42,677 nt of DNA from a virus, in the IMG/VR virus record IMGVR_UViG_3300042898_003314, positions 1 through 42,677 of that record. One strand, 5' to 3'. This document shows positions 1-42,677 of the stretch, piece by piece. Made by a program: the position numbers and the translations under genes. The notes beneath the pieces were generated by a model. It was not told the origin of the DNA and did not search any database. It was given only the letters and a program-made list of their open reading frames with translations. The number at the start of each line of letters is the position of its first letter. Within the stretch, counting starts at the first letter, position 1.

Positions 1-45
1 TCTAAATTGTGTTATAAGTTGTTCAAGTTCTTTATATCTGTCCAT
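1..45 (-). CDS. N-terminal fragment of a gene running off the left edge
   Basis: An ATG at 45-43 opens a frame that stays open to base 1 (MDRYKELEQLITQFR, 15 codons) and must continue outside the window. A late-type box (TATAAATA, 81-74) lies 28 bases upstream of the ATG, and a weak AGG stands about 6 bases before it. The charged, helix-prone start resembles many small phage proteins, but there is too little to name it. The promoter placement is the main reason to believe it is a gene start. Confidence 0.55.
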   Translation of the reverse strand, partial: MDRYKELEQLITQFR

Positions 46-73
46 GTGTTGCCTATTGGTTGCTTTAGGCAGA

Positions 74-81
74 TATTTATA
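74..81 (-). promoter_or_regulatory. T4 late-type promoter box TATAAATA
   Basis: The minus strand reads TATAAATA, the exact T4 late promoter core, in the gap between the membrane-protein gene (ending at 124) and the ATG at 45. The spacing leaves room for a start site about 6-7 bases downstream and a leader of roughly 20 bases. It would drive the gene leaving the window on the left. Confidence 0.6.
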
Positions 82-123
82 GAATGATTTTTTGTACAAT
101 AAAATTTTAGGTCAAGAGCTTAG

Positions 124-411
124 TCACATGAGCATGCGCACCAGGCCAACACTGTCAATAGTTACAAGCAGGATGTAGTTAGCCAGCATGCCAAAAGATT
201 TCCTTGTATAACTAGCCCAAGCATACATAGCACAGCCAAGGATCCACACAGGGTAAAGAGCCAGTAGCGGAGGGGTGGGGACTGTGAGTGCCATAGTGAT
301 ACTGCAACCAATGCTGATAGCCCAAGCAACAAGCTCAACAACAAAGCGAAATCTGTTGGACTTAAAATCATCTCGTATCCAGTCAAATGTGTTAAGCAAT
401 ATATCGTTCAT
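124..411 (-). CDS. Small conserved phage membrane protein
   Basis: This 95-residue protein has a charged start (about residues 1-22, with DWIRDDFKSNRFR) followed by hydrophobic segments around residues 24-45, 48-66 and 73-92, so two or three membrane passes are likely. I recall very similar small membrane proteins in T4-like cyanophages, with no assigned function. Its start codon lies inside the 3' end of uvsE (20-base overlap), so it is probably translated from the uvsE transcript. The dense hydrophobicity suggests the inner membrane. A small transporter-like fold is possible but nothing in the sequence proves it. Confidence 0.75.
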   Translation of the reverse strand: MNDILLNTFDWIRDDFKSNRFRFVVELVAWAISIGCSITMALTVPTPPLLALYPVWILGCAMYAWASYTRKSFGMLANYILLVTIDSVGLVRMLM

Positions 412-1411
412 AAACTTGTTGGCTAGCTAGATTTTTACCCTTGGCTTCGCATTGAATATCAAAGTTTTCAGCAAAGGTCAATGCCCAATCGGTCACTGCC
501 GAATTCCAATAGAAGTCACTATGGGCTCGTAGTTTTTGCTTTTTGAAACCTTGGTTAAGCAGTGCTTGCATGTCGGGCAACTCAGTGGCATCATGACCCA
601 CTAGATAGTCTTCTCGGCTGACACTATAATGCATGGCAGGTCTTACACCGCGCCATGAATCAATTACGCCTTTAACTCGATCGTCGGAGGATTGAATGTA
701 GTCTCCTGTACGGATCCAGTGGTGGTGTATATCAAGCACGAGGGCACAGTCTCGGGCAAGTTCGAGACTGCTGTCGATTCCCCAGGCGTTTTCGTCATTT
801 TCGATGGTGATACAGTTTCTTGCTTCGGGGCTAAGACGTTGGAGGGCAGCGCGAATGCCATCGGGGCCTTGTTTACCCGAGATGTGTACGTTGATTTTAA
901 AGTCCTGGAAAGTCTTGCCGTATCCCATCCAGCGAACCATATCTGCATGATATTCAAACTCCTGTATACTTCTATTTACGATGCCAGGATTCTCACTGGC
1001 CAAAACACAAAACTGTCCAGGGTGAAAACTCAGTCTGACATCTAGTCTACGTGCAGTTTCACCAATGGGTGCAAATATCTTTGCACAATGATCTTGTATT
1101 TCCTGACGTTGCCACCACGCAATCCAACTGGGTTCAGTGTAGCCCTGTAGCATTTCACTGCCCAGACGAACCATTCTGCGACCTTCAGGCAGAGTGGCCA
1201 CACGCTCAATCATTTTCACAGCGGCTGCAGTATTGTGATTCATGATATCCCACTGACGTTGTTCGGCTTCATCCACATGTTCGCGAAGCCACCTCATGGT
1301 AGTTGATCTGCCGTTCAGTTCACGGTCCTTTGCATTGACTTTCATGCCTCCACATTCAGAAGGATCATTCAGCCATTTGCAACAAAAACCTATGCGTTGT
1401 AGTGTAGTCAT
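392..1411 (-). CDS. uvsE: UV damage endonuclease (UvsE/UVDE)
   Basis: This 339-residue protein matches the UvdE family, TIM-barrel endonucleases that nick DNA 5' to UV photoproducts and start excision repair without the UvrABC system. Visible family motifs are RIGFCCKW near the start, SFHPGQ (about 128-133), ENDE (204-207), LDIHHHW (226-232) and AHSDFYW (296-302); the His, Glu and Asp residues are the metal ligands. Length is typical. A consensus-like promoter ends only 5 bases before the ATG, so the mRNA may be leaderless. The 3' end overlaps the next gene by 20 bases. A phage copy would repair viral DNA in sunlit water. Confidence 0.95.
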   Translation of the reverse strand: MTTLQRIGFCCKWLNDPSECGGMKVNAKDRELNGRSTTMRWLREHVDEAEQRQWDIMNHNTAAAVKMIERVATLPEGRRMVRLGSEMLQGYTEPSWIAWWQRQEIQDHCAKIFAPIGETARRLDVRLSFHPGQFCVLASENPGIVNRSIQEFEYHADMVRWMGYGKTFQDFKINVHISGKQGPDGIRAALQRLSPEARNCITIENDENAWGIDSSLELARDCALVLDIHHHWIRTGDYIQSSDDRVKGVIDSWRGVRPAMHYSVSREDYLVGHDATELPDMQALLNQGFKKQKLRAHSDFYWNSAVTDWALTFAENFDIQCEAKGKNLASQQVYERYIA

Positions 1412-1416
1412 AGTGT

Positions 1417-1445
1417 ATTATACTACAACTCCAATTACAAGTCAA
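1417..1445 (-). promoter_or_regulatory. Sigma70-type promoter for uvsE
   Basis: The minus strand reads TTGACT (1445-1440), a 17-base spacer, then TATAAT (1422-1417). The -35 box overlaps the last codons of the upstream gene. The -10 box ends 5 bases before the uvsE ATG at 1411, so the expected start site falls on or next to the start codon. That implies leaderless translation, or a start slightly different from the annotated one. Confidence 0.75.
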
Positions 1446-1999
1446 GCAGCTAACATTTTGAACACACTGCTCATTGAGTCTTTGGTCAAGTTGTTCAATG
1501 ATTCAAACGATTTTCCAATTTCTCCTGGATGATCTACCAAAACCCATTGTGTGTTAGGATTGTTTACAATTACCTGTTTAAACAAATTTCGGTAATGCTG
1601 CATTTGATTTTCTGCCAGCTTGTCAGGATTTTTTGGTCGATCCTGTAGATCAAATCCCAACAGTAGTATAATGTCATTGGCGCCAGCTGCCAAGTGCATG
1701 GCAACAATTTCTTCTTGACGGTCAACATCATGCACAAATTCACCTTCATACAACCGCACACCTTCTGGACGATTCAATGTCAAGTAAGCAGAATTTGGCA
1801 TGTAAAAATTACATTGCGTTTGAAATTTTCGTTTCAATAAATTTTCAGCCTGTGTTGCACTGTGACAAACAACATTGTCTGTGGCGCAGGCACGCCATGT
1901 ACGCCAGCCGCCCCAAAAGCTGCCTATATTTTTTAATTGCGCAAGATCCTGTGTGGGATCCAATGCTGTGGCGTCTGCCAATACCCAACTGACGTTCAT
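1442..1999 (-). CDS. Conserved T4-like phage protein of unknown function
   Basis: This is a soluble 185-residue protein starting MNVSWVLADATALDPT. I recall close relatives in marine T4-like phages, without a known role. The start at 1999 is chosen because its ATG forms an ATGA overlap with the stop of the tail-fibre-like gene upstream; the frame is open 8 codons further but without support. Recognisable stretches are WGGWRTWRA (about 32-40) and NDIILLLGFDL (about 108-118). It is the last gene of the hydroxylase-amidinotransferase-fibre run, and a uvsE promoter overlaps its 3' end. No catalytic motif is clear. Confidence 0.7.
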   Translation of the reverse strand: MNVSWVLADATALDPTQDLAQLKNIGSFWGGWRTWRACATDNVVCHSATQAENLLKRKFQTQCNFYMPNSAYLTLNRPEGVRLYEGEFVHDVDRQEEIVAMHLAAGANDIILLLGFDLQDRPKNPDKLAENQMQHYRNLFKQVIVNNPNTQWVLVDHPGEIGKSFESLNNLTKDSMSSVFKMLAA

Positions 2000-3039
2000 T
2001 CTGCACCTTTGATGACTTGCCAATTATAAGAACCAGTGCATACCCAGGCAAACACACGGTCAGGGCCTGGATTAGCATTGAACACTATATCTCCTTTGGT
2101 TCCTAACCAGCCTGGAACTTGTGTGGCATGGCTGAACTTGTGCACTCCTACCTGTAATTTTTTCACAGTGGTCAGCCCGGTGTTGTCAATGTCAAGATAT
2201 GGTGTACGATTAACTCCTAAACTCAGTGTTTGATCTCTACCTGTGCCAATATAAGCCTGTTTGGCCTTGTGCTTGCCCACAATTACAGAAACTTCTTCAT
2301 CCCACACGCTGAGTGCAGCTTCAGGAGAATCTGTGTTGATACCTATTCTACTTTTAACCACATGCAGAGTATTGTTTATGTGTGCATCGCCTTTGACCGA
2401 CAGTTGATTCAACAATCCAACTGATTGCAAACTTGATTCTGTAATTGTTTTGCTTAGTTGATTGCCCGAGACAACATAATTGCCACCAATGGTTACAGCA
2501 TCAAAATCAATGCCTTGTTTGCGTATTTGGTCGGCAACTTGTTGTACCAATTCTGTTCGCCACTTCTCAGATAATTTTTCAAGAGCAGAATTACTAATGT
2601 TGTCGGCCAATGCAGTCCAGGCTGGATTATCTGTATTAATACTGCCAGTCACTGCAAGATCATTGATCCTAGCGCCATTGACCACTGTTAGATCTGCAGT
2701 GGTTAGCCGATTTTCTACCACAGTGGTATCGTCCATTATGGTCAATTGACACACAGTGGCTTGATCGTCAATACCGGTACTGGCAAAATCTGTCAGCAAC
2801 TGTTGTTTGACTGTGTTCATATTGTCATCAACCCGCTGGCGTATAATGGTATTAATATCAATGCTGCCAATTCTAGTAATAGTTTCATGTGTTACTGTTT
2901 GATTGATCATGTGCTCTATACGAGCTAACCATGCTTTATCTTGGCAAAGATTTTCAATTGTACTAAGAATATTTTTTTCAACTTCTTGTTCAACCAACTG
3001 CTGAATCAACGCAGGATCAATTGTGATGGGATTAATCAT
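1996..3039 (-). CDS. Tail-fibre-like structural protein
   Basis: This 347-residue protein has a helical N-terminal third (about 1-95, Gln/Glu/Ile rich) followed by beta-rich repeats of the kind LTTADLTVVNGARINDLAVTG, then RIGINTDSPEAALSV (about 230-245), a phrase typical of phage fibre tips and of segments preceding intramolecular chaperone domains. The C-terminus (GDIVFNANP, FAWVCTGSYNW) looks like a small receptor-facing or collar domain. The start at 3039 is supported by GGAG 5 bases upstream; the longer frame is rejected. It overlaps the amidinotransferase gene by 8 bases. It may be a short or accessory fibre; the exact position in the virion is not shown by sequence. Confidence 0.7.
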   Translation of the reverse strand: MINPITIDPALIQQLVEQEVEKNILSTIENLCQDKAWLARIEHMINQTVTHETITRIGSIDINTIIRQRVDDNMNTVKQQLLTDFASTGIDDQATVCQLTIMDDTTVVENRLTTADLTVVNGARINDLAVTGSINTDNPAWTALADNISNSALEKLSEKWRTELVQQVADQIRKQGIDFDAVTIGGNYVVSGNQLSKTITESSLQSVGLLNQLSVKGDAHINNTLHVVKSRIGINTDSPEAALSVWDEEVSVIVGKHKAKQAYIGTGRDQTLSLGVNRTPYLDIDNTGLTTVKKLQVGVHKFSHATQVPGWLGTKGDIVFNANPGPDRVFAWVCTGSYNWQVIKGAE

Positions 3040-3955
3040 GACGTCTCCGGAGATCCAGTGTGGCACAATGAAAGCCGCCACCTAGTGTTCTACTGTGTCG
3101 CAATGTACGGGGTATCACAGTAAAATTTTTCCTAGCTAACAATTCCATTAAGCTGTGTTGTGCGGCATCCACTATCACTGTGTTGGGATCAACTACCAAC
3201 ATGTTCATGCCTATCCATTTTGATGCATAAGGATACTGATAAAAATCTTGTGCCACAACATCATCTATATAGATACATTCCCAGTCGGCAAACACACGTG
3301 GGCAATTAGATTTATTAACTCTGCTGGCATTTAACAACACAACACCTTCTCGCAAAGGCATTATGGTGCTGTCAATGTGCACGCCTGAATAAAAATTACA
3401 AAGTTCCATACTGGTTGTGGTAGGCAAATTGGCCATCAACCAGTGCCATGCGAGACGATTACCACTGGCACTTTCAAGGAACAAATATTTGTCTTTTCCC
3501 AATCGTAATATGTTTGCAGCGTCTAGAACATAACCTGAATTTTTGGGCATGGTCAATACTTTTTTAGCACTTTTTATTACAAAATCTAGTGCTTGAATTT
3601 CTTGGTCTCTGCAGGGATACAACACAGCAGTATCAATCACAGTGGATCCTGCAATTAACAACCTGTCTCTAGGACAATAGTTATACATGCCGTTGCGTTC
3701 TTGAAAATTTATTTCTGTTGGACGATGTACTACAATACCTAATTTTGTTAGTGTATCAGCCAATACATCCAAATCTTCATTTGTTTCATCAATGATCCAT
3801 TGTGGAACTGGACCACTGGGTACTGGTGTTTTGGTCCAGGTAGTTTTGGAACTTTCTTTTGCAAACACAGGATCAGCGGACGGCCAATTTGCATAGGTTG
3901 CTGACCCCACTACTATTTCTTCCAGTGGGTCCCATTCATTATAACTGTTAATCAT
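3032..3955 (-). CDS. Glycine/arginine-type amidinotransferase
   Basis: This 307-residue protein belongs to the L-arginine:glycine/inosamine amidinotransferase family, which moves the amidino group of arginine to an amine acceptor through a Cys intermediate. It opens with NSYNEWDPLEEIVVGS. By alignment from memory with the human enzyme, the triad is Asp145 (VLDAANILRLGKD), His193 (GVHIDST) and Cys297 (GGGFHCATLDLRRR), and SKWIGMNMLVVD also matches. All catalytic residues are present, so activity is expected; the acceptor is unknown. It overlaps the hydroxylase-like gene upstream and the fibre gene downstream by 8 bases each, so it is co-expressed with a structural protein. It may make a guanidino metabolite or modify a protein amine. 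Confidence 0.88.
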   Translation of the reverse strand: MINSYNEWDPLEEIVVGSATYANWPSADPVFAKESSKTTWTKTPVPSGPVPQWIIDETNEDLDVLADTLTKLGIVVHRPTEINFQERNGMYNYCPRDRLLIAGSTVIDTAVLYPCRDQEIQALDFVIKSAKKVLTMPKNSGYVLDAANILRLGKDKYLFLESASGNRLAWHWLMANLPTTTSMELCNFYSGVHIDSTIMPLREGVVLLNASRVNKSNCPRVFADWECIYIDDVVAQDFYQYPYASKWIGMNMLVVDPNTVIVDAAQHSLMELLARKNFTVIPRTLRHSRTLGGGFHCATLDLRRRHD

Positions 3956-4472
3956 CTACATGCCCTGTAATCTGTAATGTGTATCGAGGAGAGATTCCCA
4001 AATTGGCGGCCATGTGTGCGGCATCATAGCTCCACTCAAGTGCTGCGCCTGCTCTCCAGCCCACAAAAGGTTCATCTAACAACTCGGCGTAATGCCCAGG
4101 TTGCCAATCTTCTAAAAATATTATAGCACGTCTTATGGTATGTTCGCGACCTTGAAGATTGAACAATTTGACATATTTTTTGTACAAATCGCTGTGTGTA
4201 GGCAATACTGTGCCAGTACTCATTCGATAATAACTGGTGCCAATGTCCTTCCAGCCGTTGCCCGAAAACATATCTACAAATCGTTGATTCCATGAAGGTT
4301 GTTGACTACGCATATCACACATGTCACCGGTGAACCGATTAGGATATCCTGCATCAGTCCAAAGCTTCAAGTTGTCAGGATCGTTAAATTCCTCATGTTG
4401 GTACAGTAGGTGTTTAAATTCATCATCCCAGAATTTGTGAAATTGGTATTTTTTTATTAGCTGAGTTGACAT
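3948..4472 (-). CDS. Aspartyl/asparaginyl hydroxylase-like cupin protein
   Basis: This 174-residue protein has the spacing of 2-oxoglutarate/Fe(II) dioxygenases of the Asp/Asn beta-hydroxylase type. THSD (about 92-95) offers the first His and an Asp, RRAIIFLEDWQPGHY follows, and AHMAANLGISPRYTLQITGH (about 152-171) supplies the distal His and the Arg that would hold 2-oxoglutarate. I recall relatives in cyanophages. AAGGA lies 7 bases before the ATG. It is the first minus-strand gene after the divergent junction at 4473-4511 and overlaps the amidinotransferase by 8 bases. Hydroxylation of a protein or amino acid is likely; the substrate is unknown. Confidence 0.7.
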   Translation of the reverse strand: MSTQLIKKYQFHKFWDDEFKHLLYQHEEFNDPDNLKLWTDAGYPNRFTGDMCDMRSQQPSWNQRFVDMFSGNGWKDIGTSYYRMSTGTVLPTHSDLYKKYVKLFNLQGREHTIRRAIIFLEDWQPGHYAELLDEPFVGWRAGAALEWSYDAAHMAANLGISPRYTLQITGHVDD

Positions 4473-4511
4473 ATTTTATTCCTTGATGGTTTTAATTGTA
4501 AATACCATCCT

Positions 4512-5789
4512 ATGAGTATTCCCTTAGATCGACTGTATCACTATGTCCAAAGTCTTGCTGAAGAAAATTGCGGAGAAGTTGTAATAATTTATCGATTTTA
4601 TCCATATGGATCAAAAAAGTTCGAGGATTTGAATGTAATTAAAAATTATAACTGGCAAGAAAGAACTTCTCAACCAAGTATTTACTGTTATGACCAGGAG
4701 CCTTTAAATTTTGAGTTGTATGAAAATTATGAGTTTGATTGGAGTGACAAATTTACTACTATTTTGAAATCACTAAACATCAAGTACAATCAACATAATT
4801 TAAGACACACGCCGTGCATTTATGACAACGTATTTTTACTACACAGTGAAAAAAGATCTAAAAATCTTGACATCTATCAAAATAACAATTTTATTCCAAT
4901 TTACTACTGGAATCATGCACTGTTGTCGTTGGATTGGTTTCGATTTGCCCAGCACATATCAATAAAAAAAACACCAACAAAAAAATTTTTAATTTACAAT
5001 CGTGCATGGACCGGTACTAGAGAATATCGACTAAAATTTGCTGATTTACTAGTAGAGCACAACTTGGTCTCAGACTGTCAAACATCTGCAGTATTCAACG
5101 AACAGGGTGTGTATTACAAAAATCACACGTTTGCCAATCCAGGTTGGCAATCTGAGCATCACCTTGAAAATCATTTCAGTGTCAACACCGCTCCTAGCAC
5201 TAGTAGTGCAGATTTTACTATAGAAGATTATGCAAATACCGATATTGAAGTTGTGTTAGAAACATTATTTGATGACGACCGATTGCAGTTGACTGAAAAA
5301 TCGTTGCGCCCTATTGCCTGTGGGCAACCTTTTATTTTAGCAGCCACGCACGGTAGTTTAGAATACCTAAGAACCTACGGATTTAAAACATTTGATACTG
5401 TGATTGATGAAAGTTACGATACTATAAAAGACCCTGCAAAAAGATTACAAGCTATAGTGTTGTTGATGAAAAAAATTGCAAATTGGACTGATCATGAAAG
5501 ACAACATAAACTAGCTCAATTGCAACAAATTGCAGATCATAACCGCGAACATTTTTTTAGCAAGAGTTTTTTTGATCAAATTAACTCTGAATTGGAAACA
5601 AACTTATCGTTAGCCTTTGTTAAATTTGAACAATCCAAGAGTTGTAATCACTGGGTTGACCATTGGAATAACCTAACATCTCATCAATCTATTGTGGAAT
5701 TTTTTAAAACCAACACAAATCTTATTTGGCCAACAAATCAACAATTTAAAATTGTATACGAAAAAGCAAAAAAATATGCCAAACCTTAG
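4512..5789 (+). CDS. Glycosyltransferase-like phage protein
   Basis: This 425-residue protein is one of only two plus-strand genes. The centre contains FLIYNRAWTGTREYRLKFADLL (about 158-179) and a block TEKSLRPIACGQPFILA (about 257-273), followed by GSLEYLRTYGFKTFDTVIDESYD. This resembles the C-terminal nucleotide-sugar site of exostosin/GT10-like transferases, in which a conserved Glu-Lys-x-x-x-Pro region and a 'place of honour' Phe recur. I recall related unknowns in T4-like phages. It has no membrane segment. Sugar transfer to virion protein or DNA is an inference. It is divergent from the hydroxylase gene across 39 bases, with no clear ribosome site. Confidence 0.5.
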   Translation: MSIPLDRLYHYVQSLAEENCGEVVIIYRFYPYGSKKFEDLNVIKNYNWQERTSQPSIYCYDQEPLNFELYENYEFDWSDKFTTILKSLNIKYNQHNLRHTPCIYDNVFLLHSEKRSKNLDIYQNNNFIPIYYWNHALLSLDWFRFAQHISIKKTPTKKFLIYNRAWTGTREYRLKFADLLVEHNLVSDCQTSAVFNEQGVYYKNHTFANPGWQSEHHLENHFSVNTAPSTSSADFTIEDYANTDIEVVLETLFDDDRLQLTEKSLRPIACGQPFILAATHGSLEYLRTYGFKTFDTVIDESYDTIKDPAKRLQAIVLLMKKIANWTDHERQHKLAQLQQIADHNREHFFSKSFFDQINSELETNLSLAFVKFEQSKSCNHWVDHWNNLTSHQSIVEFFKTNTNLIWPTNQQFKIVYEKAKKYAKP

Positions 5790-5801
5790 GCAATACCAGT
5801 G

Positions 5802-6173
5802 TTAAAATATTTCTCCAATTGGCCGTTCAATGACATGGGTCCAATTTTTATCTGGCTCTGTTGCTAATAAATTGTCAATTCTTTGTTGAAGAATTTCATA
5901 AAAGCTATCAATTTCTAAATTCCAGGCACCTTTTAATTGTGCTATTAACGGATTACAGTAGGTCCAATTTCGTTCTTGAAAATTTTTTATCAATGCGGTG
6001 TGTAATCTTTGCCATGCTTCAATCATGGGCATTTGATCCAGCGGCACTGTTTCTATCACACAATATGCCGTTACAGTTGGTCCACTGTTGCCAAGTGTAA
6101 AAGTATCAAGTTCAAGCACAGTAAAACGGTCACGTAATTTTTCAGCTTGCTCTGTTCCAAATATTATGTTCAT
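5802..6173 (-). CDS. Conserved phage protein of unknown function
   Basis: This 123-residue soluble protein (MNIIFGTEQAEKLRDRF) has relatives, as I recall, in many T4-like marine phages, always uncharacterised. It is acidic with an alpha/beta pattern; YCVIETVPLDQMPM (about 37-50) and AWNLEIDSFYEILQQRID are its most recognisable parts. No catalytic motif is visible. It is convergent with the glycosyltransferase-like gene (12-base gap) and divergent from the phosphoesterase at 6198 (24-base gap), so it probably has its own promoter in that short gap, although no consensus box is seen there. Confidence 0.65.
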   Translation of the reverse strand: MNIIFGTEQAEKLRDRFTVLELDTFTLGNSGPTVTAYCVIETVPLDQMPMIEAWQRLHTALIKNFQERNWTYCNPLIAQLKGAWNLEIDSFYEILQQRIDNLLATEPDKNWTHVIERPIGEIF

Positions 6174-6197
6174 GTAAAATCCTTTTAAATATGTATC

Positions 6198-6983
6198 ATG
6201 ACTTTTGCATTTGATTTAATTTCTGACTTACACGTCGAGACCTGGGATAAATTTGACTGGGCCGGGCAGGCCACAAGTCCAGTTTGTGTAGTAGCTGGCG
6301 ATATTGCTAAAACAATAGATTTAACAGTTGAAACATTAACTCATCTTAGTGAATGTTATCAAGCTGTTTTTTATATCGACGGCAACGACGAACATCGTTG
6401 GCAGCTTGATACGTTAAATCAAAGTTATAAAGAACTGGCTGATAGACTTGCTAAAATTAAAAATGTAGTATTCATGCGCGAGCATGTGGTTGTTGTCAAT
6501 GGTGTTGCTATCATTGGTGCAAACGGCTGGTGGAATTATGATTTTGATCTTAATATTGATGCAGATCAAACCCAATTATGGTTTCAAGACACGTATCAAA
6601 TTAGTAAAACTGCCGTTGACGATGTTGCTTCGGCAGCACTTAATGATGCAGCGTATCTTATTCAAGGTGTTAAAAAATTACAAACTCATCCGGATGTTAA
6701 ATCTATTGTGATTGTGTCACACACAGTACCAGCACCATGGTTGGTGGAGCATGACATTGCATTGTCCGGCAGTTGGAGATTTAACACCACTGGCAATCCA
6801 CATTTGGAGCTGGCATTGAATGAAGACACTGAACACAAAATCCATACATGGTGTTTTGGTCACTATCATCAACAGGTAGACAGAATTACCAATGACATCA
6901 GATATGTTAATAACTGTAGAGGACGCGGCGATACTGAATGGTGCCAACGGCCTTACTATCCTAAACGCATAGAAATAAAGTAA
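6198..6983 (+). CDS. Calcineurin-like metallophosphoesterase
   Basis: This 261-residue protein shows the two-metal phosphoesterase signature in order: DLHVE near the N-terminus (DxH), VAGDIAK (GD), DGNDEHRW (about 74-81, in the place of GNHE), IVSHTVPAP (about 174-182) and FGHYHQQVD (GHxH, about 218-226). The canonical His of GNHE is Asp here, with a His two residues later, which may alter or weaken catalysis. Substrates of the family range from nucleotides to phosphoproteins and cannot be told from sequence. It stands alone on the plus strand and ends 2 bases before the clpS stop, a convergent arrangement with no visible terminator. Confidence 0.85.
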   Translation: MTFAFDLISDLHVETWDKFDWAGQATSPVCVVAGDIAKTIDLTVETLTHLSECYQAVFYIDGNDEHRWQLDTLNQSYKELADRLAKIKNVVFMREHVVVVNGVAIIGANGWWNYDFDLNIDADQTQLWFQDTYQISKTAVDDVASAALNDAAYLIQGVKKLQTHPDVKSIVIVSHTVPAPWLVEHDIALSGSWRFNTTGNPHLELALNEDTEHKIHTWCFGHYHQQVDRITNDIRYVNNCRGRGDTEWCQRPYYPKRIEIK

Positions 6984-6985
6984 TC

Positions 6986-7294
6986 TTAGACCAGTTCTGG
7001 TTCTAATTTCAGTTGTAATGGATAATTTTGGCTTCTTGCTGACAATGTCACTTCGACACCTTTTTGTTCAGCAATCTCATAAGGTAATACCGCTACCACT
7101 GCACTGCCTTCGGTGTGTATGTTTTCGGTAATTTTCAGTGCAGTATCAGTATTATAACTAAACACACTAACTAGACTTTCAATTACAAATTCCACCGAAG
7201 TCTGATTGTCATTGACATATATCACCTTGAACATTGGTGGCTCCTTGATGTCGTGATTAACTTGTATTTTTTTGGCAGTATCTGATTGTGACAT
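6986..7294 (-). CDS. clpS: ClpS-like adaptor for Clp protease
   Basis: This 102-residue protein matches ClpS, which delivers N-degron substrates to ClpA/ClpC. From VIYVNDNQTSVEFV onward it aligns by eye with E. coli ClpS: the ligand-binding Asn34, Asp35, Thr38 and His66 (NIHTEG) are conserved, Asp36 is Asn and gatekeeper Met40 is Val, so residue preference may differ. The C-terminal half is more divergent. The start at 7294 is chosen over 7300 because AAGGA lies 6 bases before it but abuts the upstream ATG. A weak promoter and a 24-base hairpin lie just upstream. It might redirect host N-end-rule degradation or block it. Confidence 0.85.
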   Translation of the reverse strand: MSQSDTAKKIQVNHDIKEPPMFKVIYVNDNQTSVEFVIESLVSVFSYNTDTALKITENIHTEGSAVVAVLPYEIAEQKGVEVTLSARSQNYPLQLKLEPELV

Positions 7295-7320
7295 CGGCAT
7301 TCCTTTATTGGTATAATTGT

Positions 7321-7344
7321 ACAGTGGAGACTGCTCTCCACTGT
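7321..7344 (-). other. Perfect 10-bp hairpin in the clpS leader
   Basis: ACAGTGGAGA and TCTCCACTGT pair perfectly around a 4-base loop. No T-run follows on the minus strand, so it is not a standard terminator for hsp20. If the promoter-like boxes at 7354-7382 are used, the transcript would begin about three bases before the stem, making this a 5'-terminal mRNA-protecting hairpin. Confidence 0.6.
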
Positions 7345-7353
7345 GTATTTACT

Positions 7354-7382
7354 ATTATATTAGTTTGTATAGGTAATTGCAA
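7354..7382 (-). promoter_or_regulatory. Possible sigma70-type promoter for clpS
   Basis: TTGCAA (7382-7377), a 17-base spacer and TATAAT (7359-7354) overlap the last codons of hsp20. The -10 is perfect, while the -35 matches TTGACA at four of six bases. The predicted start lies right before the 7321-7344 hairpin. Confidence 0.45.
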
Positions 7383-7818
7383 TGCTCTTTGGTTTCATTT
7401 CTTCAGGTACTTCACGTTTTAAATGAATGGTTAAAATCCCCAATTCAAGATTTGCATTGTTAATTTCTACGTGATCTGCCAATTGAAATTCCCTACGGAA
7501 ACTTCTTTCGCTGATTCCTTTGTGCAAAAATACTGCCGTAGAATCATTGTTTTCCACAGTTTCAGCTGCATGTGTGCCTTCAACAATCAAAAAGTTTTTA
7601 TCTTTTGTAACTGACAAATTATCATGGCCAAAACCTGCTACCGCAATACTGATCATATACTCATCATCGTTGATCTGTACAATGTTGTAGGGTGGATAGT
7701 TGTTGTTGGCTTGTTGAGCATTTACACGCATTAGATCATCAAATAAGTTATCAAAACCAATACCAAATTTGTGAATTGCAGGAATGTCGAAACTACGAAG
7801 TGTGAGAGTTTTTGTCAT
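7360..7818 (-). CDS. hsp20: Small heat-shock protein (Hsp20/IbpA type)
   Basis: This 152-residue alpha-crystallin protein would hold unfolded proteins in a refoldable state. The N-terminal arm includes IGFDNLFDDLMRV (about 19-31), the core contains YPPYNIVQINDDEYMISIAVAGF (about 41-63) as in E. coli IbpA, and ISERSFRREFQLADHV is the typical central strand. The C-terminal KSIAIT supplies the IxI motif that binds neighbouring subunits. Hsp20 genes are nearly universal in T4-like cyanophages, where a head-assembly role has been suggested. AAGGAG stands 7 bases before the ATG. A strong sigma70-type promoter (7888-7916) implies expression independent of the late programme. Confidence 0.93.
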   Translation of the reverse strand: MTKTLTLRSFDIPAIHKFGIGFDNLFDDLMRVNAQQANNNYPPYNIVQINDDEYMISIAVAGFGHDNLSVTKDKNFLIVEGTHAAETVENNDSTAVFLHKGISERSFRREFQLADHVEINNANLELGILTIHLKREVPEEMKPKSIAITYTN

Positions 7819-7887
7819 TTGTTTTCTCCTTTATTAAGCAAGATGACTTTAATATAGACCCGACCATCGGCATCTACACAGTTATTT

Positions 7888-7916
7888 ATTATAGATTAAA
7901 AGTGATTAAATGTAAA
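7888..7916 (-). promoter_or_regulatory. Sigma70-type promoter for hsp20
   Basis: TTTACA (7916-7911), a 17-base spacer and a perfect TATAAT (7893-7888) precede hsp20. The start site should lie near 7881, giving a leader of about 62 bases. An overlapping AATAAATA (7890-7883) resembles a late box, so the gene could be read both early and late. Confidence 0.75.
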
Positions 7917-7921
7917 GAGAC

Positions 7922-8143
7922 TTAGAACAATTTCTTTGGCAGTGCCTGGGCCGTTATTTGTTTTTGCAAGCGGTTTTTCGCCGCAGATTTTTTACGTTTT
8001 CTCTCAGTGGTAGGTTTTTCATAAAATTCTCGCTCGCGAAGATTGTTCAGCAACCCATCATCTTGAATTTTTTTCTTGAATTTTCGCAGAGCTTTGTCTA
8101 CGTTGCCATCTTTGACCAAAACTGTTCGTCCGTATAGTTTCAT
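7922..8143 (-). CDS. rpsU: Ribosomal protein bS21
   Basis: This 73-residue, strongly basic protein matches bS21 of the small ribosomal subunit, which sits near the mRNA exit/anti-Shine-Dalgarno region and affects initiation. The signature is [19 protein letters not shown] (about 38-56), preceded by the helix [13 protein letters not shown]. Phage-encoded bS21 is established in several aquatic phages, including SAR11 phages, and is thought to enter host ribosomes. Its ATG forms an ATGA overlap with the clpX stop, and a late-type box lies 28 bases upstream inside clpX. The C-terminus ([12 protein letters not shown]) is less conserved. Confidence 0.95.
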
Positions 8144-9339
8144 GAATTTTCTTGTATCAGTGTCATAGGAGTATTTATCAACTCTTTATTGATGACCACT
8201 TGCAGTATGTTTTGTCGTTTATATTTTGGTAGATCAAACATATGCGGTAGCAATGCACGTTCTAGTTCAATGTGTAACCCTCTGGCGCCTGTTTTTGTGT
8301 GCAATGTACGTTCTGCTATGAGATCCAAACTGTCTGGATCAAATTCTAGTGCAACACCATCTTGATCAAACAACCATTTGTATTGACTGATAACATTGTG
8401 TTTTATTTCAGTTAAAATATTAATTAACTGCGGTTTAGTCAACGCTTGTAAATTAACACAGCTTCCAAATCGGCCCACAAATTCAGGAATCATTCCGTAT
8501 CGGACCAAGTCATCGGGGATCACTGGTTCCTGGACAAGATGTATGTCACTGCTGAAATTTGCACTAAATCCCATGGTGGTACCTTGCACACGGTTTTTTA
8601 CTATGGCATCTAACCCCACAAATGCACCACCAGCAATAAACAGTATATTAGTTGTGTCAATTTCTATGGTATCACCGGATTTACGATTTCCATGTGCAGA
8701 CACTTTGCACTTGGTACCTTCAATCAATTTGAGCAAGGCCTGTTGAACACCTTCACCGGACACGTCTCGGGCAACTGTGGCACTTTCGCTTTTTCTTGCT
8801 ATTTTATCAACTTCATCCAGGAACACTATACCACGCTGACATCGTTGAACATCACCATTGGCTGCTGCATACAATCTTCCTATCAGACTTTCTACATCAT
8901 CACCCACATATCCTGCCTCAGTGAGACAAGTGGCGTCGGCCACTGCAAATGGCACATCTAGATATTTTGCCACAGTTCTTGCCAGTAATGTTTTACCAGT
9001 GCCAGTGGGTCCAGTCATTAATATATTGACTTTTTGTATTTCTACATTGGTATCTAAATTACCAATACGTTTGTAGTGATTGGCAATGGCCACTGATAAA
9101 ACTATTTTTGCTGAATCTTGTCCCACCACATGTTGATCTAAAAAATTTTTAATATCTCCAGGATCCAGCACTGTGGATTTAGTTGCATTGGCCGTGGCAG
9201 TTTTTTTTCTGTCTTTGAGTAAATTTTCACAGAAATCCACACAGGCATCACAGATAGCTGCATTGTTGCCCACAATAAGTTTGACTACTTGATCTTTGTG
9301 TTTGGCACAAAAACTACAATGAACAATGGAATCTGCCAT
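8140..9339 (-). CDS. clpX: ClpX-like AAA+ unfoldase
   Basis: This 399-residue protein keeps the full ClpX plan. A zinc-binding domain has Cys8, Cys11, Cys30 and Cys33. The AAA+ module has Walker A GPTGTGKT (110-117), pore loop GYVG (143-146), Walker B IVFLDEVD (171-178) and Arg-finger region PEFVGR (285-290), then sensor 2 KTGARGL. The second pore loop is RKS where E. coli has RKH, and the ClpP-docking tripeptide IGF reads MGF (256-258), so binding host ClpP is plausible but not certain. No clpP is in the window. Two bases separate it from the membrane gene upstream, and it overlaps rpsU downstream. It probably redirects proteolysis or remodels complexes. Confidence 0.93.
8172..8179 (-). promoter_or_regulatory. 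Late-type box GATAAATA before rpsU
   Basis: GATAAATA lies within the clpX 3' end, 28 bases before the bS21 start codon. It is identical to the box in front of the isolated late gene at 35526. It sits in coding sequence, so chance is possible. Confidence 0.35.
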
Positions 9340-9340
9340 G

Positions 9341-10843
9341 TTATGGCTTGATGTTTAATCTGAGTGCGATACCGTCTTTTTCGGACTCGCTTAGTAAATC
9401 AGGGTCGTATTCGCCTGAATCAATTTTTTCTATCAGATGGTCTATGTACGCTTCATCATACACATAACTATCGCTGATATTTTTATCAATTATGATCCAG
9501 ATATTACCATTGAATTTGTACAATTCACTTGGCAAACGGTCAGTTTTTAAATACATGTCGCCTTTGACCGCCGGAGTAGGAAACACTGAACCAAACCCAC
9601 GTATGTTGCCGTTGGCTGCTGGTAAGTCGTTGTCAGCTTCAAGTGCCAACTGAGCTTGATAGTCTGGATGGTAGTCTGGGTGGTTCCAGGGTAATTCATC
9701 TATGTGTCCTGCTTCGTGCAATCGTTGATGTGCTTTTAGACTTTTACCAGGGTTTGCCGTTTTCCAATTGCGTCGAGCTTGTTTATCGGTTTCGCCAATC
9801 GTATTGTCAGTGAATTCTACACTTTCGCCACCAGTGGCATCAGCTACATCACATTCTTTGTTGGGACAAAATGGACCTATGCCCGGAACAACAATCAATG
9901 CTGTACCACATTTGTAGCAAGGGTCAAGCTCAGAGTCTGATTCTGCAAACAACGAAGACCTGTTTACTACATTTCCTGTGGGTACAGATGCAGATTCTTT
10001 TAGGTCTGCGATATATTCTTCAGTCAACGGGCCATCATCAGGTTTGTATGCTGGCACTGTACCATGCACCAGTGGAACGTCATCTTCTTTTTTCCAGCCA
10101 AATGTCATCTGTGCAGCCAGCAACATGATAACTGCCAATGGATCAAACACCACAACAATAAGAATAATGATCCAAGTTACTGCACGTTCCAATGAGTTTT
10201 CGTCGGCACCTTGATCACCATAGATCAATTTAGCAATATATCTTATCGGACCGACTTCTGCCTCCACCTTGCGTATCTCGGCAGCAATAGGGGCTCGTTC
10301 TTCATTAAGGCTAGAAACTTTTTTCTGTTCGGTTTCAATTTCAGACAGGAGACGCTGACGTTCTTTCTGTTGACCCTTGCGTAGAGCCACGGCTTTATCG
10401 GCACCTTTTTCATCAGCACTTCGGCCCATAACTTGGTCCACTGATTCATCCATCTGTTTGAGTGCTTTGCGATTTGCATCTATATTCTCTTTTGCGGTTT
10501 TGATTTTTTCATCATAAATGGCAATCTTACTTGTGACATCACCACTTACTAAATTTTGATCGTTGTGTGCTTTGGAAAGGAACCCAAAGATACCCATTGA
10601 GGTAATAAGCATCAAGACCATCACGGCCGAAATCATGTAGTACTTCATATAGCCTGGTGCACGATTCCAATTGGCTTTGAGCCAACTAGCACATACCAGC
10701 TTACCAACTTCCAGTGCCGAACCCATGATTATGATCGGTATTGCCGCCGCAGAAAAGATAGCGGTCAGTCCTACCACACTATAGTAAATTGCTACAGCCG
10801 ATATTATTAGGCCGGTTAATAAAAGAAGGTATGCTAATATCAT
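9341..10843 (-). CDS. Large membrane protein with coiled coil, zinc ribbon and fibre-like C-terminus
   Basis: This 500-residue protein has three or four membrane segments (about 1-55, 68-90, 218-245), a charged coiled coil between them (about 100-200) and a soluble tail. The tail contains a Cys4 zinc-ribbon-like unit CYKCG...FCPNKECD (about 308-331). Its last 90 residues include GDMYLKTDRLPSELYKFNG, a phrase I associate with phage structural or fibre proteins. Similar coiled-coil membrane proteins occur in cyanophages. No Shine-Dalgarno site is obvious at the ATG. The gene heads the clpX-rpsU group, ending 2 bases before clpX. A role in holding assembly or proteolysis at the membrane is a guess. 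Confidence 0.7.
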   Translation of the reverse strand: MILAYLLLLTGLIISAVAIYYSVVGLTAIFSAAAIPIIIMGSALEVGKLVCASWLKANWNRAPGYMKYYMISAVMVLMLITSMGIFGFLSKAHNDQNLVSGDVTSKIAIYDEKIKTAKENIDANRKALKQMDESVDQVMGRSADEKGADKAVALRKGQQKERQRLLSEIETEQKKVSSLNEERAPIAAEIRKVEAEVGPIRYIAKLIYGDQGADENSLERAVTWIIILIVVVFDPLAVIMLLAAQMTFGWKKEDDVPLVHGTVPAYKPDDGPLTEEYIADLKESASVPTGNVVNRSSLFAESDSELDPCYKCGTALIVVPGIGPFCPNKECDVADATGGESVEFTDNTIGETDKQARRNWKTANPGKSLKAHQRLHEAGHIDELPWNHPDYHPDYQAQLALEADNDLPAANGNIRGFGSVFPTPAVKGDMYLKTDRLPSELYKFNGNIWIIIDKNISDSYVYDEAYIDHLIEKIDSGEYDPDLLSESEKDGIALRLNIKP

Positions 10844-10864
10844 GAGTTAGTATTTACCGATATT

Positions 10865-11422
10865 TTAATTCCATGTTCGATGTTTCTCAGAGATCCATTC
10901 TAATCCGTCATGTTGATCTACTTGCCAATCAATCTCAGCAGGAATTTCTACAATTTTTAAATTAGCAAAAAACCCATGTACATCATTGCCCATTTCCTGA
11001 ACAATCTTAACAAGTATGGGATCATCTCTATCAATGTGACGGTCTTGGAATTCTTTTCCATTGACCATTATCACAGAGCCTTTTTTATGCTGTGTGTCTC
11101 GGTCTGGTTGTTCTTGTAAAGTGTACGTAACACCACTGAGTGTTAGATATTGAATTTTAGCATGATGGCTTAGACCAAATCCACCATGTTGATCGTTGAT
11201 CACTACTTTTCTAATACCGCGAAGATGCCGCAATAGCTCGTCGTATTCTGGCTTAGACGTATCTTCTTCTACAGGATCAATGTATTGCGATGCCATGTCG
11301 CACATACAACTAAAACATGTAGGGCAGAAAGCAACTGGCAATATACCAAAGTATCCTTCTACCCCACCTTCGTCGTCTGTGTATTCACAACTGCACACAT
11401 TACAACGATGTGCTTGTGTCAT
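10865..11422 (-). CDS. Zinc-finger phage protein of unknown function
   Basis: This 185-residue protein starts at 11422 (MTQAHRCNVCSCEY); the frame is open for 31 more codons, but these overlap two neighbours. An N-terminal Cys cluster, CNVCSC...CPTCFSCMC (about 7-42), suggests a zinc ribbon. The rest holds VVINDQHGGFGLSHHA (about 71-86), DRDDPILVKIVQEMG and a closing EKHRTW, the pattern of a widespread phage/bacterial family of unknown function. The long frame starting at 11515 lacks support. It follows the 63-residue gene by 8 bases. DNA or protein binding is possible. Confidence 0.65.
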   Translation of the reverse strand: MTQAHRCNVCSCEYTDDEGGVEGYFGILPVAFCPTCFSCMCDMASQYIDPVEEDTSKPEYDELLRHLRGIRKVVINDQHGGFGLSHHAKIQYLTLSGVTYTLQEQPDRDTQHKKGSVIMVNGKEFQDRHIDRDDPILVKIVQEMGNDVHGFFANLKIVEIPAEIDWQVDQHDGLEWISEKHRTWN

Positions 11423-11430
11423 CTGTGACT

Positions 11431-11622
11431 TTATTCTTTGGTCATCAATGTTGCTTCTGTAACAACTGCAATTAGATCCTCTAGTGTGTTGCAGAGAATC
11501 TTTGCAGTTTTCCACTCGTCGGCGCTGTCGCGACCACCAATTTCGACCATAAAACCGTTGTCGTACATGTTCACAGTAAAGTTGTCATTTACTTTTATTA
11601 ATTTATCACTGATTTTTGTCAT
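11431..11622 (-). CDS. Small conserved T4-like phage protein
   Basis: This 63-residue protein (MTKISDKLIKVNDNFTVNMYDNGFMVEIGG) alternates polar and hydrophobic residues as in a small beta-sheet with a C-terminal helix. I recall near-identical small proteins in other T4-like phages, function unknown. It overlaps the AbrB-like gene upstream by 17 bases and is followed after 8 bases by the zinc-finger gene, so it is part of the ligase-led run. Confidence 0.7.
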   Translation of the reverse strand: MTKISDKLIKVNDNFTVNMYDNGFMVEIGGRDSADEWKTAKILCNTLEDLIAVVTEATLMTKE

Positions 11623-11866
11623 TATGTTTTTCCTTTAGTTTGTTATCTAACTCTTGCCAAGCTTCTTCTTCCTCAGATGTTGGCTTGTCCATGGCAGTTT
11701 GTTTGCTCAATTGCCATGAACCGTTTTTGAGATCGGTCCACAATAAATTATCACCTTCCTTCCAACCTGCTGCTGCCAACAGGTCTTCTGGAAAGGTCAA
11801 TATGCCATCACCAGTTTCTGGATCTTCATCAATTGTTAGTGTCCATGATTTTCTGGTTGTTGTCAT
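11606..11866 (-). CDS. AbrB/MazE-like protein
   Basis: This 86-residue protein has the swapped-hairpin AbrB/SpoVT signature ILTFPEDLLAAAGWKEGDNLLW (about 22-43), followed by an acidic, charged tail (EEEEAWQELDNKLKEKHND). This fold serves as an antitoxin or transition-state DNA-binding protein. No toxin gene is adjacent, so a stand-alone regulator or host-directed antitoxin is more likely. Its ATG forms a TAATG overlap with the ligase stop. Similar orphan AbrB-like proteins are common in phages. Confidence 0.75.
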   Translation of the reverse strand: MTTTRKSWTLTIDEDPETGDGILTFPEDLLAAAGWKEGDNLLWTDLKNGSWQLSKQTAMDKPTSEEEEAWQELDNKLKEKHNDKNQ

Positions 11867-13284
11867 TAAAGTTTTTCTCCTGCTTCAAATCCACGAAATC
11901 TTACAAATCGTGGAAATCTCAGACTGTATGATCCGTCTTGGTTTTGAGTAACTGCGTCCGCTTCAACCTCAACCACCCGATCAAGAAGCTCATCGCGAGC
12001 GGCCCAATACTCATCGCGATTGCTATCAGACAAACCGCTACCAACATTAACACGAATAGTTCTGTCATTGTCAACTCCTTCACAAATTATAGCACCTAAC
12101 CGGCCCACATTGCGACCAGTTCCTTCTTCAAACCCCACAATATTGAGATCTACAGTAATTGTAGGTTTCCATTTCATCCACGCACTGCTACGTTTACACT
12201 CGTATGGAGCATCAATATCTTTGATCATAATGCCTTCGTAGCCTTGCTCCACTGACGCTTCGGCAAATCTGCGCATGACATCATGTCCTTCGGCAGTATT
12301 TAAATCTACATTCATACCAGGCATGATTCTAATACAATCAGTGGTCTCAAATTGAGATTTAAATTGTTCAAGGTGTGTCAACCGAACTGTTTGAACTTTA
12401 TCCCACTTGCCTTCTCTAAAGTACGGCAATGGAACAATGTCAAACACATGATATACCATGCCTTCAGTTTTAGCGTTGCCTTTACGATGTGCTTGGCGCA
12501 TTAGTTGCTGGAAACTTTCTCCCACAATTTCGCCGTCAAATATATAGCCTCGGCCACCTAAATTCACACTTGGCAATTTTTCCAAAATTGATGTCAGTGC
12601 ATCTGCAATCTGTGGAAAGTTTTCAAACGGTTTGCCATTACGGCTGAATAAATTTACACCATCGCCGGTAACAACTGTTATAACACGCACTCCATCCAGT
12701 TTAACTTCCAGGCGTTTGGTGCCTTTTAATTTGGCAGGATGATCATTTGAATCTTGTGCAAGTTGGCAACTAAAAATTGGTATTTTCCATTCTGATTTGC
12801 CCAACACCTTGTTCAATGTTTTTTCGCTGATGCCGCATCGCAGATCTTTGATAATGACCCTGCGACACAGCCCGTTCCACTCTTCAGAATCAAACTCTTG
12901 ACTCATGAGTTCAATTGAATCTCGAGCAGTGTTACCGGTGACTGTGCGAAGGCGTAGAGCTTCTAACAGGCCCCAAAACGATGGCCAAGGATTGGGACGA
13001 TCAACTAGTCCCATTGTTTCTGGGACCTGTCTTACTCCAAATACATAGAATGGGTTATAGGCTTGGTAACAGTTAAAAAGAAAGCATTGGGCACTGGCAC
13101 TGCCTAGTTTGGAGGCCATAAGTGCTTTTTCAATTACTTTTTCTTTGTGGATCCTACTGTCACTACTTTCTAGATCGCGAATCCAATCGGCCGCCAATTT
13201 TAATCCTTTAAATTTTTCGTCACTGTAATCTATAGTGTGATTCATATATTTATTTTTTGGCTTAGGTTGGATAAATGCTACCAT
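11866..13284 (-). CDS. ATP-dependent DNA ligase (T4 gp30-like)
   Basis: This 472-residue protein seals nicks in replication and repair. Numbering from the 13284 start, the adenylated lysine is Lys195 in EVKLDGVR (motif I). FDGEIVG (249-255) is motif IIIa, EGIMIKD (350-356) motif IV and WMKWKP (369-374) motif V; an OB-fold C-terminus follows. The N-terminal helical domain holds KDLRCGIS (about 146-153), as in T4-type ligases. Two starts are possible: 13284, which makes TAATG with the lipoprotein stop, or Met14 at 13245; neither has a strong ribosome site. It is unusual that a replication gene follows a run of exported proteins. Confidence 0.93.
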   Translation of the reverse strand: MVAFIQPKPKNKYMNHTIDYSDEKFKGLKLAADWIRDLESSDSRIHKEKVIEKALMASKLGSASAQCFLFNCYQAYNPFYVFGVRQVPETMGLVDRPNPWPSFWGLLEALRLRTVTGNTARDSIELMSQEFDSEEWNGLCRRVIIKDLRCGISEKTLNKVLGKSEWKIPIFSCQLAQDSNDHPAKLKGTKRLEVKLDGVRVITVVTGDGVNLFSRNGKPFENFPQIADALTSILEKLPSVNLGGRGYIFDGEIVGESFQQLMRQAHRKGNAKTEGMVYHVFDIVPLPYFREGKWDKVQTVRLTHLEQFKSQFETTDCIRIMPGMNVDLNTAEGHDVMRRFAEASVEQGYEGIMIKDIDAPYECKRSSAWMKWKPTITVDLNIVGFEEGTGRNVGRLGAIICEGVDNDRTIRVNVGSGLSDSNRDEYWAARDELLDRVVEVEADAVTQNQDGSYSLRFPRFVRFRGFEAGEKL

Positions 13285-14069
13285 TATCTAATTGTTTCTT
13301 GAAAAACAACGGCATTGGGTTTTTGTAGTGCCTCTGCTCGTCGTTGATTGTATTCAGCATTATTGGTCTGAAGCAAGTTAACTGATGCCACTGTGGTTGC
13401 AGATGGAGCCAATTGAGCCACTGGCGTAACTTGAATTGTCGGAGCAGGAGTTAGTGCACCAATTGTTTTGGATTTACTCGGAGGCGCCACTTCTCGATCT
13501 AGTTCTCGTTGCAATGCTTCATCTGAATCATTGCTTTGACTTTCACGTTGTAATCGATCTTTAAGCAATCTGTTGGCATCGCCGATTGGATAACGAACCA
13601 AAATAAATGTTCGGTAGTTACGATTCTCGCTTAACACACGACTGTCTTCAATTCTGTAACCAGTCATTACTGTATTGGCAATGATCTTTTTAACTGTGAT
13701 AGAAGTCTTGTCTGTAACAACACTACCAGCATTGTCAGACTTTTGTTGTTTGACCATGGCATTCATTGCGCCATTGATTGTGTCTGCCAGTTTCATCTGG
13801 CTATCCAGCACGGCCTTTTCACGACTCATTGCCAAGTCAGAACTGTAACCAGTGCCAGCAAACCAAATATAATCGTCAGTAGAAGCTGGCGGTTTAATGT
13901 ACCAACTTGGTAGATCAATTGTCCGAGGACTGTCTACCTTGCCGGCCGCTGCAATTGTTTGATCCTTAGTTACAGCCGGGGTCGGGGAAGTTACCGTGGT
14001 TAAAGGAACCCTGGTAGTTGAACAACCCACTAATGCAGCCACCGCACTGGCAATAATTAGACGCTTCAT
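13284..14069 (-). CDS. LPP20-type exported lipoprotein
   Basis: This 261-residue protein has a lipoprotein signal, MKRLIIASAVAALVGC, with the lipobox LVGC (13-16), so it should be lipidated at Cys16. The mature part contains PSWYIKPPASTDDYIWFAG and SREKAVLDSQMKLADTI (about 54-100), the pattern of the LPP20/LPOB family of bacterial outer-membrane lipoproteins. A Pro/Ala/Thr-rich linker and an acidic/basic tail follow. AGGAG stands 6 bases before the ATG. It is the last of four adjacent exported proteins. Lipoproteins of this family are rare in phages; it could modify the infected envelope or block superinfection. Confidence 0.8.
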   Translation of the reverse strand: MKRLIIASAVAALVGCSTTRVPLTTVTSPTPAVTKDQTIAAAGKVDSPRTIDLPSWYIKPPASTDDYIWFAGTGYSSDLAMSREKAVLDSQMKLADTINGAMNAMVKQQKSDNAGSVVTDKTSITVKKIIANTVMTGYRIEDSRVLSENRNYRTFILVRYPIGDANRLLKDRLQRESQSNDSDEALQRELDREVAPPSKSKTIGALTPAPTIQVTPVAQLAPSATTVASVNLLQTNNAEYNQRRAEALQKPNAVVFQETIR

Positions 14070-14115
14070 GATTTCTCCTGTTAATAAAATCTAATAGTTA
14101 ATTGTAACACGACTG

Positions 14116-14679
14116 TTACCATTTGTCAACCACTTGCCACTCGTCATCACGAATTCGGCAAACGATACCTTGTCGTTGTATGATATCTCCTACACGTACT
14201 TCTGGTTCCATAAACCATCGACAAAATGTGTTTCTGTACTCAAATCGTTTTGGAAAGTTTGGGTGCGGAGCAACTTCACTTTCCTTAATAGAATCACCAA
14301 CCTTGACCAAACGTGTCTTGGCAATGCGCTGATCAGTACACACCATGTTTTGTTCAACACTTAGCTTGCTGATTCCGGATTGTGTTAAAAAATTTCTACT
14401 AGACGAGTTTAGTGCTTGAGTACATAGTGGATCGGTGTTGTCAGCTTTGACTCCTGTTGCTTCACCTTCGATTGTGTGCCAAGCACCATTCACTTGTGCA
14501 CGAAAATTCACAATACATTTATTTTGTGTTTCGCTTATGGGCACTATGATTTTTTGTATGTTGGCAATTGCAACCATTTGGTCTTGAATTTTGTTATTCA
14601 TGGCAATGCGACTATAACATTCGGCATGAACCGAATTTACAAATAACAATAATATGATCAAAGATAAGCGGCTGGACAT
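14116..14679 (-). CDS. Secreted periplasmic protein of unknown function
   Basis: This 187-residue protein has a signal peptide, MSSRLSLIILLLFVNSVHA, cleaved before Glu-Cys. Several cysteines (CYSR, NKC, DPLC, MVCT, FCRWF, IVCR) are consistent with disulphides. The second half has RLVKVGDSIKESEV and VRVGDIIQRQGIVCR, hairpin repeats that look like small SH3/SAF-like folds. The start at 14679 is chosen for GAGGT just upstream; a longer TTG frame is rejected. It overlaps the small lipoprotein gene by 22 bases. I do not recognise the family. Confidence 0.65.
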   Translation of the reverse strand: MSSRLSLIILLLFVNSVHAECYSRIAMNNKIQDQMVAIANIQKIIVPISETQNKCIVNFRAQVNGAWHTIEGEATGVKADNTDPLCTQALNSSSRNFLTQSGISKLSVEQNMVCTDQRIAKTRLVKVGDSIKESEVAPHPNFPKRFEYRNTFCRWFMEPEVRVGDIIQRQGIVCRIRDDEWQVVDKW

Positions 14680-14921
14680 GTTGACCTCAACGACCAAATA
14701 ATATTCTTAATTCTTGCAATATACTTGCGATCATCATCAGTTTCCGGCGCAGTACCACGACCAGTTTTAAAAACTGCAATTTGTTGTTCCAAGTAAGGTA
14801 TTTGAGTTTTTGCAGTTAGACAATTTGGAACTGCAGATCCCAATGGATCAAACTTGGGTGATGGCGGTTGTGTAGCACACCCTGCTAGCATGATAGAGAT
14901 AATGCTAATTAAAACTTTCAT
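14658..14921 (-). CDS. Small lipoprotein
   Basis: This 87-residue protein has a lipobox LAGC (13-16) after MKVLISIISIM, then Pro-rich sequence QPPSPKFDP and a helical C-terminus (DDDRKYIARIKNIIWSLRSTC). The size and Pro-rich start recall outer-membrane spanins (Rz1 type), but no inner-membrane partner embeds it, and the C-terminal helix with two cysteines is unlike Rz1. It is translationally coupled to the Tyr/Pro repeat gene by ATGA. Role in the exported cluster is unknown. Confidence 0.7.
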   Translation of the reverse strand: MKVLISIISIMLAGCATQPPSPKFDPLGSAVPNCLTAKTQIPYLEQQIAVFKTGRGTAPETDDDRKYIARIKNIIWSLRSTCPAAYL

Positions 14922-15226
14922 CTGCGTATTAGAATAGGTTGCACACTTGGCATCGGATAATAATTTAACCGAGGCGGTATATAGCGTGTGATTGGTGGAT
15001 AATAGTATGTTGTAACTGGCGCAGTTCGATAATAGGTTGTTGTAACTGGTGGATAATAGTATGTTGTGACTGGTGCAGTTTGATAATAGGTTGTGGGTGT
15101 TTGTATCAATTTTGGTTGCTCAAACACTGGCAGTGGCGGAACTATTGCTGGTTGTGCTAGACCAGGTTCAGGCAATTGCCCGGCACTGACACTTGCCGCA
15201 AAAAAAAGTAATACAAATAATCTCAT
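14918..15226 (-). CDS. Secreted Tyr/Pro-repeat protein
   Basis: This 102-residue protein has a signal peptide (MRLFVLLFFAASVSA) and then a low-complexity body with two 18-residue repeats of the form TTYYxTAPVTTYYYPP (about 43-78), followed by further Pro/Tyr-rich sequence. The start at 15226 has GGTGA 6 bases upstream; the ATG at 15238 overlaps the previous gene and has no site. The body is probably unstructured and may lie along the cell wall or outer membrane, as Tyr/Pro-rich proteins of this kind often bind surfaces. No catalytic domain is seen. Confidence 0.65.
   Translation of the reverse strand: MRLFVLLFFAASVSAGQLPEPGLAQPAIVPPLPVFEQPKLIQTPTTYYQTAPVTTYYYPPVTTTYYRTAPVTTYYYPPITRYIPPRLNYYPMPSVQPILIRR
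14994..15101 (-). repeat. Two tandem 54-bp repeats coding for Tyr/Pro units
   Basis: Two 54-base units (from 14994 and from 15048) differ at only a few positions and keep the reading frame, giving two 18-residue repeats of the secreted protein. Such tandem coding repeats can expand or contract by slippage. Confidence 0.75.
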
Positions 15227-15231
15227 TTTAA

Positions 15232-15636
15232 TCACCATGAACTATTATAAAATACTCTGAGACCCATGAACAACTCATAACGAGCATTCTTGATAAACTC
15301 CAAATCCTGCTCTTTGTAGAGCTCAGCAGAGTCGTTGCCAAAGAAGAATCCTTGTGTGTGTGGCAGTGTGTTGTCTAGTATATCTTGCTCAAGATCATCT
15401 ATGTCTTCTCTAAACAGTTCTAACTCATCGCCGTTAAAACTGCCTTCGTTGCCACGTCGGTTCCACAATTGCCGCATCCAGCCGTGGAGGTTAGGATGTT
15501 TACGCCAGTATGCAAGTTCTCTAGGCTTGGTTACCTTGGTATTTACAGCTTCGTTGTTGGTGTATTCAGCACTTTCGTAAAACTCACTGTACTGACCTTG
15601 TTTAACTGCCGCATAGGCATACATATCTAATCCCAT
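15232..15636 (-). CDS. MGLDMYA-family phage protein
   Basis: This 134-residue protein starts MGLDMYAYA and contains AYWRKHPNLHGWM (about 42-54), features of a widespread phage/plasmid family of unknown function that opens with MGLDMY. The C-terminal half (FFFGNDSAELYKEQDLEFIKNA) is acidic and helical. The ATG at 15636 is chosen because it overlaps the previous stop (TGATG) and has AGGAG 6 bases upstream; an in-frame GTG lies one codon earlier. It belongs to the early-looking small-gene run. Confidence 0.7.
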   Translation of the reverse strand: MGLDMYAYAAVKQGQYSEFYESAEYTNNEAVNTKVTKPRELAYWRKHPNLHGWMRQLWNRRGNEGSFNGDELELFREDIDDLEQDILDNTLPHTQGFFFGNDSAELYKEQDLEFIKNARYELFMGLRVFYNSSW

Positions 15637-15815
15637 CACAGACTCCTTATATGATCAATTACTTGGTTTGCTTCCGGAAAACCCGTATCTTCTTTGCCAC
15701 GCATAAAAACATCTTCTAATTCTTGTTGCATACGCAGAACTGCCGCAAAGTACACGCCTAGTTCTTTGGGGCTTAACTTGGCACTCATTGTATAAATTTT
15801 CTTTTCAACTGCCAT
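15636..15815 (-). CDS. 59-residue protein, short conserved-looking gene
   Basis: This small frame begins ATG at 15815 (MAVEKKIYTMSAKLSPKELG) and ends TGA, overlapping the ATG of the next gene. AAGGAG lies 6 bases before its start, and it fits exactly between neighbours, with 2 bases to the upstream stop. The predicted protein is helical and mildly amphipathic (YFAAVLRMQQELEDVFMRG, about 22-40), with no known motif. The ribosome site and exact tiling support a real gene. Confidence 0.75.
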   Translation of the reverse strand: MAVEKKIYTMSAKLSPKELGVYFAAVLRMQQELEDVFMRGKEDTGFPEANQVIDHIRSL

Positions 15816-15817
15816 GA

Positions 15818-16018
15818 TTAACTCCTTACAATGTCAAAGATACTGTTCTGCAAACGGGCTACATCTTCGTTGGGCACAAAAAAGTCTGTGCAGGGATCCC
15901 AGTACTCACCGGCCTTGGGATCATAATACAACACCTGGCCATTGGGATAGTGGAATGGGCCTTCAAGTCCTTTGCGTGGACCATAATCTTTATTGTGTTT
16001 AAAAACATAATATGACAT
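15818..16018 (-). CDS. Small phage protein of unknown function
   Basis: This 66-residue protein (MSYYVFKHNKDYGPRKG) has a beta-rich middle, GQVLYYDPKAGEYWDPCTDFF (about 27-47), and a helical tail. I recall similar short proteins in phages, function unknown. It follows the 164-residue gene by 20 bases and is probably read from the promoter at 16568-16596. Confidence 0.65.
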   Translation of the reverse strand: MSYYVFKHNKDYGPRKGLEGPFHYPNGQVLYYDPKAGEYWDPCTDFFVPNEDVARLQNSIFDIVRS

Positions 16019-16038
16019 GTTGAATCCTTAAACTAAAA

Positions 16039-16533
16039 TTAAGAGCCGGTGGACAAGAACAACACAGTAGAGTCAATCGACGACTGTTCAAAGCCTTCGA
16101 TGTAGACATGATGATTGTCGGTGCTATTGCGAATTGCCGCATTGGCCGCAACATATAGAGCCGCCCATGTAAGACCATTTATCTCAACCACAATATCCTT
16201 GTCAGTCATCCAATCTTTATATACCACAGTGGTGGCACCTTCAAAAGTATGACGGTCATTGAGATTGTTGACCTCAAACATAGACCAAACTGTGGCTAGA
16301 CCTAGATCGTTGCGAACATTTTCATAATGTGAAAATTTGTTTTCAAACGCATTGTTATCCTGTTCGTAAGCACCTTCAAGTCCTTTGTCAATTTCAGCCT
16401 TGGCCTGGAGCAATTTTTTGAACAACAAAGGATGAATGGTATCTTCTAATTCGCCCATGATTGCGGACAATTTGCACAGGCCATTATGCACATTTTTGAA
16501 TTCTTCTGTTGTCAAAGTAGGGCTACAGTTCAT
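16039..16533 (-). CDS. Conserved phage protein of unknown function
   Basis: This 164-residue protein has a helical N-terminal half and a C-terminal part with VRNDLGLATVWSMFEV (about 73-88), NGLTWAALYVAANAAIRNS (about 117-135) and DNHHVYIEGF. I recall this pattern in many phage and plasmid proteins of unknown role. GGAGCAAATTT separates the ribosome site from ATG. A near-consensus extended -10 promoter lies 35-63 bases upstream, so it is the first gene of an early-type unit that includes the small genes down to about 15.2 kb. Confidence 0.7.
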   Translation of the reverse strand: MNCSPTLTTEEFKNVHNGLCKLSAIMGELEDTIHPLLFKKLLQAKAEIDKGLEGAYEQDNNAFENKFSHYENVRNDLGLATVWSMFEVNNLNDRHTFEGATTVVYKDWMTDKDIVVEINGLTWAALYVAANAAIRNSTDNHHVYIEGFEQSSIDSTVLFLSTGS

Positions 16534-16567
16534 AAATTTGCTCCGTTAGTTAACTGTCTATGTATGT

Positions 16568-16596
16568 ATTATAGCAAATTGGGTGTTTTTGGTCAA
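16568..16596 (-). promoter_or_regulatory. Strong sigma70-type promoter with extended -10
   Basis: TTGACC (16596-16591), a 17-base spacer and TATAAT (16573-16568), preceded by TGC (extended -10). It is followed by a leader of about 30 bases and the gene at 16533. It shares the exact string TTTGCTATAATA with the promoter at 17054-17082. Confidence 0.85.
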
Positions 16597-16622
16597 CCAT
16601 TTTGTGTTGTTTTTACACAACA

Positions 16623-17024
16623 CTACACTTCCAATGCCCTGCGTATGATAATTTCTTGTTTGGCAAAGGCCTGAACTTCCCATGGCTGTTGCAGGTATGG
16701 ATAATTTCTGTGATAAAATTTGCCGTTCCACTTTTTACCATTGCGGGTGACTTTCAACGTGCCTTTAGCAAATTGAGCAACATGAGTCAATTCGTGTGCT
16801 AGGGTGGCACCTAGCTCCCATAGATTTTTTACCGGTTTCAAAACAACCAAATAAGTGTCAAGGCCTTGTAACGGCACAGTGGTTCCTAAATCTTCTAATT
16901 CTTTATCTATAATAATGTGCAAGAGTTTTTTACTCTTTGTGAGTTTCAACTGCTCCAGCATCGAAGGCAACAGTGACTCAACAAATGCTTTGGTTTTAGA
17001 ACTTCCTTCAACATAAAATTCCAT
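16623..17024 (-). CDS. HExxH zinc metallopeptidase-like protein
   Basis: This 133-residue protein contains the zincin motif HELTH (about 77-81) in LAHELTHVAQFAKG, and a downstream QPWEVQAFAKQE (about 113-124) whose Glu could be the third zinc ligand as in gluzincins. Small SprT/minigluzincin-like phage proteins look like this. There is no signal peptide, so it acts in the cytoplasm. AGGAG lies 5 bases before the ATG at 17024; an in-frame GTG one codon earlier is less likely. It has its own consensus promoter. The substrate is unknown. Confidence 0.8.
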   Translation of the reverse strand: MEFYVEGSSKTKAFVESLLPSMLEQLKLTKSKKLLHIIIDKELEDLGTTVPLQGLDTYLVVLKPVKNLWELGATLAHELTHVAQFAKGTLKVTRNGKKWNGKFYHRNYPYLQQPWEVQAFAKQEIIIRRALEV

Positions 17025-17053
17025 CACAACTCCTAATTTTTTACTATGCTGTT

Positions 17054-17082
17054 ATTATAGCAAATAGACAATTAGTTGTCAA
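17054..17082 (-). promoter_or_regulatory. Perfect consensus sigma70 promoter
   Basis: TTGACA (17082-17077), a 17-base spacer and TATAAT (17059-17054) with TGC just upstream of the -10. Both hexamers match the bacterial consensus exactly. It drives the metallopeptidase gene with a leader of about 23 bases, and is probably used immediately on infection by host RNA polymerase. Confidence 0.9.
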
Positions 17083-17109
17083 ATCACAGTGTTGTAAAAA
17101 AACAACAAA

Positions 17110-18060
17110 TCAACTTGTTGTTATATTGGCTGCTTCAGTAGAAGTGTATGTGGCAGGTATCAGATTGGCAGTGGGCTGAGGTGGAATGGAGTTTGCTGGA
17201 ATGGTACTGTTTGTGGTTACTCCTGCGTTTCTCAGTGCCGCTTCATTCCTTCCTTCACGCAATGCACCCACTACACATTGACCAGTAAATGTGTTCAAAT
17301 CTGCTACACCTTCAAGAAATTGTGTCATCCCACCTTGTGTAGTATCTGTGGCATAGGAAGGCAAGCTATATACAAATCCAAATATGCTTGATTGTTGACC
17401 AGATGTTTGCAGTGTGAAATCTATGTTGGCTGCCTGTTGGGTATATTGTTCATTGGCAAATTGACTGCCCATGCCATACCAATTGCTGTTCATGGACGCA
17501 GTTTGTACAGGATAACTTACAATCAAATTAGCAATGTTAGCGTCTGCACCTGGTATCAGTGCAGTGTCAAAACACTCGTCAGCAGTGGCATATGATCCTG
17601 CATAGGGTCCGCTGGGAATTAATATGCTAGATCCGCCAGGAGGATCTGGCAATGGATAATCATAATCACCATTGACAACATTTGCCATTATTTGATATGT
17701 GGTGCTTAGACCACTCACGTTCATAGTGGCAATATTACCAATGGCTTCTGTGATGGGTGCAACGTATCCTATACCCGAAGCCACACCAATTGAATTTACA
17801 ATATTGGTGGTTGTTGTGGAATAACTGCCTTGATTAAATGTTGAAGTGTAAAATTGTGTAACATCGTTGGGCACTGGTTGTGACAATGCAGTGACCAAGG
17901 GCAAATCTTTTGTGGTTTCTAAATTGGAAATTACATTGGCCATCACAGGCAACGGATTGTTTGAGATGCCAGATATTTGTTGCAGTGCCACACTCAATGC
18001 CTTGTTGGCCAGAGCCTGATCTGGCGGTATTATTTGTTGCAGTCTATCCAATGTGATCAT
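17110..18060 (-). CDS. Structural-looking protein, downstream half of a pair
   Basis: This 316-residue protein (MITLDRLQQIIPPDQALANKAL) is rich in Ala, Asn, Ser, Thr and Ile, low in charge, and contains a Pro-rich turn YDYPLPDPPGGSS (about 133-145). Its composition is that of a virion or baseplate protein. It is coupled by ATGA to the 330-residue gene before it, which follows the PAAR gene, so a tail-tip role is inferred. I recall a single longer protein in other T4-like phages that seems to join the two halves. No enzymatic motif is visible. Confidence 0.6.
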   Translation of the reverse strand: MITLDRLQQIIPPDQALANKALSVALQQISGISNNPLPVMANVISNLETTKDLPLVTALSQPVPNDVTQFYTSTFNQGSYSTTTTNIVNSIGVASGIGYVAPITEAIGNIATMNVSGLSTTYQIMANVVNGDYDYPLPDPPGGSSILIPSGPYAGSYATADECFDTALIPGADANIANLIVSYPVQTASMNSNWYGMGSQFANEQYTQQAANIDFTLQTSGQQSSIFGFVYSLPSYATDTTQGGMTQFLEGVADLNTFTGQCVVGALREGRNEAALRNAGVTTNSTIPANSIPPQPTANLIPATYTSTEAANITTS

Positions 18061-19049
18061 GTTTGACTCGTTAAAACATAAGCTGGCAATGTTCTTATCA
18101 AGTTGGTATTTACTGCCCCATTACTATCAGTATAGATAGGATAAGTGTTTGGCCCCAATGGCACTGTTAAACTTTCAAAGCTGGTGGGAAATAGTTTTAC
18201 AGGATTCAGTAAATCTGCCATGGTTGTGATACCTGTGGTTTGTACATTTAATAAAGTTAAAATTTGAACAAGATCTTCACCAGTGATGTAGGTCATTGCA
18301 TTGTACATTAATTTTTGTGCTGAATCTTCAACGCTTACTGTGGTGTCTGTCAGATTTACTACTACATCTTCTGGAACTCCTGCCAGTACAAATGCTATGC
18401 TAAGACTAGGCATCACACCTACCACACTGTAAATTTGTTGCACAAGAGCCAATGGACTGCCAAGATTGTTTAAATTATTTGTGTTGATCAATTGTCCTAA
18501 GTTGGCCAAGTCTTGTCCAAAAGCCACAGTGGCCAAATTAACTGCTGTAACTGATCCAGTGATCATACTGTTCATATTGGTAAATGTGCTGCCCAAATAA
18601 TTTTGACCATTTATTGCACTGTTTACAAAAGTCGAAGTTTGAATATTATACGCACTGGCTTGGCTCAGTGTCTGACAGAATTTGCCAATATCGCCGTTGC
18701 CCAAGATCTCATTGGCAGATTTTACTAACACACTGGTGAATCCAGCAATGTTGTTGCCTACCTGTGCGTCTGCATCAAGATCAATTGTGTAAGTGTATGG
18801 TATTGAATCTGCCAATGCTGGACAGGTATTACTGGCCAAAACATTCAAGTTGGCAATGGTAGCATTGCTGATTGCTTGGTTGCTGATGGCAGTTTCAATG
18901 CAGGTTATTAGCGGACTGATTAAAGCAGTAGTGATATAAGAGCTGATAGCAGTGGTTAATTCTGCATTGACAGCAAGTCCTTGATTTTGTAATAACCCAG
19001 CGCCAGCATTGACCTGCAATGGGGTTAATATACTAGGAGTAGTGTACAA
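18057..19049 (-). CDS. Structural-looking protein following the PAAR gene
   Basis: This 330-residue protein is rich in Asn, Thr, Ala and Leu, poor in Lys/Arg, with many short helices, and contains MADLLNPVKLFPTSFESLTV (about 285-304), a phrase I associate with virion proteins of T4-like cyanophages. The only suitable start is TTG at 19049, with an AGGG just upstream overlapping the PAAR stop. It ends in an ATGA overlap with its partner. Probably part of the baseplate or central spike; function unproven. Confidence 0.6.
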   Translation of the reverse strand: MYTTPSILTPLQVNAGAGLLQNQGLAVNAELTTAISSYITTALISPLITCIETAISNQAISNATIANLNVLASNTCPALADSIPYTYTIDLDADAQVGNNIAGFTSVLVKSANEILGNGDIGKFCQTLSQASAYNIQTSTFVNSAINGQNYLGSTFTNMNSMITGSVTAVNLATVAFGQDLANLGQLINTNNLNNLGSPLALVQQIYSVVGVMPSLSIAFVLAGVPEDVVVNLTDTTVSVEDSAQKLMYNAMTYITGEDLVQILTLLNVQTTGITTMADLLNPVKLFPTSFESLTVPLGPNTYPIYTDSNGAVNTNLIRTLPAYVLTSQT

Positions 19050-19053
19050 CTTG

Positions 19054-19344
19054 TTACCCTACCAAAACATCAGTGCTACCAATGCTTCGAGAATGTCCGC
19101 AATTGTCAACATCACCCGATGTGCATATAGGTACGCCATTGACCAGCACAGTAAAATTCGAACTGGTAGTTTGTGCAAAACAATGAATAGGAGGGCAACG
19201 TGGTTTTCCACAACAAAAATGCGGTGTAACTCTTGCACCAATGGTGGCCACTGGTCGGCCGTTGACCAGCACAGTGGGATCACCTGTCATGATTACTCCC
19301 CCCATAATGTTGGCATCACCAACTCTTTGCACCGGTCCTGGCAT
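19054..19344 (-). CDS. PAAR-motif tail-spike tip protein
   Basis: This 96-residue protein has the layout of PAAR proteins, small cones that sharpen the central spike of contractile tails. It has MPGPVQRVGDANIMGG at the start, then two copies of a VLVNGxP hairpin (TVLVNGRPVATIG, about 24-36, and TVLVNGVPICTSGD, about 65-78), with Pro-x-His, His and Cys residues (TPHFCCGKPRCPPIHC) able to bind a metal. T4 gp5.4 has the same role. It sits directly before two large structural-looking proteins, with four-base gaps on both sides. Assignment is firm on the repeats and context. Confidence 0.88.
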   Translation of the reverse strand: MPGPVQRVGDANIMGGVIMTGDPTVLVNGRPVATIGARVTPHFCCGKPRCPPIHCFAQTTSSNFTVLVNGVPICTSGDVDNCGHSRSIGSTDVLVG

Positions 19345-19348
19345 AATA

Positions 19349-19654
19349 TTATCCTAATAGAATTTTGCTATTGTTGCGAACTGCTTTGATTCCTGTAGTT
19401 GCTTCCAAATAGTGGTCGCACACTTCTTCTCTTGTTTGGCAGACCATTGCAATTGCAGTTTTATTTATAGCGATATTTTGTTTGGGATCTCCAGTGAACA
19501 CAGTAAAAATCAACTGTATTCCTTTTTCCGTAGGCACTGCACTCAGTGGATTTTCTACCACATAATGATCCTCATTGTTTTTAATAATTTTAGCAACAAC
19601 TTCATCTGCATTGGTTAGTTTTAGAGTATAAACTCGGTTTAATTCGATTTCCAT
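19349..19654 (-). CDS. Conserved T4-like phage protein, Sm-like beta fold
   Basis: This 101-residue protein starts MEIELNRVYTLKLTNADEVVAKII, a pattern of five short strands that recalls Sm/SH3-like barrels. I recall relatives in many T4-like phages ending ATTGIK...ILG, always unannotated. The start at 19654 has AAGGA 7 bases upstream, after the glutaredoxin stop; a longer frame overlapping glutaredoxin is rejected. It lies between redox genes and the PAAR gene, so it may be either regulatory or virion-linked. A TATAAATA inside it (19469-19462) is noted as probably coincidental. Confidence 0.65.
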   Translation of the reverse strand: MEIELNRVYTLKLTNADEVVAKIIKNNEDHYVVENPLSAVPTEKGIQLIFTVFTGDPKQNIAINKTAIAMVCQTREEVCDHYLEATTGIKAVRNNSKILLG

Positions 19655-19655
19655 A

Positions 19656-19880
19656 TTATCCTTGTAAAAATTGACGTAGCTCTGTAAATCCACCTATTAA
19701 CTTGTCATCAATGAATATTTGTGGCACTGCTCTGGCATTGGGCACTGCTTCTAATAGATCTTCTTTGGTATAGCCATCACCAATTTTCTTTTCTTCAAAC
19801 GTTATTCCTTTGCTGGTCAACAATGCAGTTGCTTGTTCACAATAAGGGCACTGATACTTACTCCATATAATTGCTTTCAT
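19656..19880 (-). CDS. Glutaredoxin
   Basis: This 74-residue thioredoxin-fold protein has the active site CPYC (Cys11, Cys14), a cis-proline region RAVPQIFID (about 50-58) and the GG of the glutathione site (LIGGFTEL). It is a classic dithiol glutaredoxin and can reduce ribonucleotide reductase and peroxiredoxin with glutathione. It directly follows the peroxiredoxin gene (1-base gap) and nrdB, so supplying electrons to both is the natural reading. T4 NrdC plays a comparable part. Confidence 0.93.
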   Translation of the reverse strand: MKAIIWSKYQCPYCEQATALLTSKGITFEEKKIGDGYTKEDLLEAVPNARAVPQIFIDDKLIGGFTELRQFLQG

Positions 19881-19881
19881 A

Positions 19882-20409
19882 TTATGCCCCTGATAGATGT
19901 TTCATCACGTTTTCAGGACTAGAAACACCGTAGGGATCTGGATCTGTTGCGCTTGATTCTGGTTCAACAAACATGTGTTCTACTTGGCCGTTGTTGACTA
20001 CTGCAGCATAACGGCGACTACGTCGACCAAAACCAATGGCACTCATGTCAACTGTCATGCCCATGCCTTCTGTGAAAGCACCAGCACCGTCTGGTATGAC
20101 TTGAACATTCTTGATGTTCAATGCTCGGGCCCATTCGTTCATAACAAATCCGTCGTTTACTGAGACACAATAGATTGCATCAATGCCTTTTGCTTGAAAA
20201 TCAGCAAACTGTTCTTCAAAGCCGGGTAGTTGGTACGTTGAACAGGTTGGTGTAAACGCCCCTGGAAGGCTAAACACAATAATTCGTTTTTTTGCAAACA
20301 AATCATTGCTTGTTTTAAAAACAAACTCGCCGCCAATAGGGCATCCACCGCCTTTGGGTTCTTCGTCGCCTTGTCTAAAGGCAAATGTTACATTTGGTAT
20401 ACTTTGCAT
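19882..20409 (-). CDS. Peroxiredoxin, Prx5 type
   Basis: This 175-residue protein has the Prx5 active site LPGAFTPTCSTYQLPGF (about 48-64), with peroxidatic Cys56 and the Thr53 that positions it. Prx5 enzymes reduce hydrogen and organic peroxides using glutathione/glutaredoxin or thioredoxin. The start at 20409 has AGGA 8 bases upstream; a 60-codon N-terminal extension of the frame overlaps nrdB and is rejected. In some bacteria Prx5 is fused to glutaredoxin; here the two lie as adjacent genes one base apart. Together with nrdB this suggests a redox module guarding the tyrosyl-radical reductase. Confidence 0.9.
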   Translation of the reverse strand: MQSIPNVTFAFRQGDEEPKGGGCPIGGEFVFKTSNDLFAKKRIIVFSLPGAFTPTCSTYQLPGFEEQFADFQAKGIDAIYCVSVNDGFVMNEWARALNIKNVQVIPDGAGAFTEGMGMTVDMSAIGFGRRSRRYAAVVNNGQVEHMFVEPESSATDPDPYGVSSPENVMKHLSGA

Positions 20410-20419
20410 TTTTGTTTCC

Positions 20420-21520
20420 TTATAAGTTTGGTAATTCATCGTAGTCAAGTTGGTCAGACATAACTCCAATAACATAGTTAGTCGATTCATTCTCCTGGAG
20501 TGCAGTTTGTTTGTTTGATGTATTGACGTGTTTGTTGAACCAAGGTATTGGTGTTGTTTTGGGCGCATTGGCTTGATACTTGATACCAATGTCTTTCAAT
20601 GCTGATACTGCGGTGTAGTCTACAAAGTCTTTGAGAATATTTGCATTTAGGCCAATCACTGGGCCTAGTTTGAACAAATAGTCTGCCCAGTCTTTTTCTT
20701 CGCGAATAACATCCATGTACAATTGATATACCTCTTGTTCACATTCTTGTTTGGCTTCAACGAAACGAGGATCTTCCTTGACCACTTGATTAATCAAATA
20801 AGCAGTCCATCCCTTGTGTAGCAGTTCGTCTTGCAAGATCAATTGAATAATGTTACCATTGCCAATGAAGATTTTATTCTCTACCATGGCTAGGCTTGTT
20901 GCAAAGCTGACCATAAAGCGGAAAGCTTCCAGAGCATAGCTGGCATGTAGTGCCAACCATACTGCGCAAACGTGTTCTTTCTCTGTGACTTTTTGGCCAA
21001 GTTCTTTGCGGCAGTTGATAACGTGTAGCTTGTCATAGTAGTTGCCCACACTGGATGCCATGTCCACAATCTCTTTAGTGTCATGGATAGTGTTAAACAC
21101 ATCCTTGGGTACATTGTAGATGTTGCGAATGATATGGCTGTAGCTTTTACTATGGATGTTTGTTTCAAAAAATCCCCAGTTGTACATCAGTGCTTCAACT
21201 TCAGGTAGACTACAAACAGGAGTGAATACCTGGGTTGGTCCACGTCCTTGTAAACTGTCTAATGCAGTTTGTCTCAGCAGGTTGCTGGTGAAAATGTGCT
21301 TGACTGCTTGACTTGCATCTTTAAAGTCATTGCTGTCTTTGGTCAAACTGATCTCTTCTGGTTGCCAAAAGAAGCCGCGAGCAGTGGCATCAAAGTCTGC
21401 AATTTTTTTATATTTTACTTCTTCAAAGCGTTGAATAGTCACTGGACCTGCTGGATCTAGAAACATCTTGCGACTTAGATAGTCTGTTTTAGTTGTTAAG
21501 TTGTATTGTTGTTTACTCAT
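20420..21520 (-). CDS. nrdB: Ribonucleotide reductase class Ia, beta subunit
   Basis: This 366-residue protein carries the di-iron/tyrosyl radical centre. By comparison with E. coli NrdB, the ligands are Asp88 (TALDSLQGR), Glu119, His123, Glu199 (YALEAFRF), Glu233 and His236 (LQDELLH), with radical Tyr127 in SKSYSHI. The first helix reads FFETNIHS, so Glu and His are one residue further apart than in the E. coli SETIHS. The C-terminal tail (LDYDELPNL) resembles the peptide that docks on NrdA. It is joined to the methyltransferase upstream by a TAATG overlap and is followed by peroxiredoxin and glutaredoxin. Confidence 0.95.
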   Translation of the reverse strand: MSKQQYNLTTKTDYLSRKMFLDPAGPVTIQRFEEVKYKKIADFDATARGFFWQPEEISLTKDSNDFKDASQAVKHIFTSNLLRQTALDSLQGRGPTQVFTPVCSLPEVEALMYNWGFFETNIHSKSYSHIIRNIYNVPKDVFNTIHDTKEIVDMASSVGNYYDKLHVINCRKELGQKVTEKEHVCAVWLALHASYALEAFRFMVSFATSLAMVENKIFIGNGNIIQLILQDELLHKGWTAYLINQVVKEDPRFVEAKQECEQEVYQLYMDVIREEKDWADYLFKLGPVIGLNANILKDFVDYTAVSALKDIGIKYQANAPKTTPIPWFNKHVNTSNKQTALQENESTNYVIGVMSDQLDYDELPNL

Positions 21521-22410
21521 TATTCGTTCCTTAAAATATCTATCATCTTGTTTTCGTAATGTACTACTTCCATAAAATAACTATCCGAGTGCGATTTAAC
21601 TGTTAGAATTCTATTAATTTTTAAGCCGCCGTCTCTAATAGAAGTTATATGGTCAGACGGTTGCGAGCCATCCTTGTGTTTCATTAACAAAATTTTTCCG
21701 TTGGGCATTAAATTTTTTTTAATTTTCAGAAAAAAGTCATTATGTATTTGCCAGCCAGGGTCTTGGGTTATTCTGTGTAATCTAGAATTGCTAGACCTAA
21801 TCAAATTCATATTATCAAAGTTTGGCGGGTTAGCTACAATTAGATCAAACAATTTATTTTCGAGACGGTCAACAGTTGCCCCTTGAACTGTTTCCATATT
21901 TTTTTGTTCTAATCTATCAGGTCTACTTCTCCAGGTGTTTTTGCAGGCTTCTAATGCAGGTGCATACAAATCCATCATTGTAATAGAATTAACAACATTA
22001 TCGGCTATTAATCTAAACCCAATAAATCCAGGGCCAGAGCACCACTCTAGACAATTATCAAATTGTTGCCCAGGGTATATTTTTGCAAGAACTAACGGGT
22101 ACAACTGGCTATGGCTCCGACCGTATCCGTCGATTTCTTTGGTGTAATGTACATCAAAGTCTTTGGCCACTGCAAATTTTTCAAGGTCACCACTGGATTG
22201 CAAATTATTATATTTTTCACAATAACCGCGGCCTTCGTGAAAAACTTCTATGTCATTGTCGCTTAACTCGACATACTGTAATCCGTTATGTACGTTGATA
22301 ATTTCTTGTTTTATTTTGTCAGTCAAGAATTTAAATTCATACTCAGTTACACACTCCGGCCAGCTTTGATCCTTGATGTTATTATAATAAGTTAACCAAG
22401 AATTAATCAT
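21520..22410 (-). CDS. SAM-dependent methyltransferase, PrmC/HemK-like, copy A
   Basis: This 296-residue protein has the Rossmann glycine motif ECS-type LEWCSGPGFIGF (about 119-130), acidic DLYAPA and the catalytic NPPN (about 192-195 in IVANPPNFD), followed by a core beta-sheet. NPP(Y/F/N/H) methyltransferases act on Gln, Asn, adenine or other planar amides. It is related to the 214-residue protein at 24012-24656 (same WCSGP.FIGF and NPP blocks) but has about 90 extra N-terminal residues. The start at 22410 overlaps the AhpD-like remnant. A target in the ribosome, DNA or phage protein cannot be chosen. Confidence 0.75.
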   Translation of the reverse strand: MINSWLTYYNNIKDQSWPECVTEYEFKFLTDKIKQEIINVHNGLQYVELSDNDIEVFHEGRGYCEKYNNLQSSGDLEKFAVAKDFDVHYTKEIDGYGRSHSQLYPLVLAKIYPGQQFDNCLEWCSGPGFIGFRLIADNVVNSITMMDLYAPALEACKNTWRSRPDRLEQKNMETVQGATVDRLENKLFDLIVANPPNFDNMNLIRSSNSRLHRITQDPGWQIHNDFFLKIKKNLMPNGKILLMKHKDGSQPSDHITSIRDGGLKINRILTVKSHSDSYFMEVVHYENKMIDILRNE

Positions 22411-22552
22411 ATTGTCCAAAATAATGCCCGGCGATGGTGGGCGTAGCAACATCAGCATCCAATGTACTGCAAAGCAACACTGCATCCAGATTTAATTTTG
22501 TATCTTTAGTGTAGTCTGGTAATACACCCTTTACTGATTCAATAAAACTCAT
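22403..22552 (-). pseudogene. AhpD-like N-terminal remnant, 49 codons
   Basis: A frame from ATG 22552 to TAA 22403 encodes 49 residues that begin like AhpD/carboxymuconolactone-decarboxylase proteins: LPDYTKDTKLNLDAV (about 12-26) matches the N-terminal LPEYAKDIKLNL of mycobacterial AhpD as I recall it. Similarity ends near residue 36 and the catalytic CxxC domain is missing. The start forms an ATGA overlap with the upstream gene and its end overlaps the methyltransferase start by 8 bases. It could be a decayed alkyl-hydroperoxidase gene, or a shortened gene kept for translational coupling. Confidence 0.6.
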
Positions 22553-23181
22553 TTTTTTTCTTCAATAGTATAGAACCAATCATCTCCGGCGCTCCACTTG
22601 CGTGTGCCATCCACTGTCCATAAATTTTGAGCAGCTTTAAAATCTGGGAACTTGACATTACCAGAAATCAAACTTTGATCATACCATAAACATCTGTTAT
22701 TGGGTTGACAGGCAAATTGACCATTTTCTAATCGTATAAAATTAAAACTCTTGTGTTCTTCTGCAACTTCAGTAAAACCGGTATCTACATCCATGCCATC
22801 AGCACAAAAGTCCACGGTGAACAAGTAAGTTCCGTAGTGCCACTCTTTGTCTTTGCCTAGAAATTTTACACCCAAATTACGTAGACCTATTTTTTCAATG
22901 ATGGTAAAACGATAGCCCATGCAGTCCCAGAGTTGCAGAGTGTCAATGGGCAATGTGCCTGTATAGTTCTCTTGCCACACATACGCATGAATAGGCAACT
23001 TGTCATACAGTGCTCCGTAATTGGGCAACAATGATTCTATGCGAAACACCTGCCCTCTGAGGGCTTTGAGACTAACCCAGATGGCTGGTTCTAATTCTCC
23101 ATGACCTTTTTCAAAGTTATAGAGAAACTCTCGTTTAACAAAACATTTGATTGGCGGTAACGATCCTACAATATAACTCAT
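22549..23181 (-). CDS. Conserved phage protein of unknown function
   Basis: This 210-residue protein (MSYIVGSLPPIKCFVKREFLY) is globular, with many aromatic residues and cysteines; strong-looking stretches are ELEPAIWVSLKALRGQVFRIESLLPNYG (about 30-57) and YGTYLFTVDFC. I recall near relatives in large marine T4-like phages near nrd genes, role unknown. The start at 23181 sits just after the aldolase stop. It precedes the AhpD-like remnant in an ATGA overlap. No catalytic signature is evident. Confidence 0.7.
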   Translation of the reverse strand: MSYIVGSLPPIKCFVKREFLYNFEKGHGELEPAIWVSLKALRGQVFRIESLLPNYGALYDKLPIHAYVWQENYTGTLPIDTLQLWDCMGYRFTIIEKIGLRNLGVKFLGKDKEWHYGTYLFTVDFCADGMDVDTGFTEVAEEHKSFNFIRLENGQFACQPNNRCLWYDQSLISGNVKFPDFKAAQNLWTVDGTRKWSAGDDWFYTIEEKK

Positions 23182-23182
23182 A

Positions 23183-23803
23183 TTAATATTTTCCTGATGC
23201 AAGTACTATCTTGCAAATGTGTTCTAATCGTTCAATGTGTTCGTATGCTCGCCAAGGGCTGGTGTCAATTGCTACCACTCCGTGACCTTTGATACCTACA
23301 ATGTCGTAGGCAATGTTGCCCTTGTTGTCTAATTGTAACTGCTTATGACACTGATCCGCAAGCTCTTGGCTAATAGGAGGCACATCGCCCACATTGGGTG
23401 CTACTCGGGTATAGCGATTGAGTTCTGGAAAGTCAACACTCACAGTACTCAAATCAATACCGGCGTGCATTGCGGCAATGCAGTAAGTGGGATGTAAATG
23501 CACTACAACTCTGACATCATTACTATGTTGTCCCATATTTTTTTGCAATCCAAAATGCAGGGGCAATTCGCCGCTAGGATTAAGGTTGGCACTGATATCA
23601 GTATAGAATTTATCCTGCCAAAAATCGCCATGAAAACCAATCTTCTTAAACTGATCCGGTTGTAGTGTTTGTTTACGTACACCACTTGGTGTAATGTAGA
23701 AGTGATCACGGTCGTGGTGACGAATACTTACATTACCATCTCGACTGGTAATCCAATTGCGTTTGTACGCATCTACTAATATATCGCAACAGGTTTCTAA
23801 CAT
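23183..23803 (-). CDS. Class II aldolase/adducin-family protein
   Basis: This 206-residue protein belongs to the zinc-dependent class II aldolase family (fuculose-phosphate aldolase, ribulose-phosphate epimerase and methylthioribulose dehydratase relatives). The motifs are GNVSIR near residue 24, PSGELPLH (about 76-83, catalytic Glu), VVHLHPTY (about 100-107, zinc His pair) and KGHGVVA with EHIERLEHI (distal His). Retro-aldol cleavage or dehydration of a sugar phosphate is likely; substrate choice is not visible. It lies between small membrane protein and a conserved unknown inside the nrd cluster. It may feed pentose or methionine-salvage carbon to nucleotide synthesis. Confidence 0.88.
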   Translation of the reverse strand: MLETCCDILVDAYKRNWITSRDGNVSIRHHDRDHFYITPSGVRKQTLQPDQFKKIGFHGDFWQDKFYTDISANLNPSGELPLHFGLQKNMGQHSNDVRVVVHLHPTYCIAAMHAGIDLSTVSVDFPELNRYTRVAPNVGDVPPISQELADQCHKQLQLDNKGNIAYDIVGIKGHGVVAIDTSPWRAYEHIERLEHICKIVLASGKY

Positions 23804-23810
23804 GCTAATT

Positions 23811-24002
23811 TTACCAGTGTCTGATTGTGTTGGCTATGATAAAGCCACAAGTTATAACATGTATTATAACCCAAAAAGTCTTGAAGAACAAGGCTACTCG
23901 AGCTTCCTGAAGAGTTAGTATAGGCACATCTGGTCGATCATGATCTGACTCGCCTATCAGGTGCCCAGTGGCTCTGGCCCAAATCTTTTCGATGCTGTTC
24001 AT
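23811..24002 (-). CDS. Small conserved membrane protein
   Basis: This 63-residue protein contains GHLIGESDHDRPDVPI (about 13-28) and one membrane helix (about 38-60, KTFWVIIHVITCGFIIAN), ending IRHW. I recall highly similar small proteins in T4-like cyanophages near nrd genes. The conserved DHDRPDVPI segment is probably cytoplasmic. Function unknown; regulation or membrane anchoring is possible. Confidence 0.75.
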   Translation of the reverse strand: MNSIEKIWARATGHLIGESDHDRPDVPILTLQEARVALFFKTFWVIIHVITCGFIIANTIRHW

Positions 24003-24011
24003 AATTCTTCT

Positions 24012-24656
24012 TTATTTTACTGAGAGTTCGATATAGTAAATGAAATTTCCACGGGCAGAATTAAAAAAATCTTTGCTTTTAAACCACTCGTTGATTTTTA
24101 AGCCTGCCTCATCTATCATCTTCTCAAATGTATCAGGGGTTGATCCAGCAAAGTTTTCTTGTATTAATATTACTGCATCAGCTGTGAGATGAGATTTAAT
24201 ATTATTGAAAAAATTTCTGTGGATCTTCCAATCTTTATCTAGTACTATTCTGTTTCTGTGACTTTCGTCGTGAATGCTAGAACCAAAATGTGGCGGGTTG
24301 CCTACTACCAGATCAAACTTTATATCGCCTGGTAATAATGCTAAATCTTCCAATAACAATGCTTGAACATTTAATAGTTGATTTGCTTTAGCTGAATTCC
24401 TGACGCACTCAATTGCAGGATAATAGATATCAGTACATAACAACGATTTGGATATTTTGTGGTCTAACAAATCAAATCCAATAAATGCAGGACCAGAACA
24501 CCATTCGTATGCTAGATTAAATTGTTTATTAGGGTAACGAGACTTTATCACATCGGCATACTCTGTTCCAAATGTAGTGCCGCCGCCATCCATTTCGTAG
24601 GTGTACTCAATTTCAAATTTTGAATTTCCAGTAGTATACCATTTTAATTTTTTCAT
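24012..24656 (-). CDS. SAM-dependent methyltransferase, PrmC/HemK-like, copy B
   Basis: This 214-residue protein has the Rossmann loop YEWCSGPAFIGFDLL (about 50-64), CTDIYYPA, and GNPPHFG (about 118-124) with NPPH in place of NPPY. It is a shorter paralogue of the protein at 21520-22410, sharing the WCSGP.FIGF block and the general order. The NPP motif puts it in the class that methylates glutamine/asparagine amides or exocyclic amines. It follows nrdA by 9 bases. Two related methyltransferases on either side of the same cluster suggest duplication. Confidence 0.75.
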   Translation of the reverse strand: MKKLKWYTTGNSKFEIEYTYEMDGGGTTFGTEYADVIKSRYPNKQFNLAYEWCSGPAFIGFDLLDHKISKSLLCTDIYYPAIECVRNSAKANQLLNVQALLLEDLALLPGDIKFDLVVGNPPHFGSSIHDESHRNRIVLDKDWKIHRNFFNNIKSHLTADAVILIQENFAGSTPDTFEKMIDEAGLKINEWFKSKDFFNSARGNFIYYIELSVK

Positions 24657-24665
24657 ATCTTCCTT

Positions 24666-26981
24666 TTATAATTTACATGCTTCGCAGTCTTCTTCAAGAT
24701 CAAAATCAATGACTTCGAGAGGTGCTGCTTTGTCCACTTGTTTACTACCTGCTTTGTTAATCAGGCTATAGTAAAATGTTTTCAATCCCCAATGGTGTGC
24801 CTGCATCAAGTTCCGAGCAATCAATGTTGTAGGAACTTTTCTATCAGCAAAGTGTGCAGGATTATAGAATGTGTTGGTTGAAATGCTTTGGTCAACATAG
24901 GCTGCCAGCACTGCTGCAGTTTTCAGATAGCCATCACAGTCCTTTTGTGCCCACATCTGTTGATATTTATTCTTGAGTTTATGATACTCGGGCACCACCT
25001 GTGTCAACGATCCTGCTTTGGATTCTTTAACAGAGATCAAGCTCATGGGCAGTTCAATACCGTTGGTTGAATTGATCACAACCGAACTAGACTCTACTGG
25101 AGCAATGGCCATTGTGGTTGCATTACGCACACCATAACTGCGCATTTCTGCACGTAGACCTTCCCAGTTTAGTTCTGGAGTAAAGTCTGTCAAGTTGTTG
25201 ACACCATTGGCCCGTAATTCCCAGGGGAAGATGCCTTTGCCGTAGCGTGTTTTATCGCTGTGTTCACAACGACCACGTTCCTTGGCCAGTTCAACTGACA
25301 TCTCTGTCAGGTAGTAGGCTTGATGTTCCATCCACGTCTTGACTTCAGCCAAGGAGTCTGGCTCTCCGTAGTTAAGGCTTCTCTTGGCGTGCCAGTAGGC
25401 AAGGTTGGTGATACCAATTCCCAAGGGTCTGATTTCATCGTTTGATAATTTAGACTGAATGGATAGAAAGTCTTGATAGTCAAGAATGTTATTGAGGCTA
25501 CGATGCAATATGCGGCAAGCACGGCGCATATCTTCTGGGTTACGGAACGCACCCCAATTGATTGAGCCCAAAGTGCAAAGTGCGATACGACCATCGCTGT
25601 CATCCAGACGTTTAAAGGATTTAGTAGGTAAAAGAATTTCACAGCATAAGTTACTCTGGTAAATTGTATGATACTCAGGATCAAATGGTCCTTGTTTCAT
25701 CACATTGTCAATGAACACTAGATATATACGTCCAGTGTCTGTTCGTTCTTTGAGAATACCAGATTTAAAAACTTCCTCCGCAGCCATCGTTTTCTTACGG
25801 AGGCCGGGCGTGCTTTCATATTTGATATAAAGTTCTTCAAACAGTTTGGTATTGGAATAAAACGCTTCATACAAGTCAGGTACCTCGTTAGGATCAAAGA
25901 ATGTTATGTCTTCTTTGTTTTTAAATCGTCTCCAGAAGAAAGCACTAAGCACAACCCCATAATCCATATGACGGACTCGGGTTTCTTCTGTTCCTTGGTT
26001 GTTCTTAAGAACAATAAGATCATCAAACTGATGATGCCAAATAGGATAAAAAACAGTAGCACTTGCATTACGAATACCTCCTTGACTGCATGAGCGTAGG
26101 TCGCCAAACCATTTCTTCAAGAAAGGTATCATACCTGTGTGCATAATCTCACCACCACGGATGGGACTGCCCAGAGGACGTAGTCGTCCAATTTCCAAAC
26201 CAATGCCGGCACGTTTGCTGGCATACTTGGCCATCATTTCCCCAGAGGCAAAAATAGAGTCGAGATCGTCATCGCTACGAATAAGAACACAGCTACTAAA
26301 CTGTTTGGTAGGAGTACCAAGGCCAGCAAGTACAGGAGTAGCAAGAGTAAAAAGACCATCACTGGCGGCTTGATAATATTCTTTGATGTAACGCATTCTA
26401 GCCGAGTTAGGTTCTTCTTTATGGAACACAGTAGCAGCCGCAACCATGTATCGAATCTGTGGAGTTTCATATGTCTGTTTAGTACTACGGTTCTTTACAA
26501 GATACTTTTCAATTAGTTGTTCAATAGCAGCATAGCTGTATAACTCATCCTTTGAATGATCAATCATATCATCCATGCGGTTCCAGTCATCTTCGGTGTA
26601 CCACTCTAACAATTCAGGCGTGTACAATCCAGTGGCCACATTAGTCTTTACAATTTCGTACAGGTGGGGAGGCTCGTAACTACCATATACATCTTTACGC
26701 AACATGCTCAAACGTTGTTTACCAGCTACAAATTGATAGTTGGTATGTCCTACGTCTGGATTTTGTTCTACATCAATTAGATCAACAATGGCTCTCAGCG
26801 TGATCCCATCTATTTCTGTGGTTGTGATGCCATCATAAAAATGCAATTGAGCCTTGATTTCAATCATGCTCTGACTGACATCTGCTGTACCTTTACATAT
26901 TTTATCTACTTGTGCTTGCCATTTTTCTATCATCAATGGCTCTCTTTGGCCGTTTCTTTTAACTACGGATATTTGTGTCAT
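24666..26981 (-). CDS. nrdA: Ribonucleotide reductase class Ia, alpha subunit
   Basis: This 771-residue protein makes deoxynucleotides from ribonucleoside diphosphates. An ATP-cone occupies about 1-70, starting VVKRNGQREP. Active-site residues are Cys231 (FSSCVLI), Asn444, Cys446 and Glu448 (SNLCCEI), Cys469 (ALCTLGS), and the YY pair (about 734-736) for radical transfer. The C-terminal shuttle is DCEACKL, with the two cysteines closer than in E. coli. The ATP-cone looks full length, so dATP feedback is possible. It is separated from nrdB by four genes, a split found in some phages. Confidence 0.96.
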   Translation of the reverse strand: MTQISVVKRNGQREPLMIEKWQAQVDKICKGTADVSQSMIEIKAQLHFYDGITTTEIDGITLRAIVDLIDVEQNPDVGHTNYQFVAGKQRLSMLRKDVYGSYEPPHLYEIVKTNVATGLYTPELLEWYTEDDWNRMDDMIDHSKDELYSYAAIEQLIEKYLVKNRSTKQTYETPQIRYMVAAATVFHKEEPNSARMRYIKEYYQAASDGLFTLATPVLAGLGTPTKQFSSCVLIRSDDDLDSIFASGEMMAKYASKRAGIGLEIGRLRPLGSPIRGGEIMHTGMIPFLKKWFGDLRSCSQGGIRNASATVFYPIWHHQFDDLIVLKNNQGTEETRVRHMDYGVVLSAFFWRRFKNKEDITFFDPNEVPDLYEAFYSNTKLFEELYIKYESTPGLRKKTMAAEEVFKSGILKERTDTGRIYLVFIDNVMKQGPFDPEYHTIYQSNLCCEILLPTKSFKRLDDSDGRIALCTLGSINWGAFRNPEDMRRACRILHRSLNNILDYQDFLSIQSKLSNDEIRPLGIGITNLAYWHAKRSLNYGEPDSLAEVKTWMEHQAYYLTEMSVELAKERGRCEHSDKTRYGKGIFPWELRANGVNNLTDFTPELNWEGLRAEMRSYGVRNATTMAIAPVESSSVVINSTNGIELPMSLISVKESKAGSLTQVVPEYHKLKNKYQQMWAQKDCDGYLKTAAVLAAYVDQSISTNTFYNPAHFADRKVPTTLIARNLMQAHHWGLKTFYYSLINKAGSKQVDKAAPLEVIDFDLEEDCEACKL

Positions 26982-26998
26982 CTTACTCTCATTTGTTG

Positions 26999-27424
26999 TT
27001 ATAGATACCGGGTCTGTATCTGTTTTTGAGTTAATTGCCTTTTAACTTTTACCTCTAGGTTGGTATTTACGATAATGTTTCTTTCCCAATTCAGTATATA
27101 TTTTGTTTGAGTCAACCGGACTAAATTATGCCCCTGTTCTGTCAAAACTAGCTCTGCAGACATTAAATCTTCACGTTCTAGTAAAGTTACAGTATACAGG
27201 ATTCCAAGCCCTCTTGCAATATCACAATAGATGTTGTCACTCAAAAGTTGCCAAGGATCTGGCCATTCCGCAACATCATCCCAGTGCAGATGATAAGCAT
27301 GCCATGGCGTGGAAAACCACCAATCATTGATGGCCAAGAGTGCAGATTCTTGTGGTAATGATGCCGCTTGAGTTCTAAGCGTAGACCAAGATTCAAGTCG
27401 GTCTGCAAATGCAGTGGGCCACAT
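26999..27424 (-). CDS. Conserved phage protein paired with the tailspike
   Basis: This 141-residue protein has NDWWFSTPWHAYHLHWDD (about 33-50) and an alpha/beta body with EREDLMSAELVLTEQ. I recall the WWF-TPW-YYLHWDD pattern in T4-like cyanophages. Its ATG overlaps the tailspike stop (TGATG), so it is made with the spike and may be its chaperone or a tail component; this is inference. Many Trp/His residues are unusual. Confidence 0.65.
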   Translation of the reverse strand: MWPTAFADRLESWSTLRTQAASLPQESALLAINDWWFSTPWHAYHLHWDDVAEWPDPWQLLSDNIYCDIARGLGILYTVTLLEREDLMSAELVLTEQGHNLVRLTQTKYILNWERNIIVNTNLEVKVKRQLTQKQIQTRYL

Positions 27425-29052
27425 CAGGCCAAATGTGTGATAGAATAAGTCATGGATCCATTCTGTCCATTGTTACTGGATGTGTATGACAAGCTGGCAG
27501 TGTTTGTAGACTGCGAAACGGTCAATGTCACGCCACTACCAGGAGCACCTTGTGTACTTGTGCCCTGATATGTTCCAACATTCTCTACAAAATCTTCAGT
27601 AAAAGTAAGACTTCCGGCACCACTGGCAGCGGCCACCACAATGGTGCCAGTACGATAGCTAGTGTTTCTTACTATGGTATAGACAACACTAAAAGCCCGA
27701 GTAACATCTGTATTGACACTGAACACTGTGGCAGTGGTATCATTGATAATATCAACAATTTTGCCAGTTTCTATAACATAGGTTCCCAGTGCCAGTTGGG
27801 TGCCATTGGTTATGGCAATACTGGTTTGATCATTTAATTGTATTCTTTCAACAATGGCAGCATATTGATCTTCTCGAGCAAACATGTCGCTTATACTGAT
27901 ATTATTGGCATTTTGAATATCAATAATAACTGTGTAAGGATTTGTGCCGCCTTGAAAGTGATTGCCAACATCATAAAAAATATTTTGGCCAGATGCATTT
28001 AAACTAGCATATTCGCCAAATATAATTCCCTCGCCATAGATCAAGTCAAATGTATTGCTGGTTATCTTTACTCCATTGGGACTGCCCAACACCGGAGGTG
28101 CACCTGTGCCTAGTAGTATGCCTTGATATAGTTTATAAAACAAACTATTAACAACAGTAACACCTTCTATTTGTTGATCGGTATTGATACCCCATACTGC
28201 ACCACTGAATGTGCATCCGTCAAATACAATTTGACTGGATATTGTAGTTGTGGTACTGGCAAACTCCACACAAGAAGTTGCAGGAGCAGCTGTAACTAAA
28301 TCAACAACAGTTAATGGAGCACTGAATCCAACATTTTGAAATCTACAATTTACTGCGTCTTGTACTAAAAATACCGACGTTGTAAGATCAACATTTTGAA
28401 ACCCCATGTTTGAAATGTTTATGTATTGAGGAGTAGTTGCACCATTACTACCTATGTTGGCACCTGTTTGTTGTAAACTATCAGCAGTACGAGCAACATA
28501 TGCGGTCAATGTACTATCATCACCGTTGTCCATTGCTATAACACTGCTGTTGATTCCTTCACCGTATAACATGGCATACGGAGGTATGTTGATACTACTG
28601 GTAACACGATATACTCCAGCTGGAAAAAATAAACTGCGTCTGATTTGAGGATTAACTTCTCTACAGTAAAGTTGATACAAAGCCCGGTTTATAGCATCGG
28701 TGTCGTCAGCAATTCCATCACCCACTGCACCAAAGTCTCGTACTGTGGCAAATTGATCAAACCAGTTTTGTAAACTTTGTGTCACTGGCGTGCCCGGAGT
28801 AGGACCAGTTTGCACTATATATCCGGCTGCAGCACCTTCGTAAGTGTAAGCAGTAGGAATCACTAAAATATCACTGAATTCGGTGAGAATTTCAGTGTTA
28901 CCAATCACCGGTGCACCTTCTTCTAGTGTGCCATTACCAATGTACAGTTGTCTGGTATCTGTGCTCCAGCCAAGTTCAGCACCCGCTAGTTGGGGTAAAT
29001 CTATTTGCAACCCTTTGCGGTTGGTAATTTGGGATATCTGTACAATGGCCAC
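27424..29052 (-). CDS. Beta-helix tailspike-like protein
   Basis: This 542-residue protein begins MAIVQISQITNRKGLQIDLPQLAGAELGWS, an attachment segment found in marine T4-like virion proteins. It then has VRDFGAVGDGIADDTDAINRAL (about 103-124), the start of pectate-lyase-like right-handed beta-helices of phage depolymerases and tailspikes. Repeated short turns such as VVNSLFYKLYQGILLG follow. The start is GTG at 29052 with AGGA 8 bases upstream. It may degrade or bind surface polysaccharide. The C-terminus ends in Ser/Thr/Asn-rich sequence. Confidence 0.85.
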   Translation of the reverse strand: MAIVQISQITNRKGLQIDLPQLAGAELGWSTDTRQLYIGNGTLEEGAPVIGNTEILTEFSDILVIPTAYTYEGAAAGYIVQTGPTPGTPVTQSLQNWFDQFATVRDFGAVGDGIADDTDAINRALYQLYCREVNPQIRRSLFFPAGVYRVTSSINIPPYAMLYGEGINSSVIAMDNGDDSTLTAYVARTADSLQQTGANIGSNGATTPQYINISNMGFQNVDLTTSVFLVQDAVNCRFQNVGFSAPLTVVDLVTAAPATSCVEFASTTTTISSQIVFDGCTFSGAVWGINTDQQIEGVTVVNSLFYKLYQGILLGTGAPPVLGSPNGVKITSNTFDLIYGEGIIFGEYASLNASGQNIFYDVGNHFQGGTNPYTVIIDIQNANNISISDMFAREDQYAAIVERIQLNDQTSIAITNGTQLALGTYVIETGKIVDIINDTTATVFSVNTDVTRAFSVVYTIVRNTSYRTGTIVVAAASGAGSLTFTEDFVENVGTYQGTSTQGAPGSGVTLTVSQSTNTASLSYTSSNNGQNGSMTYSITHLA

Positions 29053-29079
29053 TTTATCGTCCTTGAATCTATCTAGTAT

Positions 29080-29775
29080 TTAGTTAGCCAAATAGTATAA
29101 CTCTAATCTGCGCCACCACTGATCAGCCCAATGGTCAAAGTCTTTTGATTCCAACACAAACTCCTGATACACAGGAATACCGTCATCCCCTGGTTTTACA
29201 CACATCAGAACCACGCCCTTGCGTATGTTGGTGCCATAAACTTCGTTGTGGGCCAGTGCATAAGCTGTGAGTTGTAGATAGTAATCTTCAATCCATTCTT
29301 GTTTTTTAGGCTTGTTGGTTTGCTTGTAATCCAATATGCTTTCTTCGCCTAGATGTATACCTACTCCATCTGTGGTTCCGGCGTACAAGCTTGGAAAATA
29401 CAATGGTATTTCTACTCCCCAGATTTCGCTGACTTTTGACAGTCCTTGATCTACGACACACTGGGCCATTTTGTGACTGTCCCAGCCGTAAGGATTACTT
29501 CCACGGTCTGGCATTGCACCTTCTTTGATATAGCGTTCAAGATAAGTGTGCATGCGAGTGCCGCGATTGGCAGCTTCTGTAGTGATAGCTTGGGCACGGT
29601 CTACACCCACACGCCGACGCCACTCGTTAAGAGCTTGTTTTTTTTCTTCTGGCTTGGTTTTTTCTAATACAGTTGTAACACTAGGTACTTTACGTCCGTC
29701 GGGAGTAGCATATAATCTCTTTCCGTCTACTGATTCTCTTGACAGTGCGTGATATTTAAATTTTTGTGTGTACAT
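29080..29775 (-). CDS. PD-(D/E)XK exonuclease (Cas4/RecB-like)
   Basis: This 231-residue protein has the RecB-nuclease core: TTDGVG (about 133-138), ILDYKQTNKPKKQ (about 147-159) as the D-(D/E)xK pair, and YYLQLTAYALAHN (about 165-177) as the QxxxY helix. It resembles MGME1-type exonucleases and phage-encoded homologues that process DNA ends in recombination. Its start codon lies within the 3' end of the SGNH gene (20-base overlap). Confidence 0.85.
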   Translation of the reverse strand: MYTQKFKYHALSRESVDGKRLYATPDGRKVPSVTTVLEKTKPEEKKQALNEWRRRVGVDRAQAITTEAANRGTRMHTYLERYIKEGAMPDRGSNPYGWDSHKMAQCVVDQGLSKVSEIWGVEIPLYFPSLYAGTTDGVGIHLGEESILDYKQTNKPKKQEWIEDYYLQLTAYALAHNEVYGTNIRKGVVLMCVKPGDDGIPVYQEFVLESKDFDHWADQWWRRLELYYLAN

Positions 29776-30454
29776 TGTGATATTTGTTTAAAAACATATT
29801 TGCCATTTCTTTGTGTGAAATTGGACCAGGATGGTTGTCTCGACCTTGATCTAGCGTTAAGGGAAAATCTTCAATATCATATTCTACTATGTTGTATTTG
29901 TAAATTTGACCTAATAAACTAACCATCAACTTATTTCTTTGCTTAATATTAAAAAAATTAACATCAGTCAACATCAATGGTGAAAATCCATCATTGATAG
30001 TGCTTCTAATAGTTTGTACACGGTCTTCATGATATATTTCATATCTCCATGGAATTGGCCATAAAATAAAAACCAATTTAACATTGATCAAATCTTTAAT
30101 ATTTGCCAAAATCCTTGGCACAGAGTCTCCAGATGTTCCTTCTACTCCTAAATTATAAACATTGTAATTTAAAAAATGTTTTGACAATATACCTGGCCAG
30201 GCTTGCTCAGAGTTTACACCAATACCTTCGGTAAAACTGCAACCTAAACATAGAACGGCAGGATCAGTAAAATTAAATTCGTTGGTACGATATCCATAAC
30301 TGTTGTATTTGTAAATAACAGAATCTTTGCTATAGCTGGCTTTGGGGTTTTTAATAAAATTTTCTTCAGAGTCAGAATCACTCCAATTCAAAGTCAAATT
30401 GCTTTTTCCTGGCCTAATAGGTATAAACTTGTTGTCATTCCAATGATTCTTCAT
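29756..30454 (-). CDS. SGNH-hydrolase-like protein, copy A
   Basis: This 232-residue protein has LCLGCSFTEGIGV (about 68-80, nucleophile Ser in GCSFTEG), GVEGTSGD (Gly/Asn block), and GRDNHPGPISHKEMA (about 204-218) with the Asp-x-x-His pair, in the style of GDSL/SGNH esterases. The start at 30454 is chosen because the upstream paralogue starts the same way (MNNYWQHN versus MKNHWNDN). It overlaps the exonuclease by 20 bases. It could be an O-acetyl esterase for surface glycans. Confidence 0.75.
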   Translation of the reverse strand: MKNHWNDNKFIPIRPGKSNLTLNWSDSDSEENFIKNPKASYSKDSVIYKYNSYGYRTNEFNFTDPAVLCLGCSFTEGIGVNSEQAWPGILSKHFLNYNVYNLGVEGTSGDSVPRILANIKDLINVKLVFILWPIPWRYEIYHEDRVQTIRSTINDGFSPLMLTDVNFFNIKQRNKLMVSLLGQIYKYNIVEYDIEDFPLTLDQGRDNHPGPISHKEMANMFLNKYHNVHTKI

Positions 30455-30480
30455 GATGTTTATTTTCAATAATATGTAAA

Positions 30481-31233
30481 TTAATTTGTCAATGCCAAAT
30501 TATACTTTTCTATAAATAATCTTGCTAGGTCTTTGTGCCAGCCTGGACCCGGATGTATATCTCTGCCTTTATCATGTACTTTAATCGGAGGCATATCATG
30601 TAAGTTTGACATATTGCCATTGGATCCACTGTTATATTCTACCACTCGATACTTGTACATTATTTTAAGCAAATCTACAATAGCTTTATTTTTTTGTCTT
30701 AAATTATAAAAATTAATATCAGTGATTCCTTCCATTGGGTATGTGGTTTCATTTGAAAAATTACCATCAGCCCATTGAGGCAATACATGATCAACAGTTA
30801 CATCGCCATAAAGTTCGTACCTAAATATGCTGGGCCAAAGTATAAACACTGTTGCAGTGTTTAATAAATTTCCTATGTTGTATAAAGTTCGTGCCACGTA
30901 GTCACCCGAAGTGCCGCCATGCCCAAAATTATAAACCCGATGATCTGGAAACGCCTGTTCTATATATGCTGGCCACGACTCTTCATAATTCACGCCCACA
31001 CCTTCAGTAAAACTACATCCGATACAAATTATACTGGGTTTTGAACAAGTTAAATCAATTTCTTGTGACCTATATCCATTGCTGTTGTATCGATAAATTA
31101 TTGATTCTTTGGTGTATCCAGGTTTAGTATTTTTTTTAAACATTGTCTCGTTGTCGGATCCAGACCAATGCGTGACAAGATTTGCTCGTTCTGATATGGT
31201 GGGTAGGCTGTTATGTTGCCAATAATTATTCAT
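30481..31233 (-). CDS. SGNH-hydrolase-like protein, copy B
   Basis: This 250-residue protein has ICIGCSFTEGVGV (about 69-81), GHGGTSGDYV and GRDIHPGPGWHKDLA (about 224-238), matching copy A in the nucleophile, the Gly block and the Asp/His motif. No signal peptide is present. The pair probably arose by tandem duplication; sequences differ at many positions, so it is old or under diversifying use. An ester of a capsule or LPS sugar is a possible substrate. Confidence 0.75.
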   Translation of the reverse strand: MNNYWQHNSLPTISERANLVTHWSGSDNETMFKKNTKPGYTKESIIYRYNSNGYRSQEIDLTCSKPSIICIGCSFTEGVGVNYEESWPAYIEQAFPDHRVYNFGHGGTSGDYVARTLYNIGNLLNTATVFILWPSIFRYELYGDVTVDHVLPQWADGNFSNETTYPMEGITDINFYNLRQKNKAIVDLLKIMYKYRVVEYNSGSNGNMSNLHDMPPIKVHDKGRDIHPGPGWHKDLARLFIEKYNLALTN

Positions 31234-31237
31234 CTAT

Positions 31238-31561
31238 CTATACTCTAAAACTTTCTCCGCAACCGCAACGGTCGCGCTCATTGGGATTGTTGAATTCAAA
31301 ACCTTCATTTAGGCCTTGGCGTACATAATCCACTGTGATATTTTTAAGATAAACTTGGTGTTTTAAATCAACCAGTGCTACAAATCCTTCTTGTGCATAG
31401 TTAATTGTACAGTTGTCTGGGATATACTCTTTGACATATTCTAACACATAAGCAAGCCCAGAGCAACCTGTAGTTCGTACACCAAGACGAATGCCAGCAT
31501 AATTTTTGGCTGTGACAAGTTTTTGTATTTTGTTTCGAGCAGTATCAGTGAACGATATCAT
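31238..31561 (-). CDS. iscA: A-type Fe-S carrier protein (IscA-like)
   Basis: This 107-residue protein has the three A-type cysteines: Cys33 in RTTGCSGLAY, and Cys99 and Cys101 in CGCGESF. IscA/ErpA proteins carry Fe-S clusters or iron to target proteins. The start at 31561 is supported by its match to other members; the gene overlaps iscU by 17 bases. Its residues are intact, so function is expected. Paired with IscU it could supply clusters to phage or host enzymes, such as the radical SAM protein at 40268. Confidence 0.92.
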   Translation of the reverse strand: MISFTDTARNKIQKLVTAKNYAGIRLGVRTTGCSGLAYVLEYVKEYIPDNCTINYAQEGFVALVDLKHQVYLKNITVDYVRQGLNEGFEFNNPNERDRCGCGESFRV

Positions 31562-31937
31562 GCTTTTTGCGGTAATCATCTACCGCGGCCTTGATGGCAT
31601 CTTCTGCCAAGATACTGCAATGGATCTTTACGGGGGGTAAGGCCAATTCTTCAGCGATGTCGGAGTTTTTAATTGATCCGGCTTGGTCGATGTGCATGCC
31701 TTTGACCCATTCTGTAATGAGGCTCGAGCTCGCAATAGCCGATCCGCAGCCATACGTTTTAAATTTTGCATCTGTAATAATACCTGTATCATGATCAACC
31801 TTTATCTGTAATTTCATCACATCACCGCAAGCAGGTGCGCCAACCATACCAGTACCAATGTCTGTATCGGTCTTGTCAAAAGATCCAACATTCCTGGGAT
31901 TTTCATAGTGATCAACCACTTTGTCAGAATAAGCCAT
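31545..31937 (-). CDS. iscU: Fe-S cluster scaffold IscU
   Basis: This 130-residue protein has all IscU landmarks: Cys37 and Asp39 (GAPACGDV), Cys64 (TYGCGSAIASSS), and His106/Cys107 (KIHCSILAEDA), with the HscA-binding LPPVK (100-104) just before them. IscU builds Fe-S clusters that are passed on by HscA/HscB. The gene shares its start with the stop of the secreted protein (TAATG), and iscA follows. An intact LPPVK suggests it can still use host chaperones. Such genes have been noted in ocean viromes. Confidence 0.94.
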   Translation of the reverse strand: MAYSDKVVDHYENPRNVGSFDKTDTDIGTGMVGAPACGDVMKLQIKVDHDTGIITDAKFKTYGCGSAIASSSLITEWVKGMHIDQAGSIKNSDIAEELALPPVKIHCSILAEDAIKAAVDDYRKKHDIVH

Positions 31938-32251
31938 TACTGTGTACAAGTCCTTGTGCGTGTGATTGTACCATCTGGATTTTGTGTTTCAGTCCAGACT
32001 GTGCAATTTTGCTGTTGTTGAACAATCACTGGCTGAGGTCGTACAATCACAGTTTCGGTCTGTGTCATTGGACGATTGGCAATAGCTGCACCGACTACCC
32101 CACCAATGATCAATGGTGCAATCCATCCACTATTACTACCACCATAGTACATTGCATGCCCGTGATGTCTGTATCCACTGTAATATCCATGCGGGCCTGC
32201 CAACACAGTTCCAGATACAGTGAGTAATAATATTGCTAGAAACTTTTTCAT
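31937..32251 (-). CDS. Small exported glycine-rich protein
   Basis: This 104-residue protein has a signal peptide (MKKFLAILLLTVSGTVLA), a His/Tyr/Gly-rich segment (GYYSGYRHHGHAMYYGG), a glycine-zipper-like membrane stretch (WIAPLIIGGVVGAAIAN, about 43-59) and a Gln/Thr tail. It resembles host periplasmic or outer-membrane glycine-zipper proteins. It is the first gene of the iscU operon behind a good promoter. His clusters could bind metal. Confidence 0.7.
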   Translation of the reverse strand: MKKFLAILLLTVSGTVLAGPHGYYSGYRHHGHAMYYGGSNSGWIAPLIIGGVVGAAIANRPMTQTETVIVRPQPVIVQQQQNCTVWTETQNPDGTITRTRTCTQ

Positions 32252-32263
32252 GACTTTTCCTTG

Positions 32264-32279
32264 GTTATAATAATATAAC
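32264..32279 (-). promoter_or_regulatory. Inverted repeat in the iscU operon leader
   Basis: GTTATA and TATAAC flank four bases, directly downstream of the promoter and 6 bases before the AAGGA ribosome site. It is either an operator-like site or a small leader hairpin. It does not match the IscR site as I know it. Confidence 0.4.
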
Positions 32280-32296
32280 GTATTAGACGAGTATTT

Positions 32297-32325
32297 AGTA
32301 TACTGCCTTTTAAGAAATAAGTCAA
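32297..32325 (-). promoter_or_regulatory. Sigma70-type promoter for the iscU operon
   Basis: TTGACT (32325-32320), a 17-base spacer and TATACT (32302-32297) precede the exported protein, IscU, IscA, both SGNH genes and the exonuclease, which are closely spaced. Confidence 0.75.
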
Positions 32326-32335
32326 CCTATTTGAT

Positions 32336-32689
32336 TTATTTCATGCCGCGACGCATGGCCTTTTTGGCATTTTGATCCACTATATCTTGTGCTTGATCAA
32401 CTGACATATTAGAATCAGGTGATTCTTCGTTACCAAGAAAACGGATCACACCCGAATTTGGATCCAGTGGTTCCAAAATGTTACTCAAAGGTTCTTGATT
32501 AATCAAATCACCTAAGTTTTGCGTAGTAACATTGACACCCATGCTTTTGGCTATGTCGATAAATGCTGCTTGACTGATTTCTTTTTTGGCAGATTCGTCT
32601 CCGGCACGACTGCTCAAGAACATACTGATAGCCGCTAATTTTTTTGCATTAGCGGCCACAGGATCTTCGGCAAATTCACGAATTTTCAT
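32336..32689 (-). CDS. Head-associated or scaffold-like protein of unknown function
   Basis: This 117-residue protein (MKIREFAEDPVAANAKKL) is helical and acidic. Its MKIxEF start occurs in a set of neighbouring genes of large aquatic phages. It is coupled by TAATG to the 314-residue gene upstream. The last residues (QNAKKAMRRGMK) are basic. Role uncertain. Confidence 0.55.
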   Translation of the reverse strand: MKIREFAEDPVAANAKKLAAISMFLSSRAGDESAKKEISQAAFIDIAKSMGVNVTTQNLGDLINQEPLSNILEPLDPNSGVIRFLGNEESPDSNMSVDQAQDIVDQNAKKAMRRGMK

Positions 32690-33633
32690 TATCTGCGACC
32701 ACGACCCAACGAAGCTGAAGCTGGTCTTGCGGCAGGTTCCATGTCATCGATGTCTGGCAATTCGTCAGCAGGATTCATCTCAGCTGGAGGAGCTTCAGCT
32801 CCCATCCCAGCATCCATGCTATCCTGACCTGGAACCATTGGAGCCTGTCCGGTTACTACGCCAAGTGCCTGTTCTAGTTGTTGCTTGGCACCTTGCAAGT
32901 TTTGCAATAATCCGGCCAGTGCAGCAGTGGCATCTGTGTTGAACTGCATGGCTTGATCAACACCAACTTGATCTCTAATCTGTTGCACCAGTGCAGGCAG
33001 GTCTTTGAACTGCATACTGCTGATCTCTTCGCTCATCTTTTGAACTTGATCAACCATGTCTTGGCTGGCCAACACAACCTGAGCTTGTTGGATTTCGCTT
33101 TCACGCAGTGTGCGATACAAATTACGACGCAGACGATTTTCCATTTGATTCTGTGGCATCATGGCCACTGAAGCAACCATTTGTTGTTCGTCAGGATTTA
33201 AATTTTGCCCGGCAGCAGCTTTTTTCATTGCAGCCTGTTGCTTGGGATCTTTGATTGAGGAAATCTTTTTAGCGGCAGCAGCAGCTTGAGCACTGGCCAC
33301 TGCAGGATTTACCGGCGGCATGCCAGACGTTGATTGTGCTTGATTTTGATTGGCGCCAGCAGTTGATCCAATTGCCACGGTAGCAACTTCACGCAGTTTG
33401 GTTTGTAAGCCTTGTTCCATCATTACTAATTTTAAATAGGATGGATTTTGCTCGCTGTAATGAAACTCAGGTTGGCGACGGTGTTCCGTAATCAGCGACC
33501 GCACACGACCAAGCATGTGTCGAGCTTGTGAGCGAGTTAGTTGATCAAAACCAACTTGTCCGCCAAAGTAACTTTCCATTACTTTAGCGACTTGTTTTGT
33601 TTGTTGTGGCGCGGCCAGTTCTTGCAGTTTCAT
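32689..33633 (-). CDS. Helical protein with Ala/Gln-rich centre, unknown function
   Basis: This 314-residue protein starts MKLQELAAPQQTKQVAKVMESYFG and continues with ARHMLGRVRSLITEHR (about 37-52). The centre and C-terminus are Ala-, Gln-, Met-rich with long helices (about 110-270) and end in a disordered Pro/Glu segment. The design is like internal scaffolds or core proteins of phage heads, and I recall similar proteins in T4-like phages. GAGGA precedes ATG by 7 bases. It overlaps the upstream gene by 50 bases, unusually long. Confidence 0.6.
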   Translation of the reverse strand: MKLQELAAPQQTKQVAKVMESYFGGQVGFDQLTRSQARHMLGRVRSLITEHRRQPEFHYSEQNPSYLKLVMMEQGLQTKLREVATVAIGSTAGANQNQAQSTSGMPPVNPAVASAQAAAAAKKISSIKDPKQQAAMKKAAAGQNLNPDEQQMVASVAMMPQNQMENRLRRNLYRTLRESEIQQAQVVLASQDMVDQVQKMSEEISSMQFKDLPALVQQIRDQVGVDQAMQFNTDATAALAGLLQNLQGAKQQLEQALGVVTGQAPMVPGQDSMDAGMGAEAPPAEMNPADELPDIDDMEPAARPASASLGRGRR

Positions 33634-34081
33634 TTATGAATCCTCGTTGTTGTCTATATTTAGCCCAATTTACACATTTGGTAAGTTCTATTTCTAGTAC
33701 TTTTTTATATATGATTTTGGTTTCTAATTTGGTGCTGATATCTTCTCGAAATTGAGCTCGTTTGCTGCGATCAGCCACTGCAGATCTAACAAAAATATCA
33801 TTTTTTAATAATTCTAATTTACGATCTATTGTCAATAATTCTTGTGCTAGTGTGTAATTACTGTATTTGTCAGCTATACACCAACTCAATGCAGTGCGAG
33901 TACTTGAAAATACTCCCACTTCTTGATTGCTGTGGTATACTTGATAACCTGGCTTCAATGGAATTATTTTGTATTTTCCAAAAAGTTCGTAATCGCCCTG
34001 TTCGTTTTGCCAAACAAGATTGGATTCCAAGTTTTTAAACTCGGCCACAAGCATGCGTTCAAATTCTGTATCTTTGATCAT
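33584..34081 (-). CDS. Phage protein of unknown function
   Basis: This 165-residue protein has NLVWQNEQGDYELFGKYKIIPL (about 21-42), a small beta domain, then helices and a basic tail. The start forms TAATG with the coiled-coil gene upstream. No family motif is visible. It sits in the late run behind the TATAAATA box at 34363-34370. Confidence 0.6.
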   Translation of the reverse strand: MIKDTEFERMLVAEFKNLESNLVWQNEQGDYELFGKYKIIPLKPGYQVYHSNQEVGVFSSTRTALSWCIADKYSNYTLAQELLTIDRKLELLKNDIFVRSAVADRSKRAQFREDISTKLETKIIYKKVLEIELTKCVNWAKYRQQRGFINETARTGRATTNKTSR

Positions 34082-34344
34082 TATTTAAACACATAGTTTG
34101 ATAACAGCCATCCTATTGTGGCTACGAGAAAACCAATAACACCTATGCCCCATCCCAGCAATTGATCTGTGCGTTTATCAGCCATTTTTTCAACAAGAGT
34201 GTGCACTTCGACTATCATGGATCTAAGTCCAGATATCTTGTCTTCAACCACACATAATTTTGTTTCGAGTGCATTGTATCTTTCAGCACATAATTCTACG
34301 TGTGCTTCCAAGCTTTTCTTTTCAATGTCAGTTGGTTCTACCAT
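34081..34344 (-). CDS. Tail-anchored coiled-coil membrane protein
   Basis: This 87-residue protein has a coiled coil (about 10-55) and one C-terminal membrane helix (GWGIGVIGFLVATIGWLLSNYVF, about 64-86), the architecture of XhlA-like or holin-associated proteins. It is directly behind a perfect late box, consistent with a late membrane function such as lysis timing, but sequence alone does not prove it. It heads four co-transcribed genes. Confidence 0.6.
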   Translation of the reverse strand: MVEPTDIEKKSLEAHVELCAERYNALETKLCVVEDKISGLRSMIVEVHTLVEKMADKRTDQLLGWGIGVIGFLVATIGWLLSNYVFK

Positions 34345-34357
34345 GATTTTCCCCGTA

Positions 34358-34780
34358 TCAATTATTTATAGGAATAAGTTCAAACCAAATGTTTTGATCA
34401 ACTCCAGCAGTTACCAGCACAGACGTCATATTTTCTCGATTGCCAAGATCCACTATCATAGGAACCCCTTCTGAATCTGTTCGCAACAACAAGGTAGGAT
34501 CTGAGCTGTCGCCAAATACTCCGCCGGTTTCTGTTTCAAATTCAAATGTCCAAACATAATTTTCTTGCTGAGGATCGGTCAAATCAAACATCTGTGTGCG
34601 CATGGATATAATTTGAGTTATAGTTTCCCAATTTCTTTGTTGGTTCCTTGCCCAATTCCAGGCTTTGTAATCAGTGATCATTTGCCCAGTGCGATCACGA
34701 AATGGTATCCGTGCAGATTTTGCATGTCCTGTAACACCAGTGGCAGTTATATCAAAAAATGTTCTACAGATAAATCGCAT
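34358..34780 (-). CDS. Conserved phage protein of unknown function
   Basis: This 140-residue protein (MRFICRTFFDITATGVTGH) has NWARNQQRNWETITQIISMRTQ (about 42-63) and a beta-rich second half. I recall close relatives in T4-like phages with the same order of segments. The TATAAATA for the next gene lies in its last codons. No enzymatic signature. Confidence 0.7.
   Translation of the reverse strand: MRFICRTFFDITATGVTGHAKSARIPFRDRTGQMITDYKAWNWARNQQRNWETITQIISMRTQMFDLTDPQQENYVWTFEFETETGGVFGDSSDPTLLLRTDSEGVPMIVDLGNRENMTSVLVTAGVDQNIWFELIPINN
34363..34370 (-). promoter_or_regulatory. T4 late-type promoter box TATAAATA
   Basis: Exact TATAAATA, 18 bases before the ATG at 34344, embedded in the 3' end of the gene upstream. 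Drives the coiled-coil membrane protein and three following genes. Confidence 0.7.
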
Positions 34781-34791
34781 GTAATCAGCGA

Positions 34792-35040
34792 TCAGCTTTT
34801 ACTGAGATGGTAGATAACTTTGACTTGTTCTAGTGCAGCTTGAATAGCAGGATTTGTTTCGGCAGCTTTGCGAATACTACCCCAAAGTTTATCTTCTTCC
34901 AGTTGTACTACTAGATCTCGAGCCCGAGGACTTTGACTATGTAATTGTCTTTGAGTTGATCCATGCTCTCTTACATACACTGTTTCGCCACCGTCAGGCG
35001 ACTCGTATATAACTGCTTCAGTAATTTTGTTGACTATCAT
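34792..35040 (-). CDS. Small phage protein of unknown function
   Basis: This 82-residue protein starts MIVNKITEAVIYESPDGGETVYVREHGS, a beta-hairpin pattern, followed by helices (LVVQLEEDKLWGSIRKAAE). The start at 35040 is chosen over an earlier in-frame codon that would overlap the terminator region. It follows the terminator of the late gene, so its transcription either reads through or begins in the short gap. Confidence 0.65.
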   Translation of the reverse strand: MIVNKITEAVIYESPDGGETVYVREHGSTQRQLHSQSPRARDLVVQLEEDKLWGSIRKAAETNPAIQAALEQVKVIYHLSKS

Positions 35041-35065
35041 AATATGTGTATTTAACGCCAACAAA

Positions 35066-35091
35066 AAACCCCAGGTTTTATTCTGGGGTTT
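35066..35091 (-). terminator. Intrinsic terminator after the isolated late gene
   Basis: On the minus strand, AAACCCCAG pairs with CTGGGGTTT over an 8-base loop and is followed by more T residues (TTTTTTG in all). It is 22 bases past the stop of the gene at 35113. It is the clearest intrinsic terminator in the window. Confidence 0.88.
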
Positions 35092-35112
35092 GTTTAGAAT
35101 AGTATTAAACTA

Positions 35113-35526
35113 TTATTGTGTGGTAAACAATGCAAAAGCATTGCCACTTACCCAACCAATGTTCAATCCGCCAGTGGCATTGGCACCCTGAGCTGCAGCC
35201 AAAACAGTTGCTACATTGGCAGCACCTGTTGGGTACAGAGCCAAGTTCAATGTATTAGCTGATGCTGTAGGTGATACCTGGTACATAGCAATAGTTGTGG
35301 TCTGCTGAATTGCAGTCAATGTATTAGAAATGTATCCGTTTGCATTACCTGCACCAGATGCTGTCAATGCTGAATTAGCATAGAGACTGAAAAAGTCTAA
35401 TTTTGGACCTTGAAAGTTTGTGACTGGTTGAGCAGCCAAGTTAGCAGTTTGTGCAACTGGACCGTTTAATGTGTCTGTTGCAAATACCGGTTGTGCGCCA
35501 CCGGAAACGATTGTGATAAAAGCCAT
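35113..35526 (-). CDS. Small abundant-looking virion protein
   Basis: This 137-residue protein (MAFITIVSGGAQPVFATDTLNGP) is rich in Ala, Thr, Asn and Gly with almost no Lys/Arg, typical of coat, decoration or tail-tube style proteins. It has a strong AAGGAG ribosome site, a leader hairpin, a late-type box and a dedicated terminator. These features suggest very high late expression from a single-gene unit. It has little charge and no cysteine. Confidence 0.7.
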   Translation of the reverse strand: MAFITIVSGGAQPVFATDTLNGPVAQTANLAAQPVTNFQGPKLDFFSLYANSALTASGAGNANGYISNTLTAIQQTTTIAMYQVSPTASANTLNLALYPTGAANVATVLAAAQGANATGGLNIGWVSGNAFALFTTQ

Positions 35527-35545
35527 TTGAAAATCTCCTTAGTAT

Positions 35546-35563
35546 GTAGGCGTTCCGCCTTAC
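35546..35563 (-). other. Hairpin at the 5' end of the late-gene leader
   Basis: GTA-A-GGCG and CGCC-TAC pair around GAA with a single bulged A. The predicted late start site is only a few bases upstream, so the hairpin would sit at the extreme 5' end of the mRNA and could protect it from decay. Confidence 0.6.
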
Positions 35564-35566
35564 ACT

Positions 35567-35574
35567 TATTTATC
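35567..35574 (-). promoter_or_regulatory. Late-type box GATAAATA for the isolated late gene
   Basis: GATAAATA matches seven of eight bases of the T4 late core and lies 40 bases before the ATG. It is the only promoter-like element in the 69-base gap. Confidence 0.65.
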
Positions 35575-35595
35575 TTTTGGCGATAAAATTATGGG

Positions 35596-37521
35596 TTAGG
35601 AGATCAAATCTGGATTGTTTATTCGACGATTGTCGCGACTAAACTTAAATCTATTCACTGCTTTGGCAGTGCCAGCTGGAGTAGAAAATACCCAACCTTC
35701 TTGCCCTGGGTGTTGTAGATCCAACTTGGCTTGCAAATCTTCTTTGATATTGTGTAGCAATAAAAACGCAGTGAATGCTGCACTCATTCCAGAACTATTG
35801 CTTCGTGGACTGCTGAGATATTCCACAATATTGTTGTATTTGCGAGCCGAAACTTTACCTTTCAAATATGTGCCAAACCCTGGCAGCAATGTAGCAGGAT
35901 CAAATCTCACAACAGATTCGTCACCAACCAAACTGTTGATATAATCAACACAAAGTTTAGGCAAGTCTGTGATTTCTAATGCACGAAGTTCGGCAGGATT
36001 AAACAAACCATCAATGTCCGAACTGTATGTGGCCAGCAATGCTTTTAAAGATTTAATATATGTAGATTCTGGTCGAACTGGCTCTTTGGCTGTCACTGGT
36101 TCAATTAACAACAGACCAGGAACTTTTCTTAGTTTATCAAATTCTGTTTGAGTCAGTGCTTGTTTTGGTGCGCCAACTTCGGGATAGTATGTATGAACTG
36201 CAACACCAACATCGGTGCCTTGGATTCGCTGACCTACGTCACTGGCAGCTGGAATACGGTATTCAATGGTGTTGGGTGTAAATTCGTAGTTGCCGGCCAC
36301 CAATGGTGGTTGAGTCATATACAACAAATCACCGTGTATAAATCCGCGAAAGTTTTTGGGCACTGCGGCTTCAAGCAAGGGCCACAATGTTTGGTATATA
36401 GGAACTAATTCTTCTGTGCGTGTGGCCGCATTGCCTTTGGCACGTGCAGTTGCATCACGTTGTGCCATTTGATTTGCCAAAGCCTGAGGGCTCGTAAACA
36501 ATCCATTGTAGCCTTTGGCTCCAAATCCTGCAACATCAGTCAGTATAAACTGTCCACTGGCATCACGTCCAAATATAATGGCTGGTTTTCCGTCCCATTT
36601 GATTGTGGTTGTTTTGGTATCTTCGCTCACATGCTTGATAATGGCCAATGCTTCTTTCACGCCACGTGTGCCTTTACGAAACACAAGATCTTCAAGATGT
36701 TCAATGCCTTTGGCTTTGCCCCCAACATTGGCAGTATCTGCAGATTCAACCAATGGTCGCATGCCTTGATTCACAATACGATCTCTCAAGCGAGCTAAAA
36801 AGTTTGTGTCAGACTCGCCGCGTGTTTCAAAAAATGGTACACCTTGTCTAGCAAAGTGTTCTCTGGCATCTGCTAGTTTAGCATCACGTTTGGGATCCGT
36901 GGCCAAGGCCTGTATGATGGTTTCTACACTGTACAAATCATCTCTGGTGGCTCGGTTGTTTAGCAATAACTTAGCCACTTTATCGGGGTCATCTGTGATA
37001 ATTTGGTCTGTGGCACGATCAGCAATGCCAGCAATTTGATTCAGCTTGTAACCCATGCTCTTGGCCATGGAGTTCATTAGAACGTTACGATCAACACCTT
37101 TGTATTCTGAATTGGCTGGCGCAGTCAGCACAAATTTTGACCATGGCACGTTCTTTAAAAACATAAAGTCTGTTTGCACATGTCCATTGGCTGGATTACC
37201 AGCTATGGGCGTTTTAAAATGCACTGCAACGCCTGTTTTCTTCACATAGTCTTCGGGTTTGAAACCATGACTTTGTACCCATTGTCCAAGCCTTGTTGTC
37301 AATTGTTCTTTGGTTACTCGGTTGGCATCAACTGCAACATCCAAGTCCCCCGATGTGGGCTTTAATCCTGTGCTGCCCAGTGTGTTGTTTTGTAAATCAA
37401 GACCTGGCAACATCATGTCTAACCAAGCAAGTGTAGGTTTAACATCAGTTTGATTGATACGTTGTGTAAGGGCACGGCCGTCGCCGTCTTTGAATATATT
37501 GCCACCTTCGAATATGTTCAT
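35596..37521 (-). CDS. Two-domain protein: Pol-beta-type nucleotidyltransferase plus ligase-like domain
   Basis: This 641-residue protein has an N-terminal nucleotidyltransferase fold: LGST (48-51), GDLDVAVD (58-65) and QTDFM with Asp118 give the GS...DxD...D triad. A second part (about 270-641) looks like a covalent nucleotidyltransferase/ligase: IKWDGKPA (307-314, motif I, Lys308), FIHGDLLY (394-401, motif III-like), EGWV (608-611, motif IV-like) and KAVNRFKFS (620-628, motif V-like). The ligase-like part resembles an uncharacterised T4-like phage family (I recall DUF6267). It could repair or cap RNA or modify protein. It is coupled by ATGA to the gene before it. Confidence 0.7.
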   Translation of the reverse strand: MNIFEGGNIFKDGDGRALTQRINQTDVKPTLAWLDMMLPGLDLQNNTLGSTGLKPTSGDLDVAVDANRVTKEQLTTRLGQWVQSHGFKPEDYVKKTGVAVHFKTPIAGNPANGHVQTDFMFLKNVPWSKFVLTAPANSEYKGVDRNVLMNSMAKSMGYKLNQIAGIADRATDQIITDDPDKVAKLLLNNRATRDDLYSVETIIQALATDPKRDAKLADAREHFARQGVPFFETRGESDTNFLARLRDRIVNQGMRPLVESADTANVGGKAKGIEHLEDLVFRKGTRGVKEALAIIKHVSEDTKTTTIKWDGKPAIIFGRDASGQFILTDVAGFGAKGYNGLFTSPQALANQMAQRDATARAKGNAATRTEELVPIYQTLWPLLEAAVPKNFRGFIHGDLLYMTQPPLVAGNYEFTPNTIEYRIPAASDVGQRIQGTDVGVAVHTYYPEVGAPKQALTQTEFDKLRKVPGLLLIEPVTAKEPVRPESTYIKSLKALLATYSSDIDGLFNPAELRALEITDLPKLCVDYINSLVGDESVVRFDPATLLPGFGTYLKGKVSARKYNNIVEYLSSPRSNSSGMSAAFTAFLLLHNIKEDLQAKLDLQHPGQEGWVFSTPAGTAKAVNRFKFSRDNRRINNPDLIS

Positions 37522-38570
37522 CGCGGTCTAAACCCCATGGCTATCAGTAATGCATCAACTTGCCCATTCCCGGTGGGGTTAAATTCTCTTGGTGCTCTTG
37601 TTGATGTTCTCAAAGCTTGGCCTGCGGCCGATAATTTAGGAGCACTCAAATCAAAAGGTGCCAATGCTTTTAATATATCTGGGTTGGTAGAATTATCTGT
37701 AGGGCTAAGAGTAACTCTGGTTCCTGGATTTTTGTTTTTGGTTTGTTGACCAATTGCTTGTACACCAGCAGTGGCCAGTTGAGCATATTTTGCAATTGCC
37801 TGGTCTTGTTGAACTGTGCCTTGAGTCTGTACAATGATATCCAGCAAGTTTGACAATTGAGCACCAATGCCGGGCAACCGTCGAACATCGTCCATGGTAA
37901 TCTGTTCATAGGTAGTAGGATCTTTGGTTGCAAACTTTGCATCAGACCAATCAACAAATGCTTGCCTGTATGCATCCACTTGTCTTGCATCTTCTGTGAC
38001 TGGAGCATTGCCATGCTGAGCCATATAGCTTTTAACAATAGATGCATTTTTTGGGTCGTTGGGATCTATTTGTTTACCGCCTATATATATCGGCGGCATA
38101 ACTGGATTGGTTGCTGCCGCTGGACCCGCACCGGGTGCGGCTGGTGCTGAAGGAGCTGCTTGTACTGCACCTGCTTCGGCTTTTTTCCAGGCTGCAGTTA
38201 CGGAATTGGCCCATTGGTTAATACCAGGATTTTGTTCAATTTGCTTTAGTTTGTCTTCCCATTTGTCGCTGGGTTTTTGATACTGTGTTCCAAATCCTTT
38301 TTTCTCCATGCTTTGTGCTACTCCAGCAGCAGATCCAGCATAGTCACCGGTCATTCGTTGCAGTGCTCCGGGCATGGCGCCATGTGCTTGTTTATTAAGA
38401 TCCATGATCTTGTTGCCAGCTTGAGCAAGTTTAGTATTGGTGTATTTGTTTGCTTGGCCAATTTTGTCTATGGCAGGACCCACTGCACCTTTGACTGCAC
38501 TGCTGGCGGATTTTAGTTTGTCCATAAATCCTTCATTCAATGACGTTTGTGTTAGTTCATGTATTTGCAT
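37518..38570 (-). CDS. Unknown phage protein with Ala/Pro linker
   Basis: This 350-residue protein (MQIHELTQTSLNEGFMDKLKS) has a helical N-terminal third, an Ala/Pro linker (about 138-158), and a C-terminal part with VRRLPGIGAQLSNLL (about 232-246) that resembles a helix-hairpin-helix. It is coupled to the nucleotidyltransferase-ligase-like gene by ATGA, so the two probably work together; a binding partner or nucleic acid guide is an inference. Confidence 0.6.
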   Translation of the reverse strand: MQIHELTQTSLNEGFMDKLKSASSAVKGAVGPAIDKIGQANKYTNTKLAQAGNKIMDLNKQAHGAMPGALQRMTGDYAGSAAGVAQSMEKKGFGTQYQKPSDKWEDKLKQIEQNPGINQWANSVTAAWKKAEAGAVQAAPSAPAAPGAGPAAATNPVMPPIYIGGKQIDPNDPKNASIVKSYMAQHGNAPVTEDARQVDAYRQAFVDWSDAKFATKDPTTYEQITMDDVRRLPGIGAQLSNLLDIIVQTQGTVQQDQAIAKYAQLATAGVQAIGQQTKNKNPGTRVTLSPTDNSTNPDILKALAPFDLSAPKLSAAGQALRTSTRAPREFNPTGNGQVDALLIAMGFRPR

Positions 38571-38805
38571 CTGTACGCCTTACTGTGCGAGTAAATTTGT
38601 CAGGATCTCTGAGTCGAATTGCATTGATCAATTTACGTTGCAGATTATCTGCTTGTTCCGGAGTGTAGCTAGCTTCTATTTGTTCTAGTAGTCTTATGGC
38701 ACTGGCAATAATGTTGGCGGCGCGACTTTCTATAACATGACGCTGATCGCGTTCTGCATATAGACTATCTAACTCTTCTAATAAACTCCGTGTTTTCTTT
38801 TGCAT
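38557..38805 (-). CDS. Small helical phage protein
   Basis: This 82-residue protein (MQKKTRSLLEELDSLYAERDQRH) is nearly all helix with many Glu, Arg and Leu, and is likely a coiled coil. It overlaps the next gene by 14 bases and has a late-type AATAAATA 22-29 bases before its start. It probably opens the transcript of the nucleotidyltransferase-ligase-like protein. Function unknown. Confidence 0.65.
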   Translation of the reverse strand: MQKKTRSLLEELDSLYAERDQRHVIESRAANIIASAIRLLEQIEASYTPEQADNLQRKLINAIRLRDPDKFTRTVRRTDANT

Positions 38806-38826
38806 TTTGGCTCAGAACCTTTGAAG

Positions 38827-38834
38827 TATTTATT
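38827..38834 (-). promoter_or_regulatory. Late-type box AATAAATA
   Basis: AATAAATA in the 65-base gap between the helicase stop and the gene at 38805, with a T-run just upstream. It differs from TATAAATA only at the first base and would drive the three genes down to 35596. Confidence 0.5.
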
Positions 38835-38870
38835 TTAAAAAAAAGATTGTTAGTGTTGTATGACTAGATA

Positions 38871-40274
38871 TCATGATTGTTTAATTTGCCCCAACAGTTG
38901 TTTGAGTTTAGCACTGTTTACATCTGCAGTGACCTTACTGATTTCGCCTGTATCTTGATTTACAGATTCAGTCACACGACTTTGTGTTTTAATACTATCA
39001 TATATACTGGGTTTTTTAACAAATCCTCCGGAAGATTCATCAGCTGATTCACCAGAGTCTGTAATTCGCATGGTTTCAATATTGTATTCTAAATCAATTT
39101 TTTGACCTACTCCGGTACTACTACGACTTTTCATACATTGTATTTGATAACGCCCACGTTCTTTCATTGCGCGACTTGTAAAAATGCCAAACACATTGTC
39201 TGCAGTATTGATTTTAGATATACCACCCGAAATATGACTGTGATCAAATTCAACTTCTTCAACTGCTGATCGATTCAACTGACTGGCAGTGACAAACAAC
39301 ACATTGAGTTCTTTGGCCAAGTTGCGTAGTTCTTCACTCACATACTTGTCCTTGACAAACAAATCATTAGGACTAACCTTGGCACTGACCGGCATCAACA
39401 AATCCAAATAATCAACCATGACAAAGTCCACACGCAGTCCTGTTTGTATCTGGACTTCTTTAATATAACTTCTGATATCATTGATGTTGCTTTGTGCTGG
39501 CAGTGCTTTGACTCTGTACTGCCCGGACTTTTTGGCCATCATTTTGACTTTGAGTTCTGTGGTATCAATGTCTCGACGAATTTCTTTAGTGCCCATGTTG
39601 GTCAACATGGCATCTGTTCTTAGTGCACATAGATCTTCACTTAGCTCTAAACTGATGTAAACTCCGCTGAGTCCTTGTTGCAACCAGTTCAATGCCATAT
39701 TCATCATCACAAGACTTTTACCAGATCCAGAGCCGCCGGCAAAGATGTTCAATTCACCACGACTAAATCCACCATACAACAGTCGATCCATTTGAGGCCA
39801 CCCTGTACTGACTTGGCCGCCTGAATTAAAATATCTATTGATACGCAGTGCAGGGTCATCGAAATAGTCTATGCCCATGTCTTTGGTCAGACTGATCTGC
39901 ACTGCATCTTTAATTAGTTTTTCTACAGGGTCATAGTCACCTTTTTCTAACAAGTCTGCTGACTTTAAAATTGCTCGTTCTAGTTCTTGCCTACGAGTAA
40001 AACTTTCAAACTCCTGCATGAACCATTCAAAGTGGCCTTCGTTCAGATCTGGAATAGTATTCAGCTTAACACCTGTACTGGCACCAATCTGTTCCACAGT
40101 TGGTAGCGTCTTATACTGATCACTGTGGGTAGCAATAAACTCGGCAGCCGATCTTAAACTTCGATCAAAATTCTCAGGATTGTAGATGTTTTGCACACGT
40201 ATATAGCTACTTGCATCTTGCAGCATCATTTCTAAAAACAATCGTTGAACTTCAAGTCCGTATTCTTTTAACAA
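38871..40274 (-). CDS. Replicative DNA helicase (DnaB family, T4 gp41-like)
   Basis: This 467-residue hexameric-helicase protein has Walker A GGSGSGKS (180-187), Walker B FVMVDYLD (284-291), VYISLELSEDL (205-215, motif 1a region) and VTASQLNRSAVE. The N-terminal region (EVQRLFLEMMLQDASSYIRV) matches T4-like cyanophage gp41, the 5'-3' helicase of the fork. The start is TTG at 40274, with AAGGA 7 bases upstream. It overlaps the radical SAM gene by 7 bases. Together with the primase upstream it would form the primosome. Confidence 0.95.
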   Translation of the reverse strand: MLKEYGLEVQRLFLEMMLQDASSYIRVQNIYNPENFDRSLRSAAEFIATHSDQYKTLPTVEQIGASTGVKLNTIPDLNEGHFEWFMQEFESFTRRQELERAILKSADLLEKGDYDPVEKLIKDAVQISLTKDMGIDYFDDPALRINRYFNSGGQVSTGWPQMDRLLYGGFSRGELNIFAGGSGSGKSLVMMNMALNWLQQGLSGVYISLELSEDLCALRTDAMLTNMGTKEIRRDIDTTELKVKMMAKKSGQYRVKALPAQSNINDIRSYIKEVQIQTGLRVDFVMVDYLDLLMPVSAKVSPNDLFVKDKYVSEELRNLAKELNVLFVTASQLNRSAVEEVEFDHSHISGGISKINTADNVFGIFTSRAMKERGRYQIQCMKSRSSTGVGQKIDLEYNIETMRITDSGESADESSGGFVKKPSIYDSIKTQSRVTESVNQDTGEISKVTADVNSAKLKQLLGQIKQS

Positions 40275-41386
40275 TTTAATTCCTTATAATATTTTCCTAC
40301 TGCCAAACTGGTTCTCCAGTTAGTATTTCTTCTATTATCAATTTTATCTAACATTGATGTCCAGTTATTATCTTCATTGATCGTCAGTGTATTTTTAATA
40401 TAATTACCTATTCCGGATAGTTCCGGAATAGATCCTAAATGATCTATTATATGATTTTTTACAGCAATTGGCAAAAATTTAATATTAAAATTATTAGCCA
40501 ATTGCCAGCAAAAATCGGATTTATCGCCTTCTCTATTTGTTTGTAAATTTTCACTGAACCAATGCCACACATCGAGTGTTTCAAAGATATTATAACATCC
40601 AACTGTCATATTAACTCCAAACATAACATTTCCAGGTAAACTTTTTTTCATTGCCATAATGTTATCACTTACAGATTTCCAATTACCCGGCCATCTTACA
40701 TATTCAAATGCTAGCTCAGTTGCATCGATGCTGAAAAATAGTTTAACTAACTTAGCACCACTCCATAAATCTATTATTTTATCACTGGGCATAACAGTAC
40801 CATTGGTATTGTAACTTATAAATGTATTTTTTAATACACCTTGATCTTTTAATTTTTCTAATAACTTAATTTGATCATTGTTTAACAATGGTTCTCCACC
40901 ATTGAAGTGTATTTTTTGTATATTTGTAAAATCTAATCTATCTAAAAAACTATTTGACTTTTGAAACTTTCTTCCTATGTTAATCAATTCAGTCTGTGTA
41001 TAGTTTAACTCGGTTGCCCATAGACTACTATTTTCTGGACCGCACATAATACAGGCAAGATTACATGCCCATGTTGCACTATGATCAATGCATGCTAACT
41101 CTACCAAATCAGATGGTGGAAGATTGTAAAATTCAATAGCACTTTGTCGGCGACTTTTGTGTCCAATTGCTTCCGCATCCCAACACCGAGAACATTCCAA
41201 CGGTTTTACTCCACGAGCAAACTCAGATCGAAGATGTGTTAAATGAGGGCTTTTATAAAAATCAAAAGTATCAACTGCTTCAATTTTTGAAACTGCCTGA
41301 CAGCACGGTGCAACACTGATATCATTGTCGTTAACTCGATCTATATATATGCTACGATAAATTTCAGGACACCAATTATGACTCAT
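40268..41386 (-). CDS. Radical SAM protein
   Basis: This 372-residue protein has the radical SAM motif CNLACIMC (CxxxCxxC, about 112-119), then HFNGGEPLL (about 159-167), typical of the SAM-binding GGE. Additional Cys pairs at the start (CPEIYRSI...APCCQ) and CSRCWD (about 64-69) recall auxiliary cluster or twitch-type radical SAM proteins, which often mature peptides. It sits between an SGNH-like gene and the helicase. Substrate unknown. It would need Fe-S clusters, which the phage IscU/IscA could help supply. Confidence 0.85.
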   Translation of the reverse strand: MSHNWCPEIYRSIYIDRVNDNDISVAPCCQAVSKIEAVDTFDFYKSPHLTHLRSEFARGVKPLECSRCWDAEAIGHKSRRQSAIEFYNLPPSDLVELACIDHSATWACNLACIMCGPENSSLWATELNYTQTELINIGRKFQKSNSFLDRLDFTNIQKIHFNGGEPLLNNDQIKLLEKLKDQGVLKNTFISYNTNGTVMPSDKIIDLWSGAKLVKLFFSIDATELAFEYVRWPGNWKSVSDNIMAMKKSLPGNVMFGVNMTVGCYNIFETLDVWHWFSENLQTNREGDKSDFCWQLANNFNIKFLPIAVKNHIIDHLGSIPELSGIGNYIKNTLTINEDNNWTSMLDKIDNRRNTNWRTSLAVGKYYKELNC

Positions 41387-42087
41387 AATATACCGGCATT
41401 TCTAAGATGATGTATACATTCATTGGTAAATGCTGATTGTATAATGTCATCGTCAACATGAAAATACGGCCGAGGTTGATGGCATTGATGGTTCCAAAGA
41501 TTTATTTTTAAGGCCTGCGAACTGTATTCATTGATATGATTTTTTATAAAGTTTTTATTGACAATTGATGAATAATCAACTTTATCCATACCGCCCAAGC
41601 TGTAACAAAAGGGTATATTTTGTTTTTCTAATAACTGAAAACAGTAGTGTATTAAGAAATAATTTTTCATAACTTCAAATTCATCGGATATTACTGTGGT
41701 GTTCCAATTATTGATAAGTTTAGCCATGGATTCGTTACCTAATAATCTACTACTTGTAGTATAACGATCGTTACTAAATTCCTTAACAGCCTCAACACTG
41801 ACATCTTTAGGGTAATATATATTTTTATTTCGATCAATTTCGTGTCTATGTGTTGAAGTAAATAACAATATCACAAAATCTGGATTAAATTGCAATCCTT
41901 GCAGTAGTTGTAGTACTATAAGAGCATTACTATCACCGCCGTGTGCTAAATTATGTAATTCAAATACCGGAGGAGTTTGATTTAAAATCTTTTCGCTAAA
42001 GTGTAGGCCAGGAAAATCAGGATCAATTACTCCAAAACTGTCAGCACAAATTAATACTTGTTTTAATTCACTGTGTTTTTTTAACAA
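41383..42087 (-). CDS. SGNH-like hydrolase, third copy
   Basis: This 234-residue protein has VLICADSFGVIDPDF (about 11-25, GDS-type block with Ser), NLAHGGDSNALIV (about 47-59, Gly-Asn block) and a later FHVDDD, recalling the two SGNH proteins at 29.8-31.2 kb but more diverged. The first usable start is TTG at 42087, with AAGGA about 10 bases upstream. It overlaps the primase gene by 20 bases and the radical SAM gene by ATGA. Confidence 0.6.
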   Translation of the reverse strand: MLKKHSELKQVLICADSFGVIDPDFPGLHFSEKILNQTPPVFELHNLAHGGDSNALIVLQLLQGLQFNPDFVILLFTSTHRHEIDRNKNIYYPKDVSVEAVKEFSNDRYTTSSRLLGNESMAKLINNWNTTVISDEFEVMKNYFLIHYCFQLLEKQNIPFCYSLGGMDKVDYSSIVNKNFIKNHINEYSSQALKINLWNHQCHQPRPYFHVDDDIIQSAFTNECIHHLRNAGIL

Positions 42088-42677
42088 GTTGTCGTTTCCT
42101 TAGTTCTATTTTTAACTTGGTAGTTTCTCTTGCTTGAAATATAGTTATCATGGTTGCTAACTTTCCCATTTTAACCACTGCGTCATTTACATCTTTAATG
42201 CCATCAGGCCAGTCTGGAATACTAACTGCCCATCCCAATTCTACTGCTCGATCAACCAGTTCCACACCGGCCGCATCATGATCCGGTACCACTGTGATAT
42301 CTTTACCCAGGCTTCTTATCAGTCTTGCTTGTGCATCGTTTATGGTGTTATGCATCAGTGCTAGCCCACCAATACACAATGCATCAAATATGCCTTCCAT
42401 GACCAACACATGTTGCCAGTTAGGCAGTTGTAAATCTGTGCCGAACACATACCCAGGTTGGCTGTGATTGATATATTTTGGACCAGAGCCACTTAACATT
42501 CTAGCACACCATCCAACCAGAGTGTCGTTATAGGTAAATGGAATAATCACATGATCACGTGTCCAGTGAACACCATCATGCTGCATTTGTACCATTATGG
42601 GATAATCCTCTGGTACACATCTTGATCTTATGTATGCCCAATATGCTGTGTGTTCTGGTGTTAGTAATTCCACATGC
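42068..42677 (-). CDS. DNA primase fragment (T4 gp61-like), cut at the right edge
   Basis: The frame is open to base 42677, so the N-terminal zinc-binding part is outside the window. The visible ~200 residues have VMEGIFDAL (toprim Glu) and VVPDHDAAG (DxD), with SGPKYINHSQPGYVFG before them, as in phage primases that make RNA primers for Okazaki fragments. Its 3' end overlaps the SGNH-like gene by 20 bases, and the helicase follows two genes later. The GTG at 42673 is inside the frame, not a start. Confidence 0.9.
   Translation of the reverse strand, partial: HVELLTPEHTAYWAYIRSRCVPEDYPIMVQMQHDGVHWTRDHVIIPFTYNDTLVGWCARMLSGSGPKYINHSQPGYVFGTDLQLPNWQHVLVMEGIFDALCIGGLALMHNTINDAQARLIRSLGKDITVVPDHDAAGVELVDRAVELGWAVSIPDWPDGIKDVNDAVVKMGKLATMITIFQARETTKLKIELRKRQLVKKTQ

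Follow-up and report, generated by a model that had tools for sequence, protein, structure and literature searches.

A Pol-Beta-Type Nucleotidyltransferase Fused to a Ligase-Like DUF6267 Domain in T4-Like Phages: A Possible Capsid-Delivered End-Repair Enzyme

Two Nucleotide-Transfer Domains in One Chain

The window analyzed here (the whole 42,677-base virus record IMGVR_UViG_3300042898_003314 of IMG/VR) is a fragment of a freshwater T4-like phage, with genes for ribonucleotide reductase, a DnaB/gp41-type helicase, a primase and an ATP-dependent DNA ligase. One of its genes encodes a 641-aa protein in which a predicted Pol-beta-type nucleotidyltransferase (NTase) is followed by a member of the family DUF6267, predicted by us to be a divergent ligase. 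Our preferred reading, which we hold tentatively, is that this is a bifunctional enzyme carried in the phage head and injected with the genome, where it would add nucleotides to nucleic-acid ends, likeliest those of RNA, and seal them. This reading is built on the sequence, the conserved catalytic residues, the predicted folds, a conserved gene cassette and a leader pattern, and from these we infer packaging in the window phage, catalysis, substrate and purpose.

The ORF has exactly the position and length given in a first-pass annotation of the same DNA (Table 1), and the idea put forward there of two nucleotide-transfer enzymes in one chain has held up, with a predicted Pol X-like NTase and a predicted ligase-type adenylyltransferase fold on either side of a disordered linker. 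The Asp triad described in that annotation is complete (GSTG at residue 49, GDLD at 58 with D59 and D61, and D118). The ligase-like motifs are also in place (KWDG at 308, HGDL at 396, EGWV at 608 and KAVNR at 620), except that the histidine of HGDL is not conserved, being Q in most homologues.

Relatives of this protein are encoded in at least 546 IMG/VR stretches, and the 80 kept from the scan all align over the full length, or over as much of the protein as could be read. A set of 32 diverse fused homologues, ca. 62–74% identical to the window protein, has S50, G52, G58, D59, D61, D118, K308, D310, G311, G397, D398, E608, G609, K620, and R624 invariant. The motifs are therefore not a product of chance, and none of the 32 lacks the Asp triad or Lys308, a loss that would have counted against the proposed fusion. 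When 27 cyanophage DUF6267 proteins (21–26% identity) were added, K308, D310, G311, G397, D398, E608, G609, K620, V622, and R624 were still invariant. The motifs of the ligase superfamily can be recognized as KWDG, GD, EG[WF]V and KxV[ND]R, and the K, D, E, and K of these motifs are kept in all of 54 sequences. On the NTase side, G49, S50, G52, G58, D59, and D61 are the same in all 21 NTases compared, four of them distant stand-alone proteins that retain the pattern GS..GD[IL]D..D. No relative of the 641-aa protein was found among the genome contigs of bacteria and archaea or the plasmids searched, nor did the protein have a match in NCBIfam.

Table 1. Features of the gene cassette in the window (coordinates of the whole stretch).
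Feature	Coordinates	Strand	Basis
Fused Pol-beta-type NTase and DUF6267 ligase-like protein, 641 aa, ATG start	35596..37521	-	ORF; PF19782; phrog_455; IMG/VR relatives; AlphaFold2
N-terminal leader MNIFE, predicted prohead-protease cut E5/G6 ([ILV]-x-E/G)	37507..37521	-	Homologue leaders; residues 1–4 disordered; gp21 rule
Pol-beta-superfamily NTase domain, residues 6–248	36778..37506	-	Foldseek Pol lambda/beta; stand-alone homologues Phosso, Atu_ph07, PA5oct, L249
NTase motif GSTGLKPTSGDLD, predicted catalytic D59, D61	37339..37377	-	Invariance across NTases
Third NTase carboxylate D118	37168..37170	-	Invariant
Interdomain linker, disordered, residues 249–269	36715..36777	-	pLDDT below 50
DUF6267 ligase-like covalent nucleotidyltransferase half (predicted), residues 270–641	35599..36714	-	Separate model; PDB fold matches
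Ligase motif I KWDG, candidate nucleotidylated Lys308	36589..36600	-	Invariant
Motif III-like G397-D398, on strand 393–401	36328..36333	-	Invariant; predicted secondary structure
Motif IV EGWV (E608)	35689..35700	-	E608 and G609 invariant
Motif V-like KxV[ND]R (K620, R624)	35650..35664	-	K620, V622, R624 invariant
Coupled partner, 350 aa, conserved leader and hypervariable body; capsid-internal-protein-like	37518..38570	-	ATGA overlap; leaders
Partner leader MQIHELTQTSLNE, predicted cut E13/G14	38532..38570	-	Partner leader comparison
phrog_11854 virion structural protein, 82 aa (the coiled coil of the first-pass annotation)	38557..38805	-	phrog_11854 E 1.2e-15; counterpart in Phosso, Atu_ph07, PA5oct
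gp41-type replicative helicase, fixed upstream neighbour of the cassette	38871..40274	-	DnaB_C, phrog_19; helicase upstream in other lineages

The Ligase-Like Half

The second half of the protein is a member of PF19782 (DUF6267), with 102 bits against a Pfam gathering cut-off of 27 bits, and the protein also matches phrog_455, to which no function is assigned; a literature search found no paper naming DUF6267. As the first-pass annotation had supposed, structure prediction gave an NTase fold for one half and what looks like a ligase-type fold for the other. The AlphaFold2 model of the full protein has a mean pLDDT of 89, with residues 1–4 and the linker disordered, and the ligase half modeled separately reached a pLDDT of 91.9 and a pTM of 0.88. 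Nearly all of the best 27 Foldseek matches of this half in the PDB were tRNA, RNA or DNA ligases, each of them a weak match (best E 6e-3, TM-scores ca. 0.2). They were led by the fungal tRNA ligase Trl1 and included the ASFV DNA ligase, archaeal RNA ligases, human ligases I and III, the Naegleria RNA ligase and also LigD. The agreement of these weak matches with the motif order I-III-IV-V appears strong. K308 is predicted to end a strand, G397-D398 lies inside a strand, and E608 and K620 border or fall within strands 609–614 and 617–622, which is where motifs I, III, IV, and V should lie.

Compared with RNA and tRNA ligases of the Rnl2/Trl1 type (PF09414), the window protein has a similar predicted fold, the same motif order and an adjacent NTase. 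It differs from them in having GD where motif III usually has a glutamate, KxV[ND]R instead of KxK (motif V is without the second lysine) and an extra, partly helical part of ca. 200 residues between motifs III and IV. A Pfam scan gave no match of the protein to RNA_ligase PF09414, and neither a ligase nor a polymerase was matched in a PDB sequence search with the protein and two profiles. Matches to VPS28 in that search (E 0.001) were taken as spurious, since they are confined to the helical insertion. With the cyanophage members of PF19782/phrog_455 (T4-GC71) the window protein shares all the motif residues and the position downstream of the gp41 helicase. The cyanophage proteins, in contrast, either measure ca. 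300–400 aa and lack a Pol-beta domain or have an HxGH cytidylyltransferase at the C-terminus. Taken together, the models and motifs lead us to predict that DUF6267 is a divergent ligase-type covalent nucleotidyltransferase, with a fold closest to tRNA/RNA/DNA ligases.

The NTase Half

Full-model Foldseek searches against the PDB ranked DNA polymerases lambda and beta first (probability 1.00, best E 6e-4); the size and kind of all these matches point to the NTase half. This half is accordingly predicted to be a Pol-beta-type NTase with a fold closest to Pol lambda/beta, and with D59, D61 and D118 it has the GS..DxD..D triad which, on a Pol-beta palm fold, marks the Pol-beta NTase superfamily.

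An obvious comparison is with RlaP. PMC7824862 describes it (after Burroughs & Aravind) as a Pol-beta NTase that accompanies phage RNA ligases, with the predicted role of putting back nucleotides that RloC and similar nucleases have removed. The excision of the wobble nucleotide by RloC has been proposed to be a means of overcoming simple tRNA repair by phages (PMC2610378). The pairs of RlaP with ATP-dependent RNA ligases resemble the window protein in that a Pol-beta NTase works with a ligase, with a predicted replacement of the lost nucleotide before sealing. The window NTase differs in lacking an RlaP sequence match and in being fused to its ligase and apparently packaged. Membership of RlaP (PF10127) was rejected, as the Pfam scans gave no match to the window NTase. 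When eight related phages were searched with PF10127 the sole match was a separate gene of Agrobacterium phage Atu_ph07, not the cassette NTase, and hhalign of the window NTase against this RlaP gave an E of 0.48. The RlaP precedent is thus one of analogy, not of membership. The true RlaP of Atu_ph07 (MF403008, 154923–155339; PF10127, E 7e-11) lies apart from its cassette NTase. Second, more distant NTase paralogues, in frames of ca. 318 aa, are found in the 462-kb contig behind L249 (453159–453935, plus strand) and in Sinorhizobium phage Phosso (118338–119138, minus strand).

A Conserved Cassette

The coupling of the gene to its neighbours reported at first pass was confirmed, with an ATGA start/stop overlap between it and the 350-aa partner and an overlap of 14 nt between the partner and the 82-aa ORF. 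Two other suggestions made there found no support. The HhH-like segment seen in the partner has no Pfam match and its LPGIG stretch is not present in all partners (LPGIDTEL in L013). As to a late-type promoter, the window has four exact TATAAATA sites, a count not above chance, and none of them is upstream of the cluster, where there is only an AT-rich near match. A radical SAM protein gene adjoins the helicase gene (window 40268–41386, minus strand).

Stand-alone homologues of the NTase were found in Phosso, Atu_ph07, the L249 contig and Pseudomonas phage PA5oct. In the first three a ligase-like gene lies directly upstream of the NTase gene and overlaps it, and its product has KLDG (motif I), EG[FV]V (motif IV) and then a motif V-like lysine. 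These three ligase-like proteins have weak, sub-threshold matches to Pfam RNA_ligase (E 0.002–0.085), and the L249 one is also matched by DUF6267 at motifs IV–V. In a genome-wide search the Atu_ph07 gene matched RNA_ligase with an E of 1e-3 over positions 3–169 of 171, and a 324-aa Atu_ph07 protein, equal in length to its ligase-like product, is labeled “RNA ligase” in BFVD. Comparing the profiles of DUF6267 and the RNA_ligase members of the jumbo phages by hhalign gave a weak match (E 1e-3, probability 21%). In PA5oct, a 446-aa protein encoded three genes upstream of the NTase has a fold match to the window model (E 1.7e-5). The common order is helicase, phrog_11854 (ca. 82 aa), partner, ligase-like protein and NTase, with separate genes in the rhizobial jumbo phages and in PA5oct, where extra genes are inserted. 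In the freshwater clade the ligase-like protein and the NTase form a single chain, with the NTase first.

Within the reach of the tools used, the ligase identity predicted for DUF6267 and its fusion to a predicted Pol-beta NTase of a family without Pfam match would be new, and so would be the shared cassette, in which the partner bears a leader, and the evidence for capsid delivery. The superfamily of each domain and the teamwork of NTases and ligases as an idea are already known.

What the Enzyme May Do

RNA-end repair is our best guess for the function, by analogy with the RNA ligase systems discussed above. During head assembly the short leader (MxxI/LxE) would direct the protein into the prohead core, and a gp21-type protease would remove it, so that the protein would then begin with GGN.. 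at its N-terminus. Inside the host cell, the Pol-beta-type domain would add one or more nucleotides to a nucleic-acid end (RNA is preferred, likeliest tRNA), and the DUF6267 domain would self-nucleotidylate at Lys308, activate the 5′ end and seal it. Damage by host ribonucleases, including the loss of nucleotides, might thus be undone from the earliest moments of infection, possibly in RNA cut in the self-defence of the host. If this is true, phage particles carry ready-made nucleic-acid repair against host defences that cut tRNA or DNA and act before phage gene expression. An end-healing polynucleotide kinase (PF13671) would be a natural companion, and none was found above the cut-off in six freshwater relatives, several of which are fragments, with sub-threshold P-loop matches over ca. 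35 positions. This, together with a cyanophage pairing described below that RNA repair does not explain, keeps our confidence limited and leaves protein modification, DNA end repair and cofactor chemistry to be considered.

One alternative, unlikely in our opinion, is an injected effector similar to T4 Alt, in which one or both domains nucleotidylate host proteins (or attach RNA to them), so that the outcome would be reprogramming and not repair. The leader and its T4 parallel would be equally expected from such an effector, Pol-beta NTases in injected polyvalent proteins have been grouped with protein-modifying domains (PMC5512222), and no end-healing kinase was found. However, the structures matched by the NTase are Pol X palms, those matched by the ligase half are polynucleotide ligases, and the jumbo-phage counterparts match RNA_ligase, albeit below threshold.

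We consider it improbable that the protein is a DNA-end enzyme with the injected genome or restriction breaks as its target, combining Pol X-like gap filling and ligase sealing by a LigD-like logic. The best fold matches are indeed DNA polymerases lambda and beta, and the ASFV DNA ligase and LigD are among the ligase matches, but Pol beta/lambda entries are abundant in the PDB, which biases the ranking, and the best ligase match is a tRNA ligase. Besides, neither an OB-fold domain after motif V nor the 8-kDa/HhH domain of Pol X was seen, and the phage already encodes an ATP-dependent DNA ligase (11866–13284).

The Leader and Probable Capsid Packaging

The N-terminus of the window protein is MNIFE/GGN (the slash marks the predicted cut), and its IFE/G agrees with the rule that T4 gp21 cuts after L/I-X-E (PMC9026906). 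Alt, an injected enzyme of T4, loses a six-residue propeptide at ITE-6 (PMC5694885). In 79 of 79 homologues P3 is I, L or V (V in three), P1 is E and P1′ is G, with GGN after the E and a variable P2; 26 different leaders are represented. The stand-alone NTases start with M-GG or M-SG exactly at the E/GG of the fused protein, so the leader appears to be an addition, the removal of which would leave a similar N-terminus. The partner tells a comparable story. A leader of the form MQIHE[LI]T..[LIV]xE[AGS] within residues 6–30 was found in 36 of 48 distinct partners, as against none of the 48 at residues 61–85, and most of the remaining 12 have close variants. With their conserved leader and hypervariable body the partners resemble, in sequence, the internal proteins of T4. 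Both the 641-aa protein and the partner thus look like capsid-packaged proteins.

That the fusion is instead cytoplasmic and unpackaged, its leader motif a coincidence of a conserved N-terminus, strikes us as rather improbable. It would fit the fact that just 4–10 residues precede the predicted cut and that the cyanophage DUF6267 proteins start without a leader. Among 55 mechanically chosen window genes, three have such a site in their first 20 residues, where 1.6 are expected; since the count by itself is not above chance, it is the homologues that carry the argument. Against coincidence, all 26 distinct leaders keep I/L/V at P3 and E at P1 while P2 varies, the three sites all fall within 3.8 kb and the adjacent partner has the same type of leader. 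Moreover, the PA5oct NTase is annotated as structural by ESI-MS/MS, a note missing from ca. 60 early genes of the PA5oct record.

Genes for a gp21 protease and a gp23 capsid protein are present in all three jumbo-size freshwater relatives (317–344 kb). By CDS counting, the NTase and ligase genes of Atu_ph07 are CDS 65 and 66, inside a virion-protein cluster (CDS 31–76); PMC6102473 gives, for the cluster as a whole, 29 of the 46 products as identified in virions. The resemblance to the internal head proteins and Alt of T4 lies in the short N-terminal leader ending in [IL]xE and in the partner's build. The window proteins differ in being neither ADP-ribosyltransferases nor IPs, and their packaging is predicted from sequence. 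A further [IL]xE/A leader (MIVNKITE/AVIYES..) is seen in the ORF at 34792–35064 (minus strand) when read from an internal ATG, and the ORFs at 32336–32689 and 32689–33633 start with MKIREFAED and MKLQELAAP, both resembling the MQIHELTQ of the partner.

A Second Partner in Cyanophages

In cyanophages DUF6267 lies downstream of gp41 and is followed by an HxGH cytidylyltransferase (PF01467); in S-PM2 (LN828717) the two form one 591-aa protein. The S-PM2 gene is in two frames in the 2004 record AJ630128 (103037–104222) and whole in LN828717 (93497–94678). The ligase-like domain thus appears to be teamed with either of two unrelated nucleotidyltransferases. The cyanophage partner, T4-GC190, lies next to the same ligase domain or is fused to it, has a T4-type leader (in 128 of 147 cases) and was detected in S-SM1 virions (PMC3037559). 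Its HxGH fold is unrelated to the Pol-beta NTase of the window. The virion table of S-CREM2 has a cytidylyltransferase and not the DUF6267 product (PMC10665884). PF01467 enzymes of the freshwater jumbo contigs were considered as counterparts of this partner and rejected, as they look like cupin-joined sugar nucleotidyltransferases unrelated to the cassette. To our knowledge, the known HxGH transferases have small phospho-molecules as substrates, and this has no obvious fit to RNA repair.

The NTase product might instead be a small molecule or cofactor (a nucleotidylated metabolite or NAD-type chemistry) that the ligase-like half would consume. Such a system could draw on this pairing or fusion with an HxGH cytidylyltransferase/NMNAT-like domain and on the occurrence of such cytidylyltransferases in virions (PMC10665884), but is quite improbable given that the Pol-beta domain resembles polynucleotide polymerases and that the known members of the ligase superfamily act on polynucleotides.

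Returning to end repair, a wider and somewhat more doubtful proposal is that there is a whole class of packaged and injected “add-and-seal” systems, in which DUF6267 and one or the other nucleotidyltransferase would be delivered by the capsid and act before phage gene expression. The cyanophage records with DUF6267 number in the hundreds, as do the freshwater phage contigs that have it, and no function is assigned to the family; its predicted ligase fold, NTase partner and likely capsid route make it a testable candidate for a counter-defence enzyme in many T4-like phages.

Elsewhere in the window, all on the minus strand, we found a UvdE-type UV endonuclease (PF03851, E 5e-31; 392–1411), a ClpX-like AAA ATPase with a C4 zinc finger (8140–9339) and adjacent iron-sulphur assembly genes of the IscA (PF01521) and IscU/NifU_N (PF01592, E 1e-54) types (31238–31949).
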